A DNA stretch of 64,000 bases. It comes from a virus. The position numbers and the translations under genes are program-made. Location: the IMG/VR virus record IMGVR_UViG_3300046506_000220, positions 1-64,000 of that record; one strand, given 5' to 3'. The notes below the pieces were generated by a model. The model was given only the letters and a program-made list of their open reading frames with translations, did not search any database and was not told the origin of the DNA. Positions within the stretch are counted from its first letter, which is position 1. Each line of letters begins with the position of its first letter. Positions 1 through 64,000 of the stretch are shown in pieces.

Positions 1-6
1 GCCCCC

Positions 7-116
7 CCTCCAGCCTTCCTCCAGCCTTCCTCCAGCCTTCCTCCAGCCTTCCTCCAGCCTTCCTCCAGCCTTCCTCCAGCCTTCCTCCAGCCTTCCTCCG
101 GCCAACCTCCAGCCCG
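7..116. repeat. Tandem 11-bp repeat array
   Basis: Eight perfect head-to-tail copies of the 11-mer CCTCCAGCCTT run from 7 to 94. Two degenerate copies follow (95-105 and 106-116). No gene covers the array. Regular direct repeats of this size can be protein-binding sites (iterons, centromeres) or simple slippage products. There is no palindrome in the unit, so a dimeric-repressor operator is unlikely. The repeats may continue left of the window. Confidence 0.9.
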
Positions 117-351
117 GTACCACCCCATATTCAACCCATATTCGCGAGGTGGTACACTGTTTATCGGGCAAGCTCCTGAAAAGGATGCTTAAGGGATGCT
201 TAAGGCCAGTAAGCTCCTTACCGGAGCCCAATAAGATCCTGATAAGAGCCTTACCGGGGGCCAGAATAAGATGCCGGGGAGCGGCATTAAATAACCATAT
301 TCAGCCGGCATTTAATATAAACCGTCGACAGACCATCAAACAGACCACCAG
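117..351. other. Intergenic leader with short repeats
   Basis: Non-coding stretch between the 11-bp array and the HNH gene. It holds a second tandem 11-mer (GGATGCTTAAG at 183-193 and 194-204), CCATATTC words near 126, 136 and 295, and two TTACCGG words. It is more AT-rich toward 285-345 and could contain the promoter of the endonuclease gene, but I see no convincing -35/-10 pair. A 68-codon reading frame here has no ribosome-binding site or domain and is not called. Confidence 0.5.
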
Positions 352-915
352 ATGACAAGGAAAGCTGAACCCTTCAGCCGCGCCGACTTCACCATCAAGC
401 TCGCACGGGAGCACTTTGGCTACGACCCGGAGCTGGGGCGCGTGATCCGGCTCAGGAACCCGCGGCGGGGACCGCAGACGGCCGGCCAGATCGCCAGTAA
501 GCCCGATAGCGCCAACGGGCTGCGGCGGGTCAAGTTCCGGGGCCTGCTGATCTACGAACATCATCTGGTCTGGGCACTCGTCAAGGGCGAGTGGCCCGTG
601 GCGGGGCTCAGACATCGCGACGGCAACGGCGAAAACAACCGGATCGGGAACCTGGTGGAGGCCACCCGCACGGTTCAGAGCAACAGACTTTTACAGACTG
701 GGGACCGGGCGGATGAAAACCTGCCACTTTCCGGTGTCGTCCCGACTTCCAGCGGAAAATTCAAGGCTTTGATCTATCGGGGCAGAATGTGGTACCTGGG
801 GACTTTCGAGACCGCCAAAGAGGCCTCTCAAGCTTACGAACGGGCCAAAAAGGTGTTGCACAACCCCCTCAATTGCAAAATCCCGACCGAGGACCTCCTG
901 AATCTCCTCTTTTAA
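352..915 (+). CDS. HNH endonuclease with AP2-like DNA-binding domain
   Basis: A 187-residue free-standing HNH nuclease of the HNH_3/AP2 type common in phages, where such proteins act as homing-type endonucleases cutting one or both strands of DNA. The catalytic core spans about residues 65-105: His70-His71, then LRHRDGN (His88) and NNRIGNL (Asn95/Asn96, Asn100). Residues about 128-168 form an AP2/ERF-like three-strand plus helix unit (GKFKALIYRGRMWYLGTF followed by a helix) that contacts DNA. The ATG has only a weak ribosome-binding site. The gene stands alone, is flanked by repeats, and is followed by a damaged copy of its own 3' end, which fits a mobile gene. Confidence 0.88.
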   Translation: MTRKAEPFSRADFTIKLAREHFGYDPELGRVIRLRNPRRGPQTAGQIASKPDSANGLRRVKFRGLLIYEHHLVWALVKGEWPVAGLRHRDGNGENNRIGNLVEATRTVQSNRLLQTGDRADENLPLSGVVPTSSGKFKALIYRGRMWYLGTFETAKEASQAYERAKKVLHNPLNCKIPTEDLLNLLF

Positions 916-930
916 GCTCCCCAACCCCGG

Positions 931-1032
931 TAACAGCAGACTTTTGAGACGCCGGAGAGGCTCTCCAGGCTTACGAAAAGCCAAAAAAGTGTTATCAACT
1001 GTAAAATTCCGGAGGAAGACCTCCTTATTTAA
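931..1032 (+). pseudogene. Decayed duplicate of the AP2 end of the HNH gene
   Basis: This stretch repeats the last third of the preceding gene with many changes. ACTTTTGAGACGCCGGAGAGG corresponds to the gene's ACTTTCGAGACCGCCAAAGAGG, then GCTTACGAA, GCCAAAAAAGTGTT, AAAATTCCGG and GAGGACCTCCT-like words follow in the same order up to the stop codon. Small deletions break the frame and nothing upstream supplies an HNH core. It is a tandem partial duplication or the remnant of a second AP2-HNH gene. Confidence 0.7.
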
Positions 1033-1222
1033 GCTCTCAAGCTCTCTCAGGCTCTTTACCAGCCCCAATCCGGGCTGTATAGTTCGAGCCATGCTTCATG
1101 ATCTGTGGTGGTGAGTGAGGCAGGAGAGGATGCAAAATCCTCTCTTCAGACGGTTGGAGTGGCCAGCTTTGACCGTCACCCCGCCAGGGGGCATCAATAG
1201 TTTTGATCCTTGGTAGTTTCTT

Positions 1223-1258
1223 AGCCCCCGGTCGGGTCGCTCCCGCCTGGGGGCTTTC
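1223..1258 (+). terminator. Rho-independent terminator-like hairpin
   Basis: AGCCCCC at 1223-1229 pairs with GGGGGCT at 1249-1255, and the inner bases extend the stem imperfectly. A short pyrimidine tract TTTCTCC follows. It would end transcription coming from the HNH gene. Confidence 0.65.
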
Positions 1259-1268
1259 TCCATTTCTG

Positions 1269-1308
1269 GCGCCTTGAACCGTTTCCGGACAAGGTTCAGG
1301 CGCTTTTT
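1269..1308 (+). terminator. Second terminator, + strand
   Basis: GCGCCTTGAACC (1269-1280) pairs with GGTTCAGGCGC (1293-1303), leaving one bulged base, and is followed by TTTTT (1304-1308). It sits between the convergent HNH and primase genes and backs up the hairpin just upstream. Confidence 0.65.
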
Positions 1309-1351
1309 GACCAGGTTCAGTAGCTGTCCTCGCGGTTGAACACGTGCAGGC

Positions 1352-3871
1352 TCAGGCGACGCTCAGCCTCTCGCCAGAACGGCCCGTCGGGGTACTCGAC
1401 GAACCCGTCACACCCACAAGTGTGAGGTTTTCGTAGCAGATCTCCTGCCCCCCCAGCTCCGTGCCGGTGATTGAAAGCCTGAATCCGAACTCGGAAGCCA
1501 ATTCCCTCATCTTGGCTCTGAACTGCGTCGATCCAACAGGCCTCGCAGACGCCGGCCCGACGCAAAAGGACCAGTACGCCTGGTAAAGCCTCGTTTCCGG
1601 AACGGATATGCGGGTCGAAGTCTTCGATCCAGCGGACTCCACGCTCTGGAGAGCGCTGATCCGCACCTTGCCGCTCTCCGTGAGAAAAAAACGTACGCTG
1701 TTATTGATGTTGGCCACTTCGCGCATGACCTGCACATGCGAAGCGGGCAAGGTGAACTCACTGGCCACGCGCAGCCGCGCCATCGCCTGCACCGCCCACG
1801 CGACAATTGCTTCGCGTTCCTCAACGACGATCAGGTCCCCGAGGTCCAGGCGCCGCTCACTCGCCCGGACCGGCCGGTTGAACTGGAACACGAGCCACCT
1901 GCGGTTAAACCCCTCGGAGGTGTCCTCGGTGCGCGGGTAATGGTTGCCCGCGAACCAGTGCGTGCAGATTGGCTTGAAGCGGAAGATCTGGTCACCCTTC
2001 ATCTGGCCGCTCATCTCGGCGCCATCGATGATGTCCTTGAACTTCTGGCCATCGATGAGCTTCCTCTCCGACAGCTCCCCCGCCACGTTGATGATCTTTT
2101 CAAACATCTGGGTGGGCAGGAACCTGTCCGACCAGTCATTCGGCGGCACCGCGCAGCGCGCGTTGTCGGGCACCAGCGACTGCGCGATTCTCAACAGCTG
2201 GGATTTGCCGGATTTCGGCGCCCCCTGCAGCAGGATCGCGCGCTGATAGCGCGGGCCGAGACCAAACAGCGTCACCGCGAGCGCTTCCTGCAGTGCATCC
2301 ACCTTCTGCTGGTAATCGTCGTCCTCGGCCCAGCACTTCTCCAGAAACTGGAAAAAAAGCGGGGCCTGCCCGGCTGAACCCGGCAGGTAACGGAATGGCA
2401 GCGTGTAGACCATCCCGTAAGCGGGGTCGTGCGGCAGCAGCTTGAGGTCTTCCGTCAGGAAACCGTTGGCGAAATTCACGCCGCGCACATCCAGCGCCTT
2501 GATGCCCTGCGGCAGCACCGTCTTCATCAGGCCGTGGATGCCCCGGATGTCGCTGAACTTCTTGCAGGCGATCAGGTGCCCGTAGTCGGCGCTGATGCGC
2601 GCCTGCACATAGGTGTCGTCGAGCTTTTCCCAGTGACTGCCCGCCCACTTCCAGATCGTGCCGTTGTGGGCCTTCACGGGAAACAGCTGCTCCAGGTCCC
2701 GGATCGCCGCGCGCGCGATCTCCGACTGGTCCTGGCCGCGGATGTCGCCCATGCGCAGCTCCTTGATGCGGCTCTTGAGCGTCGTGATCTTGACCCCGAG
2801 GCCCCCGGCGTTCGAGATGTAGTCCAGCAGCCGGTCCTCCTCGAGCTTGTTGAGCGACGTGGCGCTCGAGATCTTCAGGAGCGCCCGGTCGATCGCCGCC
2901 GCGCGCTGGGGCGAATCCTTGGGCCACCGTTCGAACTCGTCGATCAGGAACTGCTTGATCAGCTCGAACGTCCACTGCTCCTGCTCCCGCGTGAATTCCA
3001 GCCCCCACGCCTGCTTTTCTTCCTCCGTCAGGCCGTCATCCCAGCCGCTGGGCAGCACCTTCTGCTTGTCGAACACGTCGCGGTGCAGGAAGCGGATCAG
3101 GTTGCGCACATGCTTGTCGACATCGATCGGGTCGCCCGCGACGTGCTCGGTGAAGTCGCTCGCGTACGCCTGCAGCATCCCGATCGCCTCCTTCACCGAC
3201 CGGTCACCCCGCATCACCGCGTAGGCGAACAGGCCCGCGCGCTCGGTCAGGCTCGTGTCGCGCGAACCCGCCGACGCATAGTCGACCACGCGCGTCCAGC
3301 CGCTGTGCGACAGGTCGACCCCCGCCTCGGTGAGCGCGGCGCGCAGCATCGACTCGATCTCGGCATCCAGCGCGCTCAGCTGCGTGTGCACGTCGACGAG
3401 ATCGCAGCTGGCCTCGTACGCGCGGCCCGTGTCCGGATGGATCGACGGCGGCAGCACCGCCTGCGTGCGCGCCGAGAGCAGCTCGACGATCGTCTCGCCA
3501 CTCGTGTTGCGGATGCGAAAGGTCTTCAGGCCCGTGTAGCGGAACGCCAGCATCGCCCCCTTCCTGCCGACCCGGCGCCACGGCGACGGGGGCAGCAGCT
3601 GCTCGATCACGGCGACCAGCCGCTGGTCGGTGGTGTCGATGTCGACCATGCAGATCCCGGACTGCGGCCCCAGCACCAGCCCGATGTTGCCCCCGGCGCA
3701 GCTCTGAAGCCACTGCGCCTGCGTCTCAGGCTCCACCGGCTGGTCGAAGTAGCGCGACCAGTCCATCGGGATCGGCTTCTTCTCGCGGGGATACAGCGGG
3801 ATCACGGGCAGGCCCGCTTCAAGGTAGCGGGGTGCGGTCAGCGCAAAGATGGCGGGGCGTTCGTTACTCAT
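1352..3871 (-). CDS. Prim-Pol primase / SF3 (D5-like) helicase
   Basis: An 839-residue bifunctional replication protein of phages and plasmids that makes primers and unwinds DNA at the origin. The N-terminal part is a primase-polymerase (archaeo-eukaryotic primase) domain: GLVLGPQSGICMVDIDTTD supplies the metal-binding Asp77/Asp79, and VLPPSIHPDTGRAY supplies the sxH motif (His145). The C-terminal part is a D5-like superfamily 3 helicase with Walker A GAPKSGKS near residue 560, a Walker B-like stretch IINVAGELSE, and a WFAGNHYP motif ahead of FNRRWLVFQF. I chose the ATG at 3871 because it overlaps the stop of the upstream gene by eight bases (CATGAGTAA), as expected for translational coupling. 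An in-frame start 45 bases earlier is possible but lies inside the neighbour. Confidence 0.9.
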   Translation of the reverse strand: MSNERPAIFALTAPRYLEAGLPVIPLYPREKKPIPMDWSRYFDQPVEPETQAQWLQSCAGGNIGLVLGPQSGICMVDIDTTDQRLVAVIEQLLPPSPWRRVGRKGAMLAFRYTGLKTFRIRNTSGETIVELLSARTQAVLPPSIHPDTGRAYEASCDLVDVHTQLSALDAEIESMLRAALTEAGVDLSHSGWTRVVDYASAGSRDTSLTERAGLFAYAVMRGDRSVKEAIGMLQAYASDFTEHVAGDPIDVDKHVRNLIRFLHRDVFDKQKVLPSGWDDGLTEEEKQAWGLEFTREQEQWTFELIKQFLIDEFERWPKDSPQRAAAIDRALLKISSATSLNKLEEDRLLDYISNAGGLGVKITTLKSRIKELRMGDIRGQDQSEIARAAIRDLEQLFPVKAHNGTIWKWAGSHWEKLDDTYVQARISADYGHLIACKKFSDIRGIHGLMKTVLPQGIKALDVRGVNFANGFLTEDLKLLPHDPAYGMVYTLPFRYLPGSAGQAPLFFQFLEKCWAEDDDYQQKVDALQEALAVTLFGLGPRYQRAILLQGAPKSGKSQLLRIAQSLVPDNARCAVPPNDWSDRFLPTQMFEKIINVAGELSERKLIDGQKFKDIIDGAEMSGQMKGDQIFRFKPICTHWFAGNHYPRTEDTSEGFNRRWLVFQFNRPVRASERRLDLGDLIVVEEREAIVAWAVQAMARLRVASEFTLPASHVQVMREVANINNSVRFFLTESGKVRISALQSVESAGSKTSTRISVPETRLYQAYWSFCVGPASARPVGSTQFRAKMRELASEFGFRLSITGTELGGQEICYENLTLVGVTGSSSTPTGRSGERLSVA

Positions 3872-4421
3872 GGGCGTGTTGGATGTCTTCGCTGGGGGTG
3901 GTCGGCGTCGCGTCATCGTCGGTGCTCTGGCGGGCCAGTGCGCTACGCAGCCGGTCCATCACGTCGGTGCGCTGGGCGGGTGACAGAACCTCTTCCATGA
4001 TGGCGAGCACCGTGTCCTGGAAGCTGCGGATCTGCTTGACGCCCAGCGCCCGCTCACGTGCGCTCACCAGCCGCTCCAGCAGGCTCGTGGCGACACGGAA
4101 ATACGCCATCCGCTCGGTCTGATCCGAGTCGCCGATGGTCTTGCCGTAATTTTTCAGCTCCGAGAACACCGAATAGAGGTCGACATCGAGGTTCGAGTCG
4201 ATCAGCTCCTCGGTGATGAGGATCATCGGTGGCGGGGGTGACCTGGGGTGGTCCTGTTCGGTCTTGCCGCGTGCCGCGAGCGAGATGATCCCGGTGAATT
4301 CGGGGCTGTACGGACACCCGGGATCCGTCAGGTAGGCGCCATCCTCGAGGGCCAGCTTGAAGACGAGCCTGAATGCCCATTCGGCATGTTCCCCGATCTC
4401 GGGGAAGTGGCGGTCGCTCAT
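3864..4421 (-). CDS. Unknown protein coupled to the primase
   Basis: A 185-residue protein I do not recognise. The ATG at 4421 is preceded by GGAGACACC, a good ribosome-binding site; a longer frame to 4787 has no such signal and crosses an operator-like palindrome and the antitoxin gene. The first 70 residues are mixed alpha/beta; residues about 85-165 look helical (SVFSELKNYGK...RVATSLLERLVSARERALGVKQIRSF), followed by a polar, Asp/Thr-rich tail. It shares an operon with the primase and overlaps it by eight bases, so a replication-control or small-terminase-like role could be imagined, but nothing in the sequence decides this. Confidence 0.75.
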   Translation of the reverse strand: MSDRHFPEIGEHAEWAFRLVFKLALEDGAYLTDPGCPYSPEFTGIISLAARGKTEQDHPRSPPPPMILITEELIDSNLDVDLYSVFSELKNYGKTIGDSDQTERMAYFRVATSLLERLVSARERALGVKQIRSFQDTVLAIMEEVLSPAQRTDVMDRLRSALARQSTDDDATPTTPSEDIQHAHE

Positions 4422-4488
4422 GGTGTCTCCGGTCGAGGAACAACAATAGGCCCTCCCGCACCACGATGAAACCAGAATCAGCACGACT

Positions 4489-4516
4489 ATCTGATAGACG
4501 GGCGCGTCTATCGGAT
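4489..4516. promoter_or_regulatory. Palindromic operator upstream of the primase operon
   Basis: An inverted repeat with 11-bp arms (one mismatch) around a 6-bp GGGCGC spacer: GATAGAC at 4493-4499 and GTCTATC at 4506-4512 are its perfect core. It lies about 70 bp upstream of the gene starting at 4421, a typical place for a dimeric repressor. No palindrome with this core was noticed elsewhere in the window. Confidence 0.6.
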
Positions 4517-4572
4517 GGTCGTGGTGGCGTGTCTGTGTGATCAGATCCACGCCGGAACCGCTGAAAATTCCG

Positions 4573-4884
4573 TCAGTGCGCCAGATGCATCGGCTGCGCC
4601 ACCAGGCGCACACCCAGGGCAGCGCAAACGCGGCTGATCGTTTCGAAGCGCGGTTCGCTGCCGGGTCGAAGAGCTTTGTACAACGCTTCGCGAGCGATGC
4701 CGGAATCCTTCGCAACCTGTGACATTCCCCGTGCACGGGCAATGTCGCCGATGGCAGCGGCCAGTAGTGCCGGGTCGTTCTCTTCAAGAACGGTTGTCAG
4801 GTATGCCGCCACTTCCTCTTCGCTGTTCAGATATTCGGCCGCATCGAACTCGGAGAGTTCGGAAACCTTGATTTTTCTGGTCAT
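4573..4884 (-). CDS. HigA-type antitoxin (HI1420 family)
   Basis: A 103-residue helix-turn-helix antitoxin of the addiction-module antidote group (HI1420 type). The N-terminal KVSELSEFDAAEYLNSEEEVAAYL portion is typical of the family and precedes a Cro/CI-like HTH (GMSQVAKDSGIAREALYKALRPGSEPRFETISRVCAALGV). It should bind its toxin partner and the palindrome upstream of the operon. The ATG at 4884 lies seven bases after GGAGG; a TTG two codons earlier is too close to that site. The toxin gene is first and the antitoxin second, the usual order in this family. Confidence 0.88.
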   Translation of the reverse strand: MTRKIKVSELSEFDAAEYLNSEEEVAAYLTTVLEENDPALLAAAIGDIARARGMSQVAKDSGIAREALYKALRPGSEPRFETISRVCAALGVRLVAQPMHLAH

Positions 4885-4886
4885 GG

Positions 4887-5186
4887 TCAATCCTCCAGGG
4901 ATTTCGCCAGCGCAATGGCTCGCCGGATGTCGGCCTGCTGGGTGGACTTGTCACCGCCGCCCAGCATCACGATCATCAGTTCGCCGTGCTGGACGTAATA
5001 CAGGCGCCAGCCTGGCCCGAAATGTTCGCGCATCTCGAACACGCCTTCGCCTACAGGCTCCACGTCGCCCAGATTGCCAAGCTGGGCCTTGCGCAGCCGT
5101 TTGATGAGGCGCTGCCGTGTCAGCCCGTCCTTCAGGCCTTTGAGCCAATCGGAGAACTCATCGAGCTGTTTCACCGTGCAGGTCAT
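4887..5186 (-). CDS. HigB/RelE-type toxin (HI1419 family)
   Basis: A 99-residue RelE-superfamily toxin, probably a ribosome-dependent mRNA interferase. Hallmarks are DEFSDWLKGLKD at the start, LGDVEPVGEGVFEMREHFGPGWRLYYV in the middle and LMIVMLGGGDKSTQQADI near the end, matching the phage-derived Gp49-like/HI1419 family. It is the first gene of a two-gene operon with the antitoxin, whose start lies just past the toxin stop. In a phage-plasmid such a pair would stabilise inheritance or act against other phages. Confidence 0.9.
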   Translation of the reverse strand: MTCTVKQLDEFSDWLKGLKDGLTRQRLIKRLRKAQLGNLGDVEPVGEGVFEMREHFGPGWRLYYVQHGELMIVMLGGGDKSTQQADIRRAIALAKSLED

Positions 5187-5194
5187 TAATCAAT

Positions 5195-5212
5195 TGTAAT
5201 CGAATGATTACA
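5195..5212. promoter_or_regulatory. Toxin-antitoxin operator
   Basis: TGTAATC and GATTACA form a perfect inverted repeat with 7-bp arms and a GAAT spacer, starting nine bases upstream of the toxin ATG. It is AT-rich and overlaps the likely promoter, so it is the expected autoregulatory site of the HigBA-type pair. Confidence 0.75.
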
Positions 5213-5306
5213 CAATGTCAATCCGGTGAGGTCGGCATTGGCCGTTGGCAGGTAGCGCCGGGGCGCTGGCAGGTTTTCTTTGTAATACAGGTTCCCGTTG
5301 TTCAGA

Positions 5307-7109
5307 ATGGCGGCTATTCCCCTGGGCCTCCTGATGAACCAGTACCTGCAGCAGCTTCTCGAGCGAGCCGAGAACCGCTGGTCCAATGACCGCGCGGGGA
5401 TGTCGTATGGCGACTGGATGTGCGAGAACACGCTGCTGGGTGACCGGCCCTTCAGTTTCAGGCGTTATCCGTTCCAGAAACAGATCGCCGACGACATGCA
5501 CGACAACCTGGACGTGGTCAAGCCCTCCCAGGTGGGGCTCACCGAGCTGCAGATCCGCAAGGTGCTGGCGTTCATCGCGCGCGTGCGCAACGTCTCGGTG
5601 ATCTACACGCTGCCCGATGAAAAGATGATGGAGCGCATCTCGGCCGGCCGCATCCGGCCGATCATCGACAACAACCACGTCTTCAACCTTGAATCGATCG
5701 GTGCCACCCGCCCGACCCGCACGCGGGAGATGATGCAGGTCGGCAAGTCGTTTCTGTATGTCACCGCGGCCGGCGAAGGGGCGGCGACGTCCATCTCGGC
5801 CGACATGGTGGTCAATGATGAGGTGGACCTCACCGACCAGTCGATCCTGGCCCTCTTCGGCTCACGCCTGCAGGGCTCCGACTACCGGATCAACCACCGC
5901 TTCTCGACGCCGACCTTCGAGGACTACGGCATCGACCAGACCTTCAGGGTCAGCGACCAGCACGAGTACCTGCTCAAGTGCGCGCACTGCAACCACTGGC
6001 AGGTGCCTGACTTTGAGCGCCCGTTCGTGCGTATCCCAGGACTTGCCGACAGTCTCGCTTTCGAGGAGATCGAGGAATCGATGATCGATGCCGGCGTGAT
6101 TGACCTTGATACCATCACGGTGTGCTGCGAGCACTGCGGCGCTCTGCTCAACCTGGGGGACCACGAGCACCGCGAGTGGGTCGCGAAGCATCCGTCGCGC
6201 AAGCACGCACGTGGCTACCGGGTGCGTCCGTTCACGACCGAACGGCTCGATCCGAAGTACATCCTCACGCAGCTCTTTCGCTACAAGCGCAAGGACTTCC
6301 TGCGCGGCTGGTACAACACCGTGCTCGGGCGCTCGCACACGGGCGGTGACCAGCGCCTGTCTGATGCCGATATCAACGCCGCGTTCACCGAGCTGATGCT
6401 CAAGGCACCGCCGCTTCCGGGGCTACCGGCGTGGATCGGCGTCGACGTCGGCCAGACCTGCCACATCGTGGTCGCTCAGGGCTATGACGTCAGCTCGATG
6501 CACGTGCGCGAGTTCATCACGGTGCCGGTGGCGCGTCTGATCGAGGAGCTGCTGCGCATCTGCGTTGAGTATCGCGTCGTGGCGGGTGCCTGTGACCGTC
6601 ACCCGTACACGCCGACGGCCGAGGCCGCGCGCGATGCGACGTACGGGCGCGTGCTGCCCAACGAGTACCGCGGCGCGAAGGAAATCAACCTGGTCAGGGA
6701 TGCGGCGGGCGAAACCATCTACATGCAGACCAACCGCACCATGCTGCTCGACGAGGTCGCGCGGGCGGTGCGTCTGCATCGCATCCGCTTCTCGGGCTAC
6801 GGTACCCAGAAGGCGGCCATCGTTGAACATCTGAAGGACATGGTCCGTAACGAGGAACCGGAGAAGGAAGCCGAATGGAAGAAGCTGAACGGCAACGATC
6901 ACTACTTTCATGCGCTCGGATTCATGTTGTCGGCCGTGAAGCTGCATACCACCAACGCTTCTGCCCTCTTCAACACCGAAACGCGCGCTGTCATCGCCCT
7001 GACTGGAGCTGATGTGGGTTTCAACGCAGCACCGGGTCTGGTGACTCACAAATCCACCACCAACAGGCTGATCTATGGCCACCACGCCCAAAACATCCTC
7101 CACCTCTAA
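5307..7109 (+). CDS. Terminase large subunit (GpA type)
   Basis: The DNA-packaging motor: an ATPase that threads DNA into the prohead and a nuclease that cuts the concatemer. The protein (about 600 residues) follows the lambda GpA plan. YPFQKQIADDMHDNLDVVKPSQVGLTE is a Walker A-like region (KPSQVGLTE, the deviant P-loop of this family). ISADMVVNDEVDLTDQS contains Walker B (VVNDEVD). A zinc knuckle follows (CAHC, CCEHCG) near residues 225-280, and the C-terminal nuclease contains GVDVGQTCH and ACDRHPYTPTA. The ATG at 5307 is one option; ATG 5334 is another, and neither has a strong ribosome-binding site. No small terminase subunit is obvious directly upstream. It overlaps the portal gene by 35 bases. 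Confidence 0.92.
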   Translation: MAAIPLGLLMNQYLQQLLERAENRWSNDRAGMSYGDWMCENTLLGDRPFSFRRYPFQKQIADDMHDNLDVVKPSQVGLTELQIRKVLAFIARVRNVSVIYTLPDEKMMERISAGRIRPIIDNNHVFNLESIGATRPTRTREMMQVGKSFLYVTAAGEGAATSISADMVVNDEVDLTDQSILALFGSRLQGSDYRINHRFSTPTFEDYGIDQTFRVSDQHEYLLKCAHCNHWQVPDFERPFVRIPGLADSLAFEEIEESMIDAGVIDLDTITVCCEHCGALLNLGDHEHREWVAKHPSRKHARGYRVRPFTTERLDPKYILTQLFRYKRKDFLRGWYNTVLGRSHTGGDQRLSDADINAAFTELMLKAPPLPGLPAWIGVDVGQTCHIVVAQGYDVSSMHVREFITVPVARLIEELLRICVEYRVVAGACDRHPYTPTAEAARDATYGRVLPNEYRGAKEINLVRDAAGETIYMQTNRTMLLDEVARAVRLHRIRFSGYGTQKAAIVEHLKDMVRNEEPEKEAEWKKLNGNDHYFHALGFMLSAVKLHTTNASALFNTETRAVIALTGADVGFNAAPGLVTHKSTTNRLIYGHHAQNILHL

Positions 7110-8658
7110 AGGCCTGGGCGGCACCATCGGGTCGGCTCTGGCCATCCTGCTGCCACGGGCGAGAGCCGGCAAGGGCTTGTCGATGCCGGGGACCTACAAT
7201 CCCTCGGCACCCGACCAGCTGCTCACGCTGCCGACCTATCGCGAGCATCTGACCGATATCTTCGCGACCCGTACCGCGAATGACTCGCGCGCGCTGATCA
7301 AGTCGCTGTTTGTCCAGGATCCGGACATGTCCGCATCGGTCAACGCGTTCCTGACGGTGGCCAACACCGACATGGTGCCGATCGTGCGCGATGTGAACGG
7401 GATGATCGACCGCGACGGCATGAAGATCCTCAACGCGGTGATGGAAGCCTACGACACGCGCTTTGACTATACGAAGGGCTTCGACATGCGCCCGTCGTTC
7501 AAGGAGCTGGCCGAGAATTTCCGCTACCTGCTGCTCGCAGGTGGCTCGTTGCCCGTCGAGATGGTGCTCTCGAAGGCCTTCACGCCGGATGAATTCCGCA
7601 TGATCGACCCCGTCACGCTGTGGTGGAAGGAGACCCAGCCGGGTGTGTTCGATCCGATCCAGCGGACCAAGAATGGCCAGCTGATCGACCTGTCGATTCC
7701 GACCTTCTTCGTCAAGTTCTTCCGGCGCGATCCCACCAGCATCTACACCTACTCGCCGTTCGTCTCGTCGATCAACACGATCGCCGCGCGCCAGCAGGTC
7801 ATCAACGACCTGTACCGGATCATGCAGCTGACCGGCTACCCGCGCCTTGAAGTGAAGGTGCTGGAGGAGGTTGTCCTTAAAAATGCCCCGCTTGAGATCA
7901 GGACCGACCCGCTCAGGCAGAAGCAGTATGTTGAAAGTGCGCTCGCGCAGGTGACGGGCAACGTCTCGAACATCCGTCCCGACCAGGCCTTCGTGCACAC
8001 CGACTCGATCGACGTGGCGATGATCAACGACAGGCAGCCGGGGATGGCGCTGGACATTTCGAAGATCATCGACACGCTCAACTCACAGAACCAGGCGGGT
8101 TTGCGCACGATGGCGACCATCATCGGACGCGGCACCTCGGGCGTGAACACCGCCTCGGTTGAGGCGCGGGTCTTCAGCATGGTCGCCGAGGAGCTGAACC
8201 AGCCGATTGCCGATCTCTTCTCCGACATGCTGACGCTCGCGATCCGCCTGCAGGGCTCGCAGTCGGCGGTGACGGTCAGGTTCCGCCCGGTTGAGCTGCG
8301 CCCGCTCACTGAACTTGAACCGCAGCTGACGATGCGTGCCGCGCGCCTGAAGTCCGACCTGTCGCTGGGCATCATCGACGACGACGAGTACCACCTCGAG
8401 ATGTACGGCCGCATCCGTCCGGACAGCGCGCCGCTGCTGAGCGGCACGAACTTCATGCCGGGAACCAACGTGCAGGTGTTGACGGCCCAGGACATGCAGC
8501 TCCAGCCGAACACCGACCAGAGTGCATCCAACAGTACAACGAACCAGAACTCACCAGTGCCTAACGCGAAGAAGGTCAGCCCCAACTCCGATCCGCTGGG
8601 TCGATCGCTGACACCCAAAGGTTCGAAGTCCGCAACAAGTAACACGGTCAAACCGTAA
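7075..8658 (+). CDS. Portal protein
   Basis: A 527-residue protein in the portal position, directly after terminase. The dodecameric portal forms the DNA entry channel at one capsid vertex. Typical portal features are LLLAGGSLPVEMVL, an unstructured polar C-terminus rich in Asn/Ser/Thr, and MVAEELNQPIADLFSDMLTLAIRL ahead of the crown region. Start ATGGCCACC at 7075 overlaps the end of the terminase gene. Confidence comes from position and general composition more than from a single motif. Confidence 0.8.
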   Translation: MATTPKTSSTSKGLGGTIGSALAILLPRARAGKGLSMPGTYNPSAPDQLLTLPTYREHLTDIFATRTANDSRALIKSLFVQDPDMSASVNAFLTVANTDMVPIVRDVNGMIDRDGMKILNAVMEAYDTRFDYTKGFDMRPSFKELAENFRYLLLAGGSLPVEMVLSKAFTPDEFRMIDPVTLWWKETQPGVFDPIQRTKNGQLIDLSIPTFFVKFFRRDPTSIYTYSPFVSSINTIAARQQVINDLYRIMQLTGYPRLEVKVLEEVVLKNAPLEIRTDPLRQKQYVESALAQVTGNVSNIRPDQAFVHTDSIDVAMINDRQPGMALDISKIIDTLNSQNQAGLRTMATIIGRGTSGVNTASVEARVFSMVAEELNQPIADLFSDMLTLAIRLQGSQSAVTVRFRPVELRPLTELEPQLTMRAARLKSDLSLGIIDDDEYHLEMYGRIRPDSAPLLSGTNFMPGTNVQVLTAQDMQLQPNTDQSASNSTTNQNSPVPNAKKVSPNSDPLGRSLTPKGSKSATSNTVKP

Positions 8659-8737
8659 AAAATCTTTGACTCCTAACCATGGCGGTCTGAATAATACGGC
8701 TACTTTCACCGAGCAGTCATATTTGAACCAGACTGGT

Positions 8738-9868
8738 ATGCCCAAGAGCATCGCGATCACCCCTCGCATCGAACAGCTCATCTCCCGGAACAACGGGGGT
8801 GAGCACATTGACCTCCATTCAATTGCGGTGTTCGAGGCATCGGTGCTGAACACGCGTCCGCTCTCGCAGCCGGGGTCACTTTTCGACAAGGGTGTGACCA
8901 CCATTGAGACGCTCAACCAGATGGCGACGTATCTGAACAGCGGCGGACTGGTGCCGCTTCAGACACTTCATCAGAACGGTGACGAGCTGCCGGTTGGCCG
9001 CTTCTTCTACGGTGAGGTGCTGCCGTCAACCACGGGTGACGGCTCGAACGAGCTGGTGTGCCTGTTCTATCTGCCGAAGTCGGAGTCCGACCTCGTGATG
9101 AAGATGGACAACGGCATCATCGACGAGGTCAGTGCGAGCCTCGTTGCGCAGCACCTGCTGTGCTCGACGTGCAGCTGGGACTGGCGCAGTGCAGACGCGA
9201 CGTTTGCGAACTTCTATGACCGTACCTGTGGCAACGATCACGTGCTGGGTGCCGATGGTGTCCATCTCAGCATCAGTGGTCTGGACCGGTGGACAGAAAC
9301 GTCGCTGGTGTCGAAGGGGGCGGCGAACAACGCCAAGATTCTGGGCCGCACGAAGCAGCGGCTTGGCCAGGAGCAGTACGACCGCCTGGCGGCTTCGGGA
9401 ATCGTACCCGAGCAACTCATGCTGATTGCCACCACCACCGAAACCCGGAGTCCGAAGATGGATAAAGACATGACCGAACTGATCGAGGGCCTGGCCACCA
9501 CCAGGGCCTCGCTCACACTCAAGGAAACCGAACTCGCGACGGCCAATGCCCGCATCACCGAGCTGACGGGAGAAACGACCCGGTTGAGCGCTGAAGTGGC
9601 GACCCTGAAGGCAGGTACCACGTTGACCGAAACCACTGCGCAGCTCACGGCTGCCCAGGCGCAGGTCACCGAACTGACGGCCGCAGCAGCTGCGAGCGCC
9701 ACGGAGCTGGCGGACACGAAGGCCAAGCTCACCACGGCTGAAGCGCAGATTGCCGTGCTGCAGGCGGGTGCCGGGGCGGGTGGCCGGGGCGAAGGCGCGG
9801 GCGCTGGCAGCAGCCGTGAGGTCAGGCCCAGTGCCCGGAACAACGCGTTCAAGGCCCCCCCGCGTTAA
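8738..9868 (+). CDS. Prohead protease fused to scaffold-like coiled coil
   Basis: About 376 residues. The N-terminal half (IDLHSIAVFEASVLNTRPLS... to about residue 200) has the layout of a capsid maturation protease, and the position between portal and capsid genes fits. From about residue 240 the protein becomes a long Ala/Thr/Glu-rich coiled coil (ELIEGLATTRASLTLKETEL...) with a Gly-rich linker and basic tail, like the scaffold part of protease-scaffold fusions. An internal in-frame ATG at 9458, nine bases after CGGAG, could produce free scaffold protein. The start is uncertain: ATG 8738 fits the domain; a TTG at 8666 is also open. Confidence 0.68.
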   Translation: MPKSIAITPRIEQLISRNNGGEHIDLHSIAVFEASVLNTRPLSQPGSLFDKGVTTIETLNQMATYLNSGGLVPLQTLHQNGDELPVGRFFYGEVLPSTTGDGSNELVCLFYLPKSESDLVMKMDNGIIDEVSASLVAQHLLCSTCSWDWRSADATFANFYDRTCGNDHVLGADGVHLSISGLDRWTETSLVSKGAANNAKILGRTKQRLGQEQYDRLAASGIVPEQLMLIATTTETRSPKMDKDMTELIEGLATTRASLTLKETELATANARITELTGETTRLSAEVATLKAGTTLTETTAQLTAAQAQVTELTAAAAASATELADTKAKLTTAEAQIAVLQAGAGAGGRGEGAGAGSSREVRPSARNNAFKAPPR

Positions 9869-9909
9869 GCGTCAAGCGTTAGTCATCACCACCACATGAG
9901 GACACTTCA

Positions 9910-10314
9910 ATGAGCAACGCAATTGGTAGCGGCGTATCGCTTCGCGGTTTCTATGATGACGACGCGCAGTACACGTTCCTGCTCGCGGCGGGTATCACCC
10001 GTGACGATCAGGGCAAGGCCGTCACGCTCGACCCCACCGCGGTCAACACCGTGAAACTGAGCGACGACGGGGAGCGCATCATCGGCCGGCTGGAAGTGGT
10101 GGAAATCCGCGCGCAGGAAGGTGTGAATGTCGGCACCGTGTCGATCCAGGGGTCGCTTGACTACCCGGTCAAGGACGGCGAGGTGCTGGTCAACGGCGAC
10201 TCACTGGTGGGCGGTGGCGGAGGTACGGTCAAGAAGGCGGGGACCGGCGTGTTCACCAATCTTGTGGCGACCGGCGAGATGAACGGCACGAACATCGTCG
10301 CCATCAAGGACTAA
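9910..10314 (+). CDS. Capsid decoration / head stabilisation protein
   Basis: A 134-residue, beta-rich protein immediately before the major capsid gene. The text VVEIRAQEGVNVGTVSIQGSLDYPVKDGEVLVNGDSLVGGGGGTVKKAG resembles small head-decoration proteins that bind the outside of HK97-fold capsids. The ATG follows TGAGGACACTTCA. Identification rests on size, composition and genome position. Confidence 0.6.
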   Translation: MSNAIGSGVSLRGFYDDDAQYTFLLAAGITRDDQGKAVTLDPTAVNTVKLSDDGERIIGRLEVVEIRAQEGVNVGTVSIQGSLDYPVKDGEVLVNGDSLVGGGGGTVKKAGTGVFTNLVATGEMNGTNIVAIKD

Positions 10315-10328
10315 AAGGAAAGAACATC

Positions 10329-11516
10329 ATGGCTGACCTGATCGATATTCCCCGTCAAGCGCCCGAAGTTGTGCTGGCTGGCCTGCGGCCGGCTGATCCG
10401 AGCGACCAGGGCCGCTCGGCCGATGCAGGTCGACGTCTCGTGCGTCTTGCTGCGGATGTCGGCCTGGGCATGCGTGATTACCTGACGCTGGCGATTGACC
10501 CGCGGACCTCGTCCGAAGCGCAACGCTACGATGGCCTGAATGGCTACGAAGCGGCGCTCGCCTATCTCAACCTGCCGGTACGTCAGGATCTTGAACAGGG
10601 TGTGCTGCTGCAGGCGGCGTCTGAATCGTTCCAGACCTATCCGGGCACGCGCGCGATGTTCCCGGAGGTGATGGATGACATCCTGCGCTGGCGCAACCGT
10701 CAGGACCAGCTCGAACAGGTCGGCCCGCTCGTGTCGCAGTCGCGCACGATCAGCGGCGCCGAGATGATCTCGACCTTTGTCGATGACGACTCGAACGAAC
10801 GTGGCACGTATACGGTGAGTGAATTCGGCCAGGTGCCGGTTCGCACGATCCGTACGTCGCAACAGACCGTCGGCATCTTCAAGCACGGCTCGGGCTACCG
10901 GACCTCCTACGAATTCAACCGCCGCGCCTCGCTCGACATCATGACCCCGTTCGCCGCGCGCGTCGCCCGTGAGCTGGAGATCTCGAAGGTGCGCGCGGCC
11001 ACCAGCACGCTGATCAACGGCGACGGCATCAACCCGGCCGCCCCGGTGGTGCAGGTATCGGCCTTCGGCGGGGATGCCACCAAGGCGTTCTCGACCAACT
11101 ACAAGGCGCTGGCCAAGTGGCTGATGGCGCGCGCGAAGGCGGGGTATCCGATCGACACGATCCTGGGTAACTACGACATGTTCGTCGAGATCCTGTTCAT
11201 GTTCCAGCCGGTGCTGGGTCTGGGGGGCTTCACGGATATCCAGGCGCTGGTCGCGCAGGGCACGCCGAAGATCAACACGAACCTGCCGATCCTCAACAAG
11301 TCGGTCAATTTCGCGTTGTCCTCGGGTGTGCCGGAAGGTCAGCTGGTCGGCTTCACGGTGGCTGAGACGCTCGAAGAACTGGTTGAAGCCGGTTCGAACA
11401 TCGCGGAAAACGAGCGTTCGATCGGGAACCAGTCGATCACCTACGTGCGCACCGAGAACACCGGCTACAAGCTGGCGTTCCCCGACACGCGCCAGGTCCT
11501 CGACGTGGCTCACTGA
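10329..11516 (+). CDS. Major capsid protein (HK97 fold)
   Basis: A 395-residue protein following the decoration gene and followed by a strong terminator, the normal arrangement for the most abundant virion protein. It begins with a helical N-arm, has an extended loop region (SQSRTISGAEMISTFVDDDS...), and ends with AENERSIGNQSITYVRTENTGYKLAFPDTRQVLDV, compatible with the P-domain end. A good ribosome-binding site (AAAGGAAAGAACATC) precedes ATG 10329. No delta-domain cleavage site can be named from sequence alone. Confidence 0.8.
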   Translation: MADLIDIPRQAPEVVLAGLRPADPSDQGRSADAGRRLVRLAADVGLGMRDYLTLAIDPRTSSEAQRYDGLNGYEAALAYLNLPVRQDLEQGVLLQAASESFQTYPGTRAMFPEVMDDILRWRNRQDQLEQVGPLVSQSRTISGAEMISTFVDDDSNERGTYTVSEFGQVPVRTIRTSQQTVGIFKHGSGYRTSYEFNRRASLDIMTPFAARVARELEISKVRAATSTLINGDGINPAAPVVQVSAFGGDATKAFSTNYKALAKWLMARAKAGYPIDTILGNYDMFVEILFMFQPVLGLGGFTDIQALVAQGTPKINTNLPILNKSVNFALSSGVPEGQLVGFTVAETLEELVEAGSNIAENERSIGNQSITYVRTENTGYKLAFPDTRQVLDVAH

Positions 11517-11540
11517 GCCCCGGCCCGGGCTGGAGAAAAA

Positions 11541-11570
11541 AGGCCCGCCCTCACCGGGCGGGCCTTTTTC
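11541..11570. terminator. Strong terminator after the capsid gene
   Basis: A perfect 10-bp stem (AGGCCCGCCC / GGGCGGGCCT) with a four-base loop, preceded by AAAAAA and followed by TTTTT, so it can work on both strands. It probably separates high-level capsid transcription from the connector genes. Confidence 0.9.
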
Positions 11571-11586
11571 AATTACGGATGGCACC

Positions 11587-11910
11587 ATGAAGATTCTCGC
11601 GCAGACCCTTGGCACCTTTCAGCTGCTCGACAACCTTACCGGGGATCTGATCCCGGCGTCGCGCCCCGCCGTCATCACGAAAACGAGCTTCACCACCGCG
11701 CGCGCCGCGATCGAGCAGGTCAGGATCCTGGCCGAGCTGAAGGACGACGCGACCGACGCCGAATTCAGAAAGCACTGGGAGGAGGCCGGGGGTGACTACG
11801 ACCTCGCGGTTCAGTCATTCCTGTCGGCGTATGGCGCGGACCCGGCCGTTGAGGTAGCGGAAACAGAGGCCCAGCCCGCCCCCTCGAAGCGCCGGGGCCG
11901 CGCATCATGA
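11587..11910 (+). CDS. Unknown small head protein
   Basis: A 107-residue protein starting at ATG 11587 just past the terminator. It has an N-terminal beta-rich part, a helical middle (ARAAIEQVRILAELKDDATDAEFRKHWEEAGGDYDLAVQSFLSAYG) and a basic C-terminus PSKRRGRAS. It overlaps the next gene by four bases (ATGA). Position suggests a head-completion or assembly role; there is no recognisable family. Confidence 0.7.
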   Translation: MKILAQTLGTFQLLDNLTGDLIPASRPAVITKTSFTTARAAIEQVRILAELKDDATDAEFRKHWEEAGGDYDLAVQSFLSAYGADPAVEVAETEAQPAPSKRRGRAS

Positions 11911-12635
11911 AATGGTTCCTGGCCGGTGAAGACATCACGCTCGAGGCCGAGGTGGTGGCTGGCGGCATTCCCGCCCAGCCGGATGCCGGCACGGCCAGCG
12001 GCACCGTGCGCGACCCGGCCGGCACGATCCTCCCCGGCCTCGACCATGTCCCCCTTGACGTACCGGGCACCACCATCTCGCTGGTCGTGCCTGCGGCGCA
12101 GAATCTGCTTGCCAGCGGCGCCGACTCCGAGGCCCGGTACGTCACCTTTATCTACCGGGTGAACGGCCAGAGCCACCAGCAGACGCTTGCCTATGCGCTC
12201 TATCCCTTCCTGCCTCTCGAAACCAACGAGGACGCGGTACGGGCCGTTATGGGCCTCTCCGTTGACGAGCTGCCCGATGACGACATCGAGATCATCCCGG
12301 CCTGGTTCAACCTGCGTGATGAGTACGGCACCGACTTCACGAACGCCTTCACGATGACGGGACCCAGGCGCACGGCGGCCAACCGTGTGCTCGCGGCGCG
12401 CGCGGCACTCAATACGCTGCCTTCGCTGCAGCTGCGTCTGGTGCAGTCCCGGCAGGTCGAGAATGCGCAGTTCTCCCGCTGGGACTGGATCGATTTCGAC
12501 AGGCTCAAGAGCGACCTCGTCGGGGTGCTCAGCTCGAACCTCCAGCTGCTCAGCACCAGCCTGGCGCTGACCCTGGCCACCCAGCAGACTTTTTTCACCG
12601 TCTCCCATCCCGTTGACCCGCTGACCAACGCCTGA
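11907..12635 (+). CDS. Probable head-tail connector
   Basis: A 242-residue protein with two parts. Residues 1-100 form an Ig-like beta region (ITLEAEVVAGGIPAQPDAGT...RYVTFIYRVNGQ). A helical region from about residue 105 begins TNEDAVRAVMGLSVDELPDDDIEIIPAWFNLRDEYG. The helical part has the look of adaptor/connector proteins (gp6/gp15-like) that sit under the portal. It is ATGA-coupled to the genes on both sides. Confidence 0.55.
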   Translation: MKWFLAGEDITLEAEVVAGGIPAQPDAGTASGTVRDPAGTILPGLDHVPLDVPGTTISLVVPAAQNLLASGADSEARYVTFIYRVNGQSHQQTLAYALYPFLPLETNEDAVRAVMGLSVDELPDDDIEIIPAWFNLRDEYGTDFTNAFTMTGPRRTAANRVLAARAALNTLPSLQLRLVQSRQVENAQFSRWDWIDFDRLKSDLVGVLSSNLQLLSTSLALTLATQQTFFTVSHPVDPLTNA

Positions 12636-13147
12636 TGAGCCACCTCTCCCCCCTGAACCGCGAGCTGGTCAACCTGTCGCAGGGCAACGCGAAGCTCTGG
12701 GGGATGGTGAGCGCACCGATCGCCCGTACCGGCACCGAGGCCTTCGGGCCGCCGCAACGGATGCTGCATGCGCGTCGCGGTTCCGTGGCCCAGGCGGGCG
12801 ACATCGTGATGGATCTGGGCGAGCGTTATGTGCTCGGCTTTTTTAACCAGACCGCGAGCGACGCCATCTTTCGCATGTACCGCCTGCCCTTCCTCGCTGA
12901 TGTCAGGCGGATGGTGACGACGGCCGACCCCGTCAGCGGCTTTCCTCGCAATACCGGTGAGCAGACGGTGGCCCGTGCGTGGTATGACCTCCAGCCGAAT
13001 GGTTTCGGCAAGGATCTCGACAAGCTCAACCGGGCGAAGTACCGGCTCATCACGGGCTTTGCGCTGAAGGTCGGTGATGTGCTGGATGGCCACAAGGTGG
13101 TGAGCGTTTCGCTCGAGCTGGGCGTCAACGTGGCCGAGGCGGAATGA
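12635..13147 (+). CDS. Unknown, head-closure position
   Basis: A 170-residue protein without a recognised motif. Beta-rich stretches (RRGSVAQAGDIVMDLGERYVLGFF, LKVGDVLDGHKVVSVSLELGVNVAE) and its place between connector and tail-completion genes suggest a head-closure or stopper protein. Confidence 0.6.
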   Translation: MSHLSPLNRELVNLSQGNAKLWGMVSAPIARTGTEAFGPPQRMLHARRGSVAQAGDIVMDLGERYVLGFFNQTASDAIFRMYRLPFLADVRRMVTTADPVSGFPRNTGEQTVARAWYDLQPNGFGKDLDKLNRAKYRLITGFALKVGDVLDGHKVVSVSLELGVNVAEAE

Positions 13148-13923
13148 TGGCACCGGCCTCGCTGTCGGACCAGTCCGCCGCGCTCAGGGCGTTCGTGGAA
13201 GACCGTTTCTTCTCGACGGTGACGGACCAGCTGGCCGCGTCCGCCGACGGGATCGGGGTCGAGATCCAGTCCGTGCTGACGCAACTGCTGAAGGGCTTTT
13301 TTGCCAGCCTGGCGGCGAAGCTCAATGGTCTGGACGAGCCTTTCGAGGAGATCCGGCCGATTGTTGGAGGATCGTGGATCCCGCTGGGACTTGAATACGA
13401 GAAGTACCGCAAATTCGGCCAGACTGACTACTTTGTGTACTCCGAGCTGCCGATCCTGCGTCGGCGCACGTACCGGTCAAGGAAGCTCAGGCGCACCACG
13501 ATCGGCCTCAAGCGTGACCGGACGGAGAGCCTGCGTAACCAGATGAAGCGCATCAACAATTTCGCCGAGCTTTACGGTGCGGTGATCGTCAACCTTGAAT
13601 CCCACACCACGATCAACAGGGGGGGCCGGCGCCAGTACAAGGCCGGCACCCTGCGCGAGGGCGTCCGGGTGGGTGGACAGATCACCAGGAAATCGAGCGA
13701 TTTCGTCAGCATCGTAGTTGACTGGGTCCCCAATCTCACGGGGCAGGATGTGCTGGTGCGAGGCGTGACTGAAGAGAAGCTCAACCCCCGGATCAAGCGC
13801 AAGCTGCTCAATAGTCAGGATGCCTACCGGCCGCTGATCGGGGCCTACCTGCTCTTTTACCAGAACACCACCGTCAGGGACATCATCCTTGGCACCCTTC
13901 GGAAATATGGCGGCGCCCCATGA
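13144..13923 (+). CDS. Unknown, tail-completion position
   Basis: A 259-residue protein with a helical N-terminus, a Trp-Ile-Pro-Leu segment (GGSWIPLGLEYEKYRKFG) and a very basic middle (RRRTYRSRKLRRTTIGLKRDR). It occupies the slot of lambda Z / HK97 gp10-type tail-completion proteins and is coupled to the next gene through ATGA. Function is inferred from gene order only. Confidence 0.55.
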   Translation: MMAPASLSDQSAALRAFVEDRFFSTVTDQLAASADGIGVEIQSVLTQLLKGFFASLAAKLNGLDEPFEEIRPIVGGSWIPLGLEYEKYRKFGQTDYFVYSELPILRRRTYRSRKLRRTTIGLKRDRTESLRNQMKRINNFAELYGAVIVNLESHTTINRGGRRQYKAGTLREGVRVGGQITRKSSDFVSIVVDWVPNLTGQDVLVRGVTEEKLNPRIKRKLLNSQDAYRPLIGAYLLFYQNTTVRDIILGTLRKYGGAP

Positions 13924-14378
13924 TCAGCACCAACGTCTATGAAGATCATCTGAGCAGCCTGCTGAAGTTCTGCACGGACTTTGCGGCGAGCATCAGTGTC
14001 GACGGAGAGCCCGCGTTTCAGGCGGTCTTCTTCGACGCCTATGACGAGTTCGACCAGCTGCCGGCTGGTTCCCTGATCGGGCCTGCCGGCTATGCGCTCG
14101 ATGTCGACGAACATGTGGTGACCATCAAGGTGATGATCGGCGTGGCCACCGAGATGGATCCGAACACCTTCCGGTTGACGAAGGCGATGGGGAAGTTGAC
14201 CCAGCGGCTGCTGCCGACCCGACGGATTGCCGTGTTTGATGCGGACACTGGCACCGCGATCGGCACCCTGACCGTGCTGGATGGTATTCGCGTGCTGCCC
14301 GAGGCAGGCGGCGGCGGACGGTCCATGAAGTACCTTGCCTTCATGGCCTCGTCCGATGTCACTGCGGATCTTTCTTGA
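13920..14378 (+). CDS. Probable tail terminator
   Basis: A 152-residue protein just upstream of the tail tube gene, the lambda U position. Its mixture of an N-terminal helix (YEDHLSSLLKFCTDFAASI) and strands (VVTIKVMIGVATEMDPN, RRIAVFDADTGTAIGTLTVLDGIRVLPE) fits a tail terminator, which stops tube growth and joins tail to head. Its last 20 bases overlap the antisense gene that ends at 14359. Confidence 0.5.
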   Translation: MISTNVYEDHLSSLLKFCTDFAASISVDGEPAFQAVFFDAYDEFDQLPAGSLIGPAGYALDVDEHVVTIKVMIGVATEMDPNTFRLTKAMGKLTQRLLPTRRIAVFDADTGTAIGTLTVLDGIRVLPEAGGGGRSMKYLAFMASSDVTADLS

Positions 14379-14556
14379 GGAAACTCTCCATGAGTTGCCG
14401 GTCGCGGTCTACACCCGCCTGGATACCCGCTTCGACCAGGAAGTGGATCTCGGAATTGCGGGTGCGCTTGTTCAGTTTGCGGCGTGCATCCACCTGGGCG
14501 ACCAGCGAACGCGGGAGCCGCGTGGTGAAGGCGATGATTTCGTCATTGTTTTCCAA
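14359..14556 (-). CDS. Arc-type ribbon-helix-helix protein, antisense
   Basis: A 65-residue protein on the opposite strand to the whole late operon. Residues about 7-50 match the Arc/MetJ fold: a beta strand (AFTTRLPRSLVAQVD), a helix, and NSEIHFLVEAGIQAG as the second helix. The best start is TTG at 14556, seven bases after AGGGGG; no ATG is available in frame downstream of the stop-free start region. Two GTAGCA words, nine bases apart (14600-14605 and 14609-14614), lie just upstream and could be its operator. It would be a DNA-binding regulator, perhaps of late genes; the target is unknown. Confidence 0.72.
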   Translation of the reverse strand: MENNDEIIAFTTRLPRSLVAQVDARRKLNKRTRNSEIHFLVEAGIQAGVDRDRQLMESFLKKDPQ

Positions 14557-14650
14557 GATGGTGCCCCCTTCTACCAAACAAAACCTTTGATTGTTGATGG
14601 TAGCAAACGTAGCATCCCGTAACCAAGGATTTATTCGAGGAGAACTAACG

Positions 14651-15442
14651 ATGGCTGGCGAAGCAATTACCCAGAAGTTCATGCTCGGAACGGCCACCGT
14701 GATGATCGGTGCCCAGGCCGACCTCTTCAATCTGAATCCCGCAGAGCACTCGATTGGCCTCGTCAAGAATTTCTCGATCAGCGGCCAGCCGGCGTACACG
14801 GAACTGACCCAGGGCGTGAAAAACTCGGTCGTGTATTCGGTGATGACGGGCAACCCGGTCACGGCCACGATGGAGGTGTACGAGCACACCTCGAAGACGC
14901 TCACATACAGCCTGGGGCTCGATGGCTCCGCACTGTCGGCCAGTACCGTTTCGACGACCACCAATGCCGATACGCCAGCCAACCCGGCCGGCAACGCGGT
15001 GATCCCGGTGGCGCTCGTGACCGGCTTTGCAGCTGGCGACTGGCTGCAGGCCCAGGTGCCAGGTCAGGGCGATAAGCTGCTGGTCGCCCAGGTGAAGGAG
15101 ATCGACGACACCGCCAAGACGATTACGGTCGCCGATGCGCAGTCGTTCTCATACGCGCTGCCGATGGGCACGGTCGTGAAGAAGGTCAACGTCATCGGTG
15201 TCGGTTCGAAGGCCGACCAGCCGTTCCTGTCGGCCAAGATCGTCGGCAACCTCGCCGATGGCATGCCGGTGGCGCTGCTGATCCCGAAGATCCGCATCAC
15301 CGGGGGCTTCACGCTCGCGTTCAAGACCGACGCGTTCGGCAACCTGCCCTACAAGTTCCAGCCGTACGACCTGACGGCAACCGATCCGTTCTACGCTGAC
15401 TTCCTGCCGTACGGTCAGGCACTGCTGGCGGCGGCGTCCTGA
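14651..15442 (+). CDS. Major tail (tube) protein
   Basis: A 263-residue beta-rich protein directly before the frameshifting chaperone pair, the lambda V position. The start at ATG 14651 is preceded by GAGGAGAACTAACG. Strand-rich stretches and an Ala/Thr-rich loop (ASTVSTTTNADTPANPAGN) are seen; residues about 110-190 look like an extra surface domain inserted into the tube fold. Tube proteins polymerise into the non-contractile tail. Confidence 0.8.
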   Translation: MAGEAITQKFMLGTATVMIGAQADLFNLNPAEHSIGLVKNFSISGQPAYTELTQGVKNSVVYSVMTGNPVTATMEVYEHTSKTLTYSLGLDGSALSASTVSTTTNADTPANPAGNAVIPVALVTGFAAGDWLQAQVPGQGDKLLVAQVKEIDDTAKTITVADAQSFSYALPMGTVVKKVNVIGVGSKADQPFLSAKIVGNLADGMPVALLIPKIRITGGFTLAFKTDAFGNLPYKFQPYDLTATDPFYADFLPYGQALLAAAS

Positions 15443-15485
15443 TGCGTGAGGTGCCTGCTGGTACCTTGAAAACCCTTGATGAACC

Positions 15486-15519
15486 AGCCCACCGGTTGCA
15501 ATAATCGGTGGGCTTTTTC
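15486..15519 (+). terminator. Terminator/attenuator after tail tube gene
   Basis: AGCCCACCG (15486-15494) pairs with CGGTGGGCT (15506-15514), followed by TTTTTC. It would lower expression of the chaperone and tape measure genes relative to the tube protein. Confidence 0.85.
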
Positions 15520-15531
15520 ATTGAGGATTCC

Positions 15532-15978
15532 ATGTCTTCCACCGCCAGAAAGCTACCTCCCCCAGCCCCGAATCCGCGCATGAAGCTCACGGTCAACGGT
15601 GTTGAGCGCGAGCTGTTCATGTCGTTCGGCCTGCTCAACGAGATCTGCCGTGGTGTCGGTGACGTCCAGGGGGCGATCGCGATCCCCACCAATGCCGAAC
15701 TGCGTGACTACGCGCTGATGGTGGTGCTGTCCGAGCGCGATCCCACCAACGGCGAGGTGATCACCCCCTGCAACCTGCATCTGCTCGATATCAGCACCGG
15801 GGAAGCGGAAAACCTGCTGGCCTGGATCTCTGAGCATGTGACGGATTTTTTTCTGCGGACGATGGAGAGAGTCGTCCGGACGCAGAGGGGCAACGAGGGC
15901 CGCTTCAGGGATCTGGCGCGGCCGGCGCCAAACCCGCCGGAAAGCTCAACGCCTACACCGACTGGTTCCGGGGCCTGA
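15532..15978 (+). CDS. Tail assembly chaperone (G-type)
   Basis: A 148-residue protein between the tube and tape measure genes. The ATG at 15532 follows GAGGATTCC. It is the upstream frame of the conserved two-product tail chaperone gene of long-tailed phages, which coats the tape measure protein during tail assembly. Near its 3' end seven T residues (15846-15852) allow ribosomes to slip back one base and make the longer G-T product. Confidence 0.82.
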   Translation: MSSTARKLPPPAPNPRMKLTVNGVERELFMSFGLLNEICRGVGDVQGAIAIPTNAELRDYALMVVLSERDPTNGEVITPCNLHLLDISTGEAENLLAWISEHVTDFFLRTMERVVRTQRGNEGRFRDLARPAPNPPESSTPTPTGSGA

Positions 15979-16268
15979 ATTTTATCGAAGGCCTTTGCTG
16001 GGCCTTTGACACGGTGCCTTCGCAGGTGGGAAAGATTATCTGGATGTACACCCGCGAGGACATTAAAATTCGCACACGGTTGCGGCTTGGCGAAGGCCAG
16101 GCGCATCACGTGCAGCAGTTCCAGACGATTGCCACCCTTCTCTCCGGGTTTCTCGGCCCTGCTCCTGCCACAGAGTCAACCGCTGAAACATCCGACTCAT
16201 CGTCAGGAGTGCCTAAAAACTTCGAGGATGCGCAACGTCAACTCGCAGCGGTTTTTGGGAAAAGCTAA
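15532..16268 (+). CDS. Tail assembly chaperone G-T, -1 frameshift product
   Basis: Joined product of about 245 residues: codons from 15532 through TTT at 15850-15852, then a -1 slip so that reading resumes at 15852 (TCT GCG GAC GAT...). The -1 frame is free of stops from there to 16268, encodes YTDWFRGLNFIEGLCWAFDTVPSQVG before any ATG, and so has no reason to stay open unless translated by slippage. In lambda-like phages the G:GT ratio is essential and the T part binds tail tube subunits. Confidence 0.8.
15846..15852 (+). promoter_or_regulatory. -1 ribosomal frameshift slippery site
   Basis: In the G frame the codons read GAT-TTT-TTT-CTG, giving a T TTT TTT heptamer that permits tandem re-pairing of both tRNAs after a one-base backward slip. 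The -1 frame downstream is open for more than 130 codons. Confidence 0.78.
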
Positions 16269-19200
16269 ATGGCTGGCGAAAACGAGATCAAGAAAGCGGA
16301 GATTGGCCTTGGCGTCACTGACGAGACGTTCCATAGCTATCAACGCCTGATTTCGATGTTGGGCACGGTCTTCGACCAGTTGACGAAGATCCAGGGTTCT
16401 GCCCGCAACATCAATCTCGGTGGCGTGTCGTTCAACGACCCTGACAAGGCCGGTTTTACCGAGCAGCTGGCGGGTCTGCAAAGGGACCTGCGTACCCTGC
16501 TGAACGCGATCCGGCAAGGTACCCCGAACGCGCAGATCAACTCCGCGATCCTCGCGAACCAGCGCGCCAATCTCCAGTACAGCGACAGTCGCGTCGACCT
16601 GGAGATGACGAAAAACGCGAACGCCGCGGCGGAACGTCGCGTGATGCTGCAAAAGCAGCAGAACGTGGCCGCCGAGGCTTCCCGCGCGTATGCCATCGAG
16701 CAGATCGGCCTGTCGCGCGAGATCCAGCAGGTGACCGAGCGGGTCGCCATCGCCCAGGAGCGCTACCGCAACGCCCTCGTCTCGACTGACGTCACCGCCG
16801 CGACGGCCGCCAAGCGGGAGATCCGCGACGGTCGCGATCGCCTGAACCAGCTTCAGGAAGAACTGAACCTGCGCGAGCGCGGTGCAAAGGTGCGCCTGGG
16901 CAATGTGCTGGATGCCGGGGGCGACTCGTCGATCGCCAATGCGCAGCTGGCCGCCGTCACCGCGGGCAAGGCCGAGCTGAGGGAAGCCCAGCGCATGGTG
17001 GCCGCGGCGGTGCGGCAGGCCGAGACGCAGGCCAATGCGCAGCTGCGTGCCGCCCAGGCACCGATCGATCGCGCATTCACGGTGGCCACCGCTGAAGACC
17101 GCCGTCGTTACGTCGACGCCAACATCGCGGCCGGCAGGGTCGGCCCCGACCGCACCCGTCTGGAACAGTTGCGTGACCGGGTCGCGGCCCAGCAGCAGGC
17201 GGAAGCGGAAGCCGGGCAGGCGGCGCTTGACCGGCAGGGGGCGAAGGTCGGCCCCACACGTGAGCGTCTGTTTGCGCTGCGCGACAAGGTCGCCGCGCAG
17301 CAGCAGAAGGAAGCGGAGGCGGAACAGGCGGCGCTTGACCGGCAGGGTGCGCAGGTCGGTCCCGCGCGTGAGCGCCTGCTCGCGCTGCGTGACAAGGTTG
17401 CCGCGCAACAGCAGAAGGAAGCACAGGCCGAGCAGGAGGCACTCAACCGGCAAGGCGCGCAGGTCGGTCCTGATCGTGTGAGACTTCAGGCGCTGCGCGA
17501 CAGGGTCGCCGCGCAACAGCAGAAGGAAGCGGATGCCGAGCAGGCGGTGCTCAACCGGCAGGGCGCGAAGGTCGGCCCCGATCGCGCGAGGCTCCAGGCG
17601 CTGCGCGACAAGGTTGCGGCCCAGCAGCAGAAGGAAGCGGAAGCTGAACAGGCAGCGCTCAACCGGCAAGGCGCGCAATTCGGCCCCGACCGCTCGACGA
17701 TCTACAAGCTGCGGGATCAGCTCTGGGAGCAGCAGAAGAAGAGCGACACCATCTTTGAAACGATGTTGCGGCAGGCCCAGATCTACAACAAGAAATGGGA
17801 AGAGGACCAGAAAAAGCAGGCTGGTGTGGGCCAGAGCGACGCCGACATACGCCAGCGGCGCTACGGCCAGGTTTTTGGCGATGGTGGGGCGGCCCTCGCG
17901 CTCACGCAGACAGGTCTCACGGCGAACTACATGCTCACGCGGGGGGTCGCCACCGCATTTGCGGATGCGATCCGGTTCACCGTCGAGTATGGGGAAGCGC
18001 TCGCCCATCTGCGCACCATCACGAATGCCTCGGATGGCCAGATGCAGACGTTCAGGGAGACGATTGAAGGTGTCTCCAATGCCACCCGCTATAGCGCGGT
18101 TGATCTGACCAGGGCCGCGGCTTCCCTGTCGGAGACGGGCGTCACGGCCAGTCAGATGAAGGTGGCGCTCAAAGGCGTCGCGGATCTTGCGACGGCCACC
18201 GGCGAAGACTTCGCCACGACGGTTGATACCGTTACGGGCGCGCTCGGGGCATTCAAGCTGTCGGCCACCGATTCGGTTCAGGTCACGAACATGATCGCCC
18301 AGGCGGTCAACGGTTCGCGCCTGACGATGGAGAAGCTCAAGGGGTCTTTCGAGACTACGGGTGAGACCGCGAGCGAAGCCGGCGTCTCGTTCAAGGAGCT
18401 GCTGGCGGCAACCGAGGCGATCGCGAACACGGGCTCGGCCTCGGGCGCGACGCTCTCCACCGGCCTGCGGCAGCTGCTGATCGATCTTGAAAAGCCGAGC
18501 CAGAATTTCAAGATGATCCTGGCTCAGGTCGGCCTGACTGAAGAGGATATCAACGTCAAGACCCAGGGCCTGTACGGCGCGATGCGCAACCTGCATGACG
18601 CCGGCTTCACCGCCGCTGACGCGATGCAGTCCTTCAACGCGCGCAGCTCGGCGGCGTTCACGGCGCTCTCAGGCAACCTCGGCGCAATGGCGACCTTCGA
18701 GGGCCAGCTGAACAACACCGACGCCGCGACGCGCGCGACGACCCAGCAGATGGACACGCTGGGCGCCCAGTTCGACCGCTTCAAGAACCAGACCTCCCTG
18801 CTGGTCGGCGAAGCCTTCACGCCCCTGCTGTTCGGCTTCAAGGAGCTGATCAAGCTGGCTTCCGACCTGGAAACGAACATGCGTGGCGCGGGAGCCGGGG
18901 TCGAGGTAATCGGTACCGCGTTAGGCGGGGCTGCACTCGCGGGCGCTGGACGATATGTCGGCGGGCTGGCCGGGGGTCTGACCGGGATGGCGGTGGGTGG
19001 ATTCAAGGCGGCGGCTGCCGCGGCAGAGGTTGGAGGTCAGATGGGTGTGATCGTTGCCGCCGCCGCCGCCGCGGTGGCGGGTATCGCTTATCTGGTTCGC
19101 GCGCTCAGTGATACGAACAAGGCGTTCGATGCTCAGGTCACGGCCGTGAAAGCGGCGAAGGACGCGCAGTCGGAAAGTCAGCAGGGCATGGACAGCCTCG

Positions 19201-22200
19201 GCCGCACGATCGAGACGCTGGGTCACAAAATGGTCGCGCTCAACCAGCATCCCGAGTTGCTCAAGCGTGAGATCGATGACGTTGCGAAGACGTTCGAGAA
19301 GTATGGTGAGCAGCTCGACAGGAGTGCGATTCACAAGACCGAGGACCTGATCGATGCGCTGCAACGCCTGCACGGTCAGATGGGTCAGCGTTATGAACTG
19401 AACACCAATATCGTTTCGGTTCAACTCGACCGGCTGAAGGATGAGACGCTGAAGAAGCTGGCCGATTCGGGCAAGGACTTTACGGCGGCGACGGCTGCGG
19501 GTCCCCAGGACAGGATCAACCGCGCCCGTGATACCTCGGTTCTCGTGACAGGGGACACGGGGGATATCGTGGAGAGCCTGGGCGACATCAGCATCCTTCC
19601 GAGTGGCCGGCGCTCCAGGGGCACGCTGCCGGTCAGTGGCGTCACGCAGGCTAACCTCGGGCAACTGACGGCCTATCTCGGTGAGCTGGTCGACCCGGCC
19701 AAAGTCGCTGCGTTTCAGGCAGGTGCTGCTCAGGGCCTTAATGCTTACCCGGAACCGACGACAGCTGACGAGGTTGCTAAAGCCATCGAACGGATCGACA
19801 ACGCCAGTGGTGCCCTGAATGCGGCGCGTAACGTGGTCAATACGGGTGCCCTCAACCCCAATGCGACGCTTCAGCAGAAGCAGACCGCCGGGGGGGTTGA
19901 ACAGTTATTCAGTAACTATCAGGCGGCGTTGAACGGCACGCGTGTTGTTCTTGAAACCCTCCAGCGCACCCTCTCCGAGCAGGTTACGGTTAAAGGCCAG
20001 CAGGATCAGAGCGCCTATGAGCGCAGTCCGGGCGTGGCCGCGCGCACCGCGGGAATCGACAGGGTTCTGCGTGCCGCTGAGCGTGTGCTGACCTCAGGTT
20101 CGGGCGTCAACCGTTCGCTTGACGACCTCTGGACTGCCCAGACGATGGCCGAGAGTGGCCGGCGCCAGTTCGGCAGGGATGGCAAGCCCCTGCGCTCCCC
20201 TAAGGGTGCGGTCGGTGTAGCCCAGGTGATGGAGGGCACGGGTCCCGAGGCGGCGGCTGATGCTGGCGTCGACTGGGATCGCGACAAATGGCTGAACGAC
20301 CCGGCCTACAACGAAAAGATCGGCAAAGCCTATATGGGCAAGCTGATGAAGAAGTACCGTGACAACAACACGCTGTCGCTTGCGGCCTACAACTGGGGGC
20401 AAGGCAACGTCGACAGCCTGCTGAAGACCGCGGGCGACTTCCGCAATCCGGCGAGTGGTATCACCGAGTCGGACTTCATTGACGCGATTACGGCCAGGTC
20501 CAAGTCAACGGAAACGGCGGACTACATCGCGCGTGTCGGAGGGGGGGCCGGTGCCGGCGCACTGGGCCAGTACTATGCGCTGAAGAACAATCGTGAGATG
20601 GCGGTGGCGGCGCAGCAGGCTGCCGAGCTGGTGCAGCAACTTAAAGCCGCGTTCGATCTGGCCGTCAAGGACAAGAATCTGCCTGAGCAGGCCAGCATCA
20701 CCATACAGCTGGATCGGGCGAAGACCAGTCTCGCGGCGTTCGAGACCGAATACAACAAGAAGCGCGAAGCCGCGGCCCCTGCCCTGCGCAAGGTCGCGCA
20801 GGCTGAGGAACGTGCGCTCGAAGCGCAACTCGGCGCGCTCAACAAGCAGATCAACGCCTCAACCGACATCGATGATATTCAGGTCAAGCGCGATGACACC
20901 AAGGCCCTGATCACGCAGAAGTACCAGACCCAGATCGATGTGCTGAAGAGTTCCAGCCAGATCCTGAAGGGTCCGGAGGGTGCGCCCACCTACTCGGCCG
21001 AGGTGGAGGCGCAGATCAGGAGCCTTCAGGATGAGCTGGCCGCGAAGCTCAGGTCACAGGACGAGGCGGTCGCGCACCATATCGAGACCGTCACCAAGGC
21101 GCTGGAGGATGCGAAGCTCAAGGAGCAGCTGAAGAAAGACGCCCAGGAGTTCAATGCCTTCATGAGTCGGCTGGGCCTCGACATGAAGGCGGGCGACACG
21201 CAGCTCAAGGTCGACCTTCGCCGAAATGCCCAGCCCCTGCGCGATGATGCGAGCCAGGCGGCGTACATGAACGACCCGCGCTACAGCGCGCAGTTCAGTG
21301 GGGTACAACGCCAGTCGCTGTCGTTCAGGCAGGCGGCGGACCAGGACGTGAAGGATCAGGCCGACTTTGCCCGCCAGCAACGCCGTCAGCTCGAACTCGA
21401 CGCATTTGCCGCGCAGGCGCAGGCCGAACGCATCACGCTGAATAACCGGCAGGCGGCGCAGGAGGCTGAGGTTGCCGGTTTCAGGAACCTCCCCGAAAGC
21501 GCCCCCGAGCGTGAGCGCGCGCAGAAAGCCCTGAACCAGACGTTGAATGAGCAGCTGGCCCTGACAGGCAGGATCGGGGAGCTTGAGCGCGACCAGACCA
21601 AGAACGCCGAGGACCGGCTGGAAACCGAAAGCAGGATCAACGCGAAGAAAGCCACGCCGCTCACGCTCGGCGAGGGCATCCTCGATGCCAACGCGAACTA
21701 CATCCGGATGCACGACGAGACGGCGCAGGCGCTTGACGGCTACAACCAGATGATCTCGACCACGCAGAACAACCTCGCGGGCTTTTTCGACACGATCCTG
21801 ACGAAGTCGGCGAGCGCGGGCGAGGCGATGAAGGCGTTCGCCCGCTCGTTCCTGCAGTCGATCCTGTCGATCATGGAGCAGCAGGCGGCGCTCTCGCTGG
21901 TGAAGTCGATCCTGGGCGCGTTCGGGTCGGCGGGCGCCTCGTCGGCGGGTGCCGGTGCCGATGTGCAGGTTGGCGGCCCGATGGACCTCGGATCGGGCAC
22001 CGTTACGGCGCTGCCTGCGATCCAGGGGGGGGTGGTTGGTGAGGGGGTGATCACCCGCGGGGGCGCGATCTCGCGCTTCGCGGGGGGTGGCCGGGTCAAT
22101 GGCCCGGTCAGTACGCGTGACTCGGTGCTTGCGCTGCTCAAGCCGGGCGAAGTCGTGATGAACGACGGCGCTGTTTCGGCCGTCGGCGAAGACTTCCTGA

Positions 22201-22421
22201 ATGGCCTGAATGCCCAGGGCAACCGCGTGATCTCGAGGAGCCAGCCGGCGCCGGCTCCGAAACGTGACCGGGTTCCGGATCACGTGAATGTCTGGGTCGT
22301 GGCACCGGACCAGAAGCCCCAGCTGGGTCCGCGCGACATCGTGGCCACCATCAGCGATGACATTACCCGTGGTGGCACGACCAAGCAGCTGATCCGGCAG
22401 GTTGCACTGGGGCAATCGTAA
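16269..22421 (+). CDS. Tape measure protein with lytic transglycosylase domain
   Basis: At 2,050 residues it is by far the longest tail gene, and should set tail length. Residues about 290-475 are a charged coiled coil with a 36-residue repeat. Residues about 560-870 match the phage tail tape-measure core (EYGEALAHLRTITNASDGQMQTF...ATRYSAVDLTRAAASLSETG). Residues about 888-948 are hydrophobic Ala/Gly-rich membrane-like segments. Residues about 1276-1430 form an SLT lysozyme-like domain (MAESGRRQFGRDG, SPKGAVGVAQVM, SLAAYNWGQGNVDSLL) able to cut peptidoglycan during DNA entry. The C-terminus carries the usual GGRVNGPVSTRDSVLALLKPGEVVMN motif. The start directly follows the G-T stop. Confidence 0.93.
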   Translation: MAGENEIKKAEIGLGVTDETFHSYQRLISMLGTVFDQLTKIQGSARNINLGGVSFNDPDKAGFTEQLAGLQRDLRTLLNAIRQGTPNAQINSAILANQRANLQYSDSRVDLEMTKNANAAAERRVMLQKQQNVAAEASRAYAIEQIGLSREIQQVTERVAIAQERYRNALVSTDVTAATAAKREIRDGRDRLNQLQEELNLRERGAKVRLGNVLDAGGDSSIANAQLAAVTAGKAELREAQRMVAAAVRQAETQANAQLRAAQAPIDRAFTVATAEDRRRYVDANIAAGRVGPDRTRLEQLRDRVAAQQQAEAEAGQAALDRQGAKVGPTRERLFALRDKVAAQQQKEAEAEQAALDRQGAQVGPARERLLALRDKVAAQQQKEAQAEQEALNRQGAQVGPDRVRLQALRDRVAAQQQKEADAEQAVLNRQGAKVGPDRARLQALRDKVAAQQQKEAEAEQAALNRQGAQFGPDRSTIYKLRDQLWEQQKKSDTIFETMLRQAQIYNKKWEEDQKKQAGVGQSDADIRQRRYGQVFGDGGAALALTQTGLTANYMLTRGVATAFADAIRFTVEYGEALAHLRTITNASDGQMQTFRETIEGVSNATRYSAVDLTRAAASLSETGVTASQMKVALKGVADLATATGEDFATTVDTVTGALGAFKLSATDSVQVTNMIAQAVNGSRLTMEKLKGSFETTGETASEAGVSFKELLAATEAIANTGSASGATLSTGLRQLLIDLEKPSQNFKMILAQVGLTEEDINVKTQGLYGAMRNLHDAGFTAADAMQSFNARSSAAFTALSGNLGAMATFEGQLNNTDAATRATTQQMDTLGAQFDRFKNQTSLLVGEAFTPLLFGFKELIKLASDLETNMRGAGAGVEVIGTALGGAALAGAGRYVGGLAGGLTGMAVGGFKAAAAAAEVGGQMGVIVAAAAAAVAGIAYLVRALSDTNKAFDAQVTAVKAAKDAQSESQQGMDSLGRTIETLGHKMVALNQHPELLKREIDDVAKTFEKYGEQLDRSAIHKTEDLIDALQRLHGQMGQRYELNTNIVSVQLDRLKDETLKKLADSGKDFTAATAAGPQDRINRARDTSVLVTGDTGDIVESLGDISILPSGRRSRGTLPVSGVTQANLGQLTAYLGELVDPAKVAAFQAGAAQGLNAYPEPTTADEVAKAIERIDNASGALNAARNVVNTGALNPNATLQQKQTAGGVEQLFSNYQAALNGTRVVLETLQRTLSEQVTVKGQQDQSAYERSPGVAARTAGIDRVLRAAERVLTSGSGVNRSLDDLWTAQTMAESGRRQFGRDGKPLRSPKGAVGVAQVMEGTGPEAAADAGVDWDRDKWLNDPAYNEKIGKAYMGKLMKKYRDNNTLSLAAYNWGQGNVDSLLKTAGDFRNPASGITESDFIDAITARSKSTETADYIARVGGGAGAGALGQYYALKNNREMAVAAQQAAELVQQLKAAFDLAVKDKNLPEQASITIQLDRAKTSLAAFETEYNKKREAAAPALRKVAQAEERALEAQLGALNKQINASTDIDDIQVKRDDTKALITQKYQTQIDVLKSSSQILKGPEGAPTYSAEVEAQIRSLQDELAAKLRSQDEAVAHHIETVTKALEDAKLKEQLKKDAQEFNAFMSRLGLDMKAGDTQLKVDLRRNAQPLRDDASQAAYMNDPRYSAQFSGVQRQSLSFRQAADQDVKDQADFARQQRRQLELDAFAAQAQAERITLNNRQAAQEAEVAGFRNLPESAPERERAQKALNQTLNEQLALTGRIGELERDQTKNAEDRLETESRINAKKATPLTLGEGILDANANYIRMHDETAQALDGYNQMISTTQNNLAGFFDTILTKSASAGEAMKAFARSFLQSILSIMEQQAALSLVKSILGAFGSAGASSAGAGADVQVGGPMDLGSGTVTALPAIQGGVVGEGVITRGGAISRFAGGGRVNGPVSTRDSVLALLKPGEVVMNDGAVSAVGEDFLNGLNAQGNRVISRSQPAPAPKRDRVPDHVNVWVVAPDQKPQLGPRDIVATISDDITRGGTTKQLIRQVALGQS
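17139..17678 (+). repeat. Five 108-bp repeats inside the tape measure gene
   Basis: A 36-codon unit beginning Val-Gly-Pro-x-Arg-x-Arg-Leu, then LRDKVAAQQQKEAEAEQAAL, then NRQGA, occurs five times in phase (starts 17139, 17247, 17355, 17463, 17571), with a degraded sixth copy from 17679. The in-phase repetition suggests tail length could change by whole units through recombination. Confidence 0.92.
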
Positions 22422-22813
22422 TGGCCACTACCGCGACCTTCGACTTCCCGCTGCACATGGTGGAGGACAAGAACACGGACCCCGGCAACCGGGTCCAGCT
22501 GGGTAACTCCTATATGTTCGCCACGCCCCCCACGGCGCCTACTCCGCGTGTGTTCGTCCTCTCCTTCGAGACCATGTGGCGGGGCCTGAAGGCCGACGGC
22601 ACGATGGACACCACGACACTCGCGCAGACGAACGCCGGGGCGCTGTGGGCGTTCTACCAGACATATCAGTTGCACAAGACGTTTCAATATCAGCATCCGT
22701 GGTTCGGCGCGGTCAACGTGCGCTTTAACAAGCCGCTTGAACTGCCCAAGGGCAGGAAAGGCGCCGACGGCTGGACCGAGGCCTTCAGCATTGAGCTGAT
22801 CGAGCAGCCTTGA
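22421..22813 (+). CDS. Minor tail protein (lambda M type)
   Basis: A 130-residue protein directly after the tape measure gene, with the FDFPLHMVEDKNTDPGNRVQLGNSYMF opening and the KPLELPKGRKGADGWTEAFSIELIEQ ending expected of lambda M-like tail-tip proteins. It overlaps its neighbours by one and four bases. Confidence 0.75.
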   Translation: MATTATFDFPLHMVEDKNTDPGNRVQLGNSYMFATPPTAPTPRVFVLSFETMWRGLKADGTMDTTTLAQTNAGALWAFYQTYQLHKTFQYQHPWFGAVNVRFNKPLELPKGRKGADGWTEAFSIELIEQP

Positions 22814-23304
22814 GAGCCGATCTTCCCGATACCCATGTAGCCGACGCCTTCGAGCTGTCGCCCGATGCGCTGGTGGATCTGTTCAGGATCCAGCTCAACC
22901 AGCTCGGCGGCAGCACGATCATCTGCATGACGGCGCAGAAGCAGGTGGTCTGGCAAGGGATGACCTTTGAATCGATCGCCGTGAACCTGACCCAGGAAGG
23001 GGTCAGCACCAACGGGGAATGGCAACGTCCGAAATTTACCGTTGCGAATCCCGACGGGGTGTTCTCGGCATTCGTTGCACAGGGAAAAATGGACGCCGCG
23101 ACGATTACCCGCTACCGCGTCAACAAGGCGGACGTGGATGCCAACATCGGCCGCTTTGCGATGAACGTCTGGCGTCAGTCGAAGACCCTGTCGATGAGCA
23201 GGACACTGGTCACCTTCGAGCTGCGCTCGCCGCTGGACGGCCCCCAGTTCCAGCTGCCGGCCCGCGCCTTCTATCCTCCGGAGTATCCGCATGTCTCTTT
23301 GTAA
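22810..23304 (+). CDS. Minor tail protein (lambda L type)
   Basis: A 164-residue tail-tip protein of the lambda L family, which in related phages binds an iron-sulphur cluster in its C-terminal part. Typical text is VVWQGMTFESIAVNLTQEGVSTNGEWQRPKFTVANPDG. The start appears to be TTG at 22810, overlapping the previous stop (TTGA). It is shorter than lambda L (232 residues) and has one Cys only, so the Fe-S domain seems absent or lost. Its stop lies only 11 bases from the TnpB gene, so truncation by the insertion is possible. Confidence 0.68.
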   Translation: MRADLPDTHVADAFELSPDALVDLFRIQLNQLGGSTIICMTAQKQVVWQGMTFESIAVNLTQEGVSTNGEWQRPKFTVANPDGVFSAFVAQGKMDAATITRYRVNKADVDANIGRFAMNVWRQSKTLSMSRTLVTFELRSPLDGPQFQLPARAFYPPEYPHVSL

Positions 23305-24541
23305 ATAACCCAACCCTAAAGGACGGAGCTTTCCACTGTATCAGGACGAACCCGATGCGTGAATTCAGGACGATTTACAGCGCCCCTTACCAAACCGATA
23401 GGGTTGGCAAAATCAGCTATGTTGACGGACGCGTTAACGTCTGAGTGCCGCTGATTTCCGCACAAACAGGAGAAGTGATGCTTAACCCGTTTTCCGATAG
23501 CCCCACATACCGAGCACGTTTGGCTGGTATAAGCAGGGTCGACATACACCACAGCCAATCCGGCACCTTGCGCCTTGTAGGCCACAAAGTCCTGCAATTG
23601 GGCGAAGGCCCAGCGATGCAGCCGTGTTTTCATCCGCTTACCTGCTTTGATTCTGGCGCGGATATAGGTCAGGTCTTCCATGCGGATTTCGCCTGCCCCA
23701 ACACGGATAGCTTCTGTAACGATGGCTTTGCTGGTTTCGTGGTTGACGTGCCTGACATGTCGTTGTTCACGCCCGGAGATAGCGCGCAGCTTTCGCTTGG
23801 CTGCACGGCTACCGTTGGCTTGGAGGCGACGACGATGGGCAAGGTATTTGTCGCGGTTATGCCGCAGTTGTCCGCCACCAAACACCTTTCCAGTGCTGGT
23901 TGCAGCGAGGTTGTTCTCCCCAACATCAACCCCAAAAGTACCACCGGTAACAGGCGTGATATCGGGCAAGTTGAGAACAAGATTGAAATACCAGACGCCT
24001 TTTTTGATAACAAGTCTGGCTTCTTTCGGTTGTCCGTTGGCGAAAAGATTGAATTGATGCTTTCCGCCAACAAATGGAATGTGCTCGCGTCCGCCCAAAG
24101 TGAACAGGGAGAGCGCGTTACCCTTGATCGAGTATGTGCGCTTGTCGAAATTGACGGACGTGGGATGGAATGTGATAACTGGAACAGGCTTGTCCTTGTC
24201 GAATTTCTTGTTGGCTTTCAGCGTTCTATAGGCGTCAGCCACACGATGCACCGCCTGACACACCATCTGGCTACCGAGCGCCGGGAACCGTTCCCGCACC
24301 AGATAGTAAGCAAGATGGTGCAACGCAACGCGATTCCAGCAACGCTGCTCCATTGCCATCGGAACGATGGAATTGCATGCACCCGAAAACTCAATAGTCA
24401 AAGCAGAAAGCGCCGCCGATTGTTCGGCAGTTGCCAGCAGCTTCAACGATATGGTTCGATGGGTCATTTTGTGATCATACAGTCTTGTGTGAAAAGTTCC
24501 GTGTGCTCGACCGCAATGCGGTCACTCTCGGCTTGAAGCTA
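23305..24541 (-). mobile_element. IS200/IS605-type element carrying only tnpB
   Basis: An insertion between the L- and K-type tail genes, which normally touch or overlap. It contains a single tnpB on the strand opposite to the tail operon and no tnpA. A small palindrome (GACCGC-AAT-GCGGTC, 24509-24523) near the outer end upstream of tnpB could be the left-end hairpin. The sequence just past the tnpB stop (CCCTAAAGGACGGAGC) resembles right ends of this family, where the guide (omega) RNA would overlap. Ends are approximate. Codon use is visibly less GC-rich than the tail genes. Confidence 0.75.
23316..24467 (-). CDS. tnpB: TnpB RNA-guided endonuclease
   Basis: A 383-residue OrfB/TnpB of the IS200/IS605 superfamily, the ancestor group of Cas12, which uses an omega RNA from the element's right end to cut DNA. 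The RuvC triad appears intact: Asp181 in FGVDVGENNLA, Glu264 in IRMEDLTYI and Asp343 in HSDVNASVNI. The zinc finger has Cys318/Cys321 and then Cys334-Leu-Cys336, a CxC where CxxC is more usual. The N-terminal HTH/WED-like region (QSAALSALTIEFSGACNSI...) is present, so the protein may be functional. The tnpA transposase is missing, so movement would need help in trans. Confidence 0.9.
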   Translation of the reverse strand: MTHRTISLKLLATAEQSAALSALTIEFSGACNSIVPMAMEQRCWNRVALHHLAYYLVRERFPALGSQMVCQAVHRVADAYRTLKANKKFDKDKPVPVITFHPTSVNFDKRTYSIKGNALSLFTLGGREHIPFVGGKHQFNLFANGQPKEARLVIKKGVWYFNLVLNLPDITPVTGGTFGVDVGENNLAATSTGKVFGGGQLRHNRDKYLAHRRRLQANGSRAAKRKLRAISGREQRHVRHVNHETSKAIVTEAIRVGAGEIRMEDLTYIRARIKAGKRMKTRLHRWAFAQLQDFVAYKAQGAGLAVVYVDPAYTSQTCSVCGAIGKRVKHHFSCLCGNQRHSDVNASVNIADFANPIGLVRGAVNRPEFTHRVRPDTVESSVL

Positions 24542-24561
24542 GGATTTCTCAGGGTTCGAAG

Positions 24562-25083
24562 ATGTCACTTTATGAACAATACATCGAGGGGTTTGAAGGT
24601 CTGCCCTATGTGGAAGGCCGGTCTGACTGCTACGGCCTGGTGCGCAGGTGGATCCGCCTGAAGTACGACATCAGGTTGACCAACTACGCGCGTCCGCCCG
24701 CGTGGGAAGACGACGGATTCAACCTGCTTGGCGACTACTTCGGGCGGGAAGGTTTCGTGATCGTCATGGTTGCGCTGAACCGGCTGGAGATCGGGGACCT
24801 TCTTCTGATGCGCATCGCCAGTCGCAGCGGGGTGGCGAACCATATCGGCATTTATGTGGGCAACGGCTATGTCCTCCATCATCTTTACGGCCAGAAGTCC
24901 AGGGTTGATGCGCTCAATGAACAGTGGAAGGGACGGGTTCTGGATGTTCTCCGGCATCCGGACATCTCAGCGAAAAACATTGAGACCGTCGAGAAGATTG
25001 ACCTGATGACCCTGCTTCCCCCGCACATGAGAGAGAAATATGAACGAGCAGCAGCTGCTGGCACTGTGGAATCCGCAGGTTGA
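24562..25083 (+). CDS. NlpC/P60 tail peptidase (lambda K, C-terminal part)
   Basis: A 173-residue cysteine peptidase of the NlpC/P60 family. The nucleophile lies in YVEGRSDCYGLVRRW, and the histidines in NHIGIYVGNGYVLHHL. In lambda K this domain is fused behind a JAMM domain; here it is a separate gene that comes first. It acts during tail-tip assembly or cell-wall passage. The ATG at 24562 lies 20 bases past the insertion element. Confidence 0.88.
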   Translation: MSLYEQYIEGFEGLPYVEGRSDCYGLVRRWIRLKYDIRLTNYARPPAWEDDGFNLLGDYFGREGFVIVMVALNRLEIGDLLLMRIASRSGVANHIGIYVGNGYVLHHLYGQKSRVDALNEQWKGRVLDVLRHPDISAKNIETVEKIDLMTLLPPHMREKYERAAAAGTVESAG

Positions 25084-25471
25084 GCGTTGTGGCTTCATCC
25101 TGAGCGATGGCGAGATCGTCGAGTGTCCTAACGTTCACGAGAATCCGGAAAAAGGCTTTGAAATCCCACTCCAGTCCATCACACAATACAGGGATCGCGT
25201 GAGCGCCACGTGGCACACGCATCCGGCGACGGGACCGAACCTCAGTGCGCAGGACTACAAGGCGTTCCAGCTCTGGCCCAGGTGGTACCACTACATCATT
25301 GGTGAACGGGAAGTCTGGTGTTTTTACGTTCGCAACAACGCGGTGATCCTGTTCGATGAAGACGATCTATCTGCATGGCTCCCTGAAGGATCGACACCCG
25401 GAGCCGATCAAGGTCCACGCGTCGAGCGTGGCGGAAGCGCTGTCGATCCTGAAGCAGCTTCCGGCGTTTGA
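25040..25471 (+). CDS. JAMM/MPN metallopeptidase (lambda K, N-terminal part)
   Basis: A 143-residue Mov34/MPN/PAD-1 family protein with the zinc-binding motif WHTHPATGPNLSAQD (His-x-His-Pro, Ser, Asp). It overlaps the NlpC gene by 44 bases in another frame, so the lambda K activities are split and in reverse order. The C-terminal 25 residues are Gly/Glu-rich and are read inside the next gene. Confidence 0.85.
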   Translation: MNEQQLLALWNPQVERCGFILSDGEIVECPNVHENPEKGFEIPLQSITQYRDRVSATWHTHPATGPNLSAQDYKAFQLWPRWYHYIIGEREVWCFYVRNNAVILFDEDDLSAWLPEGSTPGADQGPRVERGGSAVDPEAASGV

Positions 25472-25973
25472 CGTGGAGAACCCGGTCGAGGTCCGCGTCA
25501 GGGGCTTCGAGTGCCGGGATGCGCTTTACGCGGCGACCGATGTCGACGAGCTGCACGTGTACCCGGCGCTGCGCGGCGGCGGTGGCAACGGCGGGTTCCT
25601 GCAGATCATCATTGGCGCGGTGCTGGTGGTGGTGGGAGTCATCGTATCCTTTATCCCCGGTGGGCAACCGTTTGGCATTTCCATCGCGATGAGCGGCGCG
25701 ATGATGATGCTCGGCGGCCTGATCCAGCTGCTGGCGCCCTCTCCCAAGGCGAGTACCAGCGCCGACACGAGCCAGTCGCTCTACATCCCGTCGAACCAGA
25801 ACACCACGAAAATTGGCACGCGCATCAAGCTGATCTTCGGCACCGTGCGGACCTTCGGCCACTACCTGTCCTTCAATGTCGATGCCCGACGGCTCGATAA
25901 CAGCACGCTTGCGCTTGGCGGCTACTGCAACTACACCGGGGCAGGTCAGGCCCAGAACTGCGTGCTGGGTTAA
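25356..25973 (+). CDS. Tail assembly protein (lambda I type)
   Basis: A 205-residue protein starting MKTIYLHGSLKDRHPEPIKVHASSVAEAL with a ubiquitin-like N-domain. A long hydrophobic Gly-rich segment follows (IIIGAVLVVVGVIVSFIPGG...MSGAMMMLGGLIQLL), as in lambda I. The protein is needed to form the tail tip and to load J. It overlaps the JAMM gene by 116 bases in a different frame. Confidence 0.87.
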   Translation: MKTIYLHGSLKDRHPEPIKVHASSVAEALSILKQLPAFDVENPVEVRVRGFECRDALYAATDVDELHVYPALRGGGGNGGFLQIIIGAVLVVVGVIVSFIPGGQPFGISIAMSGAMMMLGGLIQLLAPSPKASTSADTSQSLYIPSNQNTTKIGTRIKLIFGTVRTFGHYLSFNVDARRLDNSTLALGGYCNYTGAGQAQNCVLG

Positions 25974-28900
25974 ATGCACACCAACCGCACACTCCGGGGC
26001 GCAGGTGGGGGCGGGAGTGGTTCGAAGAACCCCACCCGCACCGATGACAACCTGTTCTCGCGCGACACGGTCGAGATCGTCCTGGCGCTCGGTGAAGGTC
26101 CGATCCGGGGACTGCGCAATGGCATGCAGTCGTTCCATGTCGGCGGCACGCCGCTGATGTCGGAGAATGGCTCGATCAACTTCGAGTCGTTCAATCTTGG
26201 CGTCAAGCTCGGGCACCCCGGCGAGTCCCCGATCAACTTCCAGCTCGGTGGCGAAGCCTCCAACACGGCCGTCGGCACGCGCCTCTTTCAGGGTACCTGG
26301 ATCACCCGCCAGACCGATGCGTCGCTTCGGAATGACATCGACCAGCTCCAGGTCCGGCTTCAGGTCAGCACGCTGTATGTCCAGAACGACAAGGGTTCGT
26401 TCAACAACACGGCGCACTTCCATATCCAGTACCGCGCCGCGTCGAGTCCGTCCTGGTCGGAATACAACGGCAGCGGCGGCATTGCCGTGACGGGCAAGAC
26501 CTCAAGCGGCGTGATCGTCGAGTATGCATGGAATGTGCCGCGTATCAACGATGACTGGGTGATCCGCGTTCTCAAGGACAATCCCGACAGCAGCACCACC
26601 GACTATTGCGACATCACCTGGGAAAGCTTCCAGATGGTTACCGCGAGCAACCGGACCTATAACCGGGTTGCCCTCCTCCATCTGGTTGCGCTCGCAACAA
26701 GCCAGTTCAGCTCGATCCCGGATTTTGCGGCGGAAGTTGACGGTCTCGAACTGCTGGTGCCGACCAACTACAACACCGACCTGCACACCTACGACGAAGG
26801 CACGCCGTGGAACGGGGGGTTCAAGCAGACCTGGACCAACAATAACGCCTGGGTTCTCTACAACCTGATCATGAACCCCGACTGGGGACTGGCGAAGTAC
26901 TACCCGTGGATCACCTGCAACCGCTTCGACTTCTACGATGCCGGTAAATGGTGTGATGTCATGGTCCCGGACGGGCGAGGCGGCTGGCAACCGCGCTACA
27001 CCTTCAACATGGAGATCAAGGACGCGCAAAGTGGCCTTGACATGCTGCAGTACGTGGCGGGCACCTTCGGCGCGGTGATCTTCGACGATGCGACCGGCAT
27101 GGTCCATCTGCGCGTCGACCGGTGGGAGGAACCGACCCTGCTGCTGACACCCGAGAACGTGTCACCTGAGGGTTTCAGCTACACCTTCACCGATATGGCC
27201 TCCCGCTATAACGACCTGGAGGTGCATTTCGTCAACCCGGACCTGGATTATCAGGGTGACCTGCGCAACGTCACTGACCCGAACCATATCGCGCTATACG
27301 GCCATATCCCGAACTCGTTCGAGGCGATTGGCTGTACCAGCGAGCATGAAGCGCTGCGCCGCGCCTACTACCGGCTGATCACGAACCTGACCGAGACCAT
27401 GACGGTCACGTGCAGGACCGCGCGGCTCGGACGCATCATTGACCCGTACAGGCCGATCTACATTGCCGACCCGACCACTGGTTATTCGACGGGTGGCCGG
27501 ATCAGGTCGATCGCCAACAACCTGATCTATCTGCGCGACCCGATCTATTTTACGGTCAACCAGAACTACAACCTGAAGCTTCAGGCGCGCGGCGGCCTGT
27601 GGACACTGGTGGTGGCGCCCGATATGGTCGGTAGTGCCTACCAGTTGCGCATCGTGAGTGGCGTCATCCCACCGGACATCCCCGACCGCACCGTCTTCAC
27701 GATCGAGGATAACGGCGGCTTTGGCATTGCGAAGCCCTTCCGGCCGCTCACGATCAGTCCCGCCGATGGCTCACCGAACGAATACGACATCACGGCTGTC
27801 GAGATCAACATCAACAAGCAGGCCGCGGCGGATAACTGCACACCCGTCGGTAGCACGCAGTATTCGTTCAAGAATCCGCTGATCCCCCCTCCCCCGACGA
27901 ATCTGGTCGCGGAGTCGGGCACGGCCATGCTGTTTCTCAGCCAGGACGGCACCATCATGGCGCGCATTCACGCGTCGTGGGACCCGCCTGGGACCGCCGT
28001 CATCAAGAACTACCTGATCCACTGGAAGGAGTCCAACCAGTCGACGTGGTTCGAGACGACCTCGATGAGCGAGAGTGTCATCCTGGCACCCTGCAAGACG
28101 GGGGTGCAGTACGACATCGTTGTCTGGGCAATCAGCAGCTTTGACTATCGTAGCGCCCAGCTCGCGATGTGGAACTACACCTGCCTGGGCAAGGATGAGC
28201 CGCCGAGTGACGTGCAGAACTTCAATGCCATCAAGCGCTCACAGGACATCCTGCTGAGATGGGATCCGATTGCGGATCTGGACCGCGCCGGCTATGAGCT
28301 GCGTCTGGGGTCCAACTGGGACACGGCGGTGGTGCTCGTGACCGACTATGCGGCCACCCAGTTTGCCTGGACCACCACGCAGGGGGGCAGCTACGACTTC
28401 CTGATCCGCGCCATCGACACCTCGCACAACTACTCCCGCCTGCCAACCCGCACGACGCTGCGGCTGTACGGCCCGTCTGCGGTGACCGGGGCGATTGCGA
28501 TCCAGTCAGGCAACCGGGTCGACCTGCGGTGGAATCCGAACCCGGAAGACAACATCACCGACTACGAGATCCGCGAGGGAGGCACGTGGGCGACCGCCGT
28601 GTTCGTGGCCAAGGTGAAGTCGACCACCTACGCCGCCACGGCGGGCGCGGCAGGTACGCGGATCTTCTGGCTGAAGGCGATCGCGTCGCCGGGGATCTAT
28701 TCAGACAAGGCGACGTTCGTGACCACCGACATCGCCCAGTCCGACAGCACCAACATCCTGTACTCGTCGGATGAGGTGGCCAAGGGCTTCACCGGGCCAA
28801 AGTTCAACATGGTGTCCTATGGCCAGTCGCTGCGCATGGATGATGGCAAGACGAGGTCTGAATACTTCTTCTCGGTGAACCTGGGAGATGTATTCCGTGC

Positions 28901-29573
28901 CCAGAACTCGCTGTTTATCGGCCTGAACGCGATCACCGATGACAAGACCACCTGGGCGCAGTCGACCTTCCCGTGGAATGACCCGATCGCCAACAAGCAG
29001 TGGTCCACACCGGGGGATATTGCCTCGATCGGCTACAGGATGGAGATCGCGACTTCATCCAGCCTGCCTTCAAACGTGCTGTACTCGTGGCGCCTGAATA
29101 ACGTCCTGACGTTTGCCGGCCCTGGTGAGGATGGCGCCGTCACGATCCAGCAGACGGTCACCTACAAGCCCAGCAAGTATGGTTCTGGCCTGTGGTGTCA
29201 GACTGCGCCGCTGCAACCGCTGCCCACGCGGGTTAACTTCAGCGTCAACATCCCGAACGTGTTCAGCACGTCGTTCTGGTTCGTTCCGGACGATCTGACC
29301 GACCACTTCCCGATCGTGAACCTGCAGGGTCGTGATGGCGTGTTCATCAAGATCGGTTATGCCGCGGCGACCCAGACGATCTATGCGCTTGACAACGCCG
29401 GCAGGAAGGTGTCGGTGCCGGCGAATATCGAGGCGGGTGAGCGCTACTTCATCGGCTTTTCGCAGAACGTTAACGAACGGATGATCTGGTTCGGCAAGGA
29501 CGACGGTTCCTGGGCACGCTCGTCGATTGCGCTTCCTGGCATCGGCGCCACCATCAACTACTCGCTCTACTGA
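25974..29573 (+). CDS. Tail tip hub / host-specificity protein (lambda J type)
   Basis: A 1,199-residue protein that forms the central tail hub and contacts the receptor. The Gly-rich start (LRGAGGGGSGSKNPTRTDDNLFS) leads into the classic J opening VEIVLALGEGPIRGL. Fibronectin type III-like modules lie around residues 640-920 (PPPPTNLVAESGT..., PPSDVQNFNAIKRSQDILLRWDPI...). The C-terminal 200 residues have a LamG/concanavalin-like composition (YSWRLNNVLTFAGPG...YFIGFSQNVNERMIWFGKDDG), possibly sugar-binding. The ATG directly follows the stop of the I-type gene. Confidence 0.92.
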   Translation: MHTNRTLRGAGGGGSGSKNPTRTDDNLFSRDTVEIVLALGEGPIRGLRNGMQSFHVGGTPLMSENGSINFESFNLGVKLGHPGESPINFQLGGEASNTAVGTRLFQGTWITRQTDASLRNDIDQLQVRLQVSTLYVQNDKGSFNNTAHFHIQYRAASSPSWSEYNGSGGIAVTGKTSSGVIVEYAWNVPRINDDWVIRVLKDNPDSSTTDYCDITWESFQMVTASNRTYNRVALLHLVALATSQFSSIPDFAAEVDGLELLVPTNYNTDLHTYDEGTPWNGGFKQTWTNNNAWVLYNLIMNPDWGLAKYYPWITCNRFDFYDAGKWCDVMVPDGRGGWQPRYTFNMEIKDAQSGLDMLQYVAGTFGAVIFDDATGMVHLRVDRWEEPTLLLTPENVSPEGFSYTFTDMASRYNDLEVHFVNPDLDYQGDLRNVTDPNHIALYGHIPNSFEAIGCTSEHEALRRAYYRLITNLTETMTVTCRTARLGRIIDPYRPIYIADPTTGYSTGGRIRSIANNLIYLRDPIYFTVNQNYNLKLQARGGLWTLVVAPDMVGSAYQLRIVSGVIPPDIPDRTVFTIEDNGGFGIAKPFRPLTISPADGSPNEYDITAVEININKQAAADNCTPVGSTQYSFKNPLIPPPPTNLVAESGTAMLFLSQDGTIMARIHASWDPPGTAVIKNYLIHWKESNQSTWFETTSMSESVILAPCKTGVQYDIVVWAISSFDYRSAQLAMWNYTCLGKDEPPSDVQNFNAIKRSQDILLRWDPIADLDRAGYELRLGSNWDTAVVLVTDYAATQFAWTTTQGGSYDFLIRAIDTSHNYSRLPTRTTLRLYGPSAVTGAIAIQSGNRVDLRWNPNPEDNITDYEIREGGTWATAVFVAKVKSTTYAATAGAAGTRIFWLKAIASPGIYSDKATFVTTDIAQSDSTNILYSSDEVAKGFTGPKFNMVSYGQSLRMDDGKTRSEYFFSVNLGDVFRAQNSLFIGLNAITDDKTTWAQSTFPWNDPIANKQWSTPGDIASIGYRMEIATSSSLPSNVLYSWRLNNVLTFAGPGEDGAVTIQQTVTYKPSKYGSGLWCQTAPLQPLPTRVNFSVNIPNVFSTSFWFVPDDLTDHFPIVNLQGRDGVFIKIGYAAATQTIYALDNAGRKVSVPANIEAGERYFIGFSQNVNERMIWFGKDDGSWARSSIALPGIGATINYSLY

Positions 29574-29575
29574 AA

Positions 29576-30037
29576 ATGGCCCATACCATTTCTGACATCG
29601 CGGTGATGAATACGGTGCTCGATGATGACCTTTTCGTTGCGGCACTCAAGGGTGATGCGCCGGTCGGTTTCCAGCCGTTCCAGACGTTCTACCCTGGTGA
29701 CTACCAGTACAGCGAGGCAGTCTTCCGTTTAAGCATGGAATCCACCTCAGGCGACCGCGGCGTGGTTGAGAAGCTGAGCATTACGGTGGATGTACCGGAT
29801 ATTTTCGACCGGGGGCTGCAACTGCTTAACGCCGGAGGCGTGGTACGGGTCTATTTCGCACGGAAGTTTCATGTCCCACCCGTCGTGGTGGTCAGCGTGG
29901 AAAGTGCGAGTGATGCCTGTGTGGCCAAGTTTGATCCGGCCACTGTCACGAAGATGTATTTCGACTGCTTTCTTGAACGCGTCACCGACAAGGTCAAGAT
30001 CGCTGGCGCGCTGACCTGGGCCGCACATGCGTACTGA
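29576..30037 (+). CDS. Small tail protein with H-type lectin-like end
   Basis: A 153-residue protein two bases after the J gene. Residues about 95-150 (VRVYFARKFHVPPVVVVSVES...VTKMYFDCFLERVTD) have the strand pattern of H-type lectin domains that bind GalNAc-like sugars and occur in phage tails. It may be a tail-tip accessory that binds surface glycans. The lectin assignment is tentative. Confidence 0.6.
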   Translation: MAHTISDIAVMNTVLDDDLFVAALKGDAPVGFQPFQTFYPGDYQYSEAVFRLSMESTSGDRGVVEKLSITVDVPDIFDRGLQLLNAGGVVRVYFARKFHVPPVVVVSVESASDACVAKFDPATVTKMYFDCFLERVTDKVKIAGALTWAAHAY

Positions 30038-30047
30038 AACAAAGTCC

Positions 30048-30083
30048 TTGGGGGCGCTCATCCGCGCCATTAAAATTTCGGCA
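30048..30083 (+). promoter_or_regulatory. Promoter before the Hint-fibre gene
   Basis: TTGGGG (30048-30053), a 17-bp spacer and TAAAAT (30071-30076) form a sigma70-like pair. The 13-mer TAAAATTTCGGCA at the -10 position recurs exactly before the second fibre gene (34038-34050). Confidence 0.65.
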
Positions 30084-30100
30084 AGCTAACGGACATCACC

Positions 30101-31603
30101 ATGCAAGGCTATACACAGATCCCCGACAGCGAGCGGGTTTCCGACTCGCTGATCCCGCTGCTCACGAATGATCAGGTGGCGATTTCGCGCAACGCGGGGT
30201 CGGCCTTCCCGACGTCCGGTCTGGTGGTGGGCATGCCGTATCTGGCGGTCAGTGAAAACAAGCTCTACCGGCTGACCAGCCTCGCGCCGCTGACCTGGGT
30301 CGTGGAGCTGGACTACAACATCGCCTATGCGACGGTGAATGATATTGCCGCGTCCAATGCGAACGCCAACCTGCGCATGTTGCGCAGCGGCGACCTGATG
30401 ACGGGTTTTCTGACCCTGTTCAATGATCCGACGCAGGCGCTGCACGCCGCGCCCAAGCGCTACGTCGACAACCAGATGGCCATCGCCGCGACCAGTGCGA
30501 ACGCCCGCGTGGCGCGCAGCGGCGACCTGATGACGGGCTACCTGACGTTGGTCGGGGACCCCTCCCAGCCCTATCACGCCGCGACCAAAAACTATGCTGA
30601 CTACCTGTACAACGCGCTGAACAGCGCGAAGGTGGGCCGCAACAGCGACACCTTCAACGAGGTTTACAACAACGGCTGGTACCGCTCGAATGGCGCGGTC
30701 GGCTGGTACAGCCAGAGCTATGGCGGCGGCATCTGGATGGCTGACCCCTACTATGTGAGCGTGTATGGCGGCAAGGGCTTTCGCACCGACACCCACACGC
30801 TGGAGATCGGCACGGGTGGCATCTGGACCGCGCGCTACGGCTGGCTTGAAAACCGCTTCGCCGGCAAGGGCGCGGAAGACCGGATCAACGGCACGGCGAC
30901 GGTTGACGCCGGTTCGGGCGGTGTCCTTGCCCCTGCGTCTTTCTACCTTGACCGTAGCGGCTCGGCCGCGCGCCTCGTGCGCGTCTACGGCAACTGCAAC
31001 TGCAACTGCGCGTGCACGTGCTTCCCGGCCGGCACGCCGATCCTGCTGGGCGATGGCAAAACGTGGATGTCCGTCGAACACATCCGCCCGGGCGACATGG
31101 TGATGACGCCGCTTGGGCCGATGCCCGTGCTCGAGGTGGAAACGCCTGTTCTCGGCGATCGCAGGATGCTCGGCTTTGCTGACGATCCGTTTGTACGCTG
31201 GACCGACGATCACGCATTCTGGACGCGCCGCGATGGTCGCGAAGGCCTCGCCGTGGCCGATCGCGCGAGCTTCATGCGTGGCGTCGAGCTGGGCGTCGTG
31301 CGCGGCCTTCCGGATAACGATGCGGTGCTCGAGCTTGACGATGAGCGCGACGAATTCGCGCACTTTATGGGCGGCTGGGTTCGCCAGAAGGTGGTCGATT
31401 TCACCGACGGGCACGCGCCCGATACGCGCGTGTACCTGCCGATCGTGGGCGGCTGTCACCTGATCATTGCCGCCGGCTACGTGATGAGCGGCGGCGCCAA
31501 CGGCTTTGACTTCGACTATCACTCGCTCGACTGGGATGCCATGCAGCGCCAGCGGTATTCCGGGAACTCACCCAGGGGGACTGCCCATGCTGCTGGTCCA
31601 TAA
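30101..31603 (+). CDS. Tail fibre with Cys-rich motif and Hint domain
   Basis: A 500-residue fibre-like protein. Residues 1-200 contain two fibre repeats (RSGDLMTGFLTLFNDPTQALHAAPKRYVDN and RSGDLMTGYLTLVGDPSQPYHAATKNYADY), as in phage fibre shafts. Residues 200-290 are an aromatic/Gly-rich tip (YNNGWYRSNGAVGWYSQSYGGG). At 297-307 comes an alternating Cys run (Cys299, 301, 303, 305, 307 with Asn, Asn, Ala and Thr between), and Cys307 starts a Hedgehog/intein (Hint) block: CFPAGTPILLGDGKTWMSVEHIRPGDMV. Block B is T368-D-D-H371. A later VYLPIVGGCHLIIAAGYV matches the F block, but the terminal His-Asn of inteins is missing. Such a domain can cleave the chain by an N-S acyl shift; splicing is not expected. 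Confidence 0.85.
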   Translation: MQGYTQIPDSERVSDSLIPLLTNDQVAISRNAGSAFPTSGLVVGMPYLAVSENKLYRLTSLAPLTWVVELDYNIAYATVNDIAASNANANLRMLRSGDLMTGFLTLFNDPTQALHAAPKRYVDNQMAIAATSANARVARSGDLMTGYLTLVGDPSQPYHAATKNYADYLYNALNSAKVGRNSDTFNEVYNNGWYRSNGAVGWYSQSYGGGIWMADPYYVSVYGGKGFRTDTHTLEIGTGGIWTARYGWLENRFAGKGAEDRINGTATVDAGSGGVLAPASFYLDRSGSAARLVRVYGNCNCNCACTCFPAGTPILLGDGKTWMSVEHIRPGDMVMTPLGPMPVLEVETPVLGDRRMLGFADDPFVRWTDDHAFWTRRDGREGLAVADRASFMRGVELGVVRGLPDNDAVLELDDERDEFAHFMGGWVRQKVVDFTDGHAPDTRVYLPIVGGCHLIIAAGYVMSGGANGFDFDYHSLDWDAMQRQRYSGNSPRGTAHAAGP

Positions 31604-32318
31604 ATCCCTCATTGCCACCGAGCTGACGGTTGAAGAGGCACAGCAGGTTACCGACATCGTCAACGTGCTGCCGACGGACACCGGCTTCGTGATGCAGTGC
31701 CCGTCGCTGAGCCTCTACTGGCAGTTCAACCTGGAGCTGGTCGAGCACGGTAACGACATCCTGTACCTGAACCGTACGCGCGCGGGCCAGTGGACGGTCA
31801 TGTGGGCGACCGACCTGCACGAGTCGAAAGACAGCTGGTCATCGGTGATGCTGCGCAAGAACCTGGATGAGTTCCGCCCGCTGGTAATGATCGGCATCAG
31901 CCCCGACAGGAAGGACTACACCGCGATCTTCTTCTGTAACACCCGTGAGCCGAACAATCCGCAGCCGCTGGTTGATGACACCACCGAGACGGGTGACATG
32001 TCGATGAAGCGCCTGATGCCCGGCATCGAGCCGCTGCTGCAACGTCACTGGGCGAAGCACAAGCTCCTGAAGGGTGTGAAGACCAATGACTCGCTGGCCG
32101 CGCTCGAAGCGCAGGTGGACCTGCTGACGTTCTGGCTGCTCGAGTACCTGCCCGAGGACAAGCGCCAGAAACTCCTTGACGCAGGGGTGCTGAAACTCAA
32201 GGATGAAGAGACACTTTTCGATGACGTGATCGCCTACAAGACCCGCCTGCGTGAACGGCAGGCGCTCTACCTTGCGACGCTGAGCCAGTATGACAACCTT
32301 CGTCCTGAAAACGGTTGA
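31587..32318 (+). CDS. Unknown partner between Hint fibre and radical SAM gene
   Basis: A 243-residue protein starting MLLVHKSLIATELTVEEAQQ, overlapping the fibre gene by 17 bases and the radical SAM gene by 29 bases. The N-terminal two thirds are mixed alpha/beta; a predicted helical C-terminus (LAALEAQVDLLTFWLLEYLPEDKRQKLLDAGV...) follows. The overlaps on both sides imply co-translation with both neighbours, as for a chaperone, recognition element or modification partner. I know no family for it. Confidence 0.78.
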   Translation: MLLVHKSLIATELTVEEAQQVTDIVNVLPTDTGFVMQCPSLSLYWQFNLELVEHGNDILYLNRTRAGQWTVMWATDLHESKDSWSSVMLRKNLDEFRPLVMIGISPDRKDYTAIFFCNTREPNNPQPLVDDTTETGDMSMKRLMPGIEPLLQRHWAKHKLLKGVKTNDSLAALEAQVDLLTFWLLEYLPEDKRQKLLDAGVLKLKDEETLFDDVIAYKTRLRERQALYLATLSQYDNLRPENG

Positions 32319-33654
32319 CGCGACGGGTACCGGGCGCGACTTCTTCTACAACAACATGCGCAGCACGCTGGTGGATGCCGTCACCGGCCGCAGCGTCGTG
32401 CCGCTCACCGAGGCGCCTGAGCGCGCGCCGTTCCAGCATCCAGGCCGCAAGGACCACACGATCCGCACGCTCAAGATCCAGCTCGGTCTCTCGTGCAACT
32501 ACAGCTGCGAGTATTGCAGCCAGCGCTTCGTGCCGCATGCGCAGCCGACCGGCCCCTACTCGGTTGACCAGTTCATCTCGCGCCTGTCGTGGAACGCGTC
32601 GCTCGCGGACGATGCGACGATCGAGTTCTGGGGGGGCGAGCCGCTCGTCTACTGGAAGACGCTGGTGCCACTGGTTGAGCAGCTGCGCATCCGCTATCCG
32701 GCGCTGACCCTGAAGATGATCACCAACGGCTCGCTGCTCGACCCGATGAAAGCAGGCTGGCTGATCTCGCAGGGTTTTCACATCGGCCTCTCGCATGATG
32801 GTCCTGGGCAGGTCGCGCGTGGTCCGGATCCGCTCGACGAACCCGCCACGCGCGAGGCGATCCTGATGTTGTACCGGCGACTGGCGCCACTTGGGCGCAT
32901 GTCGTTCAACACGATGCTGCACAGGGACAATCGGTCGCGAAAAGCGGTACAGGCGTTTTTCGTCGAGCTGACGGGCGATGAGCATGTGTCCATTGGCGAG
33001 GGCATGTTCGTCGATGCGTACGATGAGGGCGGCAAGGGCATGTCGATGCCGGATCCGCATGACCACATCGATTACCGCCGCCAGGCGTTCGAGGAGCTGC
33101 GCACCGGCCAGGCGCTGAACTTCATGAATGTCACGCAGAAGATCCAGGATTTCGCCCAGTCGGTTGCGACCGGCCGGCCGGCCTCGACGGTCGGCCAGAA
33201 ATGCGGATCCGATCGCGCCGACAGCCTGACGGTGACGCTCGAAGGCGATGTGCTGACCTGCCAGAATGTCTCGGCCGTGGCGGTGGCACCGAACGGCACG
33301 CCACATCGTGCGGGGTCGCTCGATGATCTGCAGTCGGTGCAGCTCACCTCGTCGCGTCACTGGTCGACGCGTTCGCACTGTTCGGGCTGTCCGGTTCTGC
33401 AGCTGTGCAAGGGCAGCTGCATGTTCCTCGAGGGGGACCTGTGGAACGTCACCTGTGACAGCGCGTATAGCGATAACGTGGTGTTCCTCGCAACCGCCCT
33501 GCTCGAGCTGACAGGCTGCACCCTGAAGCGCATCGAGCCGATGACGGGCAGTCTGCCTGAGCCCCGCCAGAACGTCTTTGGGCCGCTCGCCACGCCGCGG
33601 GCCGCACCCGCACCCCGCAAGATCATCTGGATCAGAACGGAGACACCATCTTGA
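32290..33654 (+). CDS. Radical SAM/SPASM peptide-modifying enzyme
   Basis: A 454-residue radical S-adenosylmethionine protein. The cluster motif CNYSCEYC gives Cys69, Cys73 and Cys76, followed by the GGEP motif in EFWGGEPLVYW and MITNGSLL. The C-terminal part has SPASM-type cysteines (Cys305, Cys324, Cys364, Cys367, Cys373, Cys377, Cys389) for two auxiliary iron-sulphur clusters, as in enzymes that build thioether or carbon-carbon links in ribosomal peptides and in sulfatase maturases. It lies in a fibre operon, which is unusual. The upstream fibre's alternating Cys run is the most obvious candidate substrate. Confidence 0.9.
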   Translation: MTTFVLKTVDATGTGRDFFYNNMRSTLVDAVTGRSVVPLTEAPERAPFQHPGRKDHTIRTLKIQLGLSCNYSCEYCSQRFVPHAQPTGPYSVDQFISRLSWNASLADDATIEFWGGEPLVYWKTLVPLVEQLRIRYPALTLKMITNGSLLDPMKAGWLISQGFHIGLSHDGPGQVARGPDPLDEPATREAILMLYRRLAPLGRMSFNTMLHRDNRSRKAVQAFFVELTGDEHVSIGEGMFVDAYDEGGKGMSMPDPHDHIDYRRQAFEELRTGQALNFMNVTQKIQDFAQSVATGRPASTVGQKCGSDRADSLTVTLEGDVLTCQNVSAVAVAPNGTPHRAGSLDDLQSVQLTSSRHWSTRSHCSGCPVLQLCKGSCMFLEGDLWNVTCDSAYSDNVVFLATALLELTGCTLKRIEPMTGSLPEPRQNVFGPLATPRAAPAPRKIIWIRTETPS

Positions 33655-33956
33655 ACGACGATCAGGCACAGCAACAGCAACTCGACCCGCAAGGTGTGCA
33701 GTTCACCATCCGGGCGCTGCAGGACCAGCGTAATGAGCAGGCTGATCGCGCAGCTCAGGCCACGGCTGTGGTCCAGCAACTGCAGGCCCGGATCGAGCAG
33801 CATGTGAAGCGCGATGCTCAACTGCAATCGCAGCTCGATGACATGAAAAACCAGCTTGAACTGACGAAGTCGGCACTGGCTGATGTGCAGACACGCGCGA
33901 CGGGCATGGGCGTGGTGAATGTTGCGATAAAGAGCGCGACCGGGGCGAATGGTTAG
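33651..33956 (+). CDS. Small coiled-coil protein
   Basis: A 101-residue protein, Gln-rich at the start and then a long amphipathic helix (QATAVVQQLQARIEQHVKRDAQLQSQLDDMKNQLELTKSALADVQ). The start is TTG at 33651 overlapping the previous stop (TTGA), with GGAG upstream. It ends the radical SAM operon. Function unknown. Confidence 0.7.
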   Translation: MNDDQAQQQQLDPQGVQFTIRALQDQRNEQADRAAQATAVVQQLQARIEQHVKRDAQLQSQLDDMKNQLELTKSALADVQTRATGMGVVNVAIKSATGANG

Positions 33957-34013
33957 TTCTGGTTAGAAAGGATACCGAAACGTATCATTTCGTTGGCGGT
34001 GCGAATAAACTCT

Positions 34014-34050
34014 TTGGCCAAGCCCTGCCCCTCCCCGTAAAATTTCGGCA
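34014..34050 (+). promoter_or_regulatory. Promoter before the side tail fibre
   Basis: TTGGCC (34014-34019), an 18-bp spacer and TAAAAT (34038-34043), ending in the same TAAAATTTCGGCA word as the promoter before the Hint fibre. It opens a separate transcription unit for the second fibre and its adhesin. Confidence 0.65.
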
Positions 34051-34075
34051 CTCACCCACCACTGAGTGCTGATTC

Positions 34076-37000
34076 ATGGCCAACAGCGGCGCCCCCACCA
34101 ACGCGGATGGTGCAACGGTCACGACCGTGCTGGCGCCCGTTGCCTCGACGACACCGCATGCGCCGATCGCGATGCTGTATGGTCTCGGCCCACCGATCAG
34201 CAGCATCGGGGTCGAGGGCGCGTTCTACCGGGACATGAACAACGATGACATGTACGGTCCCAAGGCGGGCGGTGTGTGGCCTGACGCGTACAGCATCCGT
34301 GGCTGGAAAGGTGACCAGGGTGTGCAGGGTGAGGTTGGGACGCTCAACCCGGACGACCAGGCCTACATCGACGCGGCGAAGACCGCTACGGATGCCAACC
34401 GCACCGCTGCTGCTGCCAGTCAGGCTGCTGCCGCGACCAGCGCAACCAGTGCGGGGACGTCAGCCACCAATGCGCATACGAGCGAAACGAACGCAGCTGC
34501 AAGTCAGGCCGCCGCCGTAACAAGCCAGGCCGCCGCCGACGCATCGAAGACGGCCGCGGCCGGCAGCGCGACGCAGGCCGACACCTCGAAAAATGCTGCG
34601 GCGACGAGTGCCGGCGCGGCGAGCACCTCGGCGACCGCTGCGGACCAGTCGAAGCAGGCCGCCGCGACGAGTGCTACCGCCGCAGCCGGCAGCGCTACCG
34701 CCGCTGATACGTCGAAGACGGCAGCGGACGCCAGCAAGACTGCTGCGGCCGGCAGTGCGACGGCAGCAGGCAACAGCGCGACGGCCGCCGCCCTTTCCGC
34801 AACCAGCATCGGTAACTCGGAAACGAATGCCCTCGCCTCGAAGAACGCGGCGGCTGCGAGCGCCAGCGCCGCCGACGTATCGAAGACGGCCGCTGCCGGC
34901 AGTGCCACCGCAGCCGCTACGAGTGCGACGGGCGCGGCCAGCTCGAAGACGGGCGCTGACAACAGTGCCACGGCAGCGGCTGGTAGCGCGACGGCAGCGG
35001 ATGCCAGCAAGACTGCTGCTGCCGGCAGTGCGACGGCAGCGGATGCCAGCAAGAGCGCTGCTGCGGGTTCCGCCAGTGCCGCAGCCGGCAGCGCCACAGC
35101 AGCGGACGCCAGCAAGAGCGCTGCCGCTCTTTCCGCCAGCAGCATCGGTAGCTCGGAAACGAACGCCCTGGCTTCGGCCAATGCAGCGGCGGCGAGTGCG
35201 AGCGCCGCCGACGTATCGAAGACGGATGCTGCCACGAGCGCGACGGAGGCTGGGTCGAGTGCGACGGCAGCAGCCACGAGCGCGACGGAGGCTGATGACA
35301 GCGCTGCTGCAGCAGCCGGTAGTGCAACGGCAGCGGATACCAGCAAGACGGCTGCCGATGCATCGAAGACAGCTGCTGCCGGTAGTGCAACGGCCGCTGC
35401 CGGCAGTGCGACGGCAGCAGGCAACAGCGCCGCCGCCGCGAGCGCCAGTGCCGCCAGCATCGGTAGCTCGGAAACCAATGCCCTGGCCTCGGCGGATGCA
35501 GCGGCAGCCAGTGCCAGCGCCGCCGACGTATCGAAGACGGCCGCTGCCGACAGTGCAACGGCCGCTGCCGGCAGTGCCGCCGCAGCCGCGACGAGTGCGA
35601 CGGCGGCAGCCACCTCGAAGACGGGGGCTGACAACAGCGCTGCTGCAGCGGATGCCAGCAAGACGGCTGCGGCAGGTTCCGCCAGTGCCGCAGCCGGCAG
35701 TGCGACAGCAGCAGGCGACAGCGCGACGGCGGCAGGCGACAGCGCGACGGCGGCAGGCGACAGCGCGACGGCCGCTGCCCTGTCGGCCACCAGCCTCGGT
35801 AACTCGGAAACGAACGCCCTGGCTTCGGCCAATGCAGCGGCTGCGAGCGCGACGGACGCAGCCGGCAGCGCGACGCAGGCCGATACATCGAAGCAGGCGG
35901 CGGCGACGAGCGCAGGTGCTGCGAGCAGCTCAGCCACGGCAGCGGACCAGTCGAAGCAGGCGGCAGCGACGAGCGCCACGGCCGCCGCCGCGAGTGCCAC
36001 CGCTGCTGACACCTCGAAGAACGCCGCAGCCGGCAGCGCGACAGCGGCAGGTAATAGCGCGACAGCGGCAGGCGATAGCGCCACGGCGGCAGGCAACAGC
36101 GCCGCCAGCATCGGCAACTCGGAGACGAACGCACTGGCCTCGGCTAATGCTGCGGCGGCCAGCGCGACGCAGGCCGATACATCGAAGCAGGTGGCGGCGA
36201 CGAGCGCGAGCGCAGCCGCGACGAGTGCGACGGCGGCAGCCACCTCGAAGACGGGGGCTGATAACAGTGCCACGGCAGCAGCTGGCAGCGCCACGGCAGC
36301 GGATGCGTCGAAGACGGCTGCTGCTGGTAGTGCCACGGCAGCAGGTAACAGCGCCACAGCAGCGGACGCCAGCAAGACTGCTGCGGCCAGCAGCGCCACG
36401 GCAGCGGCCACCTCCGTCGCCAGCATCGGTAACTCGGAAACGAATGCCCTGGCCTCGGCCAATGCCGCTGCGGCGAGCGCTGCTGCCGCCGATACATCGA
36501 AGAATGCTGCGGCGACGAGTGCAGGTGCAGCCGCAACTAGTGCGACGGGCGCGGCCACCTCGAAGACGGGGGCGGACAACAGCGCCACGGCAGCGGATGC
36601 CAGCAAGACTGCAGCGGCTGGTAGCGCCAGTGCTGCTGACACCTCGAAGACCGCTGCTGCCGGCAGCGCGACGGCAGCGGCCGGTAGCGCCACGGCGGCG
36701 GACACCAGCAGGACAGCTGCCGCAGGTTCTGCTACTGCAGCAGCTGACAGCGCCACGGCGGCAGGCAACAGCGCGACCGCGGCGGCTAACAGCGCATCGG
36801 GTGCAGCAACCAGCGCGAACAATGCCTCAGCAACGTTAGCGAACGCCCTGACGAAGGCTAATAACCTGTCCGATGTGGCTGATGCTGCCACCGCGCGCTC
36901 GAACCTCGGGCTGGGCACGGCAGCTACGCACCCCGTCGGGGACCTGCTCCAGACGGCGAACAACCTGTCCGACGTGACCCCCGCCACCGCGCGCTCGAAC

Positions 37001-37543
37001 CTCGGGCTGGGCACGGTTGCCACGCACCCCGTCGGGGACCTGCTCCAGACGGCGAACAACCTGTCGGACCTCCAGAGTGCATCGACCGCGCGCTCGAACC
37101 TCGGGCTGGGCACGGCAGCTACGCACCCGCTCACGGACTTCGTCCAGCCGACGAACAACCTGTCGGACGTGCAGAACGCGGGGACCGCGCGAGCCAACAT
37201 CGGGGCCAATGTGTACGACATTGCGCTGTCGATTGAAGGCAAGACAACCAACGCAGAGCTGGTGTTCAACTTTGTGGTGGGGCGTGCCTTCACCTGGCCC
37301 GCGAACCTTACCGGCTCCGCGGCGAAAGCGTCCGTTGCAGCAACCGCTTCAGCGACCTTCTCGATCACGCAGAACGGTGGCGCGATTGGCTCTTTCAACT
37401 TTGCAGCCAGTGCCACGGTTGCCACGTTCACTTTCGCTTCTCCCGTGACCTTTGCCGCAGGCGACCTGATCCAGATTACGGCTCCGGCGACCGCTGATAC
37501 CACCCTCGCGAATATCGGCGTGACCTTTGCAGGAACACGGTGA
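34076..37543 (+). CDS. Side tail fibre (Stf-like), 1,155 residues
   Basis: A long fibre. Residues 1-95 form a conserved head with a short collagen-like turn (GWKGDQGVQGEVG). Residues about 100-920 are an Ala/Ser/Thr/Gly repeat of the AAAGSATAADTSKTAAAGSA type, like lambda Stf and T5 L-shaped fibres, expected to make a trimeric coiled rod. Residues about 925-1040 hold NNLSDV..TARSNLGLGT repeats, as in many fibre tips. The last 100 residues (DIALSIEGKTTNAELVFNFVVGRAFTWPANL...) form a beta-rich end. There is no intramolecular chaperone domain. Confidence 0.92.
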   Translation: MANSGAPTNADGATVTTVLAPVASTTPHAPIAMLYGLGPPISSIGVEGAFYRDMNNDDMYGPKAGGVWPDAYSIRGWKGDQGVQGEVGTLNPDDQAYIDAAKTATDANRTAAAASQAAAATSATSAGTSATNAHTSETNAAASQAAAVTSQAAADASKTAAAGSATQADTSKNAAATSAGAASTSATAADQSKQAAATSATAAAGSATAADTSKTAADASKTAAAGSATAAGNSATAAALSATSIGNSETNALASKNAAAASASAADVSKTAAAGSATAAATSATGAASSKTGADNSATAAAGSATAADASKTAAAGSATAADASKSAAAGSASAAAGSATAADASKSAAALSASSIGSSETNALASANAAAASASAADVSKTDAATSATEAGSSATAAATSATEADDSAAAAAGSATAADTSKTAADASKTAAAGSATAAAGSATAAGNSAAAASASAASIGSSETNALASADAAAASASAADVSKTAAADSATAAAGSAAAAATSATAAATSKTGADNSAAAADASKTAAAGSASAAAGSATAAGDSATAAGDSATAAGDSATAAALSATSLGNSETNALASANAAAASATDAAGSATQADTSKQAAATSAGAASSSATAADQSKQAAATSATAAAASATAADTSKNAAAGSATAAGNSATAAGDSATAAGNSAASIGNSETNALASANAAAASATQADTSKQVAATSASAAATSATAAATSKTGADNSATAAAGSATAADASKTAAAGSATAAGNSATAADASKTAAASSATAAATSVASIGNSETNALASANAAAASAAAADTSKNAAATSAGAAATSATGAATSKTGADNSATAADASKTAAAGSASAADTSKTAAAGSATAAAGSATAADTSRTAAAGSATAAADSATAAGNSATAAANSASGAATSANNASATLANALTKANNLSDVADAATARSNLGLGTAATHPVGDLLQTANNLSDVTPATARSNLGLGTVATHPVGDLLQTANNLSDLQSASTARSNLGLGTAATHPLTDFVQPTNNLSDVQNAGTARANIGANVYDIALSIEGKTTNAELVFNFVVGRAFTWPANLTGSAAKASVAATASATFSITQNGGAIGSFNFAASATVATFTFASPVTFAAGDLIQITAPATADTTLANIGVTFAGTR
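34370..36840 (+). repeat. GCN-rich codon repeat tract of the fibre rod
   Basis: About 2.5 kb of near-repeats encoding Ala-, Ser-, Thr- and Lys-containing heptad-like units; a GNSETNALAS(A/K)NAA-type segment recurs about every 110 residues (starting near 34808, 35143, 35461, 35800, 36114 and 36424). Homologous exchange between units could change rod length. Long false reading frames on the other strand arise from this composition. Confidence 0.9.
36857..37200 (+). repeat. NNLSDV tip repeats
   Basis: Four copies of a unit of about 33 codons: Asn-Asn-Leu-Ser-Asp, variable bases, TARSNLGLGT, ATHPVGDLLQ. Copies start near 36862, 36958, 37057 and 37153, with strong base identity. This motif is common at the end of phage fibre shafts. 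Confidence 0.88.
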
Positions 37544-38442
37544 TGGCGCAGAAATTCGTCATCCTGACGAGTGGCAACCAGTGGGCTGTTCCGGCTGACT
37601 GTTCTGGCACGCTCGACAAGGTCGAGATGATCGGGGCCTCAGGCTCTGCCATGCGTGGTGGGGGTGCTGGTGGTAGTTACGCTGTCCAGCCGAACCTGGT
37701 CGTGGGCGCTCCGGGAACCGTGGTGAACTATCAGATAGGTGCGGCCCCCGTTGCGGGCACAAACAGTCCTGGTCCCTTCACTACACAGCGCTCATGGTTT
37801 CTCGATCAAACGAAGTACCGCGCAGGGGGTGGGACTTGCTGCTACAACAATGCAGCAGCACTAGCTACCCCCGACTCCGCTGTTCAAGCAGGAGGTACTT
37901 CGTACCTCGGCGGTAATGGCGGTGCCCAGGCTTCTACAGGTTCAGGTAATGGCGGGGGGGGTGGTGCGGCAGGGCCTTTGGGTGTTGGTGGTAAGGGGGG
38001 GTCTGCTGTTGGTTCAGGCACAGGCAGTGGAGGTGGTGGTGGCGCCAATAATGGTGTCGCTGCTGCTAATGGCACTAATGGCACTGCAACTGCAACGGCT
38101 GGTGGTAATTCGGGCACTGGTGGAGTCGGTGGTATCGCAGGTACTGCAACTGTTCCTAATGGTGGTGCCGGGGGTCCCGGTGCTGGCGGTGGGGGAGCTA
38201 CCACGACCACAGGTGTTGGTGGTAAGGGCGGTGATGGTAACGGCATGGCTGATGGCTCTGTAGGCCCCGGTGGTGGGGGCGGTGGAGGGAAAGTCGCAAG
38301 TACCATGGGCGGCGCTGGTGGTCAGTATGGTGGTGGTCCCGGTGGTGGTACCGCGAATCAGGCAGGTACCCAAGGTCTCATCGTCCTCACCTACACACCC
38401 GTGGCCGCAGCCGCGCGGCGCATCGTATCGATAGTGGTCTGA
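37543..38442 (+). CDS. Polyglycine-rich tail adhesin
   Basis: About 299 residues. The first 60 form a beta-rich attachment domain (KFVILTSGNQWAVPADCSGTLDKVEMIGASG). Residues about 100-280 are dominated by poly-Gly motifs separated by variable loops, as in the receptor-binding gp38 adhesins of T-even phages, which pack polyglycine II helices into a sandwich. The ATG overlaps the fibre stop (TGATG), so it is co-translated with the fibre and probably caps its tip. A GTG start one codon earlier is also possible. Confidence 0.78.
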   Translation: MAQKFVILTSGNQWAVPADCSGTLDKVEMIGASGSAMRGGGAGGSYAVQPNLVVGAPGTVVNYQIGAAPVAGTNSPGPFTTQRSWFLDQTKYRAGGGTCCYNNAAALATPDSAVQAGGTSYLGGNGGAQASTGSGNGGGGGAAGPLGVGGKGGSAVGSGTGSGGGGGANNGVAAANGTNGTATATAGGNSGTGGVGGIAGTATVPNGGAGGPGAGGGGATTTTGVGGKGGDGNGMADGSVGPGGGGGGGKVASTMGGAGGQYGGGPGGGTANQAGTQGLIVLTYTPVAAAARRIVSIVV

Positions 38443-38466
38443 GGACCCGTTTTTCGGAGGTCAATT

Positions 38467-38799
38467 ATGGCAATTCTGGATCGCATCGCAGCAGCCCGTG
38501 ATGACCAGTTTTCCGCTCGCGTGGCGATGATCCTGATGAAGCTGTGTGTAGATGTGGCCAATGAAGACACCGGCTATATCAACCACGTGAACCGGCTTCA
38601 TTTCGCAGAGCTGCACTTTCGCGCCCTGGTCAACAGCAAGTCGCTGGCCGCGGCGATCATCGCCAACAACGGCACGATCCAGGCCGAGATCGACAGCGCG
38701 CCGGCTGAGCGTGGCGCGAATGTTCCGGACGGGGACCTCGAGTATGTGATCTCCGGACTCTACGACCATTTCGCCAACGCCTACGCGCAGGTCACCTGA
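38467..38799 (+). CDS. Unknown small protein
   Basis: A 110-residue, mostly helical protein (RIAAARDDQFSARVAMILMKLCVDVANEDTG...), with a strong ribosome-binding site (GGAGGTCAATT). It follows the adhesin and precedes the lysis genes. No family recognised. Confidence 0.7.
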   Translation: MAILDRIAAARDDQFSARVAMILMKLCVDVANEDTGYINHVNRLHFAELHFRALVNSKSLAAAIIANNGTIQAEIDSAPAERGANVPDGDLEYVISGLYDHFANAYAQVT

Positions 38800-39047
38800 T
38801 GAGCAGCGACCGGCAGTTCGAACAGATCGCGGACCCTGTCAACCTCGTTGTGCGCTACACCGCCAGCGACGGCAGCAGGCAGCACGCCATCCTGCTCGAA
38901 GGTGCCCCGCTGTGGATCGAGTATCAGGCGTGGCTCGCGGCGGGCAACACCCTTGAGCCCGTTGAGGAGATGCAGGTGACCTTTAACGCGGCTGATCACA
39001 CCTTCTCGCAGGACGTGTGGCAGGCTGCCATAGGAGAGAACTCATGA
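38799..39047 (+). CDS. Unknown small protein
   Basis: An 82-residue protein coupled to the previous gene (ATGA). Mixed strands and a short helix (APLWIEYQAWLAAGNTLEPVEEM) resemble small fibre-accessory proteins, without a safe family. Confidence 0.65.
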   Translation: MSSDRQFEQIADPVNLVVRYTASDGSRQHAILLEGAPLWIEYQAWLAAGNTLEPVEEMQVTFNAADHTFSQDVWQAAIGENS

Positions 39048-39199
39048 TCCGGACCATCCTGCTGGTTGTACTGGTGCTGCTGCTGGTCGGTGCCTGGCCA
39101 GGCTGGCCGTACAGCACCGGCTGGGGCTATTACCCGACGGGCATTCTGGGCGTGCTGCTGATTGTCGTGCTGGTGCTGGTGCTGCTCGGCCGATTGTGA
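39044..39199 (+). CDS. DUF3309-type membrane peptide
   Basis: A 51-residue protein consisting of two hydrophobic helices around WPYSTGWGYYPTG, the pattern of the DUF3309 family found in many Proteobacteria. It starts at ATG 39044 inside the end of the preceding gene, after GGAGAGAACTC. Role unknown; its position suggests the membrane step of lysis or superinfection control. Confidence 0.75.
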   Translation: MIRTILLVVLVLLLVGAWPGWPYSTGWGYYPTGILGVLLIVVLVLVLLGRL

Positions 39200-39229
39200 A
39201 GTTTGTGAAGACTGACACAGGAGTGAGGC

Positions 39230-39445
39230 ATGGAAAGCTTTCCCGACTGGGCCGTGCGCCAGACACATGCGCTCGCGGCCCTGTCGGAGTCGGACAGGAC
39301 CGTGATCCGCTGCTATGAGAACGGGGTGCCGGTGCCGCCTGCGTGGGTGGCCTACCGCAAGGCACTGCGCCTGATCATTGCAGCCCCCACGGGTGACCCG
39401 GCGCAGCCACTGCCTGCGCGCCCCCCCTACCCGGTGGGGACCTGA
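39230..39445 (+). CDS. Small protein with fibre-chaperone-like end
   Basis: 71 residues. The segment VIRCYENGVPVPPAWVAYRKALRLI recalls the short conserved end of phage tail-fibre assembly proteins, but the N-terminal domain of those is missing. A good ribosome-binding site (AGGAGTGAGGC) precedes the ATG. Confidence 0.6.
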   Translation: MESFPDWAVRQTHALAALSESDRTVIRCYENGVPVPPAWVAYRKALRLIIAAPTGDPAQPLPARPPYPVGT

Positions 39446-39826
39446 ATGGACCTGAACGTCATGGACACGACCGTCAGTTCTGCCTGGGGCTGGATCGGGG
39501 GTGGCGGACTCGCAACCGTGGCGATGGCCGCCATGCAACTGCGCCGGCGCCTCTCGCGCGACGATGTCGAGCGGCATAAGGACAGCGCCGAGAAAGACAT
39601 CATCGACCGGCTCTCGGAAGAGCTGGACCGCGCGGACAGACGCGCCGAGGCGGCCGAGAAACGCAGCAACGAGGCGTTCGAGGCGCGCAATGCGCTGCTG
39701 CGTGAACTGGCGCCGATCCATTCAACGATGGCCGCGATGGAGGAACGGATGAAACAGCAGGCTGCACAGATCGTGACACAGCAGGAGGAGCTGGCGAGGC
39801 TGCGGGAGAAACGTCATGCCGACTAG
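39446..39826 (+). CDS. Membrane-anchored coiled-coil protein
   Basis: 126 residues: an N-terminal hydrophobic segment (AWGWIGGGGLATVAMAAM) followed by a long charged coiled coil (RHKDSAEKDIIDRLSEELDRADRRAEAAEKR...). It starts directly after the previous stop and overlaps the i-spanin gene by 11 bases. It may be a second membrane lysis or exclusion factor. Confidence 0.65.
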   Translation: MDLNVMDTTVSSAWGWIGGGGLATVAMAAMQLRRRLSRDDVERHKDSAEKDIIDRLSEELDRADRRAEAAEKRSNEAFEARNALLRELAPIHSTMAAMEERMKQQAAQIVTQQEELARLREKRHAD

Positions 39827-40286
39827 CGTACCGCAAGCCCTGATGGGCAGTATGCGCTTCCTGCGCGATGGCGTGGTGCTCACGCTCGTGCTGGCGGTGG
39901 CGCTCGGTGGCGCGATCGCGGGCTACTCGTACAGCGAGTACCGCCTGCGCGTGATCGTGCTCAATTCGGCGGCCGAGCATCAGGCCGAGATCAGACGGCT
40001 GCAGGAGACGAATACGCGGGTGCTCGCGGCACTGACCGCGCAGGTCCAGTCGGCCGCGCAGACCGCCAATATCGCTGGGGCCAGGGCCGCGAATGCAGCC
40101 GACCAGTCGGCGGTCGCGGCGCAAACCGCGAAGTCGGCCGCGGTCGAGACGGCGCGTGCCGCACAACGGCGGCCGACCATCGTCGTCACGCCTGTGGTAC
40201 CGGAGCCCGCGCGCGCCAATCTGAACCGCGCGATCGAGCGCACCAACCGTGCGATCGATCATACCAATCATCAGGAGCACAAATAA
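39816..40286 (+). CDS. i-spanin (Rz-like)
   Basis: 156 residues with one N-terminal transmembrane helix (GVVLTLVLAVALGGAIAGYSYSEY) and a long periplasmic helical part (EHQAEIRRLQETNTRVLAALTAQV...). Together with the lipoprotein gene next to it, it would span the periplasm and fuse inner and outer membranes at lysis. Its longer-than-usual tail ends in a His-rich segment. Confidence 0.72.
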   Translation: MPTSVPQALMGSMRFLRDGVVLTLVLAVALGGAIAGYSYSEYRLRVIVLNSAAEHQAEIRRLQETNTRVLAALTAQVQSAAQTANIAGARAANAADQSAVAAQTAKSAAVETARAAQRRPTIVVTPVVPEPARANLNRAIERTNRAIDHTNHQEHK

Positions 40287-40474
40287 TGCGCACTGCCCTG
40301 CTGTGCCTGCTGCTTGCGGGTGGATGTGCCACGCACGCGCCGGTTGCGCAGTGTCCGTCACTGCCCGTGCTCGTGAGCCAACCCAGCCCCGCCCAGCTGG
40401 CCGCCTATGCGCAGCAGGTGGTCGAGCTGTACGGGCAATGTGCGACGTTGCAATCCTCTAAAGCTAACCCGTAG
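40286..40474 (+). CDS. o-spanin lipoprotein (Rz1-like)
   Basis: 62 residues with a signal peptide ending in LLAGGC (lipobox, lipid-modified Cys14) and a short Pro-rich mature part, the standard outer-membrane spanin. The ATG shares a base with the stop of the i-spanin gene (TAATG). Confidence 0.8.
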   Translation: MRTALLCLLLAGGCATHAPVAQCPSLPVLVSQPSPAQLAAYAQQVVELYGQCATLQSSKANP

Positions 40475-40480
40475 GAGTCC

Positions 40481-40726
40481 ATGATGAATGTACGTGCGAA
40501 ATTCAAGGTGACGGAAGTGACCGATGCCGGCGACGGCATGAAGATGATCAGGATGCGTCCCGTATACGGCGACAGTCCGGAAAACACGCAGTTCTTCAGG
40601 TGGACCCCCTCAGGCGAAATCTTCATGGGTGTGCTCAACCCGGCAGCATCGGCGCAGTTCCAGATGGGCCACGAGTATTACGTGGACTTCACGCGCGCCG
40701 ATCCCGTTGAAGCAACCATCATCTGA
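40481..40726 (+). CDS. Unknown conserved phage protein
   Basis: An 81-residue beta-rich protein (AKFKVTEVTDAGDGMKMIRMRPVYGDSPENTQFFRWTPSGEIFMGVLNPAA) of a type often found near lysis genes; function unknown. ATG 40481 follows TAGGAGTCC. Confidence 0.7.
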   Translation: MMNVRAKFKVTEVTDAGDGMKMIRMRPVYGDSPENTQFFRWTPSGEIFMGVLNPAASAQFQMGHEYYVDFTRADPVEATII

Positions 40727-40750
40727 GCGGGGCATAACGGGGAGTCGGAC

Positions 40751-41263
40751 ATGGACAGTTTCCCGGACGCGTTCGCGAAGCTCATCGACGTCGAGAAGGG
40801 TCTGAGCCTGGACCCGAACGACCGCGGCAACTGGACCAGCGGCAGGATCGGCGTGGGCGAGCTGCGCGGCACGAAGTACGGCGTGAGCGCCATGTCCTAC
40901 CCCACGCTCGACATCGCGAACCTCACGCTGGCCGACGCCCAGGCGATCTTCCGGCGCGATTTCTGGAACAGGGTGCAGGCCGACCTGTTCGTGCCCACGG
41001 TTGCGTTCCAGCTGTTTGACGCGGCGGTCAACAGCGGCGTCGACGCCGCCATCCGGTGGTTGCAGAAGGCCGTGGACACCGCGCCCGATGGCGTGATTGG
41101 CAAATACACGCTCGCTGCCGTCGCGGCGCTCCCTCCCGCCGTCATCAACGCACGCCTTAATGCCTACCGGCTGCTGGACATGACCGGGATGGGCGGCTGG
41201 CAGGTCAACTCACGCGGCTGGGCGCGGCGCGTGGCGAACAACATCCTCGCGGGGGTGATATGA
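40751..41263 (+). CDS. Endolysin, GH108 muramidase
   Basis: 170 residues. The N-terminal glycosyl hydrolase 108 domain contains the catalytic Glu in the EKGLSLDPNDRGNWTSG motif and the TKYGVSAMSYP segment. The C-terminal part (DAAVNSGVDAAIRWLQKAV...DGVIGKYTLAAV) is the peptidoglycan-binding domain typical of this family. It cleaves the glycan chain at the end of infection. No signal peptide is seen, so it needs the neighbouring holin. Confidence 0.9.
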   Translation: MDSFPDAFAKLIDVEKGLSLDPNDRGNWTSGRIGVGELRGTKYGVSAMSYPTLDIANLTLADAQAIFRRDFWNRVQADLFVPTVAFQLFDAAVNSGVDAAIRWLQKAVDTAPDGVIGKYTLAAVAALPPAVINARLNAYRLLDMTGMGGWQVNSRGWARRVANNILAGVI

Positions 41264-41964
41264 GCAGCTGGTCAGACATCGCTGGCGCGATTGCCAAAGG
41301 AGCGCCGCTGCTGGGCAGTCTGTTGCCCGGACCCGGCACGCTGGTCGGTGCCGGCGTGGGCGCCGCCGCCTCGATCGTGGCCTCCGCGCTCGGCGTGCCG
41401 GCCGACCCCGACAGCATCACGGCGGCCCTGCGTAATGACCCTGAGGCGCTCGCGAAGGTGCGGCAGGCCGAGCTGGACAACCAGGCGAAGCTCGCCGAGA
41501 TCGCGATGCAGCGCGAGCAGAACGCGCTCGCCGCGCTTAACGCGCAGTACGCCGTCGCGGCAGCGGATCGTTCGGGCGCGCGCCAGTACGCGAGCGCCAC
41601 GGAGGATCACACCGCGCGCAACCTCGCCTACCTGTACACGGGGGCGCTGTTCGCCGTGATCGCGGCGCACCTGTGGATCGTGGTGCTGCGCATCCCGATC
41701 GAGCCGGTGGCGATGAACATCATCAGCACGCTTGAGGGCGTGCTGATCGCGATGGTGCTCGGCTCCAAGGAGTTCTTCTTCGGCTCGTCGTCGAGCGCGG
41801 TGAAGCAGCAGGACAAGATCACCAACTTCGCGACCTCGCCGGGTGCGGTGAGCGCGCCCGCCCCTGCTGCTGGCAATACGCTGACCACCACGATCCAGAC
41901 GCCCAGTGACAGTCAGCAGACCGTCACCGTCGGGCCAGCGGACGACGTCTTCAGGGGGCATTGA
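41260..41964 (+). CDS. Holin, 3-TM type
   Basis: 234 residues. Hydrophobic segments at about 15-50 (LLGSLLPGPGTLVGAGVGAAASIVASALG), 125-150 (LAYLYTGALFAVIAAHLWIVVL) and 158-178 (AMNIISTLEGVLIAMVLGSKEFFFG), separated by a charged helix, fit the 3-transmembrane holin family. It forms lesions in the inner membrane to free the endolysin. ATGA-coupled to the endolysin gene. Confidence 0.8.
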   Translation: MSSWSDIAGAIAKGAPLLGSLLPGPGTLVGAGVGAAASIVASALGVPADPDSITAALRNDPEALAKVRQAELDNQAKLAEIAMQREQNALAALNAQYAVAAADRSGARQYASATEDHTARNLAYLYTGALFAVIAAHLWIVVLRIPIEPVAMNIISTLEGVLIAMVLGSKEFFFGSSSSAVKQQDKITNFATSPGAVSAPAPAAGNTLTTTIQTPSDSQQTVTVGPADDVFRGH

Positions 41965-41965
41965 G

Positions 41966-42328
41966 ATGCAGTTCAGACAGGGCCTGTGGTTTTTGCAACC
42001 GCGTCGGGACGACAGCCGTCGGATCGACGCAATTTTTAGTCTGTTAGTCGATGTTTCTCACCAACTGGAGTTGATCATGAGCGCATTGGATGACCTGAAA
42101 GCCGAAGTCCAGGCAACCGTCGATGTCGAACAGTCGGCCGTCGTGCTGATCCAGGGCATTGCCGCCCAGCTGACCGAGGCGCTGGCGAATTCCGCCAGCC
42201 CGGATCCGGCGATCGCGGAGCTGACCACGAAGCTCAGCGCGAGCGCGGATGCGCTGGCGGCGGCCGTCGCGGCGAATACCCCGGCGCCCGCCCCCGCCCC
42301 GGCGCCGCCCGAGGCCGAGGCCCCGTAA
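41966..42328 (+). CDS. Unknown protein, Pro/Ala-rich end
   Basis: 120 residues from ATG 41966 (after CAGGGGGCATTGAG): a helical body (DAIFSLLVDVSHQLELIMSALDDLKAEVQATVDVEQSAVVLIQGIAAQL) and an Ala-Pro tail. It is the last gene of the late region. A shorter start at MSALDDLK (42078) is possible. Confidence 0.65.
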   Translation: MQFRQGLWFLQPRRDDSRRIDAIFSLLVDVSHQLELIMSALDDLKAEVQATVDVEQSAVVLIQGIAAQLTEALANSASPDPAIAELTTKLSASADALAAAVAANTPAPAPAPAPPEAEAP

Positions 42329-42484
42329 CAGACACAGTGCGCGACGCAGCGGTGAGCCAGCCAACCGAGCCAACCAAGTTCCCCTCACATGCGCGCTGCC
42401 CCCTAGACAGGGTCTGCCAGGGCAAGGGGGACGGCTGGACGTAACCCTCGCCTCGGTGCTTTCTCCGTTCACACCGAGGATTCC

Positions 42485-42510
42485 GGGAGCCTGTATGGCT
42501 CCCTTTTTTT
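42485..42510 (+). terminator. Late-operon terminator
   Basis: GGGAGCC-TGTAT-GGCTCCC is a perfect 7-bp stem followed by seven T residues. It closes the structural and lysis transcription unit. Confidence 0.92.
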
Positions 42511-42570
42511 ATGCCTGTCTGACTATCTGTCCAACCATCATGACGCATGGTTAGCTTTGTTTCCTGCGTG

Positions 42571-42619
42571 CCTAGTTAATTGACTAGGTTTTCGCCTAGC
42601 CACCTAGGCGACTGGCTAG
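42571..42619. promoter_or_regulatory. CTAG palindrome cluster (candidate parS/operator)
   Basis: Two perfect palindromes lie close together: CCTAGT-TAATTG-ACTAGG (42571-42588) and CGCCTAG-CCAC-CTAGGCG (42593-42610). CTAGCC (42596-42601) can also pair with GGCTAG (42614-42619). Five CTAG tetramers fall in under 50 bases, although CTAG is normally rare in GC-rich proteobacterial DNA. Lying directly upstream of the parA promoter, this is the best candidate for the partition centromere and/or par operator. Confidence 0.68.
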
Positions 42620-42670
42620 ATGATTTGTTGTCTGGCATACACACAATCGAGTCAACCACCATCCAGCACG

Positions 42671-42699
42671 TTGAACTTGTCGTGTTGATCACTTATCCT
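42671..42699 (+). promoter_or_regulatory. parA promoter
   Basis: TTGAAC (42671-42676), 17-bp spacer, TATCCT (42694-42699), about 33 bases before the parA ATG, which has AAGGAG as its ribosome-binding site. Confidence 0.7.
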
Positions 42700-42732
42700 C
42701 TTGCAACAATCAATCAAGTCTAAGGAGCCAGG

Positions 42733-43419
42733 ATGAGTGTGATCTGTATAGGAACAGAGAAGGGCGGCACTGGGAAAAGCACGCTGACTCAGAGTATTTC
42801 TGCCCTTCGAGTAGGGTTGAATTACAGGGTTGCGGTCGTCGACTTCGATAATCAGGGGACTACCGCGCTATGGGCCGATACTCGCGACGAGGATCAAGGG
42901 TTGAAGTCGATCAAGCTGGCCGTTCCACAGTACAACTCGAAGGTGAGTCACGCGGACTACTTTGCTGGCTTCATCACTGACCTGGCAGCGAGTTACGACG
43001 ACGTGTTCATTGACGTGGGTGGGAAAGACTACGATGTCTTCCGCGCTGCACTGGTGGCCGCAGACAAGATCGTCGTGCCGCTGGAGCCAAGCCCAGCTGA
43101 CCTGAACACCATGCCGCCGTTCGCCGCGCTGGTGGACGAGCTGCAAAAACTCATCGGCCGCAAGTTCGATGTGGGCGTGGTGCTCAACAAGGCCGACGAT
43201 TCACCGATCATGCTGGCCGGGATGCTCGAAGGCATGGGCCAGTTCAAGAAGGTCGTGCCTCTGATGAAGACGCAGGTCGGAAACCGCGCCGCGTTCAAGC
43301 GCGCGACGGAGGAGGGCAGGGGCGTCACCGAGCTGGTTCGCGTCAAGGGCAAGACCAAGCCCGATCTGGCCGCGATGAACGAGATCAAGGACCTGTACCT
43401 GGAGATTTTCGGAAAATGA
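42733..43419 (+). CDS. parA: ParA-type partition ATPase
   Basis: A 228-residue deviant-Walker ATPase. KGGTGKST near residue 12 is the signature P-loop; VVDFDNQGT and VFIDVGG are Walker A' and B. The protein lacks an N-terminal HTH domain, so it is of the small (type Ib) class, where the partner protein does the DNA binding and repression. It moves plasmid copies apart over the nucleoid. Confidence 0.93.
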   Translation: MSVICIGTEKGGTGKSTLTQSISALRVGLNYRVAVVDFDNQGTTALWADTRDEDQGLKSIKLAVPQYNSKVSHADYFAGFITDLAASYDDVFIDVGGKDYDVFRAALVAADKIVVPLEPSPADLNTMPPFAALVDELQKLIGRKFDVGVVLNKADDSPIMLAGMLEGMGQFKKVVPLMKTQVGNRAAFKRATEEGRGVTELVRVKGKTKPDLAAMNEIKDLYLEIFGK

Positions 43420-43895
43420 AGGCACACATCCGACGCACGAGGAATGAACTGATCGGCGAGCTTCAGAAGGCCGAACCGGTGATTCAGGAAGCCCCTCCGG
43501 AGTCGCAGAAGCCTACGGCTGAACAGGTTGTGGCCGATCACAAGGCAGCACAGGCGCGCAGGCAGAACGGTAGCCCCGCACCCGAAACACCCGCTGCCGC
43601 CGCACCGCAGCCCGCTGGCGCAGTTTCCGTGCCCCAGCCGATGCCCACCCCCCTTCCTGCCAGACCAGCCGTTTCTACGGCCGCGGCTTTGCCGAGCGGG
43701 TACGTAAGCAAGCGGGGGGTGCGTGACCGGGGGCAGGCGCTGAACGTTTCGATTCCGACGCCGCTCTTCGCGCGGCTCCAGGCGCTGTCAGCGAACACTG
43801 GCATTACGCAGAAGGACATCGTGGCGACGGCGCTGGAGAAGGAGCTGGCGCTGATCGAGTTTGAGATGCAGCAGGAGGCACAGCCGAAGAGTTGA
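43416..43895 (+). CDS. Partition partner with RHH-like end
   Basis: 159 residues overlapping parA by four bases (ATGA). It starts with a short basic N-terminus, has a Pro/Ala-rich flexible middle (residues 50-95) and ends in a ribbon-helix-helix-like module (RGQALNVSIPTPLFARLQALSANTGITQKDIVATALEKEL). This is the expected form of the centromere-binding protein of type Ib par systems, which would bind the CTAG palindromes and stimulate ParA. The assignment rests on context and the RHH pattern. Confidence 0.75.
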   Translation: MKAHIRRTRNELIGELQKAEPVIQEAPPESQKPTAEQVVADHKAAQARRQNGSPAPETPAAAAPQPAGAVSVPQPMPTPLPARPAVSTAAALPSGYVSKRGVRDRGQALNVSIPTPLFARLQALSANTGITQKDIVATALEKELALIEFEMQQEAQPKS

Positions 43896-43900
43896 GATCT

Positions 43901-44260
43901 ATTGGGACATTTTCCGGGTTGGCTGAGAGTTTTCCACAGCCAACTTGGTTTTTAGAAAGACGTTTTTTCGTTTTAACTACGTTTTAGCCTTTCCAAGCTA
44001 TTGATTTTCAAGCAGTAAACGCTGCCTATTGGGACATTTTCCGGGTTCTATTGGGACATTTCCCGGGTTCAAAGGGACATTTCCCGGGTTATTGGGACAT
44101 TTTCCGGTTTGGGGCCAGGTCGCTTCCGGCAGTTATCCACAGGGTACAGCCAGTTCAAGCGGGCTATGGGCGAATTCAACCGTCTATTAGCCAAGGTCAA
44201 GCTGTTGTAGGATTGGGACATCCTAAAGTTTTGCCCCAATAACCCGGAAAATGTCCCAAT
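43901..44260. other. Iteron replication origin
   Basis: Four direct near-perfect 20-mers (ATTGGGACATTTTCCGGGTT type) at 43901, 44028, 44050 and 44071 plus one at 44091 with a changed end, a half copy at 44212, and one inverted copy at 44241-44260 whose last bases include the rep start codon. A consensus DnaA box TTATCCACA lies at 44133-44141 and a variant TTTTCCACA at 43930-43938. An AT-rich tract with several CGTTTT words (43950-43990) is a likely unwinding element. All parts of a Rep_3-type origin are present; the inverted copy would let Rep repress its own gene. Confidence 0.9.
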
Positions 44261-45005
44261 GAATTCTCCGCTTCCTAAGTCGATGCCAGTCACTGAGCTG
44301 CACGTTAACATGAGCAACGCCTTGACGCGGGCTGCACACAGCTTGAGTCTCGCGGAGAAGAGGGTCGTCGCCGCGTGCATCGCGCAGTGTGACTCCGTTC
44401 CGATGAAGGAGCTGGAGCGCGACGGAGCGTGGACCGTTCGGCTGCGGGCGACAGACTTCGCAGAGACCTATGGCATCGACGCAACCACAGCCTATGAGCA
44501 GCTGAAGGATGCAACAGACGTGCTGATGAAGCGTCAGGTCACCTTCACGGTGCCAGCGAAGCGCGGGCCGCGCGTCATCAAGTACCAGTGGGTGGGAAAG
44601 GCTGTGTATTACCACGGGGAAGGGTGGATCGAGATCGAATGGTCCAAGGACATCGTTCCGCATCTGTTCGGGCTGCGCAAAGAGTTCGTCTCGTACAAAC
44701 TGAAGCACGCGGCGGCGCTCCGCTCGCTCTATTCGTGGCGGCTGTTCGAGTGCCTGAAGTCCTGGCAGGGGACCGGTGAGTGGTCGCCAACGATCGAGGA
44801 GTTCAGTCACGCGATGGATGTTCCTGACAAGTACCGGGCGAATTTCAAAGAGACTCGTGTACGGGTGATCGAGCCAGCGGTGGCTGAGCTGCGGGAGAAG
44901 AGCGGGCTGTTGGTGGAATGGGAGACCAAAACCGCTGGACGGAAGGTCGTAGGATTACACTTCAAATTCGAAGTAAGCCCCCAGCAACAACTCGCGTTGG
45001 AGTAG
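44259..45005 (+). CDS. rep: Rep_3-family replication initiator
   Basis: 248 residues with two winged-helix domains in the RepE/Pi/RepA style. MSNALTRAAHSLSLAEKRVVAACIAQCD opens the first, and RATDFAETYGIDATTAYEQLKDATDVLMKR follows. The second carries FVSYKLKHAAALRSLYSWRLFECLKSW and FKETRVRVIEPAVAELREKSGL. It binds the iterons as a monomer to start plasmid replication and the inverted iteron as a dimer to repress. The start codon lies inside the inverted iteron. Confidence 0.93.
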   Translation: MNSPLPKSMPVTELHVNMSNALTRAAHSLSLAEKRVVAACIAQCDSVPMKELERDGAWTVRLRATDFAETYGIDATTAYEQLKDATDVLMKRQVTFTVPAKRGPRVIKYQWVGKAVYYHGEGWIEIEWSKDIVPHLFGLRKEFVSYKLKHAAALRSLYSWRLFECLKSWQGTGEWSPTIEEFSHAMDVPDKYRANFKETRVRVIEPAVAELREKSGLLVEWETKTAGRKVVGLHFKFEVSPQQQLALE

Positions 45006-45007
45006 TC

Positions 45008-45172
45008 ATGTTCACATCAACCACTGAGCTTTTCCTGACCTACCTTGCTGTCCGGGCCGGCTTTCGGCGCAGTGCACACGTCGATTACGGCGGGCTGCGC
45101 ACTGAGTGGTCGTACGAGGAATGGCTGGACATCATGTTGAAGAACGAGGACCAGCCAGCAGACGCTGGCTGA
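45008..45172 (+). CDS. Small unknown protein
   Basis: 54 residues, two bases past the rep stop, ATG preceded by GGAGTAGTC. LFLTYLAVRAGFRRSAHVDYGG and WSYEEWLDIML suggest two helices. It may modulate replication; nothing else can be said. Confidence 0.6.
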   Translation: MFTSTTELFLTYLAVRAGFRRSAHVDYGGLRTEWSYEEWLDIMLKNEDQPADAG

Positions 45173-45387
45173 TTTCAGTAAGACTTTGCGAGGCGGAGCA
45201 CGATAGGATTTTGTGGTTTGCCAAACGCGACTAACCGTCTGCCCGCCCGTACTCTGCGCATGCAGACCGCTAGTTGCGTTATCCACAAAACCCGGCGCGC
45301 ATAAAACTTTCATTACGTTACAAAAAAATTTTTCGTGAACTGACGTTCGATAAATAGAATATTACGTTTTCGACCTCGTCAGCTTCC
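45173..45387. other. Second DnaA-box / AT-rich region
   Basis: Non-coding. It has a TTATCCACA box (45279-45287), a palindrome TCTGC-GCAT-GCAGA (45252-45265) and a strongly AT-rich stretch from about 45301 to 45370 with repeated ACGTT words. It may be part of the origin or hold the promoter of the small-gene operon that starts at 45388. Confidence 0.6.
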
Positions 45388-45711
45388 ATGAAAATCGAAG
45401 ACCGAGAACGCCTCGAAGCCAGACGCGGCCAGCAGCTATGCACGGCGAACGGCTACCTCCACTACAGGCGCTTCGCCAATGGCCGTGACGCGGCGCTGAT
45501 GCCGCTCCTCTACACGGTCGCCATCATCACCGACCTGACCGAATGGGGCTACGGCGACCGCTGGTGCTACCACACTCTCTTTGACGCCAGCGAGGCGCTC
45601 GATGCGTGGGACGGCGGGGAGGGCACCGAACCCACCGGCTGGCACCGCCATCCCGACACGGGCCGCAGGCGCGAGGACGGTGACCCGGCCCGGGAAGAGG
45701 TTCGCCCATGA
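45388..45711 (+). CDS. Unknown, first gene of small-gene operon
   Basis: 107 residues, rich in Arg and Trp (GDRWCYHTLFDASEALDAWDG), with a polar, disordered C-terminus. It opens a chain of about 16 small genes overlapping by a few bases. No family recognised. Confidence 0.72.
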   Translation: MKIEDRERLEARRGQQLCTANGYLHYRRFANGRDAALMPLLYTVAIITDLTEWGYGDRWCYHTLFDASEALDAWDGGEGTEPTGWHRHPDTGRRREDGDPAREEVRP

Positions 45712-45941
45712 TCATCGAAGCCGACGGCGAGCTGTGCATGTGGATCATCTTCGAGCGCCCGCGCGATGCGCCCGAACTTTACATCGCGCGCCTGTTCAGG
45801 CTCGACCAGCCGATGAACACCGTGATCTATGGCGACACGCTCGACGAGGTCCGTGAGCTGCTGGCGAAGCTGTATCCTGGCCTGACCTGCCTGCCGAGAA
45901 ATCCGGGCGACGAGGTGCATGTCGTGGAGACGTGGCTATGA
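45708..45941 (+). CDS. Unknown small protein
   Basis: 77 residues, alternating strands and a helix (TLDEVRELLAKLYPGLTCLP); coupled through ATGA to the previous gene. Confidence 0.68.
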   Translation: MIIEADGELCMWIIFERPRDAPELYIARLFRLDQPMNTVIYGDTLDEVRELLAKLYPGLTCLPRNPGDEVHVVETWL

Positions 45942-46123
45942 TTGATCAACTCGAATGCGCGCTGGGACGGATCGCGGATCTGGAATTCGACAACAGGGCA
46001 CTGCGCCGGAAGCTGACCCAGGCCAACCAGATGCTGAATGAACTGCGCACGGCCCGCCCGCTGCTGTTGTACGGCGATGCGTGGCTGGATAAGATCAACC
46101 AGACACTGGCGCACACCGAATGA
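45938..46123 (+). CDS. Unknown coiled-coil protein
   Basis: 61 residues, mostly one amphipathic helix (ALGRIADLEFDNRALRRKLTQANQMLNELRT). ATG 45938 overlaps the previous stop; a GTG two codons earlier is also open. Confidence 0.62.
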   Translation: MIDQLECALGRIADLEFDNRALRRKLTQANQMLNELRTARPLLLYGDAWLDKINQTLAHTE

Positions 46124-46542
46124 GCAGCACCCCCCTGATGCTTGGCCCTGATGAGCGCGCTGCACTCACGGCCCTGCGCGGGCTGGCCAGTGCGAACCCC
46201 GTCGACATGCGGGTGCTGCCCAAAGCCCTCAGGACGCCTGAAGGCAAGGCCGCGCACATGGCCCGGATGACGCAGCAGTGCGTCACCATCCCGCTTGACT
46301 TCCTGGTCACCTTCAGCATCGAGACCGGGCATCCCATGGGCGCCTGCCGGCACATGAGCATCAGCGTCGGCAAGGCCGGGCGCGTACCCAACGAGCATGC
46401 CGTGTGGCTGGTCGCCGAAGCGCTGGGCTTTACGGGTGGGCTGGACACGTGCATGCACTGGCTGGAAACCTTGCAGGGCCACGGCCAGGCCGTTAACGTA
46501 GTGCAGTCTGTTCTGATCGCCGAAGGAGTGAAAAATGACTGA
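46120..46542 (+). CDS. Unknown protein
   Basis: 140 residues without a recognised domain; several His, Cys and Met residues occur in SIETGHPMGACRHMSISVGKAG. Overlaps both neighbours. Confidence 0.7.
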   Translation: MSSTPLMLGPDERAALTALRGLASANPVDMRVLPKALRTPEGKAAHMARMTQQCVTIPLDFLVTFSIETGHPMGACRHMSISVGKAGRVPNEHAVWLVAEALGFTGGLDTCMHWLETLQGHGQAVNVVQSVLIAEGVKND

Positions 46543-46822
46543 TTTCGAACTGGCCTGTGCCACAGCCACGATGCTGGGCCGCCTGCAGATCGGGCTGAAA
46601 GCTGAACTGGCGGGCACGACTGACGCGGCTGAACGGCAGCGCCTGGAAGTACTGCTGCGTGGCATCCCGGACGCCTGCCTGCTGCTCGGCGTCGCCGCAG
46701 CCAGGCTCCAGGACGATGCCGGGCAGCGCCAGCCGGTGGAGAACCTGCGGCGTGGACATGAAGACAGCCGGCCCCCGTATCACGTTGCCCTGCATCCCCT
46801 GCACCCCGACGCAGACGTCTAA
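46535..46822 (+). CDS. Unknown helical protein
   Basis: 95 residues; two predicted helices (LACATATMLGRLQIGLKAELAGTTDAAERQRLEVLLRG, DACLLLGVAAARLQDD), then a polar tail with four His. No family recognised. Confidence 0.65.
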   Translation: MTDFELACATATMLGRLQIGLKAELAGTTDAAERQRLEVLLRGIPDACLLLGVAAARLQDDAGQRQPVENLRRGHEDSRPPYHVALHPLHPDADV

Positions 46823-47019
46823 TGCCTATCGGACCCGGCAAGTACGACGCCCTGTGCACCGACGTGCGTGAGCGCAGCCAGGCACAGGGCGCGATCGTCA
46901 TCATCCTGAACGGCGAGCACGGCTCGGGCTTTGCGGTGCAGGCCGATGCCGCCGCGACGCTGGCCCTGCCCCGGCTGCTTGAAAACCTTGCGCGGCAGAT
47001 TCGTGCCGACCTCACATGA
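46822..47019 (+). CDS. Unknown small protein
   Basis: 65 residues. The shape (YDALCTDVRERSQAQGAIVIILNGEHGSGFAVQADAAATLALPRLLENLARQI) matches a small family seen in phages and mobile elements of Burkholderiales; its role is unknown to me. Confidence 0.68.
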   Translation: MPIGPGKYDALCTDVRERSQAQGAIVIILNGEHGSGFAVQADAAATLALPRLLENLARQIRADLT

Positions 47020-47216
47020 CGCCCATCTCTGATCTTGAAATCCTTGACGGCCTGACGATGCCCGGTCTGAACGTCGAGGCGACGCTTGAGCCACGTGAGC
47101 TGACGCTGCTGCTCTACGGCATCCGCAACATCATCGCGCGGCGCGAGCGGCTCGTTGAGCAGGTCGAGCGCGAGAAGGCCGCGCGTGAACTCCAGTACTA
47201 CCGCAAGACACCGTGA
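47016..47216 (+). CDS. Unknown small protein
   Basis: 66 residues, C-terminal charged helix (ELTLLLYGIRNIIARRERLVEQVEREKAARELQYY). ATGA overlap with its upstream neighbour. Confidence 0.65.
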   Translation: MTPISDLEILDGLTMPGLNVEATLEPRELTLLLYGIRNIIARRERLVEQVEREKAARELQYYRKTP

Positions 47217-47446
47217 GCCAGTCACGAAAGGGGTCCGCGCTCGAGGCGCTCACCAACGTGGCCGTGGGCTATGGCGTCAACTGTACGGCCAACGCGCTGC
47301 TGTTCCCGCTGTTCGGCTGGCACATCACCACAACACAGAACATCACGCTCGGCGTGATCTACACGGTGATTTCGCTGGTCCGCTCATACGTATTACGTCG
47401 TTTCTATAACTGGCGCACCCTCCGTACGGCAGCGGCGCAGCCATAA
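47213..47446 (+). CDS. DUF7220-like small membrane protein
   Basis: 77 residues with two hydrophobic helices: SALEALTNVAVGYGVNCTANALLFPLFG and TLGVIYTVISLVRSYVLRRFYN. The pattern EA.TNVAVGYGV...FPLFG...RSY.LRR matches a widespread small phage membrane protein. The start is GTG overlapping the previous stop (GTGA). Confidence 0.8.
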   Translation: MSQSRKGSALEALTNVAVGYGVNCTANALLFPLFGWHITTTQNITLGVIYTVISLVRSYVLRRFYNWRTLRTAAAQP

Positions 47447-47631
47447 GCGAACGGTACGAAATCCTCGAAAACGGCCGCGGCATCCGGTGCCTGCGCTGCG
47501 GCCTGACGTCGTGGCATCTGGGCGACGTGGCGCACCGCTACTGCGTGCAGTGCCACGTGTTTCATGACGATGACGATCAGGTATACGACGGGCTGAACGC
47601 ACCCGACGCAACCCGCAAAGGAGTGCACTGA
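47443..47631 (+). CDS. Small zinc-ribbon protein, unclear start
   Basis: A reading frame of about 62 codons fills the gap between two genes. It contains IRCLRCGLTSWHLGDVAHRYCVQCHVFHDDDD, four Cys in CxxC pairs plus His, a clear zinc-ribbon pattern. No ATG, GTG or TTG fits the start: the frame opens after a TAA at 47407-47409, with CTG at 47410 or ATA at 47443 (overlapping the previous stop as ATAA) as the options. It ends just before the next ATG. Conservation of the metal site argues that it is translated. Confidence 0.55.
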   Translation: MSERYEILENGRGIRCLRCGLTSWHLGDVAHRYCVQCHVFHDDDDQVYDGLNAPDATRKGVH

Positions 47632-47632
47632 C

Positions 47633-47845
47633 ATGGCGATGACCGTATGGATCCCCGAGACGCCCGCCGGCACGGTGCTGGACTGGCTCGTGGCCGAGAC
47701 GGAAGAGCAGGCCTGGCAGAACCTGCTGGAGGACGCCGCTGACATGCCGTATAACGGCGTGGCGGGCTTCAGGGCGCGTGGCTATCAGGTCTTCGAATAC
47801 GACGTGGTGGAAGAAGTGGTGAAAAACTGGGGGGCGCCGACATGA
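47633..47845 (+). CDS. Unknown small protein
   Basis: 70 residues (TVLDWLVAETEEQAWQNLLEDAADMPYNGVAGFRARGYQVFEYDVV), acidic, one domain. Preceded by AAAGGAGTGCACTGAC, a good ribosome-binding site. Confidence 0.7.
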   Translation: MAMTVWIPETPAGTVLDWLVAETEEQAWQNLLEDAADMPYNGVAGFRARGYQVFEYDVVEEVVKNWGAPT

Positions 47846-48189
47846 AGTATTACGTACTCGACGCGAACATGGGGCCGGTACCGGTATCCGTGAACATCTG
47901 GGTGTCTTTTCTTCGATACGGAAATCGCATCGTCGCCGTTTCAGACATCGACGATGATGCGAAAGTTACGTCAATGTTCAACGGGACCGATTCGATGATG
48001 TACGCATCGTACGTGACGCACGTCGATGGGGAACTGCTCGGTGTAATCGGCTATCTGACCGAGGACGAAGCGAAAACCGGCCATCAGGAAATCTGCACAG
48101 CCCTGCGCGCGCTTGACGACCGCTCAGGCAACGCCATGTTCGCGGTTCTGTGTGAGATCAACCCTGAGAACCGCAGACGCGCATCATGA
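47842..48189 (+). CDS. Unknown protein
   Basis: 115 residues, beta-rich start (MKYYVLDANMGPVPVSVNIWVSFLRYG) and helical end. Codon use in the middle is more AT-rich than its neighbours. No family recognised. Confidence 0.68.
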   Translation: MKYYVLDANMGPVPVSVNIWVSFLRYGNRIVAVSDIDDDAKVTSMFNGTDSMMYASYVTHVDGELLGVIGYLTEDEAKTGHQEICTALRALDDRSGNAMFAVLCEINPENRRRAS

Positions 48190-48359
48190 GCAGGATGAGC
48201 CTGTCCGACAGGCTGGATGCCGACGAGATTGCGACCTGCGTGGAGCGCCAGGAACTGCTGCAGGAGCTTGAGGACATCGAGGACCTGGTTGAACGCATGA
48301 AGGACCGCGCTGCGCGCCTGATGCGCCAGATTGCGGCGCTTGACGCGAGAACGACATGA
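48186..48359 (+). CDS. Small coiled-coil protein
   Basis: 57 residues: RLDADEIATCVERQELLQELEDIEDLVERMKDRAARLMRQIAAL is a continuous charged helix. Overlaps the previous gene by four bases (ATGA). Confidence 0.62.
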   Translation: MSRMSLSDRLDADEIATCVERQELLQELEDIEDLVERMKDRAARLMRQIAALDARTT

Positions 48360-48384
48360 GCCACTTACCACTTATACGCCTGGC

Positions 48385-48582
48385 ATGACCATCGCGCAGC
48401 TGCTGCAACCCTACACGGTCTACCTGGCCCTGTACGACTACGACGTGGAAGTCACGCTGCCCGTGGGCACTGACTTCGAACTGCTGACCAGGGTGAAGGA
48501 CGACTACATCGGGTTCTTTCGGCATCCGGAATACGGCGAGTTTGCCGTGCAGACGCCGGACGCTTTTCAGTTGAACGGCTGA
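48385..48582 (+). CDS. Unknown small protein
   Basis: 65 residues (TIAQLLQPYTVYLALYDYDVEVTLPVGTDFELLTRVKDDYIGFFRH), probably a small beta domain. ATG 48385 has no ribosome-binding site of its own. A 10-codon frame starting at 48356 ends across this ATG (GCATGA), which may supply translation by reinitiation. Confidence 0.6.
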   Translation: MTIAQLLQPYTVYLALYDYDVEVTLPVGTDFELLTRVKDDYIGFFRHPEYGEFAVQTPDAFQLNG

Positions 48583-48638
48583 CGCGTGCGGGCTGCACAT
48601 GGGAATGGCTGATGGACTGAATGGGAGGGCATACAGCC

Positions 48639-48860
48639 ATGTTTGCTATCAAGGATTTGCCAGAGGAACTGAAGCAGAACCTCGTCATGAGCGCGATTGA
48701 TATCACCGGCCAGACGATGATGGCGAACCGCGAACGCCTTGCCGTGCTGCTGCTGGATCGCCGTCCGGCACTGAACGAAGCCATGGCAATCAGGGCGGTC
48801 GATTTCGCGCTCGAAGTCCTCGCGATGCTCGCGGCCGACGCCGAGGAAAACGTTGGATAA
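48639..48860 (+). CDS. Unknown helical protein
   Basis: 73 residues, mostly helical (LPEELKQNLVMSAIDITGQTMMANRERLAVLLLDRRPALNEAMAIRAVDFALEVLAMLAA). GGGAGGG precedes the chosen ATG by ten bases. Confidence 0.65.
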   Translation: MFAIKDLPEELKQNLVMSAIDITGQTMMANRERLAVLLLDRRPALNEAMAIRAVDFALEVLAMLAADAEENVG

Positions 48861-48874
48861 CGCCTGCCTGACAC

Positions 48875-49063
48875 ATGGAATTACGCGACCTTTATGACGC
48901 TGTAGACACGCTGCGCGACATCCTGCCGGAAGGCTATGACGCGGAGCGTGTCTACAACGCGTTCAAGCACATCGACAAGATTGCGTTCGCACGCGGCTAC
49001 AACCGCTGCGCCGCAGACTTCAACCTGGGTATCACCATCGAGCCGACGGAGAACCAGGCATGA
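48875..49063 (+). CDS. Unknown small protein
   Basis: 62 residues; DAVDTLRDILPEGYDAERVYNAFKHIDKIAFARGYNRCAADF suggests a helical domain. ATGA overlap with the next gene. Confidence 0.63.
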   Translation: MELRDLYDAVDTLRDILPEGYDAERVYNAFKHIDKIAFARGYNRCAADFNLGITIEPTENQA

Positions 49064-49416
49064 TCGACCCGGCTGAAATTGACCGGCTACTGGACGAGAT
49101 TATCGCCACGGTTCGCACGACGGCTAACACGTCGCTGCAGACGGCGACCGGACAGATTACGCTGCGCGGCGCGCTCCGCAGACTCTATGAGCTGGGCGTG
49201 ACCGACGGCATGGAACAGATGCTGTATCCCGGCACGGCGCAGGCCAACATCGAGGCCGAGCAAACGCGGCTTTTGCTGAACGTCGTGGCTGACACGCTTG
49301 AGGATAGCCACAAGAGCGTGCTGGCCGCGCAGCTGCGCCAGCGGTTCGACCTTGGCGACACGCACATCACGCCGCTCGCGCCCGGTATCTTCGTGCTGCA
49401 TGGGAAGAAATCATGA
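49060..49416 (+). CDS. Unknown helical protein
   Basis: 118 residues, helical through residue 90, then a short strand-rich end (TPLAPGIFVLHGKK). No family recognised. Confidence 0.66.
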   Translation: MIDPAEIDRLLDEIIATVRTTANTSLQTATGQITLRGALRRLYELGVTDGMEQMLYPGTAQANIEAEQTRLLLNVVADTLEDSHKSVLAAQLRQRFDLGDTHITPLAPGIFVLHGKKS

Positions 49417-49631
49417 ACCTGCAAACCGGCGATAACGTGCTGATCGAGTGCGATGGTCGGCGCGTCCCAGGCGTCGTGATGCTGGCGTCCGGCAACGGCA
49501 AGTCGCTGGTGCTGGAGTTCGACGCGCTGCTGGACGGGCACCTTGGCATGATGGCCGTATCGCTCGCAGACGACGGCAAGTATTCGGCGCTTCTGACGGG
49601 TTCGGAAGTAGTCCTAATAAAACGTTGCTAA
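49413..49631 (+). CDS. Small beta-barrel-like protein
   Basis: 72 residues; NLQTGDNVLIECDGRRVPGVVMLASGNGKSLVLEFDALLDG looks like an SH3/KOW-type barrel. Coupled to the preceding gene through ATGA. Confidence 0.65.
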   Translation: MNLQTGDNVLIECDGRRVPGVVMLASGNGKSLVLEFDALLDGHLGMMAVSLADDGKYSALLTGSEVVLIKRC

Positions 49632-49639
49632 TTCCTTTT

Positions 49640-49912
49640 ATGTCAAATCCCCTGAGGACCGCTAAATGTCTGTACTGCAGCGAGCCGGTTCTGGAGAGTG
49701 ACCGCATCGGTCCGTACCCCGTGAACGGTGAGCCCGTGCACTGGGAGTGTGGGCTGCGCTGCGTCGTCGGTGGCCTCAATCATCTGAATGGGCAATGCTC
49801 ATGCTGTGGCGGTACGTTACCGCCCGACCCCGAAGGCTGTACCCGCAGGGAAGCCGCCCGCATGGCGGCGCAAGTCTGGATTGCACGAAACCCACTAAAA
49901 GGAAACGCTTAA
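49640..49912 (+). CDS. Cys-rich zinc-binding protein
   Basis: 90 residues. CLYC (residues 10-13), HWECGLRC and CSCCGG form two probable zinc sites, followed by a helix (TRREAARMAAQVWIAR). Similar small proteins occur on phages and plasmids without a known job. ATG 49640 is preceded by AT-rich sequence only. Confidence 0.7.
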   Translation: MSNPLRTAKCLYCSEPVLESDRIGPYPVNGEPVHWECGLRCVVGGLNHLNGQCSCCGGTLPPDPEGCTRREAARMAAQVWIARNPLKGNA

Positions 49913-49913
49913 A

Positions 49914-50285
49914 ATGCTGACAGGAAAAAACGCAGACAGACAGCTGGCCGAGCTTCGCAGGCGCATCGAGGCTGAGCATGGGAAGTTCAAGGCCACCATA
50001 AGCGCGGCCATTCAGGCGTTTCTGGTGGAGCACGACCTGACGCTGGATGACCTGCGGCCGGTGACGGCCGCTGCGCCGGCAAGGCAGGCCAGGGTAAAGC
50101 GGGCACCAGTGGACGTGAAGAAGGCCCCCAGGAAAGCCCTGAAGAAGCGCAAGGCGGCCTTCAAGGGAACGCAGCCGCCGATGTACCGCAACCCCGAAAC
50201 GGACGCAACGTGGTCTGGTTTTGGGCGCATACCGGGCTGGATCGCCGGCAAGGACCGTGAACAGTTCCGCATCAACGGCGCCTGA
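49914..50285 (+). CDS. H-NS-like nucleoid protein
   Basis: 123 residues. The N-terminal 48 are a helical oligomerisation part (LAELRRRIEAEHGKFKATISAAIQAFLVEHDLTLDDL), the middle is a Lys/Arg/Ala linker (VKRAPVDVKKAPRKALKKRK), and the C-terminal 45 are the H-NS DNA-binding domain with YRNPETDATWSGFGRIPGWIAG. H-NS relatives on plasmids and phages silence horizontally acquired genes or lower the burden of the element. The short linker form is typical of Burkholderiaceae. Confidence 0.87.
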   Translation: MLTGKNADRQLAELRRRIEAEHGKFKATISAAIQAFLVEHDLTLDDLRPVTAAAPARQARVKRAPVDVKKAPRKALKKRKAAFKGTQPPMYRNPETDATWSGFGRIPGWIAGKDREQFRINGA

Positions 50286-50333
50286 TGTCACCATGCCCGG
50301 CCGCTTCTCAATGACGATCGACGAGGTGTGACC

Positions 50334-50594
50334 ATGTCACCAGACTCTCTGGTTCGCTTCATCGAGGCCAGGAACGCGGCCCTGCGCACGCTCGACCTGA
50401 ACTGGGCACGGCGGACGGTGCCGTATGTGAACGACGAGACGCTGCTCGTGACGCTGCATAAAACCCGTTACGACTGCACCATGATCGAGGATCACTTGCG
50501 CCTTGAAAGTGCTGAATGGCTGCGTGCGCGCGGCTACAAGGCCCTCGGCGGGGTGCCGCTGCTGCCGCCCGGCGAGCTGCCACGCGGCGTGTGA
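50334..50594 (+). CDS. Unknown small protein
   Basis: 86 residues; LVRFIEARNAALRTLDLNWARRTVP, then CTMIEDHLRLESAEWLRARGYKALGG. ATG 50334 follows GAGGTGTGACC. Last gene before the RelBE-type pair. Confidence 0.65.
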   Translation: MSPDSLVRFIEARNAALRTLDLNWARRTVPYVNDETLLVTLHKTRYDCTMIEDHLRLESAEWLRARGYKALGGVPLLPPGELPRGV

Positions 50595-50643
50595 GTGTTC
50601 CTGTAAAGGCTCACCTATAGCGTGTGATCAGCGCTCCTGTGGT

Positions 50644-50673
50644 GTAGTATGCTATACACGTATAGCATACTAC
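50644..50673. promoter_or_regulatory. RelBE-type operator palindrome
   Basis: A perfect inverted repeat with 13-bp arms (GTAGTATGCTATA and its complement at 50661-50673) around CACG, 15 bases before the antitoxin ATG. TATA-containing words inside it can serve as the -10 region. This is the expected autoregulatory site for an RHH antitoxin. Confidence 0.82.
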
Positions 50674-50688
50674 CGTTGGGAGGTTCCC

Positions 50689-50913
50689 ATGCTTGCAATC
50701 CGGCTCCCCAGGGAGATCGAGGAGCGTCTTGATGCGCTGGCAGCCGCCACAGGGCGCACCAAAACCTTTTACGCCCGTGAGGCGATCCTGGAATACATCG
50801 ACGATCTGGAAGACCTCTACCTTGCCGAACATGAGCTTGAGGAAATCCGCGCCGGGCGCAGCATCCCCATTCCACTTGAAGATGTGATGAAGCAGTATGG
50901 TCTGGCGGATTGA
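50689..50913 (+). CDS. RelB/RHH-type antitoxin
   Basis: 74 residues: LAIRLPREIEERLDALAAATGRTKTFYAREAILEYIDDLEDLYLAEHELEEI is a ribbon-helix-helix dimer module followed by the toxin-binding helix. ATG 50689 has GGGAGG eight bases upstream. It neutralises the toxin encoded by the overlapping next gene and should repress through the palindrome. Confidence 0.88.
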   Translation: MLAIRLPREIEERLDALAAATGRTKTFYAREAILEYIDDLEDLYLAEHELEEIRAGRSIPIPLEDVMKQYGLAD

Positions 50914-51169
50914 GTTGTCGGGGCTGGCACAGAAAAATCTGCGCGCCCTCGATCATGGAGCCGCAGACCGCATCCTGCGATATCTCACCGATCGGGTTGC
51001 CAGGCTGGACGACCCCCGCAGCATCGGCGACCCGCTCAAAGGCGCGAAGCTCGGCGAGTTCTGGAAGTATCGCGTGGGCGACTACCGGATCATCGCCGAC
51101 ATTCAGGACCACGCGTTGTGCATTCTGGTGGTGCGGATCGGCAACCGCCGCAAGGTCTACAGGCAATGA
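50897..51169 (+). CDS. RelE/ParE-type toxin
   Basis: 90 residues with VWRIELSGLAQKNLRALDHGAADRILRYL, GDPLKGAKLGEFWKYRVGDYRIIADI and LVVRIGNRRKVY, the standard RelE plan including the basic C-terminal end. It overlaps the antitoxin gene by 17 bases. Probably an mRNA interferase stabilising the element. Confidence 0.9.
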   Translation: MVWRIELSGLAQKNLRALDHGAADRILRYLTDRVARLDDPRSIGDPLKGAKLGEFWKYRVGDYRIIADIQDHALCILVVRIGNRRKVYRQ

Positions 51170-51179
51170 CACTCACACC

Positions 51180-51425
51180 CTACTGGGCCGTGCTGGGTGC
51201 CGGGGGCACGCGGCCCTCGCAGCTGGCAATGAACTCCTTCATCGCGACCAGCATGTCCTCGCGCCGCGCATTGCTGATCCAGTTCATCCGGCCGCCCTGG
51301 ATCACCTCCAGATCAAACACCAGTAACGCGAAGCCGTAGCCTTCGAAAATCTCGGAAAGGGCCTGCGCGACCGAGTTCATTGTGTTGTGATGCTTCGCCT
51401 GAATCGGTGCCTCATTCTGGTCCAT
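51180..51425 (-). CDS. Unknown, last gene of replication operon
   Basis: 81 residues (MNSVAQALSEIFEGYGFALLVFDLEVIQGGRMNWISNARREDMLVAMKEFIASCEG). AAGGGAGC precedes ATG 51425. The segment resembles small phage proteins with a helix-strand pattern. It converges with the RelE gene, and no terminator is seen in the short gap. Confidence 0.7.
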   Translation of the reverse strand: MDQNEAPIQAKHHNTMNSVAQALSEIFEGYGFALLVFDLEVIQGGRMNWISNARREDMLVAMKEFIASCEGRVPPAPSTAQ

Positions 51426-51645
51426 GCTCCCTTCTCCCTGAGGTGACTGCCCTGATCTCGATCTCAAAGCGCGGCACGCCATCAACCGTGACCACGTGCG
51501 TTTCGCCCACGCCGATGTACTCGATGATCGCCTTGATGCAATCGCTCGTGACATCGACGGCGCCACGGTGAAACGTGTTGCCCGCCCGGTTCGTGTGCCC
51601 CGCCTTGATGCGCTTCGTGAGCGCGGTGCAGGCGACGTGGATCAT
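51412..51645 (-). CDS. Unknown small protein
   Basis: 77 residues (HVACTALTKRIKAGHTNRAGNTFHRGAVDVTSDCIKAIIEYIG). ATG 51645 follows AGGAGCCGTC and overlaps the end of the MazG-like gene. Confidence 0.68.
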   Translation of the reverse strand: MIHVACTALTKRIKAGHTNRAGNTFHRGAVDVTSDCIKAIIEYIGVGETHVVTVDGVPRFEIEIRAVTSGRREHGPE

Positions 51646-51932
51646 GACGGCTCCTGAGGGGCGATGAGCGGGTCCAGCCCGCGCGCGTGACGCCACTCGC
51701 GCACCGATGCGTCACCATCGAGCACGACGCGGGCGGCCATCACGGCGGTCTGCACGGCCTCCTTGCGCACCCTGGCAGCGCTCTCGTCGAACACGGCCTT
51801 GCACAGTTCGCCAAACTCTTCCGCAAGTGCAATGGTCATGACCCGGTCGCCGGGAAATTTCGCCCGCGCGAGGCGCAACTCGGCACGAACCTCGTTGAGG
51901 AAAATCTTCACCTCGTCATCATCGCGGATCAT
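51642..51932 (-). CDS. MazG-like nucleotide pyrophosphohydrolase
   Basis: 96 residues. The helix ALAEEFGELCKAVFDE supplies the E38-E39-x-x-E42 metal motif of the all-alpha NTP-PPase family, and KEAVQTAVMAARVVLDGD is the second helix. In the second helix the usual ExxD is replaced by a less typical Glu58...Asp72 arrangement, so activity is uncertain. Phage MazG relatives hydrolyse nucleoside triphosphates or alarmones during infection. Confidence 0.65.
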   Translation of the reverse strand: MIRDDDEVKIFLNEVRAELRLARAKFPGDRVMTIALAEEFGELCKAVFDESAARVRKEAVQTAVMAARVVLDGDASVREWRHARGLDPLIAPQEPS

Positions 51933-52116
51933 TCGAACCGTCCTCCTCTTCGTCGGGTATCACCCCCCGTTGCGGGTAGAGATCAGCTGCTACCTCGGTG
52001 CGCAGCACTTCAACAAAACGGAGCAATGACTCCTCGTCAAACTCGATCGTGCCGTCGCTATAAACGATGGCGTATTCGCTGGCGAGTTCCAGGATGTCCT
52101 GTCTTGGGTCGCTCAT
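51919..52116 (-). CDS. Unknown acidic protein
   Basis: 65 residues (DPRQDILELASEYAIVYSDGTIEFDEESLLRFVEVLRTE...DEEEDGSNDPR), starting at ATG 52116 inside the end of the preceding gene. Confidence 0.65.
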   Translation of the reverse strand: MSDPRQDILELASEYAIVYSDGTIEFDEESLLRFVEVLRTEVAADLYPQRGVIPDEEEDGSNDPR

Positions 52117-52400
52117 GCTGCTTCCTCGTCGTAATGGGCGAACGCATGCCACACATACAGCCCGCCGTGCTCGAAGAAGGTCGACACATAGTCACCCGCA
52201 TCCGGTGGCACATCGTGGCCGGTGCCCACGATGTTCACCGTGACCGCCTGCTGGTCCCCGGTATCGACCAGTGCGCGGTCCAGCAGCACCCAGGCGAAAA
52301 AGTCGCCGCTCTGCCAGTCCACCCTCTCGACCAGCGCCCCTGGTGGCAGCATCAGCTGCGTAGCACCCAGCTCAACCGGGTACTTGTAGATCGTTTGCAT
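52113..52400 (-). CDS. DUF7352-like protein
   Basis: 95 residues. QTIYKYPVELGATQLMLPPGALVERVDWQSGDFFAWVLLD...VNIVGTGHDVP matches a small, widespread beta-rich phage protein family of unknown function. ATG 52400 follows GGGGGTCGC. Confidence 0.78.
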   Translation of the reverse strand: MQTIYKYPVELGATQLMLPPGALVERVDWQSGDFFAWVLLDRALVDTGDQQAVTVNIVGTGHDVPPDAGDYVSTFFEHGGLYVWHAFAHYDEEAA

Positions 52401-52454
52401 GCGACCCCCATCGGTTGCTGACACACGTAATGCTCGGCCTGTATCGGCTCTCCT

Positions 52455-52802
52455 TCAATAGATTTCAGCGGGCGCGGTGAACCACAGGCGCCTGGGCACA
52501 CCCCCGGCGACGGGCAGCGCGTACTGGATCAGATAGTCCTGATCCTTCTTCTGGGCCATCGACAGCTCGCCCGCATCGTGCCGCGCGCGACACAGGGCCA
52601 GCCGCTCCAGATCCCGCTCAAGCCAGCGTGACTCGCCGGGGCGCTTGCGCGCCACGATGAACCCGTACAGCTTCGGATCGCCCCAGCCGGCGAGCGGCAG
52701 CGTTCGCATGACCTGCACGACATGTTCGAGCGGGGTGTCCAGACGCGCGGCGATCAGCACAGGCGTGTAATTCAGCTCCAGTAACGACCTGATGGTTTCC
52801 AC
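52455..52802 (-). CDS. Unknown, HTH-like N-terminus
   Basis: 115 residues from a GTG at 52802, six bases after GGAGG. ETIRSLLELNYTPVLIAARLDTPLEHVVQVMRTL resembles a helix-turn-helix; the rest (DLERLALCRARHDAGELSMAQKKDQDYLIQY) is helical. A regulatory role is possible. Confidence 0.6.
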   Translation of the reverse strand: METIRSLLELNYTPVLIAARLDTPLEHVVQVMRTLPLAGWGDPKLYGFIVARKRPGESRWLERDLERLALCRARHDAGELSMAQKKDQDYLIQYALPVAGGVPRRLWFTAPAEIY

Positions 52803-52821
52803 GATCAACCTCCATGCGCAC

Positions 52822-53148
52822 CTACGCCAGCTCAAAAAAATACGTTTCCTTTCCGTCGGGCAGCTTCACGCGCACGGGCGACAGGTTGAACAGGCCACCC
52901 GTCGTGTAGTTGCACGGGCCGTTGCCCTTGCCTCGCGCGAACGCATCGCGTGGCTCGCCCTCGCGGTAGCGGCCGATGCACGAGAAGGCGACGGCACCCT
53001 CTGGCGCACCGGCATCGCGCCAGTCCTCAGTCGCGGCCTCAAACTTGCACAGCGGGCACACAAAGCGCCATTTCAGCGGATCCGCACCGAAGCGCCGCAC
53101 CGCCTCAGCCTTGAAGTCTTCCAGCGTGGTTTCGCGGATCTGGCTCAT
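52822..53148 (-). CDS. VVA0879-family protein
   Basis: 108 residues. RFVCPLCKFEAATEDWRDAGAPEGAVAFSCIGRY with a CxxC and further Cys (GPCNYT) matches the VVA0879 family, small zinc-ribbon-like proteins of phages and mobile elements; function unknown. Confidence 0.8.
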   Translation of the reverse strand: MSQIRETTLEDFKAEAVRRFGADPLKWRFVCPLCKFEAATEDWRDAGAPEGAVAFSCIGRYREGEPRDAFARGKGNGPCNYTTGGLFNLSPVRVKLPDGKETYFFELA

Positions 53149-53152
53149 GGCT

Positions 53153-55174
53153 TCAGGCCATCAGAGGAAGGCTGAACACGTGATCCGCAACCGGTCGCTT
53201 GTGGGTCACGACGATGACCTGCCTGATGGTCTCTTTCAGCCGCTGCAGACACTCGGCGGTGTAGCACGCGCGCTCCTCGTCCATTGACTCGTCGAACTCG
53301 TCGGCCATGAACACACTGAACACGCCGTTGGTGAGCACCTGCCCGAGACCGATGCGCAGCGCGAGGTTGGCCACCGCCTTGCCTGAACCGGAGAGCGTCT
53401 GCACCTGCTGGCCGTCGACCGTGATGTTGAAATCGTCATCCACCACGATCGAGCTGCGCGCGCCCCCCGTCATCTGGTTCATCAGCAGTGAGGCCACCTT
53501 GTTGAGCGACGGAATCAGGAACGACTTGATGACCGTCTTCGCCTCCGCGATCGCCGCCTTCGCGTTCGCGTAGTCGTCGGCACGGGCAACCAGCCCGTCG
53601 TGCTGCGCCCGGTCAGCCTCCCAGGATTTCACAGCCGCTTCGTACGCGTTATGCGCCTGCTCATAGGCGCGCGACACCACCAGCCGCTCGTCCAGCTCAC
53701 TGAGTGTCTGCTCGACGCTCGCCAGCTCGGCGATGCGCGCTTCGCGCGCGGCCAGCTTCTCGAAGAACTGCTCGTAGGACATCAGCTGCGCGCCGTACGC
53801 GAGCAGCTCGCCGTCAAACTGCTGGCGGGCCTTGAGGTCGGCCGAACGGTCAGGGGTGTTTTCAATCGCCTCGGCCAGCGTCCTGACCGATGCTTCGGTG
53901 TCGCTTATCTCGGCCGCAAGCTGGCCGATCTCGAGCTTCAGCGCCTCGATCTGCTGCGCGAGGTCCGCCCGGTAGGCCTCGATCAGGCCCTGCGTGTGGG
54001 TGACGGCCTGTTCCAGCTCCGCGCGGCGCTCGATGTTGCCCAGCAGCGCGCGCTGGTTGCGCAGGAACTGGCGCGTCAGCTCCGGCGCCGGGGTCTCGGT
54101 GACGTCGGCGTACGCTTCGAGTGCGGCGCTCGCAAGCGGCCAGTGGTGGTCGCACTTCGGGCACACGTGCTCGCCCTGCCCGAGCAGCTTCTGCCTGGCG
54201 ACCCACCGCTCGTGCATGTCCCAGTGCGCCTCAACCACGTTGATGCCGGCTTCCTGCATCTCCGGCATCGGCAGCCCGGCGAGCTGCTGGGTGATGCGCG
54301 CCAGATCCATGTCAAGCATCGAGCGGCCATCGCGCTCGGCGTCAAGCTTCTCCAGCCCGGCGCGCTTGCGGTTCAGTTCGGCCGCCTGGCCGGCGAGCAT
54401 GCCCTCCAGCGTCTTCTTCGACGTGATCAGGGTGCTGCGGCTGTCGAGCAGCCCCTGCAGCGTCCCGGCGGTTTCGGTGATGGCGCAGACAGGCTCGACC
54501 GGTTTCAGCGGCTTGTGGGCCACCATACCGCGCAGCTGATGCAGCTCCGCGACCAGTTCAGCCGTCGTCGTGCGTTTGAGCGCGAGCGTCGTGCTGCTCT
54601 CGTAGCCTGACGGGATGGCGGGCTGCACAGGCTCGCGCAGCACGCTCGCGAGGCCTTCGGCCTGGCGGCGGAACGTGAGCGACTTCTCGTTGAATTCCTT
54701 GACCATGTCATCGAGCACCGTCAGGCCAATGGTCTGGTCGACGATCTTCTTGCGCTCGGCGGGCTTCGCGTCCGAGAGCTTCTCGATCTGCCCCTGCAGG
54801 CAGGCGTTGGCCATCGTGAACACGTCGAAGTCGTAGCCGAAGATCTCCTTCATCTTTGCGTTCACGGGCTTGGTGCCCGTCGCGACGTCCTGCTCGCCGT
54901 CGTTGAGCACCCGGATGAGCTTCGCGTTCTTCACCGTGCGCACCACGCGGTACATCATCTCGCGCACGACGAACTCAAGCGTCACCTCCAGCTTTTTGTA
55001 ATCCTCGACGGCGCCGCGCAGCGCCACGGTGCCCCACAGGGCGAACAGGATCATCTCCAGCGTGACGCTCTTGCCGCTCTCGTTCTTGCCCGTGATGGCG
55101 GTCTGGCCAGTCTTGAACTCGAACACCGAGTTCGCGTGGCGATAGCCGTTCCTGATATGCAGTCTGTTAAGCAT
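53153..55174 (-). CDS. Rad50/SbcC-like exonuclease subunit (T4 gp46 type)
   Basis: 673-residue ABC-type ATPase. Walker A GKNESGKS is at residues 29-36, Q-loop CLQGQIEKLSDAKPAER, two long coiled-coil arms with the zinc hook CPKC at 338-341, the signature LSGSGKA near residue 600, and Walker B VFMADEFDESMDE. It pairs with the nuclease encoded just upstream to resect DNA ends for recombination-dependent replication. Start ATG 55174 overlaps the stop of that gene. Confidence 0.93.
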   Translation of the reverse strand: MLNRLHIRNGYRHANSVFEFKTGQTAITGKNESGKSVTLEMILFALWGTVALRGAVEDYKKLEVTLEFVVREMMYRVVRTVKNAKLIRVLNDGEQDVATGTKPVNAKMKEIFGYDFDVFTMANACLQGQIEKLSDAKPAERKKIVDQTIGLTVLDDMVKEFNEKSLTFRRQAEGLASVLREPVQPAIPSGYESSTTLALKRTTTAELVAELHQLRGMVAHKPLKPVEPVCAITETAGTLQGLLDSRSTLITSKKTLEGMLAGQAAELNRKRAGLEKLDAERDGRSMLDMDLARITQQLAGLPMPEMQEAGINVVEAHWDMHERWVARQKLLGQGEHVCPKCDHHWPLASAALEAYADVTETPAPELTRQFLRNQRALLGNIERRAELEQAVTHTQGLIEAYRADLAQQIEALKLEIGQLAAEISDTEASVRTLAEAIENTPDRSADLKARQQFDGELLAYGAQLMSYEQFFEKLAAREARIAELASVEQTLSELDERLVVSRAYEQAHNAYEAAVKSWEADRAQHDGLVARADDYANAKAAIAEAKTVIKSFLIPSLNKVASLLMNQMTGGARSSIVVDDDFNITVDGQQVQTLSGSGKAVANLALRIGLGQVLTNGVFSVFMADEFDESMDEERACYTAECLQRLKETIRQVIVVTHKRPVADHVFSLPLMA

Positions 55175-56168
55175 TGCGCATCTCCTGATACCTGCCGAGC
55201 ACTTCACTGCCCACCTCACCACTCACGCCGTGCTTCGTCAGGCACCGGCCCAGGATGTCCATCATGTCGAACGACTCGGTCTGCATCGAGATGTCGACGA
55301 AGTCCTCGCCGTTATCTGCAATCGGCTTGGTGGTCACCGCCCACGCATCGACCTCGAAGTCGATCTGCTCACCGGGCCTGAGCGCCACGCGCACCGCCAT
55401 GTCGTGGAACCGCCCGGGCGAAGCCGCAAGCGCCTCCTTCAGCTCGTCGAGCGTGAGCGTGACGTAGACGTTGCCCTCCGGATCCTCGCCGTGCGCGTAC
55501 GGCTGCAGGGAGCCGGGAAACAGCACGCGCACGCCGTCGATCATCTCGTCATAGGGGCGATGATCGTGACCGCTCACCACCACCTTCGTGTACGGGCGCA
55601 GCTCGAACAGCGGGATCGCGTTGTGCGGGTTCTCGTCGAATGTCACGCGGTCCCAGTGGCCGACCACGAGGTCATATTCCCTGTAGCCCTCGTTGCCCAG
55701 CTCGCGCGCCATCTCCTTCGAGTTCCTGAACGGGTGCCACGGCAGCACGCCCACGCGCAGGATGCCGTGCTCGATGACGGTCAGCTCGTCCTTGACCACG
55801 ACGATGTTCGGCATGCTGTCCAGCAGCTCGTAGAGCAGATCGAAGGAACTGGCCTTGTCCGAGTCGCGTGACGCATCATGGTTGCCGCGCACCAGCACGA
55901 ACCACGTCTTCGGGCGGCGGATCGCCGCGTCGCGGTACGCGATTGCGACCTTCAGCACGATCTCGGGCGCGACCACGTACGAGTTGAAGATGTCGCCCAG
56001 GCAGATGTTCATGTCGACCTCGGCGTCCAGCTCGTCCCTGAACTGGGCGAACTGGGCGGCTTCGCGCTCGCCGCGGCGGTGCAGCGGCACGCCCGTCTGG
56101 AATGACAGGCCGAGATGCGGGTCGCCGATGAACCCGATGGTCCGTTCCTGCAGAGTGATTGTTTTCAT
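55167..56168 (-). CDS. Mre11/SbcD-like nuclease (T4 gp47 type)
   Basis: 333-residue calcineurin-like phosphoesterase. Motifs in order: GDPHLG (Asp16, His18), CLGDIFNSY, RGNHDAS, VVGHWD and SGHDH, which bind two manganese ions. Forms the nuclease half of the resection complex with the Rad50-like protein. Confidence 0.93.
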   Translation of the reverse strand: MKTITLQERTIGFIGDPHLGLSFQTGVPLHRRGEREAAQFAQFRDELDAEVDMNICLGDIFNSYVVAPEIVLKVAIAYRDAAIRRPKTWFVLVRGNHDASRDSDKASSFDLLYELLDSMPNIVVVKDELTVIEHGILRVGVLPWHPFRNSKEMARELGNEGYREYDLVVGHWDRVTFDENPHNAIPLFELRPYTKVVVSGHDHRPYDEMIDGVRVLFPGSLQPYAHGEDPEGNVYVTLTLDELKEALAASPGRFHDMAVRVALRPGEQIDFEVDAWAVTTKPIADNGEDFVDISMQTESFDMMDILGRCLTKHGVSGEVGSEVLGRYQEMRNA

Positions 56169-56215
56169 GTTGTGTGGTGGTGTGGTGGTGAAAGTGATGG
56201 TGGTGGTGGTAAAAC

Positions 56216-56797
56216 TCAGGCGTCCGGATCCGGATGCGGCGTCGAGTGCGCCTTCGCCGCAAGCAGGACCTTGATCTGGTGCACCACGTCGAAGAGCGCG
56301 CTGTGCGCATCGCCCTCAAACGGAATGAGCCGCTCGAACGGCGGCGGATCATGCGGAAAGTACCGGCCGCGCAGGAACGAGTTCATGTCGTTCACGTCCC
56401 GGTAGTAGAACGGGTTGGGCAGCGCGAACTGCCTGCAGTAGCTCTCGATGAACGGGTACTCGAAGTGACTCGGCTTGGCCCACAGGCGCAGGCTGTCGTT
56501 GGCGGGGTCGATGCCGGCGCGTGCCCATTCGACGAACGCCTGCATCACCACCTCGGGCTTTTCCGAGCGCTCGAAGATGCTGCGCAGGATGTGGCTCTTG
56601 TCCTTGAGCCACCACTCGCGTGTGCTCTCATCGAAGAACCGGCCGTGCGGCATCATCAGGCAGCGGTCGAACATGACGGGTGAGATCTCACCCGACTCCA
56701 TGTCAAAACGCACCGCTGCGATCTGGATGATCGCGGTGGTTTCAGGTGATGTCCCCGTTGTCTCCAGGTCCACCATCGCGTTAAGCATCTTAGTCAT
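56216..56797 (-). CDS. DnaQ-like 3'-5' exonuclease
   Basis: 193 residues. MVDLETTGTSPETTAIIQIAAV is exonuclease motif I (DxE), a central FEYPFIESYC segment lies in motif II position, and GDAHSALFDV is the motif III His/Asp pair, giving a DEDDh enzyme of the T4 DexA-like type. The chosen ATG 56797 overlaps the stop of the upstream nuclease by eight bases. It may proofread or degrade DNA or RNA ends. Confidence 0.82.
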   Translation of the reverse strand: MTKMLNAMVDLETTGTSPETTAIIQIAAVRFDMESGEISPVMFDRCLMMPHGRFFDESTREWWLKDKSHILRSIFERSEKPEVVMQAFVEWARAGIDPANDSLRLWAKPSHFEYPFIESYCRQFALPNPFYYRDVNDMNSFLRGRYFPHDPPPFERLIPFEGDAHSALFDVVHQIKVLLAAKAHSTPHPDPDA

Positions 56798-57239
56798 TTC
56801 GTTGAACCAGTTGAGAGAACATTCTTGAATGTTCAAGTTTGTAGGGTTCAAGTTCAACCCAGCGTACTGACTTTGCATCGTGCTGGATAAATACCCGAGC
56901 CGGGACGACATACCATTGAGGGACGCTCTCGCGTCTGATCCAGAAGTAATACATGCCATCCGCCGCAATAACCTGACGGCACGCGGCCCACTGCGCCTTC
57001 CTGATCATTGAAAATGAAAATGAAGGTTCACTGAGGGTGCTTTTCACTTCGGAGTAAAACGTGTAGCCATCCCAGGTGACAAGATAGTCAGCGGGCTGGG
57101 CATCCTTGAAGGACGCGGACACGCCCGACTCGCCACGCACATGCGCGGTGTCGGTCAGGCGCTGGACGTACGCGCGCTTTCCGAAAGGTGCGAAGAAGGA
57201 AACGAATTCCGACTCCGCATCTTTCCAGATGCTCGTCAT
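56790..57239 (-). CDS. PD-(D/E)XK nuclease, resolvase-like
   Basis: 149 residues from ATG 57239. The QPADYLVTWDGYTFYSEVKST segment contains the Asp...Glu-x-Lys active site, and the surroundings (small, basic, in a recombination operon) suggest a Holliday-junction resolvase or a structure-specific nuclease. A longer frame to 57335 lies inside the polymerase end and lacks a ribosome-binding site. Confidence 0.72.
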   Translation of the reverse strand: MTSIWKDAESEFVSFFAPFGKRAYVQRLTDTAHVRGESGVSASFKDAQPADYLVTWDGYTFYSEVKSTLSEPSFSFSMIRKAQWAACRQVIAADGMYYFWIRRESVPQWYVVPARVFIQHDAKSVRWVELEPYKLEHSRMFSQLVQRND

Positions 57240-57309
57240 TTTCTTTGTGTTTACCGTGGTGGTGGTGTACGCAAAGTATAGCGAGCGTGAACCGTTTCGG
57301 TATCCTTTT

Positions 57310-60000
57310 TTATGCCGATACCACTTCGGCTTCATCGACCAGGATGTAATTCAGGATCGCCTCGCGCTCCTCTGCAGTGGCCCGTTGTTCCCACCGGTCT
57401 TCCGCCACGCATGGCACACCCTTCTGGATCTCCATCAGCTCGATCATCCCGCTCGGCGCCTTCTCCAGATCCCACGGCTGCATCGTCTTGCCGATCGCGA
57501 GTGATGAGTCGAGCTTCAGGGTGTTGAAGAGACCCCGCGGCTTGATCATCTCATCGTACAGCGTGTCGCAGAACCTCAGCACCTGCGAACGGGGCACGGA
57601 GTAAACCAGTTCGTCGTGGATCAGCAGGTAGAAGCGCGCGCGGAAACCTTCAAGCTTGATACGGGCCTTCATCGCAATCATGGTCTGCTTCGACAGTGCC
57701 GCGACCAGCCCCTGCACCTTCGCGTTGACCGCCTGGTTGCCGGCGCGGCGGTTGACCTTTTTGATCACCAGCTCACCGAACGCGGCAATCGCCGGGATCC
57801 CATAGGCCTCGAACTTGGCGCGCATCAGGTTGATCCACTCATAGGTCGCTTCGAACCGGTCGCGCCGGTGATGGTCGGGCAGCTCGACATAACCCTGGTC
57901 GCGGGCCTCCTGAATCGTGTCGACGCGCCACTGCTCGGCGACCGCAAAGGTGGCGCGGTACCGGTCGGTCATCTCCCACATGAACTCGCTCGACCAGCCG
58001 AGCGCTTCACCCGTGGTGCCGAGCGCGCCGGAGTACCAGTAACCAAAATTCGCTGGCTTGCCGATGTCCTTGCGCAGCTGCTTCCTGTCCTCGCGGGCGT
58101 TGTACTCCTCCTCGCTGATGCCCATCAGACCCGTCACGGCACGCTTGTGCAGGTCGTCGTGCGGCCGGTGGTCATAGGCCTGCGCAAAGGCGGGGTCGCC
58201 CGAGTACTCGCCGATCGTCACCAGCTCGACGGCCGACCAGTCAGCCGACACCAGCACGTGCTCCTCGCCCCCGGCGTCGTCGTCGTCGGCCTCGTAGAAG
58301 CCGCGCACGTACACGCTCTCGCCAAACTTGCTCAGCTGCTGGCCGTTGGGGGTGGCCATCGCGCTGCGGCGCGTGGCCAGCATCGACGACAGCACCGGGT
58401 ACACGCGGCCCGTATCCGGGTCGACCAGGCGCAGGTAGGGCGTCAGATACAGCTTCATGCGCTGCGCGATGCTGGCCATCTCCCTGAAGGTCCTGAACAC
58501 CGTCAGGCCCGCCTCGTAGCGCTCGATGTCACGCATGGCCACGCTCTCGCCGCGCGCGGCGAGCTTGATGTGCGCGTGGATCTCGCCCTTCCCGTCGAGC
58601 ACCGCGTCGCCCCACAGCTCGCGATGCTTCCTGATCCAGCGGCGCTCCAGCTCCTGCCGGCAGTCGTCATCACTTTGCGTCTTGCCGTCGGCCTGCATGT
58701 ACGAGCCGCGCAGCAGGTCGTAGAGGACCGTGCGCATCGGCATGTAGTGCACGAGGTTCACGCCCGTGGGCTCGCGCATCCTGCGCTCGGTGGCCCAGGC
58801 GTTCGACACGGGGCTGCGCACCTGCATGCACTGCGCGAAGTCGTCGTCGCTGTCGGCCGTGCTGGCCCAGTCCTCGATCTGCCTGCGGTACTTCCGGAAG
58901 CCCTCGCTGCCCTTCACCGGGTCCACATACCACCTGTCGTACTTCGCCAGCTTCTCGTGCGGCTCGTCCCCGAACGGCAGCAGCGTGCGGATCGCGGCCT
59001 TCATGATGCGCAGGTTGCGCGCCTCGTTTTCACGCTCGAGCGCACGCCGCTCGAACACCGCGCGCGCGTTGAGCTTGATGCCGTGCTGCCACACTTCGGA
59101 CGCCTCGCGCACGAAGGGCATCTCCTGCGTCATGAACGTGTCGAACACCGGGGGGTTGGTTTCCATGATGTACTGGAGCACGCGGTGGAAAAGCCGCATG
59201 CACCACCAGGCGTCATCCACGCCGTACTCAAAGGTTTCCTCGCCGGTCAGCTGTCCCATGTGCACGCGAGCGCCAAGCGTCTCCTCGTAGGTCGCCATGC
59301 GGTAACCGAACCAGCTCTCGACCGCGCGCTTGAGGTCATAGCCGATGCGGATGCCCGCGACGTAGCCGTTGTAGCTATGTGCGGCCGTCGACTCCTTGGC
59401 GCAGACCTTGTAGAGCAGATCCTCCTGTTCGGCCGTCATCGGCATGCCCTGCTCGTAGCCCGCGAACACACGCGCCACGGCCGGCAGCAGCTTCTCGATG
59501 CCACCCAGACCCGGTTCACGGAACCGGTCCTTGAAGTAGGTGTCGGGTGAATACGCCGACACGCACAGCTGCAACGTGCAGATGACGCGCTCACCCAGCT
59601 CGAAGCCGAGCGACTTCATCATCATCGTCCACTCGAAGTTCGCGTTATGAATGACCCAGTACGCATCCTCGGCCTTCGCAACAAGCAGCGCGCGCGCCTC
59701 TTCCCACGGCACGCGGTTCTCGATGTCCGCGTGCATCAGGTTGATGTAGTAGCCCGCCGCGTTTTCATCGGGGTAGAGCGAAAAGCCGCACACATCGGTG
59801 CGGTTCACGTCGAACACGAGCCGCGTTGAGGCGGACTTGCGCCCCTCGTCATCGGTCTTCAGGAATTCGTTCAGGCCCGCGTGACGGCGGGAGTCTTCCG
59901 TTTCAATGTCGAAGCCGATAAAGCCGGCCGCGGCAACCTCCGCGATGATCCTGGGTGCGATCTCGTGGAAGTTGCGCGCGTCAACGAGGACCTTGTCCAT
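57310..60000 (-). CDS. Family A DNA polymerase
   Basis: 896 residues with a 3'-5' exonuclease domain (GFDIETEDS, Asp31/Glu33; YGVDDAWWCMRL as motif III) and a polymerase domain: motif A SADWSAVEL, motif B RKDIGKPANFGYWYSGA, motif C LIHDELV. The exo II motif reads HNANFEW, where many relatives have Asp instead of Glu. The protein has no 5' nuclease domain; that activity is encoded separately upstream. It is the phage replicative or repair polymerase. ATG 60000 shares a base with the preceding stop. Confidence 0.95.
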   Translation of the reverse strand: MDKVLVDARNFHEIAPRIIAEVAAAGFIGFDIETEDSRRHAGLNEFLKTDDEGRKSASTRLVFDVNRTDVCGFSLYPDENAAGYYINLMHADIENRVPWEEARALLVAKAEDAYWVIHNANFEWTMMMKSLGFELGERVICTLQLCVSAYSPDTYFKDRFREPGLGGIEKLLPAVARVFAGYEQGMPMTAEQEDLLYKVCAKESTAAHSYNGYVAGIRIGYDLKRAVESWFGYRMATYEETLGARVHMGQLTGEETFEYGVDDAWWCMRLFHRVLQYIMETNPPVFDTFMTQEMPFVREASEVWQHGIKLNARAVFERRALERENEARNLRIMKAAIRTLLPFGDEPHEKLAKYDRWYVDPVKGSEGFRKYRRQIEDWASTADSDDDFAQCMQVRSPVSNAWATERRMREPTGVNLVHYMPMRTVLYDLLRGSYMQADGKTQSDDDCRQELERRWIRKHRELWGDAVLDGKGEIHAHIKLAARGESVAMRDIERYEAGLTVFRTFREMASIAQRMKLYLTPYLRLVDPDTGRVYPVLSSMLATRRSAMATPNGQQLSKFGESVYVRGFYEADDDDAGGEEHVLVSADWSAVELVTIGEYSGDPAFAQAYDHRPHDDLHKRAVTGLMGISEEEYNAREDRKQLRKDIGKPANFGYWYSGALGTTGEALGWSSEFMWEMTDRYRATFAVAEQWRVDTIQEARDQGYVELPDHHRRDRFEATYEWINLMRAKFEAYGIPAIAAFGELVIKKVNRRAGNQAVNAKVQGLVAALSKQTMIAMKARIKLEGFRARFYLLIHDELVYSVPRSQVLRFCDTLYDEMIKPRGLFNTLKLDSSLAIGKTMQPWDLEKAPSGMIELMEIQKGVPCVAEDRWEQRATAEEREAILNYILVDEAEVVSA

Positions 60001-60191
60001 CAGCCGATCCTCTTCACGCGATGGAACAGCGAATCGAGCATGATCAGGCTCACCCGCCCGTCCATGCGCAGATCCTCGTTCTCGTAATGGACCGTGTCAT
60101 CCAGCACCTGCGTGACGACGTGCACGTTGCCGGTTCGCTTGCAGCGGATGAGCTGCCCCGGCTGCGGGAGTTGGGGTAGTTCGTCGGTCAT
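60000..60191 (-). CDS. Unknown small protein
   Basis: 63 residues, beta-rich (GQLIRCKRTGNVHVVTQVLDDTVHYENEDLRMDGRVSLIMLDS), between the 5' nuclease and polymerase genes and overlapping both. No family recognised. Confidence 0.68.
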   Translation of the reverse strand: MTDELPQLPQPGQLIRCKRTGNVHVVTQVLDDTVHYENEDLRMDGRVSLIMLDSLFHRVKRIG

Positions 60192-60973
60192 ATCATGAAC
60201 TCCGTGAGGATCTCGTTCATCTTCTGGTCGTCTGGCACCCCAACGACCAGGTGCCGGGTGATCAGCGCTTCATCAACATCGAAGAAGCCGATGATCTCCC
60301 ACATGCCCCTGAGCGCGGCGTCATTGCCTGGCGTCCTGAGCCAGTTCAGTGCGCGGCAGTCATTGATGCCCAGCGCCTCGCCTTCCGCGTCCCAGTCGGG
60401 CGTCGCACCTTCGGTGAAGAACTGCATCCAGCGCGCCCGGTCACACCGCTCCCAGGACTTCTCACCGAAGAACGGGAGGCCTGTGATCTTGTCCGCGTTA
60501 TCCCCCACCAGCGCCTTGTACAGACGCACTTCAGTCCAGTCTGTGTTTTCGTAGCGGATGTTCTCGCGCCCGACGATCTGCGTGTGCCTGCCATCACACA
60601 GCGCGAGCATGTCGCCATCGGTCGAGTGGATGCGGATCGCGTCCGCGATCGGCGCATACAGCCGGTGCAGCTTGGCGATCACGTCGTCCGCCTCCCAGCC
60701 GGGGATCTCCAGTGACATGCAGCGCGTGGCCGGCAGCACCTGCTTGAACAGGTCCATCGTCCGGTAGAACACGTCAGAGGCCCTCGCGCGGCCGACCTTG
60801 TAGCCGGGATACAGCGCGCGGCGTCGCGCCTTCGCGTTGTAGCCGTCCCAGACGAACAGGATCGGGTCGAAGCGCGGATAGGCGTTCAGCTCGAACAGGT
60901 AGGCGCGGATCGAGCCGTAGGTTTCGAAGTTGATGCGGAAGATGTTGTTGCCATCGATGATATGAAACGGCAT
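60188..60973 (-). CDS. 5'-3' exonuclease (FEN/T5 nuclease family)
   Basis: 261 residues with the acidic residues of the family: IIDGNN (Asp7), LFVWDGYNAKARR, IPGWEADDVIAKL, STDGDMLAL and LVGDNADKITGLPFFGEKS (helix-hairpin-helix region). It removes RNA primers and 5' flaps, the activity that is fused to polymerase in host DNA polymerase I. GGGAGGG lies before the ATG. Confidence 0.92.
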   Translation of the reverse strand: MPFHIIDGNNIFRINFETYGSIRAYLFELNAYPRFDPILFVWDGYNAKARRRALYPGYKVGRARASDVFYRTMDLFKQVLPATRCMSLEIPGWEADDVIAKLHRLYAPIADAIRIHSTDGDMLALCDGRHTQIVGRENIRYENTDWTEVRLYKALVGDNADKITGLPFFGEKSWERCDRARWMQFFTEGATPDWDAEGEALGINDCRALNWLRTPGNDAALRGMWEIIGFFDVDEALITRHLVVGVPDDQKMNEILTEFMI

Positions 60974-60994
60974 ACAGGCCCTCCCGGAACGAAG

Positions 60995-61028
60995 AAAAGC
61001 CGCAGGCCTGGGTATCAGCCTGCGGCTT
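60995..61028 (-). terminator. Attenuator between DNA-binding protein and 5' nuclease genes
   Basis: On the minus strand AAGCCGCAGGC pairs with GCCTGCGGCTT (11-bp arms, 10-base loop) and is followed by TTTTC. It would give the upstream gene (61048-61755) more transcript than the nuclease and polymerase genes. Confidence 0.8.
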
Positions 61029-61047
61029 GCGTGGAACGCAGCGACGC

Positions 61048-61755
61048 TTACGCGTGCTCTTCCGAGTAGACGCCGAGCGGCTCAAACGTCATGACGCCCC
61101 ACTCGTTGCCTTCCTTGTTCTTCATCTTCCGGAAGCTGACCTGCACCTCGACCTGCTGGTCGAGCAGGCCCTCGGCAGTGGCCTTGTTGTAGAAGTCGCG
61201 CCACTCGCGAAAGCCGGTGGTCGAGGTGGCGTAGCCCACGCGCTGACCCTTCTTCGCCAGCACAACCTTCTTCGGCGACACGACGTCCTCGGTGAGGACC
61301 ATCGGGATGTCAACGGCCGAGTACGGCCTGGCCTTGTTATCGAGGCTGCAGGCGCGCTCGATTGCCGCCGACCACGGAATGCCCTTGTCGGACATCACGC
61401 CGTCGTAGGTCGACCAGTACTGCGCCGGGTTGCCCGCCTTGATCGAGTACTTGGGCGAGAAGCCCACGCCATCGGTCATGTCGATGATGGCGACGAACGT
61501 CGAGATCAGCTCGTCCGACTGCCCGAAGATCAGGCCGAACTCCTTGACCTTGACCCACAGGTCGACGTTCATGCCACCCGTCATCAGCTGCTCCATCGAC
61601 ACCTTCTTGCCGGGGGGCAAGGCAGCGGCAACGGCGGTGCTGGCTGCCGGGACGACAGCGGTGCCAGTGACAGCGGTGGTGCCCGCAGCAGCGGTGGCGA
61701 CCGTGCCAGCGGCGGCCTGGGCTTTTGCAATTGCTTCCTGAATTTTGTCAGTCAT
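61048..61755 (-). CDS. Probable replication DNA-binding protein (SSB-like role)
   Basis: 235 residues. An Ala/Thr-rich N-terminal 45 residues is followed by a beta-rich body with aromatic residues (KVKEFGLIFGQSDELISTFVAIIDMTDGVGFSPKYSIKAGNPAQYW) and an acidic C-terminus EEHA. First gene of the replication operon, expressed above the rest because of the attenuator after it. These features fit a single-stranded DNA-binding protein, but I see no OB-fold signature and this is inference from context. Confidence 0.5.
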   Translation of the reverse strand: MTDKIQEAIAKAQAAAGTVATAAAGTTAVTGTAVVPAASTAVAAALPPGKKVSMEQLMTGGMNVDLWVKVKEFGLIFGQSDELISTFVAIIDMTDGVGFSPKYSIKAGNPAQYWSTYDGVMSDKGIPWSAAIERACSLDNKARPYSAVDIPMVLTEDVVSPKKVVLAKKGQRVGYATSTTGFREWRDFYNKATAEGLLDQQVEVQVSFRKMKNKEGNEWGVMTFEPLGVYSEEHA

Positions 61756-61796
61756 GATTTTGATCCTTAGCCAGTTTAAGTTTGATATCGCCCTAC

Positions 61797-61822
61797 CTCA
61801 CCCCCGTGGTGGAGGGGGTGAG
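61797..61822 (-). other. Leader hairpin of the replication operon
   Basis: CTCACCCCC (61797-61805) pairs with GGGGGTGAG (61814-61822), a perfect 9-bp stem near the start of the transcript from the promoter at 61830-61858. It could stabilise the mRNA or act in control. Confidence 0.6.
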
Positions 61823-61829
61823 TCCGAAG

Positions 61830-61858
61830 ATATTATCTTCGAACTTCTAACGATTCAA
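61830..61858 (-). promoter_or_regulatory. Replication operon promoter with overlapping palindrome
   Basis: Minus-strand -35 TTGAAT (61858-61853), exactly 17 bases, then -10 TAATAT (61835-61830). The -10 lies inside a perfect palindrome with 8-bp arms (CGAAGATA at 61825-61832, TATCTTCG at 61834-61841), so a bound dimer would block the promoter. It drives the genes from 61755 down to about 51180. Confidence 0.8.
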
Positions 61859-61909
61859 CCTGTTTTATCTGATAGATCAGGCTGAATGTGTGCTGTCTCA
61901 CAGTCCCCT

Positions 61910-63349
61910 TCAGGAGACGTCATTCATGGCCATTTTGCGGGCCGGCGCGGCGCTTTTGTCGAACATCGTCTGCTGCTCCTGCCGGCGTTGTTCGGACAAC
62001 GAGAAGACTTCTTTTGACGGGTCAACCAGATGCGCGTCGCGTGATTTCTGTTCAACGATCTGGAAGATGCGCTGATCAATCGAATGCCGGTATTCCAGCA
62101 GGTAGATCAGCAGCGACTTCTCGCGTTTGCCACGGATGCCCCGTCGATAGGCCTGCACGAAGCTGTCATCCATGTAGTTCAGCGACGTGAACACCATCGT
62201 GTGCAGGTGCTGCCAGTTAAAGCCCACGCCTGCTGTATCGGTGGAGGCCACCACGCAGTCAAGCAGGCCACTGCGGAACTGGTTATCGATCACCGCACGG
62301 CGGGCCGACGATACATTGCCGTTGATGAGCGCGGTGCGCAGCCCCATCGAGCTGGCGAGGCGCCCGATCCGTTCCTGCTCGGGAATGAGCGCGGCGAACA
62401 CCGCGAGCGGCTCGCCCGACTGCACCGCATCGGCCAGATGGATGATCAGGCGTTCGTCCTTGCCGGTACGCTCGCCCGCAGCCAGCCCGAACGATTCCGG
62501 GTGGGCCATGATCTGGCGACAGCGCATCGCGTTCAGAGCCGGCGACTCGCCGTTGAGGAACGAATCCTCCAGCTCGACGAGCGCCTTCTCTTCCATCTCG
62601 TCATACGCCGCACGCTGTTTCGGCGACATGTCGCACAGCTCGGTAACGATCACCTTGGCCTCAGGCCCGTGGATCTCCTCAAACGTGTGACGTACCGCTA
62701 TCTTCGAAAGCACGGCCCCAAGGTGCGCATGGTTCTGCCAGCCGATCGTCTTGCCGGATGCGTCGGTGACCCGGTGGTAGTTCAGAAAACCGTTGAGCGT
62801 GCCGTAGAAACGCGGCTCGATCGCCTCCAGCACCGGGTAGGCACTCGAGATCTTTCCCTTGATGATGGTCCCCGTCATGCCGACGAAGTACGACAGGGTC
62901 TTCATCGCCTGGAGGAACGCCTGCGTACGCTTCGCGTTGTAGCCCGACCAGCCGAGGTGGATCTCGTCGCCAACCAGCGCGGCCAGCTCCGGGTGCCAGC
63001 TCTTCATGCGTTCCCAGTCGTCGCCAAAGCGCTCGAAGCCCATCAGGAACACCTTCGCCTGCGGGTTGCGCATCTGGCGCTCGCGCCGCGCCTTGTCGCC
63101 GTCGATGATCTGGACGTCGTCTTTCGTGAAGCGCGTGAACTCCAGGATCTCATCCCGGTTCTTGCGCAAGAGCGACATCGGCATCACGAAGAACGACTTC
63201 ACGCCCTTCTCATGCCACAGGTAGTCCATGTAGACCACCGCGCTGCCCGTCTTCTGGCACGCCGGATCGCTCAGGTTCAGGCACCTGGGCGTCATCATGT
63301 AAAACGTCAGGTCCGCGATCTGGTGATCGCGAAGTGCTTTCTTTTCCAT
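61910..63349 (-). CDS. SNF2-type helicase/ATPase
   Basis: 479 residues with superfamily 2 features: DEIH box in LVGDEIHLGWSG, GMTGTIIKG (motif III), a C-terminal half with VASTDTAGVGFNW (motif V) and QAYRRGIRGKREKSLLIYLL (motif VI), as in SNF2/RapA-type proteins. The P-loop position reads DPACQKTGSAVVYMDYLW, with Cys-Gln-Lys-Thr-Gly instead of a normal GxGKT, so ATP binding may be altered. Start ATG 63349 follows GGGGGAGG. Confidence 0.85.
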   Translation of the reverse strand: MEKKALRDHQIADLTFYMMTPRCLNLSDPACQKTGSAVVYMDYLWHEKGVKSFFVMPMSLLRKNRDEILEFTRFTKDDVQIIDGDKARRERQMRNPQAKVFLMGFERFGDDWERMKSWHPELAALVGDEIHLGWSGYNAKRTQAFLQAMKTLSYFVGMTGTIIKGKISSAYPVLEAIEPRFYGTLNGFLNYHRVTDASGKTIGWQNHAHLGAVLSKIAVRHTFEEIHGPEAKVIVTELCDMSPKQRAAYDEMEEKALVELEDSFLNGESPALNAMRCRQIMAHPESFGLAAGERTGKDERLIIHLADAVQSGEPLAVFAALIPEQERIGRLASSMGLRTALINGNVSSARRAVIDNQFRSGLLDCVVASTDTAGVGFNWQHLHTMVFTSLNYMDDSFVQAYRRGIRGKREKSLLIYLLEYRHSIDQRIFQIVEQKSRDAHLVDPSKEVFSLSEQRRQEQQTMFDKSAAPARKMAMNDVS

Positions 63350-64000
63350 TCAGGCAGACCTCCCCCGTGGTGCCGGCAGGTCCGACAGCGGGTCCTCGCG
63401 GCGCGCGTAGCGGCGCAAGGCGGTCATGCCGAGCGCCTCGAGCGGCAGGGAGATGATGGGGCTCTCCTCGCCGGCCAGCAGCGTCGAGCGGATGCGTTGC
63501 GCGGGCTTGCGCACGATGAGGTCGGCGGTGCCCGTGATCACCACCCGGCGCGGGGTGGTCAGGCACTGGTTGGCGACCTCATCGATCAGCCGCTGGTGCT
63601 TCGGATTCGCCTGCGTGAGCACCAGCGGCTGCACGTTGGTGCGGGTCAGCTCGGTGCGCAGGTCGGTGGCGGTGAAATGCCAGATCGGGCGCACGATCGG
63701 CGCGATCGGACTGCTCATGCGCGAGAGCGACAGCAGGATCACGTTCATCTCGTCGTTGGTGTCCTCGAGGATGAACACGCCCGCTTCAAGCGCATCTTTC
63801 GGCAGCGGCAGCATGGCCTTCACCAGGGGGTCGGTCACGAGCTGCTGGAACTGTTTCCAGTGGCTCGCATCCGGCACCACGGCACTCACCGGAAACAGAT
63901 GGTTGCAGGGCAGGCGCCGGGGTGTCTGCACGACAAAGGGCGAGGCCTGCTTCAGCGACAGGAAATTGGTGGCCGCGCGCCCCTGATGCAGATAGGCGAT
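63350..64000 (-). CDS. Unknown protein, 5' end outside window
   Basis: An open frame of 216 codons runs to the window edge without a stop; the GTG at 63931 is only an internal codon option. Contains FILEDTNDEMNVILLSLSRMSSPIAPIVRPIWHF, a TRTNVQPLVLTQANPKHQRLIDEVANQ stretch and RVVITGTADLIVRK. It ends right before the helicase gene and probably works with it. No family recognised. Confidence 0.72.
   Translation of the reverse strand: MAYLHQGRAATNFLSLKQASPFVVQTPRRLPCNHLFPVSAVVPDASHWKQFQQLVTDPLVKAMLPLPKDALEAGVFILEDTNDEMNVILLSLSRMSSPIAPIVRPIWHFTATDLRTELTRTNVQPLVLTQANPKHQRLIDEVANQCLTTPRRVVITGTADLIVRKPAQRIRSTLLAGEESPIISLPLEALGMTALRRYARREDPLSDLPAPRGRSA

Follow-up and report, generated by a model that had tools for sequence, protein, structure and literature searches.

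The gene found antisense within the structural operon of a tailed phage, between a presumed tail-terminator gene and the gene for the major tail-tube protein, encodes an Arc/Mnt-type ribbon-helix-helix (RHH) protein. This protein is likely to be a locally acting, and probably autoregulatory, repressor of the tail-tube promoter that is dedicated to the tube. As the arrangement recurs in nearly every distant relative examined, the gene is probably a dedicated switch that restrains production of the tail tube, and not a passenger. Within this repressor reading, binding to DNA, the sign of the control (repression and not activation), autoregulation and timing are inferred. The window analysed here is a stretch of 64,000 nucleotides (positions 1 to 64,000 of the IMG/VR record IMGVR_UViG_3300046506_000220), and coordinates refer to it. 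The locus comprises the following features.

13920-14378, plus strand: presumed tail-terminator gene, preceding the tail tube, its function assigned by position only
14359-14378: tail-to-tail overlap of 20 nt between the RHH gene and the tail-terminator gene
14359-14556, minus strand: Arc/Mnt-type RHH gene, 65 codons (65 aa) with a TTG start, identified by open reading frame, profiles, model and homologues
14564-14572, minus strand: Shine-Dalgarno sequence AGAAGGGGG of the RHH gene, seven nt upstream of the TTG start, identified by sequence
14637-14642, plus strand: Shine-Dalgarno sequence GAGGAG of the tail-tube gene, identified by sequence
14651-15442, plus strand: major tail-tube protein gene (263 aa), the predicted target, identified by fold match and by synteny with the tape-measure chaperone
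15486-15514, plus strand: intrinsic terminator behind the tail-tube gene, a hairpin of 13 pairs with a T run after it

The original prediction described an antisense RHH gene of 65 residues, with its own ribosome-binding site and a TTG start, overlapping the tail terminator. This description was confirmed by the open reading frame, the AGAAGGGGG sequence, the 20-nt overlap, the profiles and the structural model. Its coding status was beyond chance, as 42 distinct homologues were found at the same spot and dN/dS values of 0.05-0.37 indicated purifying selection. The protein scored 19.0 bits against the Pfam family Arc (PF03869), just below the cut-off of 20.4, and matched PHROG 3178 ('Arc-like') with an E value of 1e-4. 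Among 32 homologues, 25 matched PF03869 at E 0.05 or better (best 2.8e-8), and the RHH protein of locus L072 passed the Pfam cut-off with 27.1 bits. When a profile of the 32 homologues was compared with all PDB sequences, the best match was AmrZ (7e-7), followed by Mnt (1.3e-4) and Arc (about 1e-3). An AlphaFold model (pLDDT 90) displayed the two RHH helices at residues 16-29 and 33-62, and its best PDB matches were P22 Arc and AmrZ (probability 0.97-1.0, E 0.03-0.09); the model is that of a monomer, and the intermolecular ribbon lies beyond such a model. By its modelled fold, the protein is of the Arc/Mnt type. Its alignment with P22 Arc was gapless, with R13, P15, R31, N34 and E36 common to both, in what we take to be Arc numbering. 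Arc positions 9, 11 and 13 are the DNA-reading residues; here they are A, T and R, as in nearly all members of the close family. An antitoxin of a type II toxin-antitoxin system was also considered and rejected because a toxin neighbour is absent: both neighbours are structural genes on the other strand, and no co-directional toxin gene adjoins.

The model of the 14651-15442 product (pLDDT 82) had as its best Foldseek match 9n71, the tail tube of Acinetobacter phage Mystique (E 9.8e-21, TM 0.80), and the next-best structures were other tube proteins. By modelled fold, this product is the tail tube. A terminator hairpin was annotated at the equivalent place in Achromobacter phage JWF and Caulobacter phage Seuss.

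Relatives were collected from viral contigs, bacterial genomes, phage records and plasmids with the tail tube as bait. Lack of conservation in relatives with divergent flanks was among the things that would have refuted the original prediction, and the gene proved to be conserved: an antisense RHH domain was present opposite the tube in 51 of 59 tail-tube loci, which cover 21 of the 25 clusters formed at 70% tube identity, with one further locus (L059) where the RHH gene spans the end of the record. Over 608 kb of tube loci, all RHH matches (54/54) fell inside the tube gap and none elsewhere. RHH distances followed tube distances (Mantel r 0.70, 0 of 2000 permutations). A search of 2.9 million viral contigs with the RHH alignment returned 11 loci, every one already known through its tube; a search of viral contigs with the single RHH protein gave no matches, whereas the tube bait and the RHH alignment did find relatives. 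Taken together, conserved position, dN/dS, Mantel correlation and the loci from the RHH search exclude chance and make cargo very unlikely. Reverse orientation and a ribosome-binding site of its own are typical of morons, and the gene could have been such an insertion in the structural operon, expressed in the plasmid state. However, it occupies one site only, in nearly all relatives (the 21 of 25 tube clusters) and is absent elsewhere, it diverged in step with the tube and it has no link to plasmid genes, so that a cargo origin is scarcely credible.

No clear RHH gene of this type was found in the records of L052 and L080 (Azospirillum), L071, Pseudoalteromonas phage KB12-38 and the Acinetobacter phages; the gap in these relatives, about 110 nt or less, is too short to hold an RHH gene. 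Variants of the gene were also observed. Seuss (L015, 2959-3351), L072 (3545-3904) and L073 (3504-3866) carry an antisense gene with two tandem RHH domains, Xylophilus phage Lumi (L016, 3062-3319) carries an antisense RHH gene and an RHH-like gene occupies the equivalent place in pMaq22A_3p, a circular Methylobacterium plasmid. The family is mostly unannotated, being absent from the Seuss and Lumi records (including the tandem-domain gene of the former) and labelled 'hypothetical' in phage 2-1 and pMaq22A_3p.

Across loci, the RHH start lies about 85-160 nt before the tube ATG whatever the length of the gene, and this steady distance ties the RHH gene to the tube promoter. It also bears on another reading, in which the act of leftward transcription is what regulates: the tail-terminator gene and the upstream operon would be limited by antisense RNA or by colliding polymerases, the protein only autoregulating the transcript. 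The antisense orientation, the 20-nt overlap with the terminator gene and the failure to find a minus-strand intrinsic terminator after the RHH gene are in line with it. In addition to the constant distance, purifying selection on the protein and the conserved RHH residues speak against it, since they indicate that the protein matters, and we give this reading little credence.

In the window, the RHH gene start and the tail-tube ATG (14651) are separated by a divergent gap of 94 nt, in which three elements are predicted.

14587-14592, plus strand: predicted -35 box of the tail-tube promoter, TTGATT, which lies within the conserved word AACCTTTGATT
14610-14615, plus strand: predicted -10 box TAGCAT, with a 17-nt spacer from the -35 box
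14599-14624: candidate operator GGTAGCAAACGTAGCATCCCGTAACC, with outer GGT...ACC edges and twin GTAGCA words, overlapping the -10 box

Within this 94-nt gap, the window alone gave no significant signal for promoter score (p 0.135), direct repeat (p 0.26) or inverted repeat (p 0.49). The twin GTAGCA words pointed out in the original prediction are present (14600-14605 and 14609-14614) and supported by conservation, but as a repeat alone they are the non-significant direct repeat just given. Relatives at 59-78% tube identity have in common AACCTTTG(A/C)TT...GGTA(G/T)C...TAnnAT...ACC. A position model built without the window scored 48.3 bits at 14579-14620, and no other site in the 82.8-kb record exceeded 1.0 bit; the conserved element was assessed within one clade whose members are not independent. 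The pattern AACCTTTGNNTN6GGTNNCN5TANNAT occurred in 11 viral contigs, which were exactly the close family, with one copy each; as a chance-level control, the same pattern spaced one base off matched four contigs, all outside the close family. TTGnnT followed by TAnnnT at 17 or 18 nt was found in all 13 sequences anchored on AACCTTTG, against a per-sequence null of 1-6%; some of these sequences have only 50-56% tube identity, and the interior of the hexamers and the spacer vary.

In gaps accompanying an RHH protein with the A-T-R ribbon, GGTT/AACC words numbered 43 where 14.2 were expected; gaps with other RHH ribbons showed no such enrichment (10 against 9.2 expected). This association rests on few independent events since the gap sequences are related. 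This enrichment, which tracks the A-T-R ribbon, may be taken as an indirect sign of sequence-specific DNA binding. Among distant members the RHH gene is kept and the gap sequences differ, the minus-strand promoter often being clearer than the plus-strand one; generic sigma-70 scoring of 35 loci clearly favoured neither strand. For the window itself, no convincing leftward promoter was found. The gap of Lumi contains strong promoter-like sites on both strands (TTGAGA-17-TAGAAT on the plus strand and TTGCCT-17-TATCAT on the minus strand). In the Acinetobacter relatives devoid of an RHH gene (L028, L029 and L030), a promoter-like site of the TATAAT type immediately precedes the tail tube; a tube-specific promoter may therefore exist without the repressor.

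The same gap could also be bound by an activator. The RHH protein might activate the tube promoter, or switch both ways like AmrZ, as a late-gene timing factor; AmrZ, the closest solved relative by profile, does act both ways (PMC3325190), and the weakness of the predicted promoter would suit an activated one. The candidate operator, however, lies over the -10 box and not upstream of the -35 box, which is a blocking position for an RHH protein, and activation is considered unlikely.

A plasmid state had been mentioned in the original prediction. The genome carries the following replication and partition features.

42733-43419: ParA-like ATPase
44028-44107: about four 22-bp tandem repeats, upstream of Rep3
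44259-45005: Rep3 initiator, with the 22-bp tandem repeats just upstream

The segment 42733-45005, with ParA, a small protein having a weakly RHH-like C-terminus, the 22-bp repeats and Rep3, is an iteron plasmid replicon within a phage. Two toxin-antitoxin pairs were also observed: at 50689-51169 a gene resembling RHH antitoxins precedes a ParE/RelE-family toxin gene, and in L083, the remainder of the genome, an AbrB/MazE-like gene is followed by a PemK/MazF-family toxin at 8733-9313 (genome positions 72733-73313). Given Rep3 with its repeats, ParA and toxin genes of both the ParE and PemK/MazF types, the plasmid state is sound for this genome. A link between the RHH gene and that state was rejected because Rep3 is present in only 2 of 29 related records; a tyrosine integrase is present in 15 of the 29, and many RHH carriers have neither. 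The suggestion of a cargo gene expressed in the plasmid state was thus not upheld, as the RHH gene occurs in nearly all tube relatives, including those with an integrase and no plasmid genes and those with neither. What the RHH gene tracks is the tail tube, and not how the phage persists.

Other repeats were noted in the record. Near its start (7-114), an 11-bp unit, CCTCCAGCCTT, is present in nearly ten head-to-tail copies. An ORF of 1155 aa at 34076-37543 contains nested repeats of 21, 63 and about 315 bp and resembles a tail-fibre-like repeat gene; the opposite strand of the region also carries a long open frame. Words resembling TGCTAC at 34-37 kb were tried as extra operators and rejected, as they have 2-3 mismatches and lie inside a repeat-rich gene.

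The main targets of the RHH protein could also lie elsewhere in the phage or host genome, the protein acting in trans on lysogeny, immunity or copy number. P22 Arc and Mnt govern the immunity region and the present record is a phage-plasmid, both of which would agree with such a role. Against it, each genome of the close family has a single copy of the element, located here, and the RHH gene is found alike in relatives with an integrase, with a Rep3 replicon and with neither of them; a trans-acting regulator of this kind is quite unlikely. The earlier proposal that the gene may control late or lysogenic genes is retained for its late part, narrowed to the tail-tube promoter, and the same single occurrence of the operator goes against its part on lysogeny genes elsewhere.

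Under the preferred reading of a local repressor of the tube, the small RHH dimer would bind the conserved GGT/ACC element in the divergent gap. The bound element would cover the -10 box of a host-type promoter, TTGATT-N17-TAGCAT, and RNA polymerase would be blocked at the tube gene, while autoregulation would limit the leftward transcript of the RHH gene itself. With its own predicted promoter and an intrinsic terminator, the tube gene can therefore give a separate, abundant transcript. The tube promoter would be kept shut by the repressor early in infection and for as long as the phage persists as a prophage or plasmid. Rightward transcripts leaving the tail-terminator gene would run antisense through the RHH gene; late transcription of the structural operon, in crossing it, should cut repressor synthesis, and the tube promoter would open late.

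The usual view of phage late genes is that they are controlled together. If the proposed mechanism is true, the existence of a conserved repressor for the major tail protein alone would imply separate regulation of tube supply, perhaps for the sake of assembly order, stoichiometry or evasion of tube-sensing defences. Self-polymerisation of tube proteins and defences that sense the tube, such as DSR2, are possible reasons for a tube-specific lock. It is tentatively suggested, as a possibility that may well not hold, that this tailed-phage lineage has a one-gene device for a single virion protein, in which an antisense Arc-type repressor, passed on together with the tube gene in widely differing hosts and modes of persistence, holds the self-polymerising tube off until late and possibly also evades tube-sensing host defences. 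A concrete promoter, operator and regulator are proposed by prediction, and a function is offered for a mostly unannotated gene family.

Both the fold and the logic of a divergent repressor are already known. A description of a dedicated, lineage-wide pairing of RHH and tail-tube genes was not found in the open-access literature searched. The closest annotated case is PJWF_00017 (AJD82911.1) of Achromobacter phage JWF, an orthologue in the same place and on the same strand, given in GenBank as 'Arc-like DNA binding domain protein'; unlike the family described here, it was annotated singly, and no description of its position, conservation or target was found in the same open-access literature.

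AmrZ of Pseudomonas aeruginosa, the best PDB profile match, is likewise an Arc/Mnt-like RHH protein and is autoregulated (PMC3325190). It differs in being a chromosomal, larger, multi-target regulator of virulence genes. SvtR of the archaeal virus SIRV1 represses its own gene and the late structural gene gp30 (PMC5569661), and the likeness drawn here is to its mode of action, not to its sequence. It belongs to an archaeal virus with archaeal promoters, its site is about 80 nt from the gp30 promoter elements and it has other viral sites besides.

Arc and Mnt of the P22 immI region (PF03869) have the same fold, size and RHH sequence type as the protein described here. P22 Mnt is transcribed divergently from the operon under its repression. 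The immI region is also placed among virion genes, in the order 16-sieA-mnt-ant-9 (PMC11016777). The P22 module has two paired RHH genes, whereas the present loci have a single RHH gene, in some cases with two domains. In P22, moreover, the divergent RHH gene controls an antirepressor gene (ant), whereas here no such gene adjoins: the neighbours are the gene in tail-terminator position and the tail tube, and the divergent partner is the major tail-tube gene itself.
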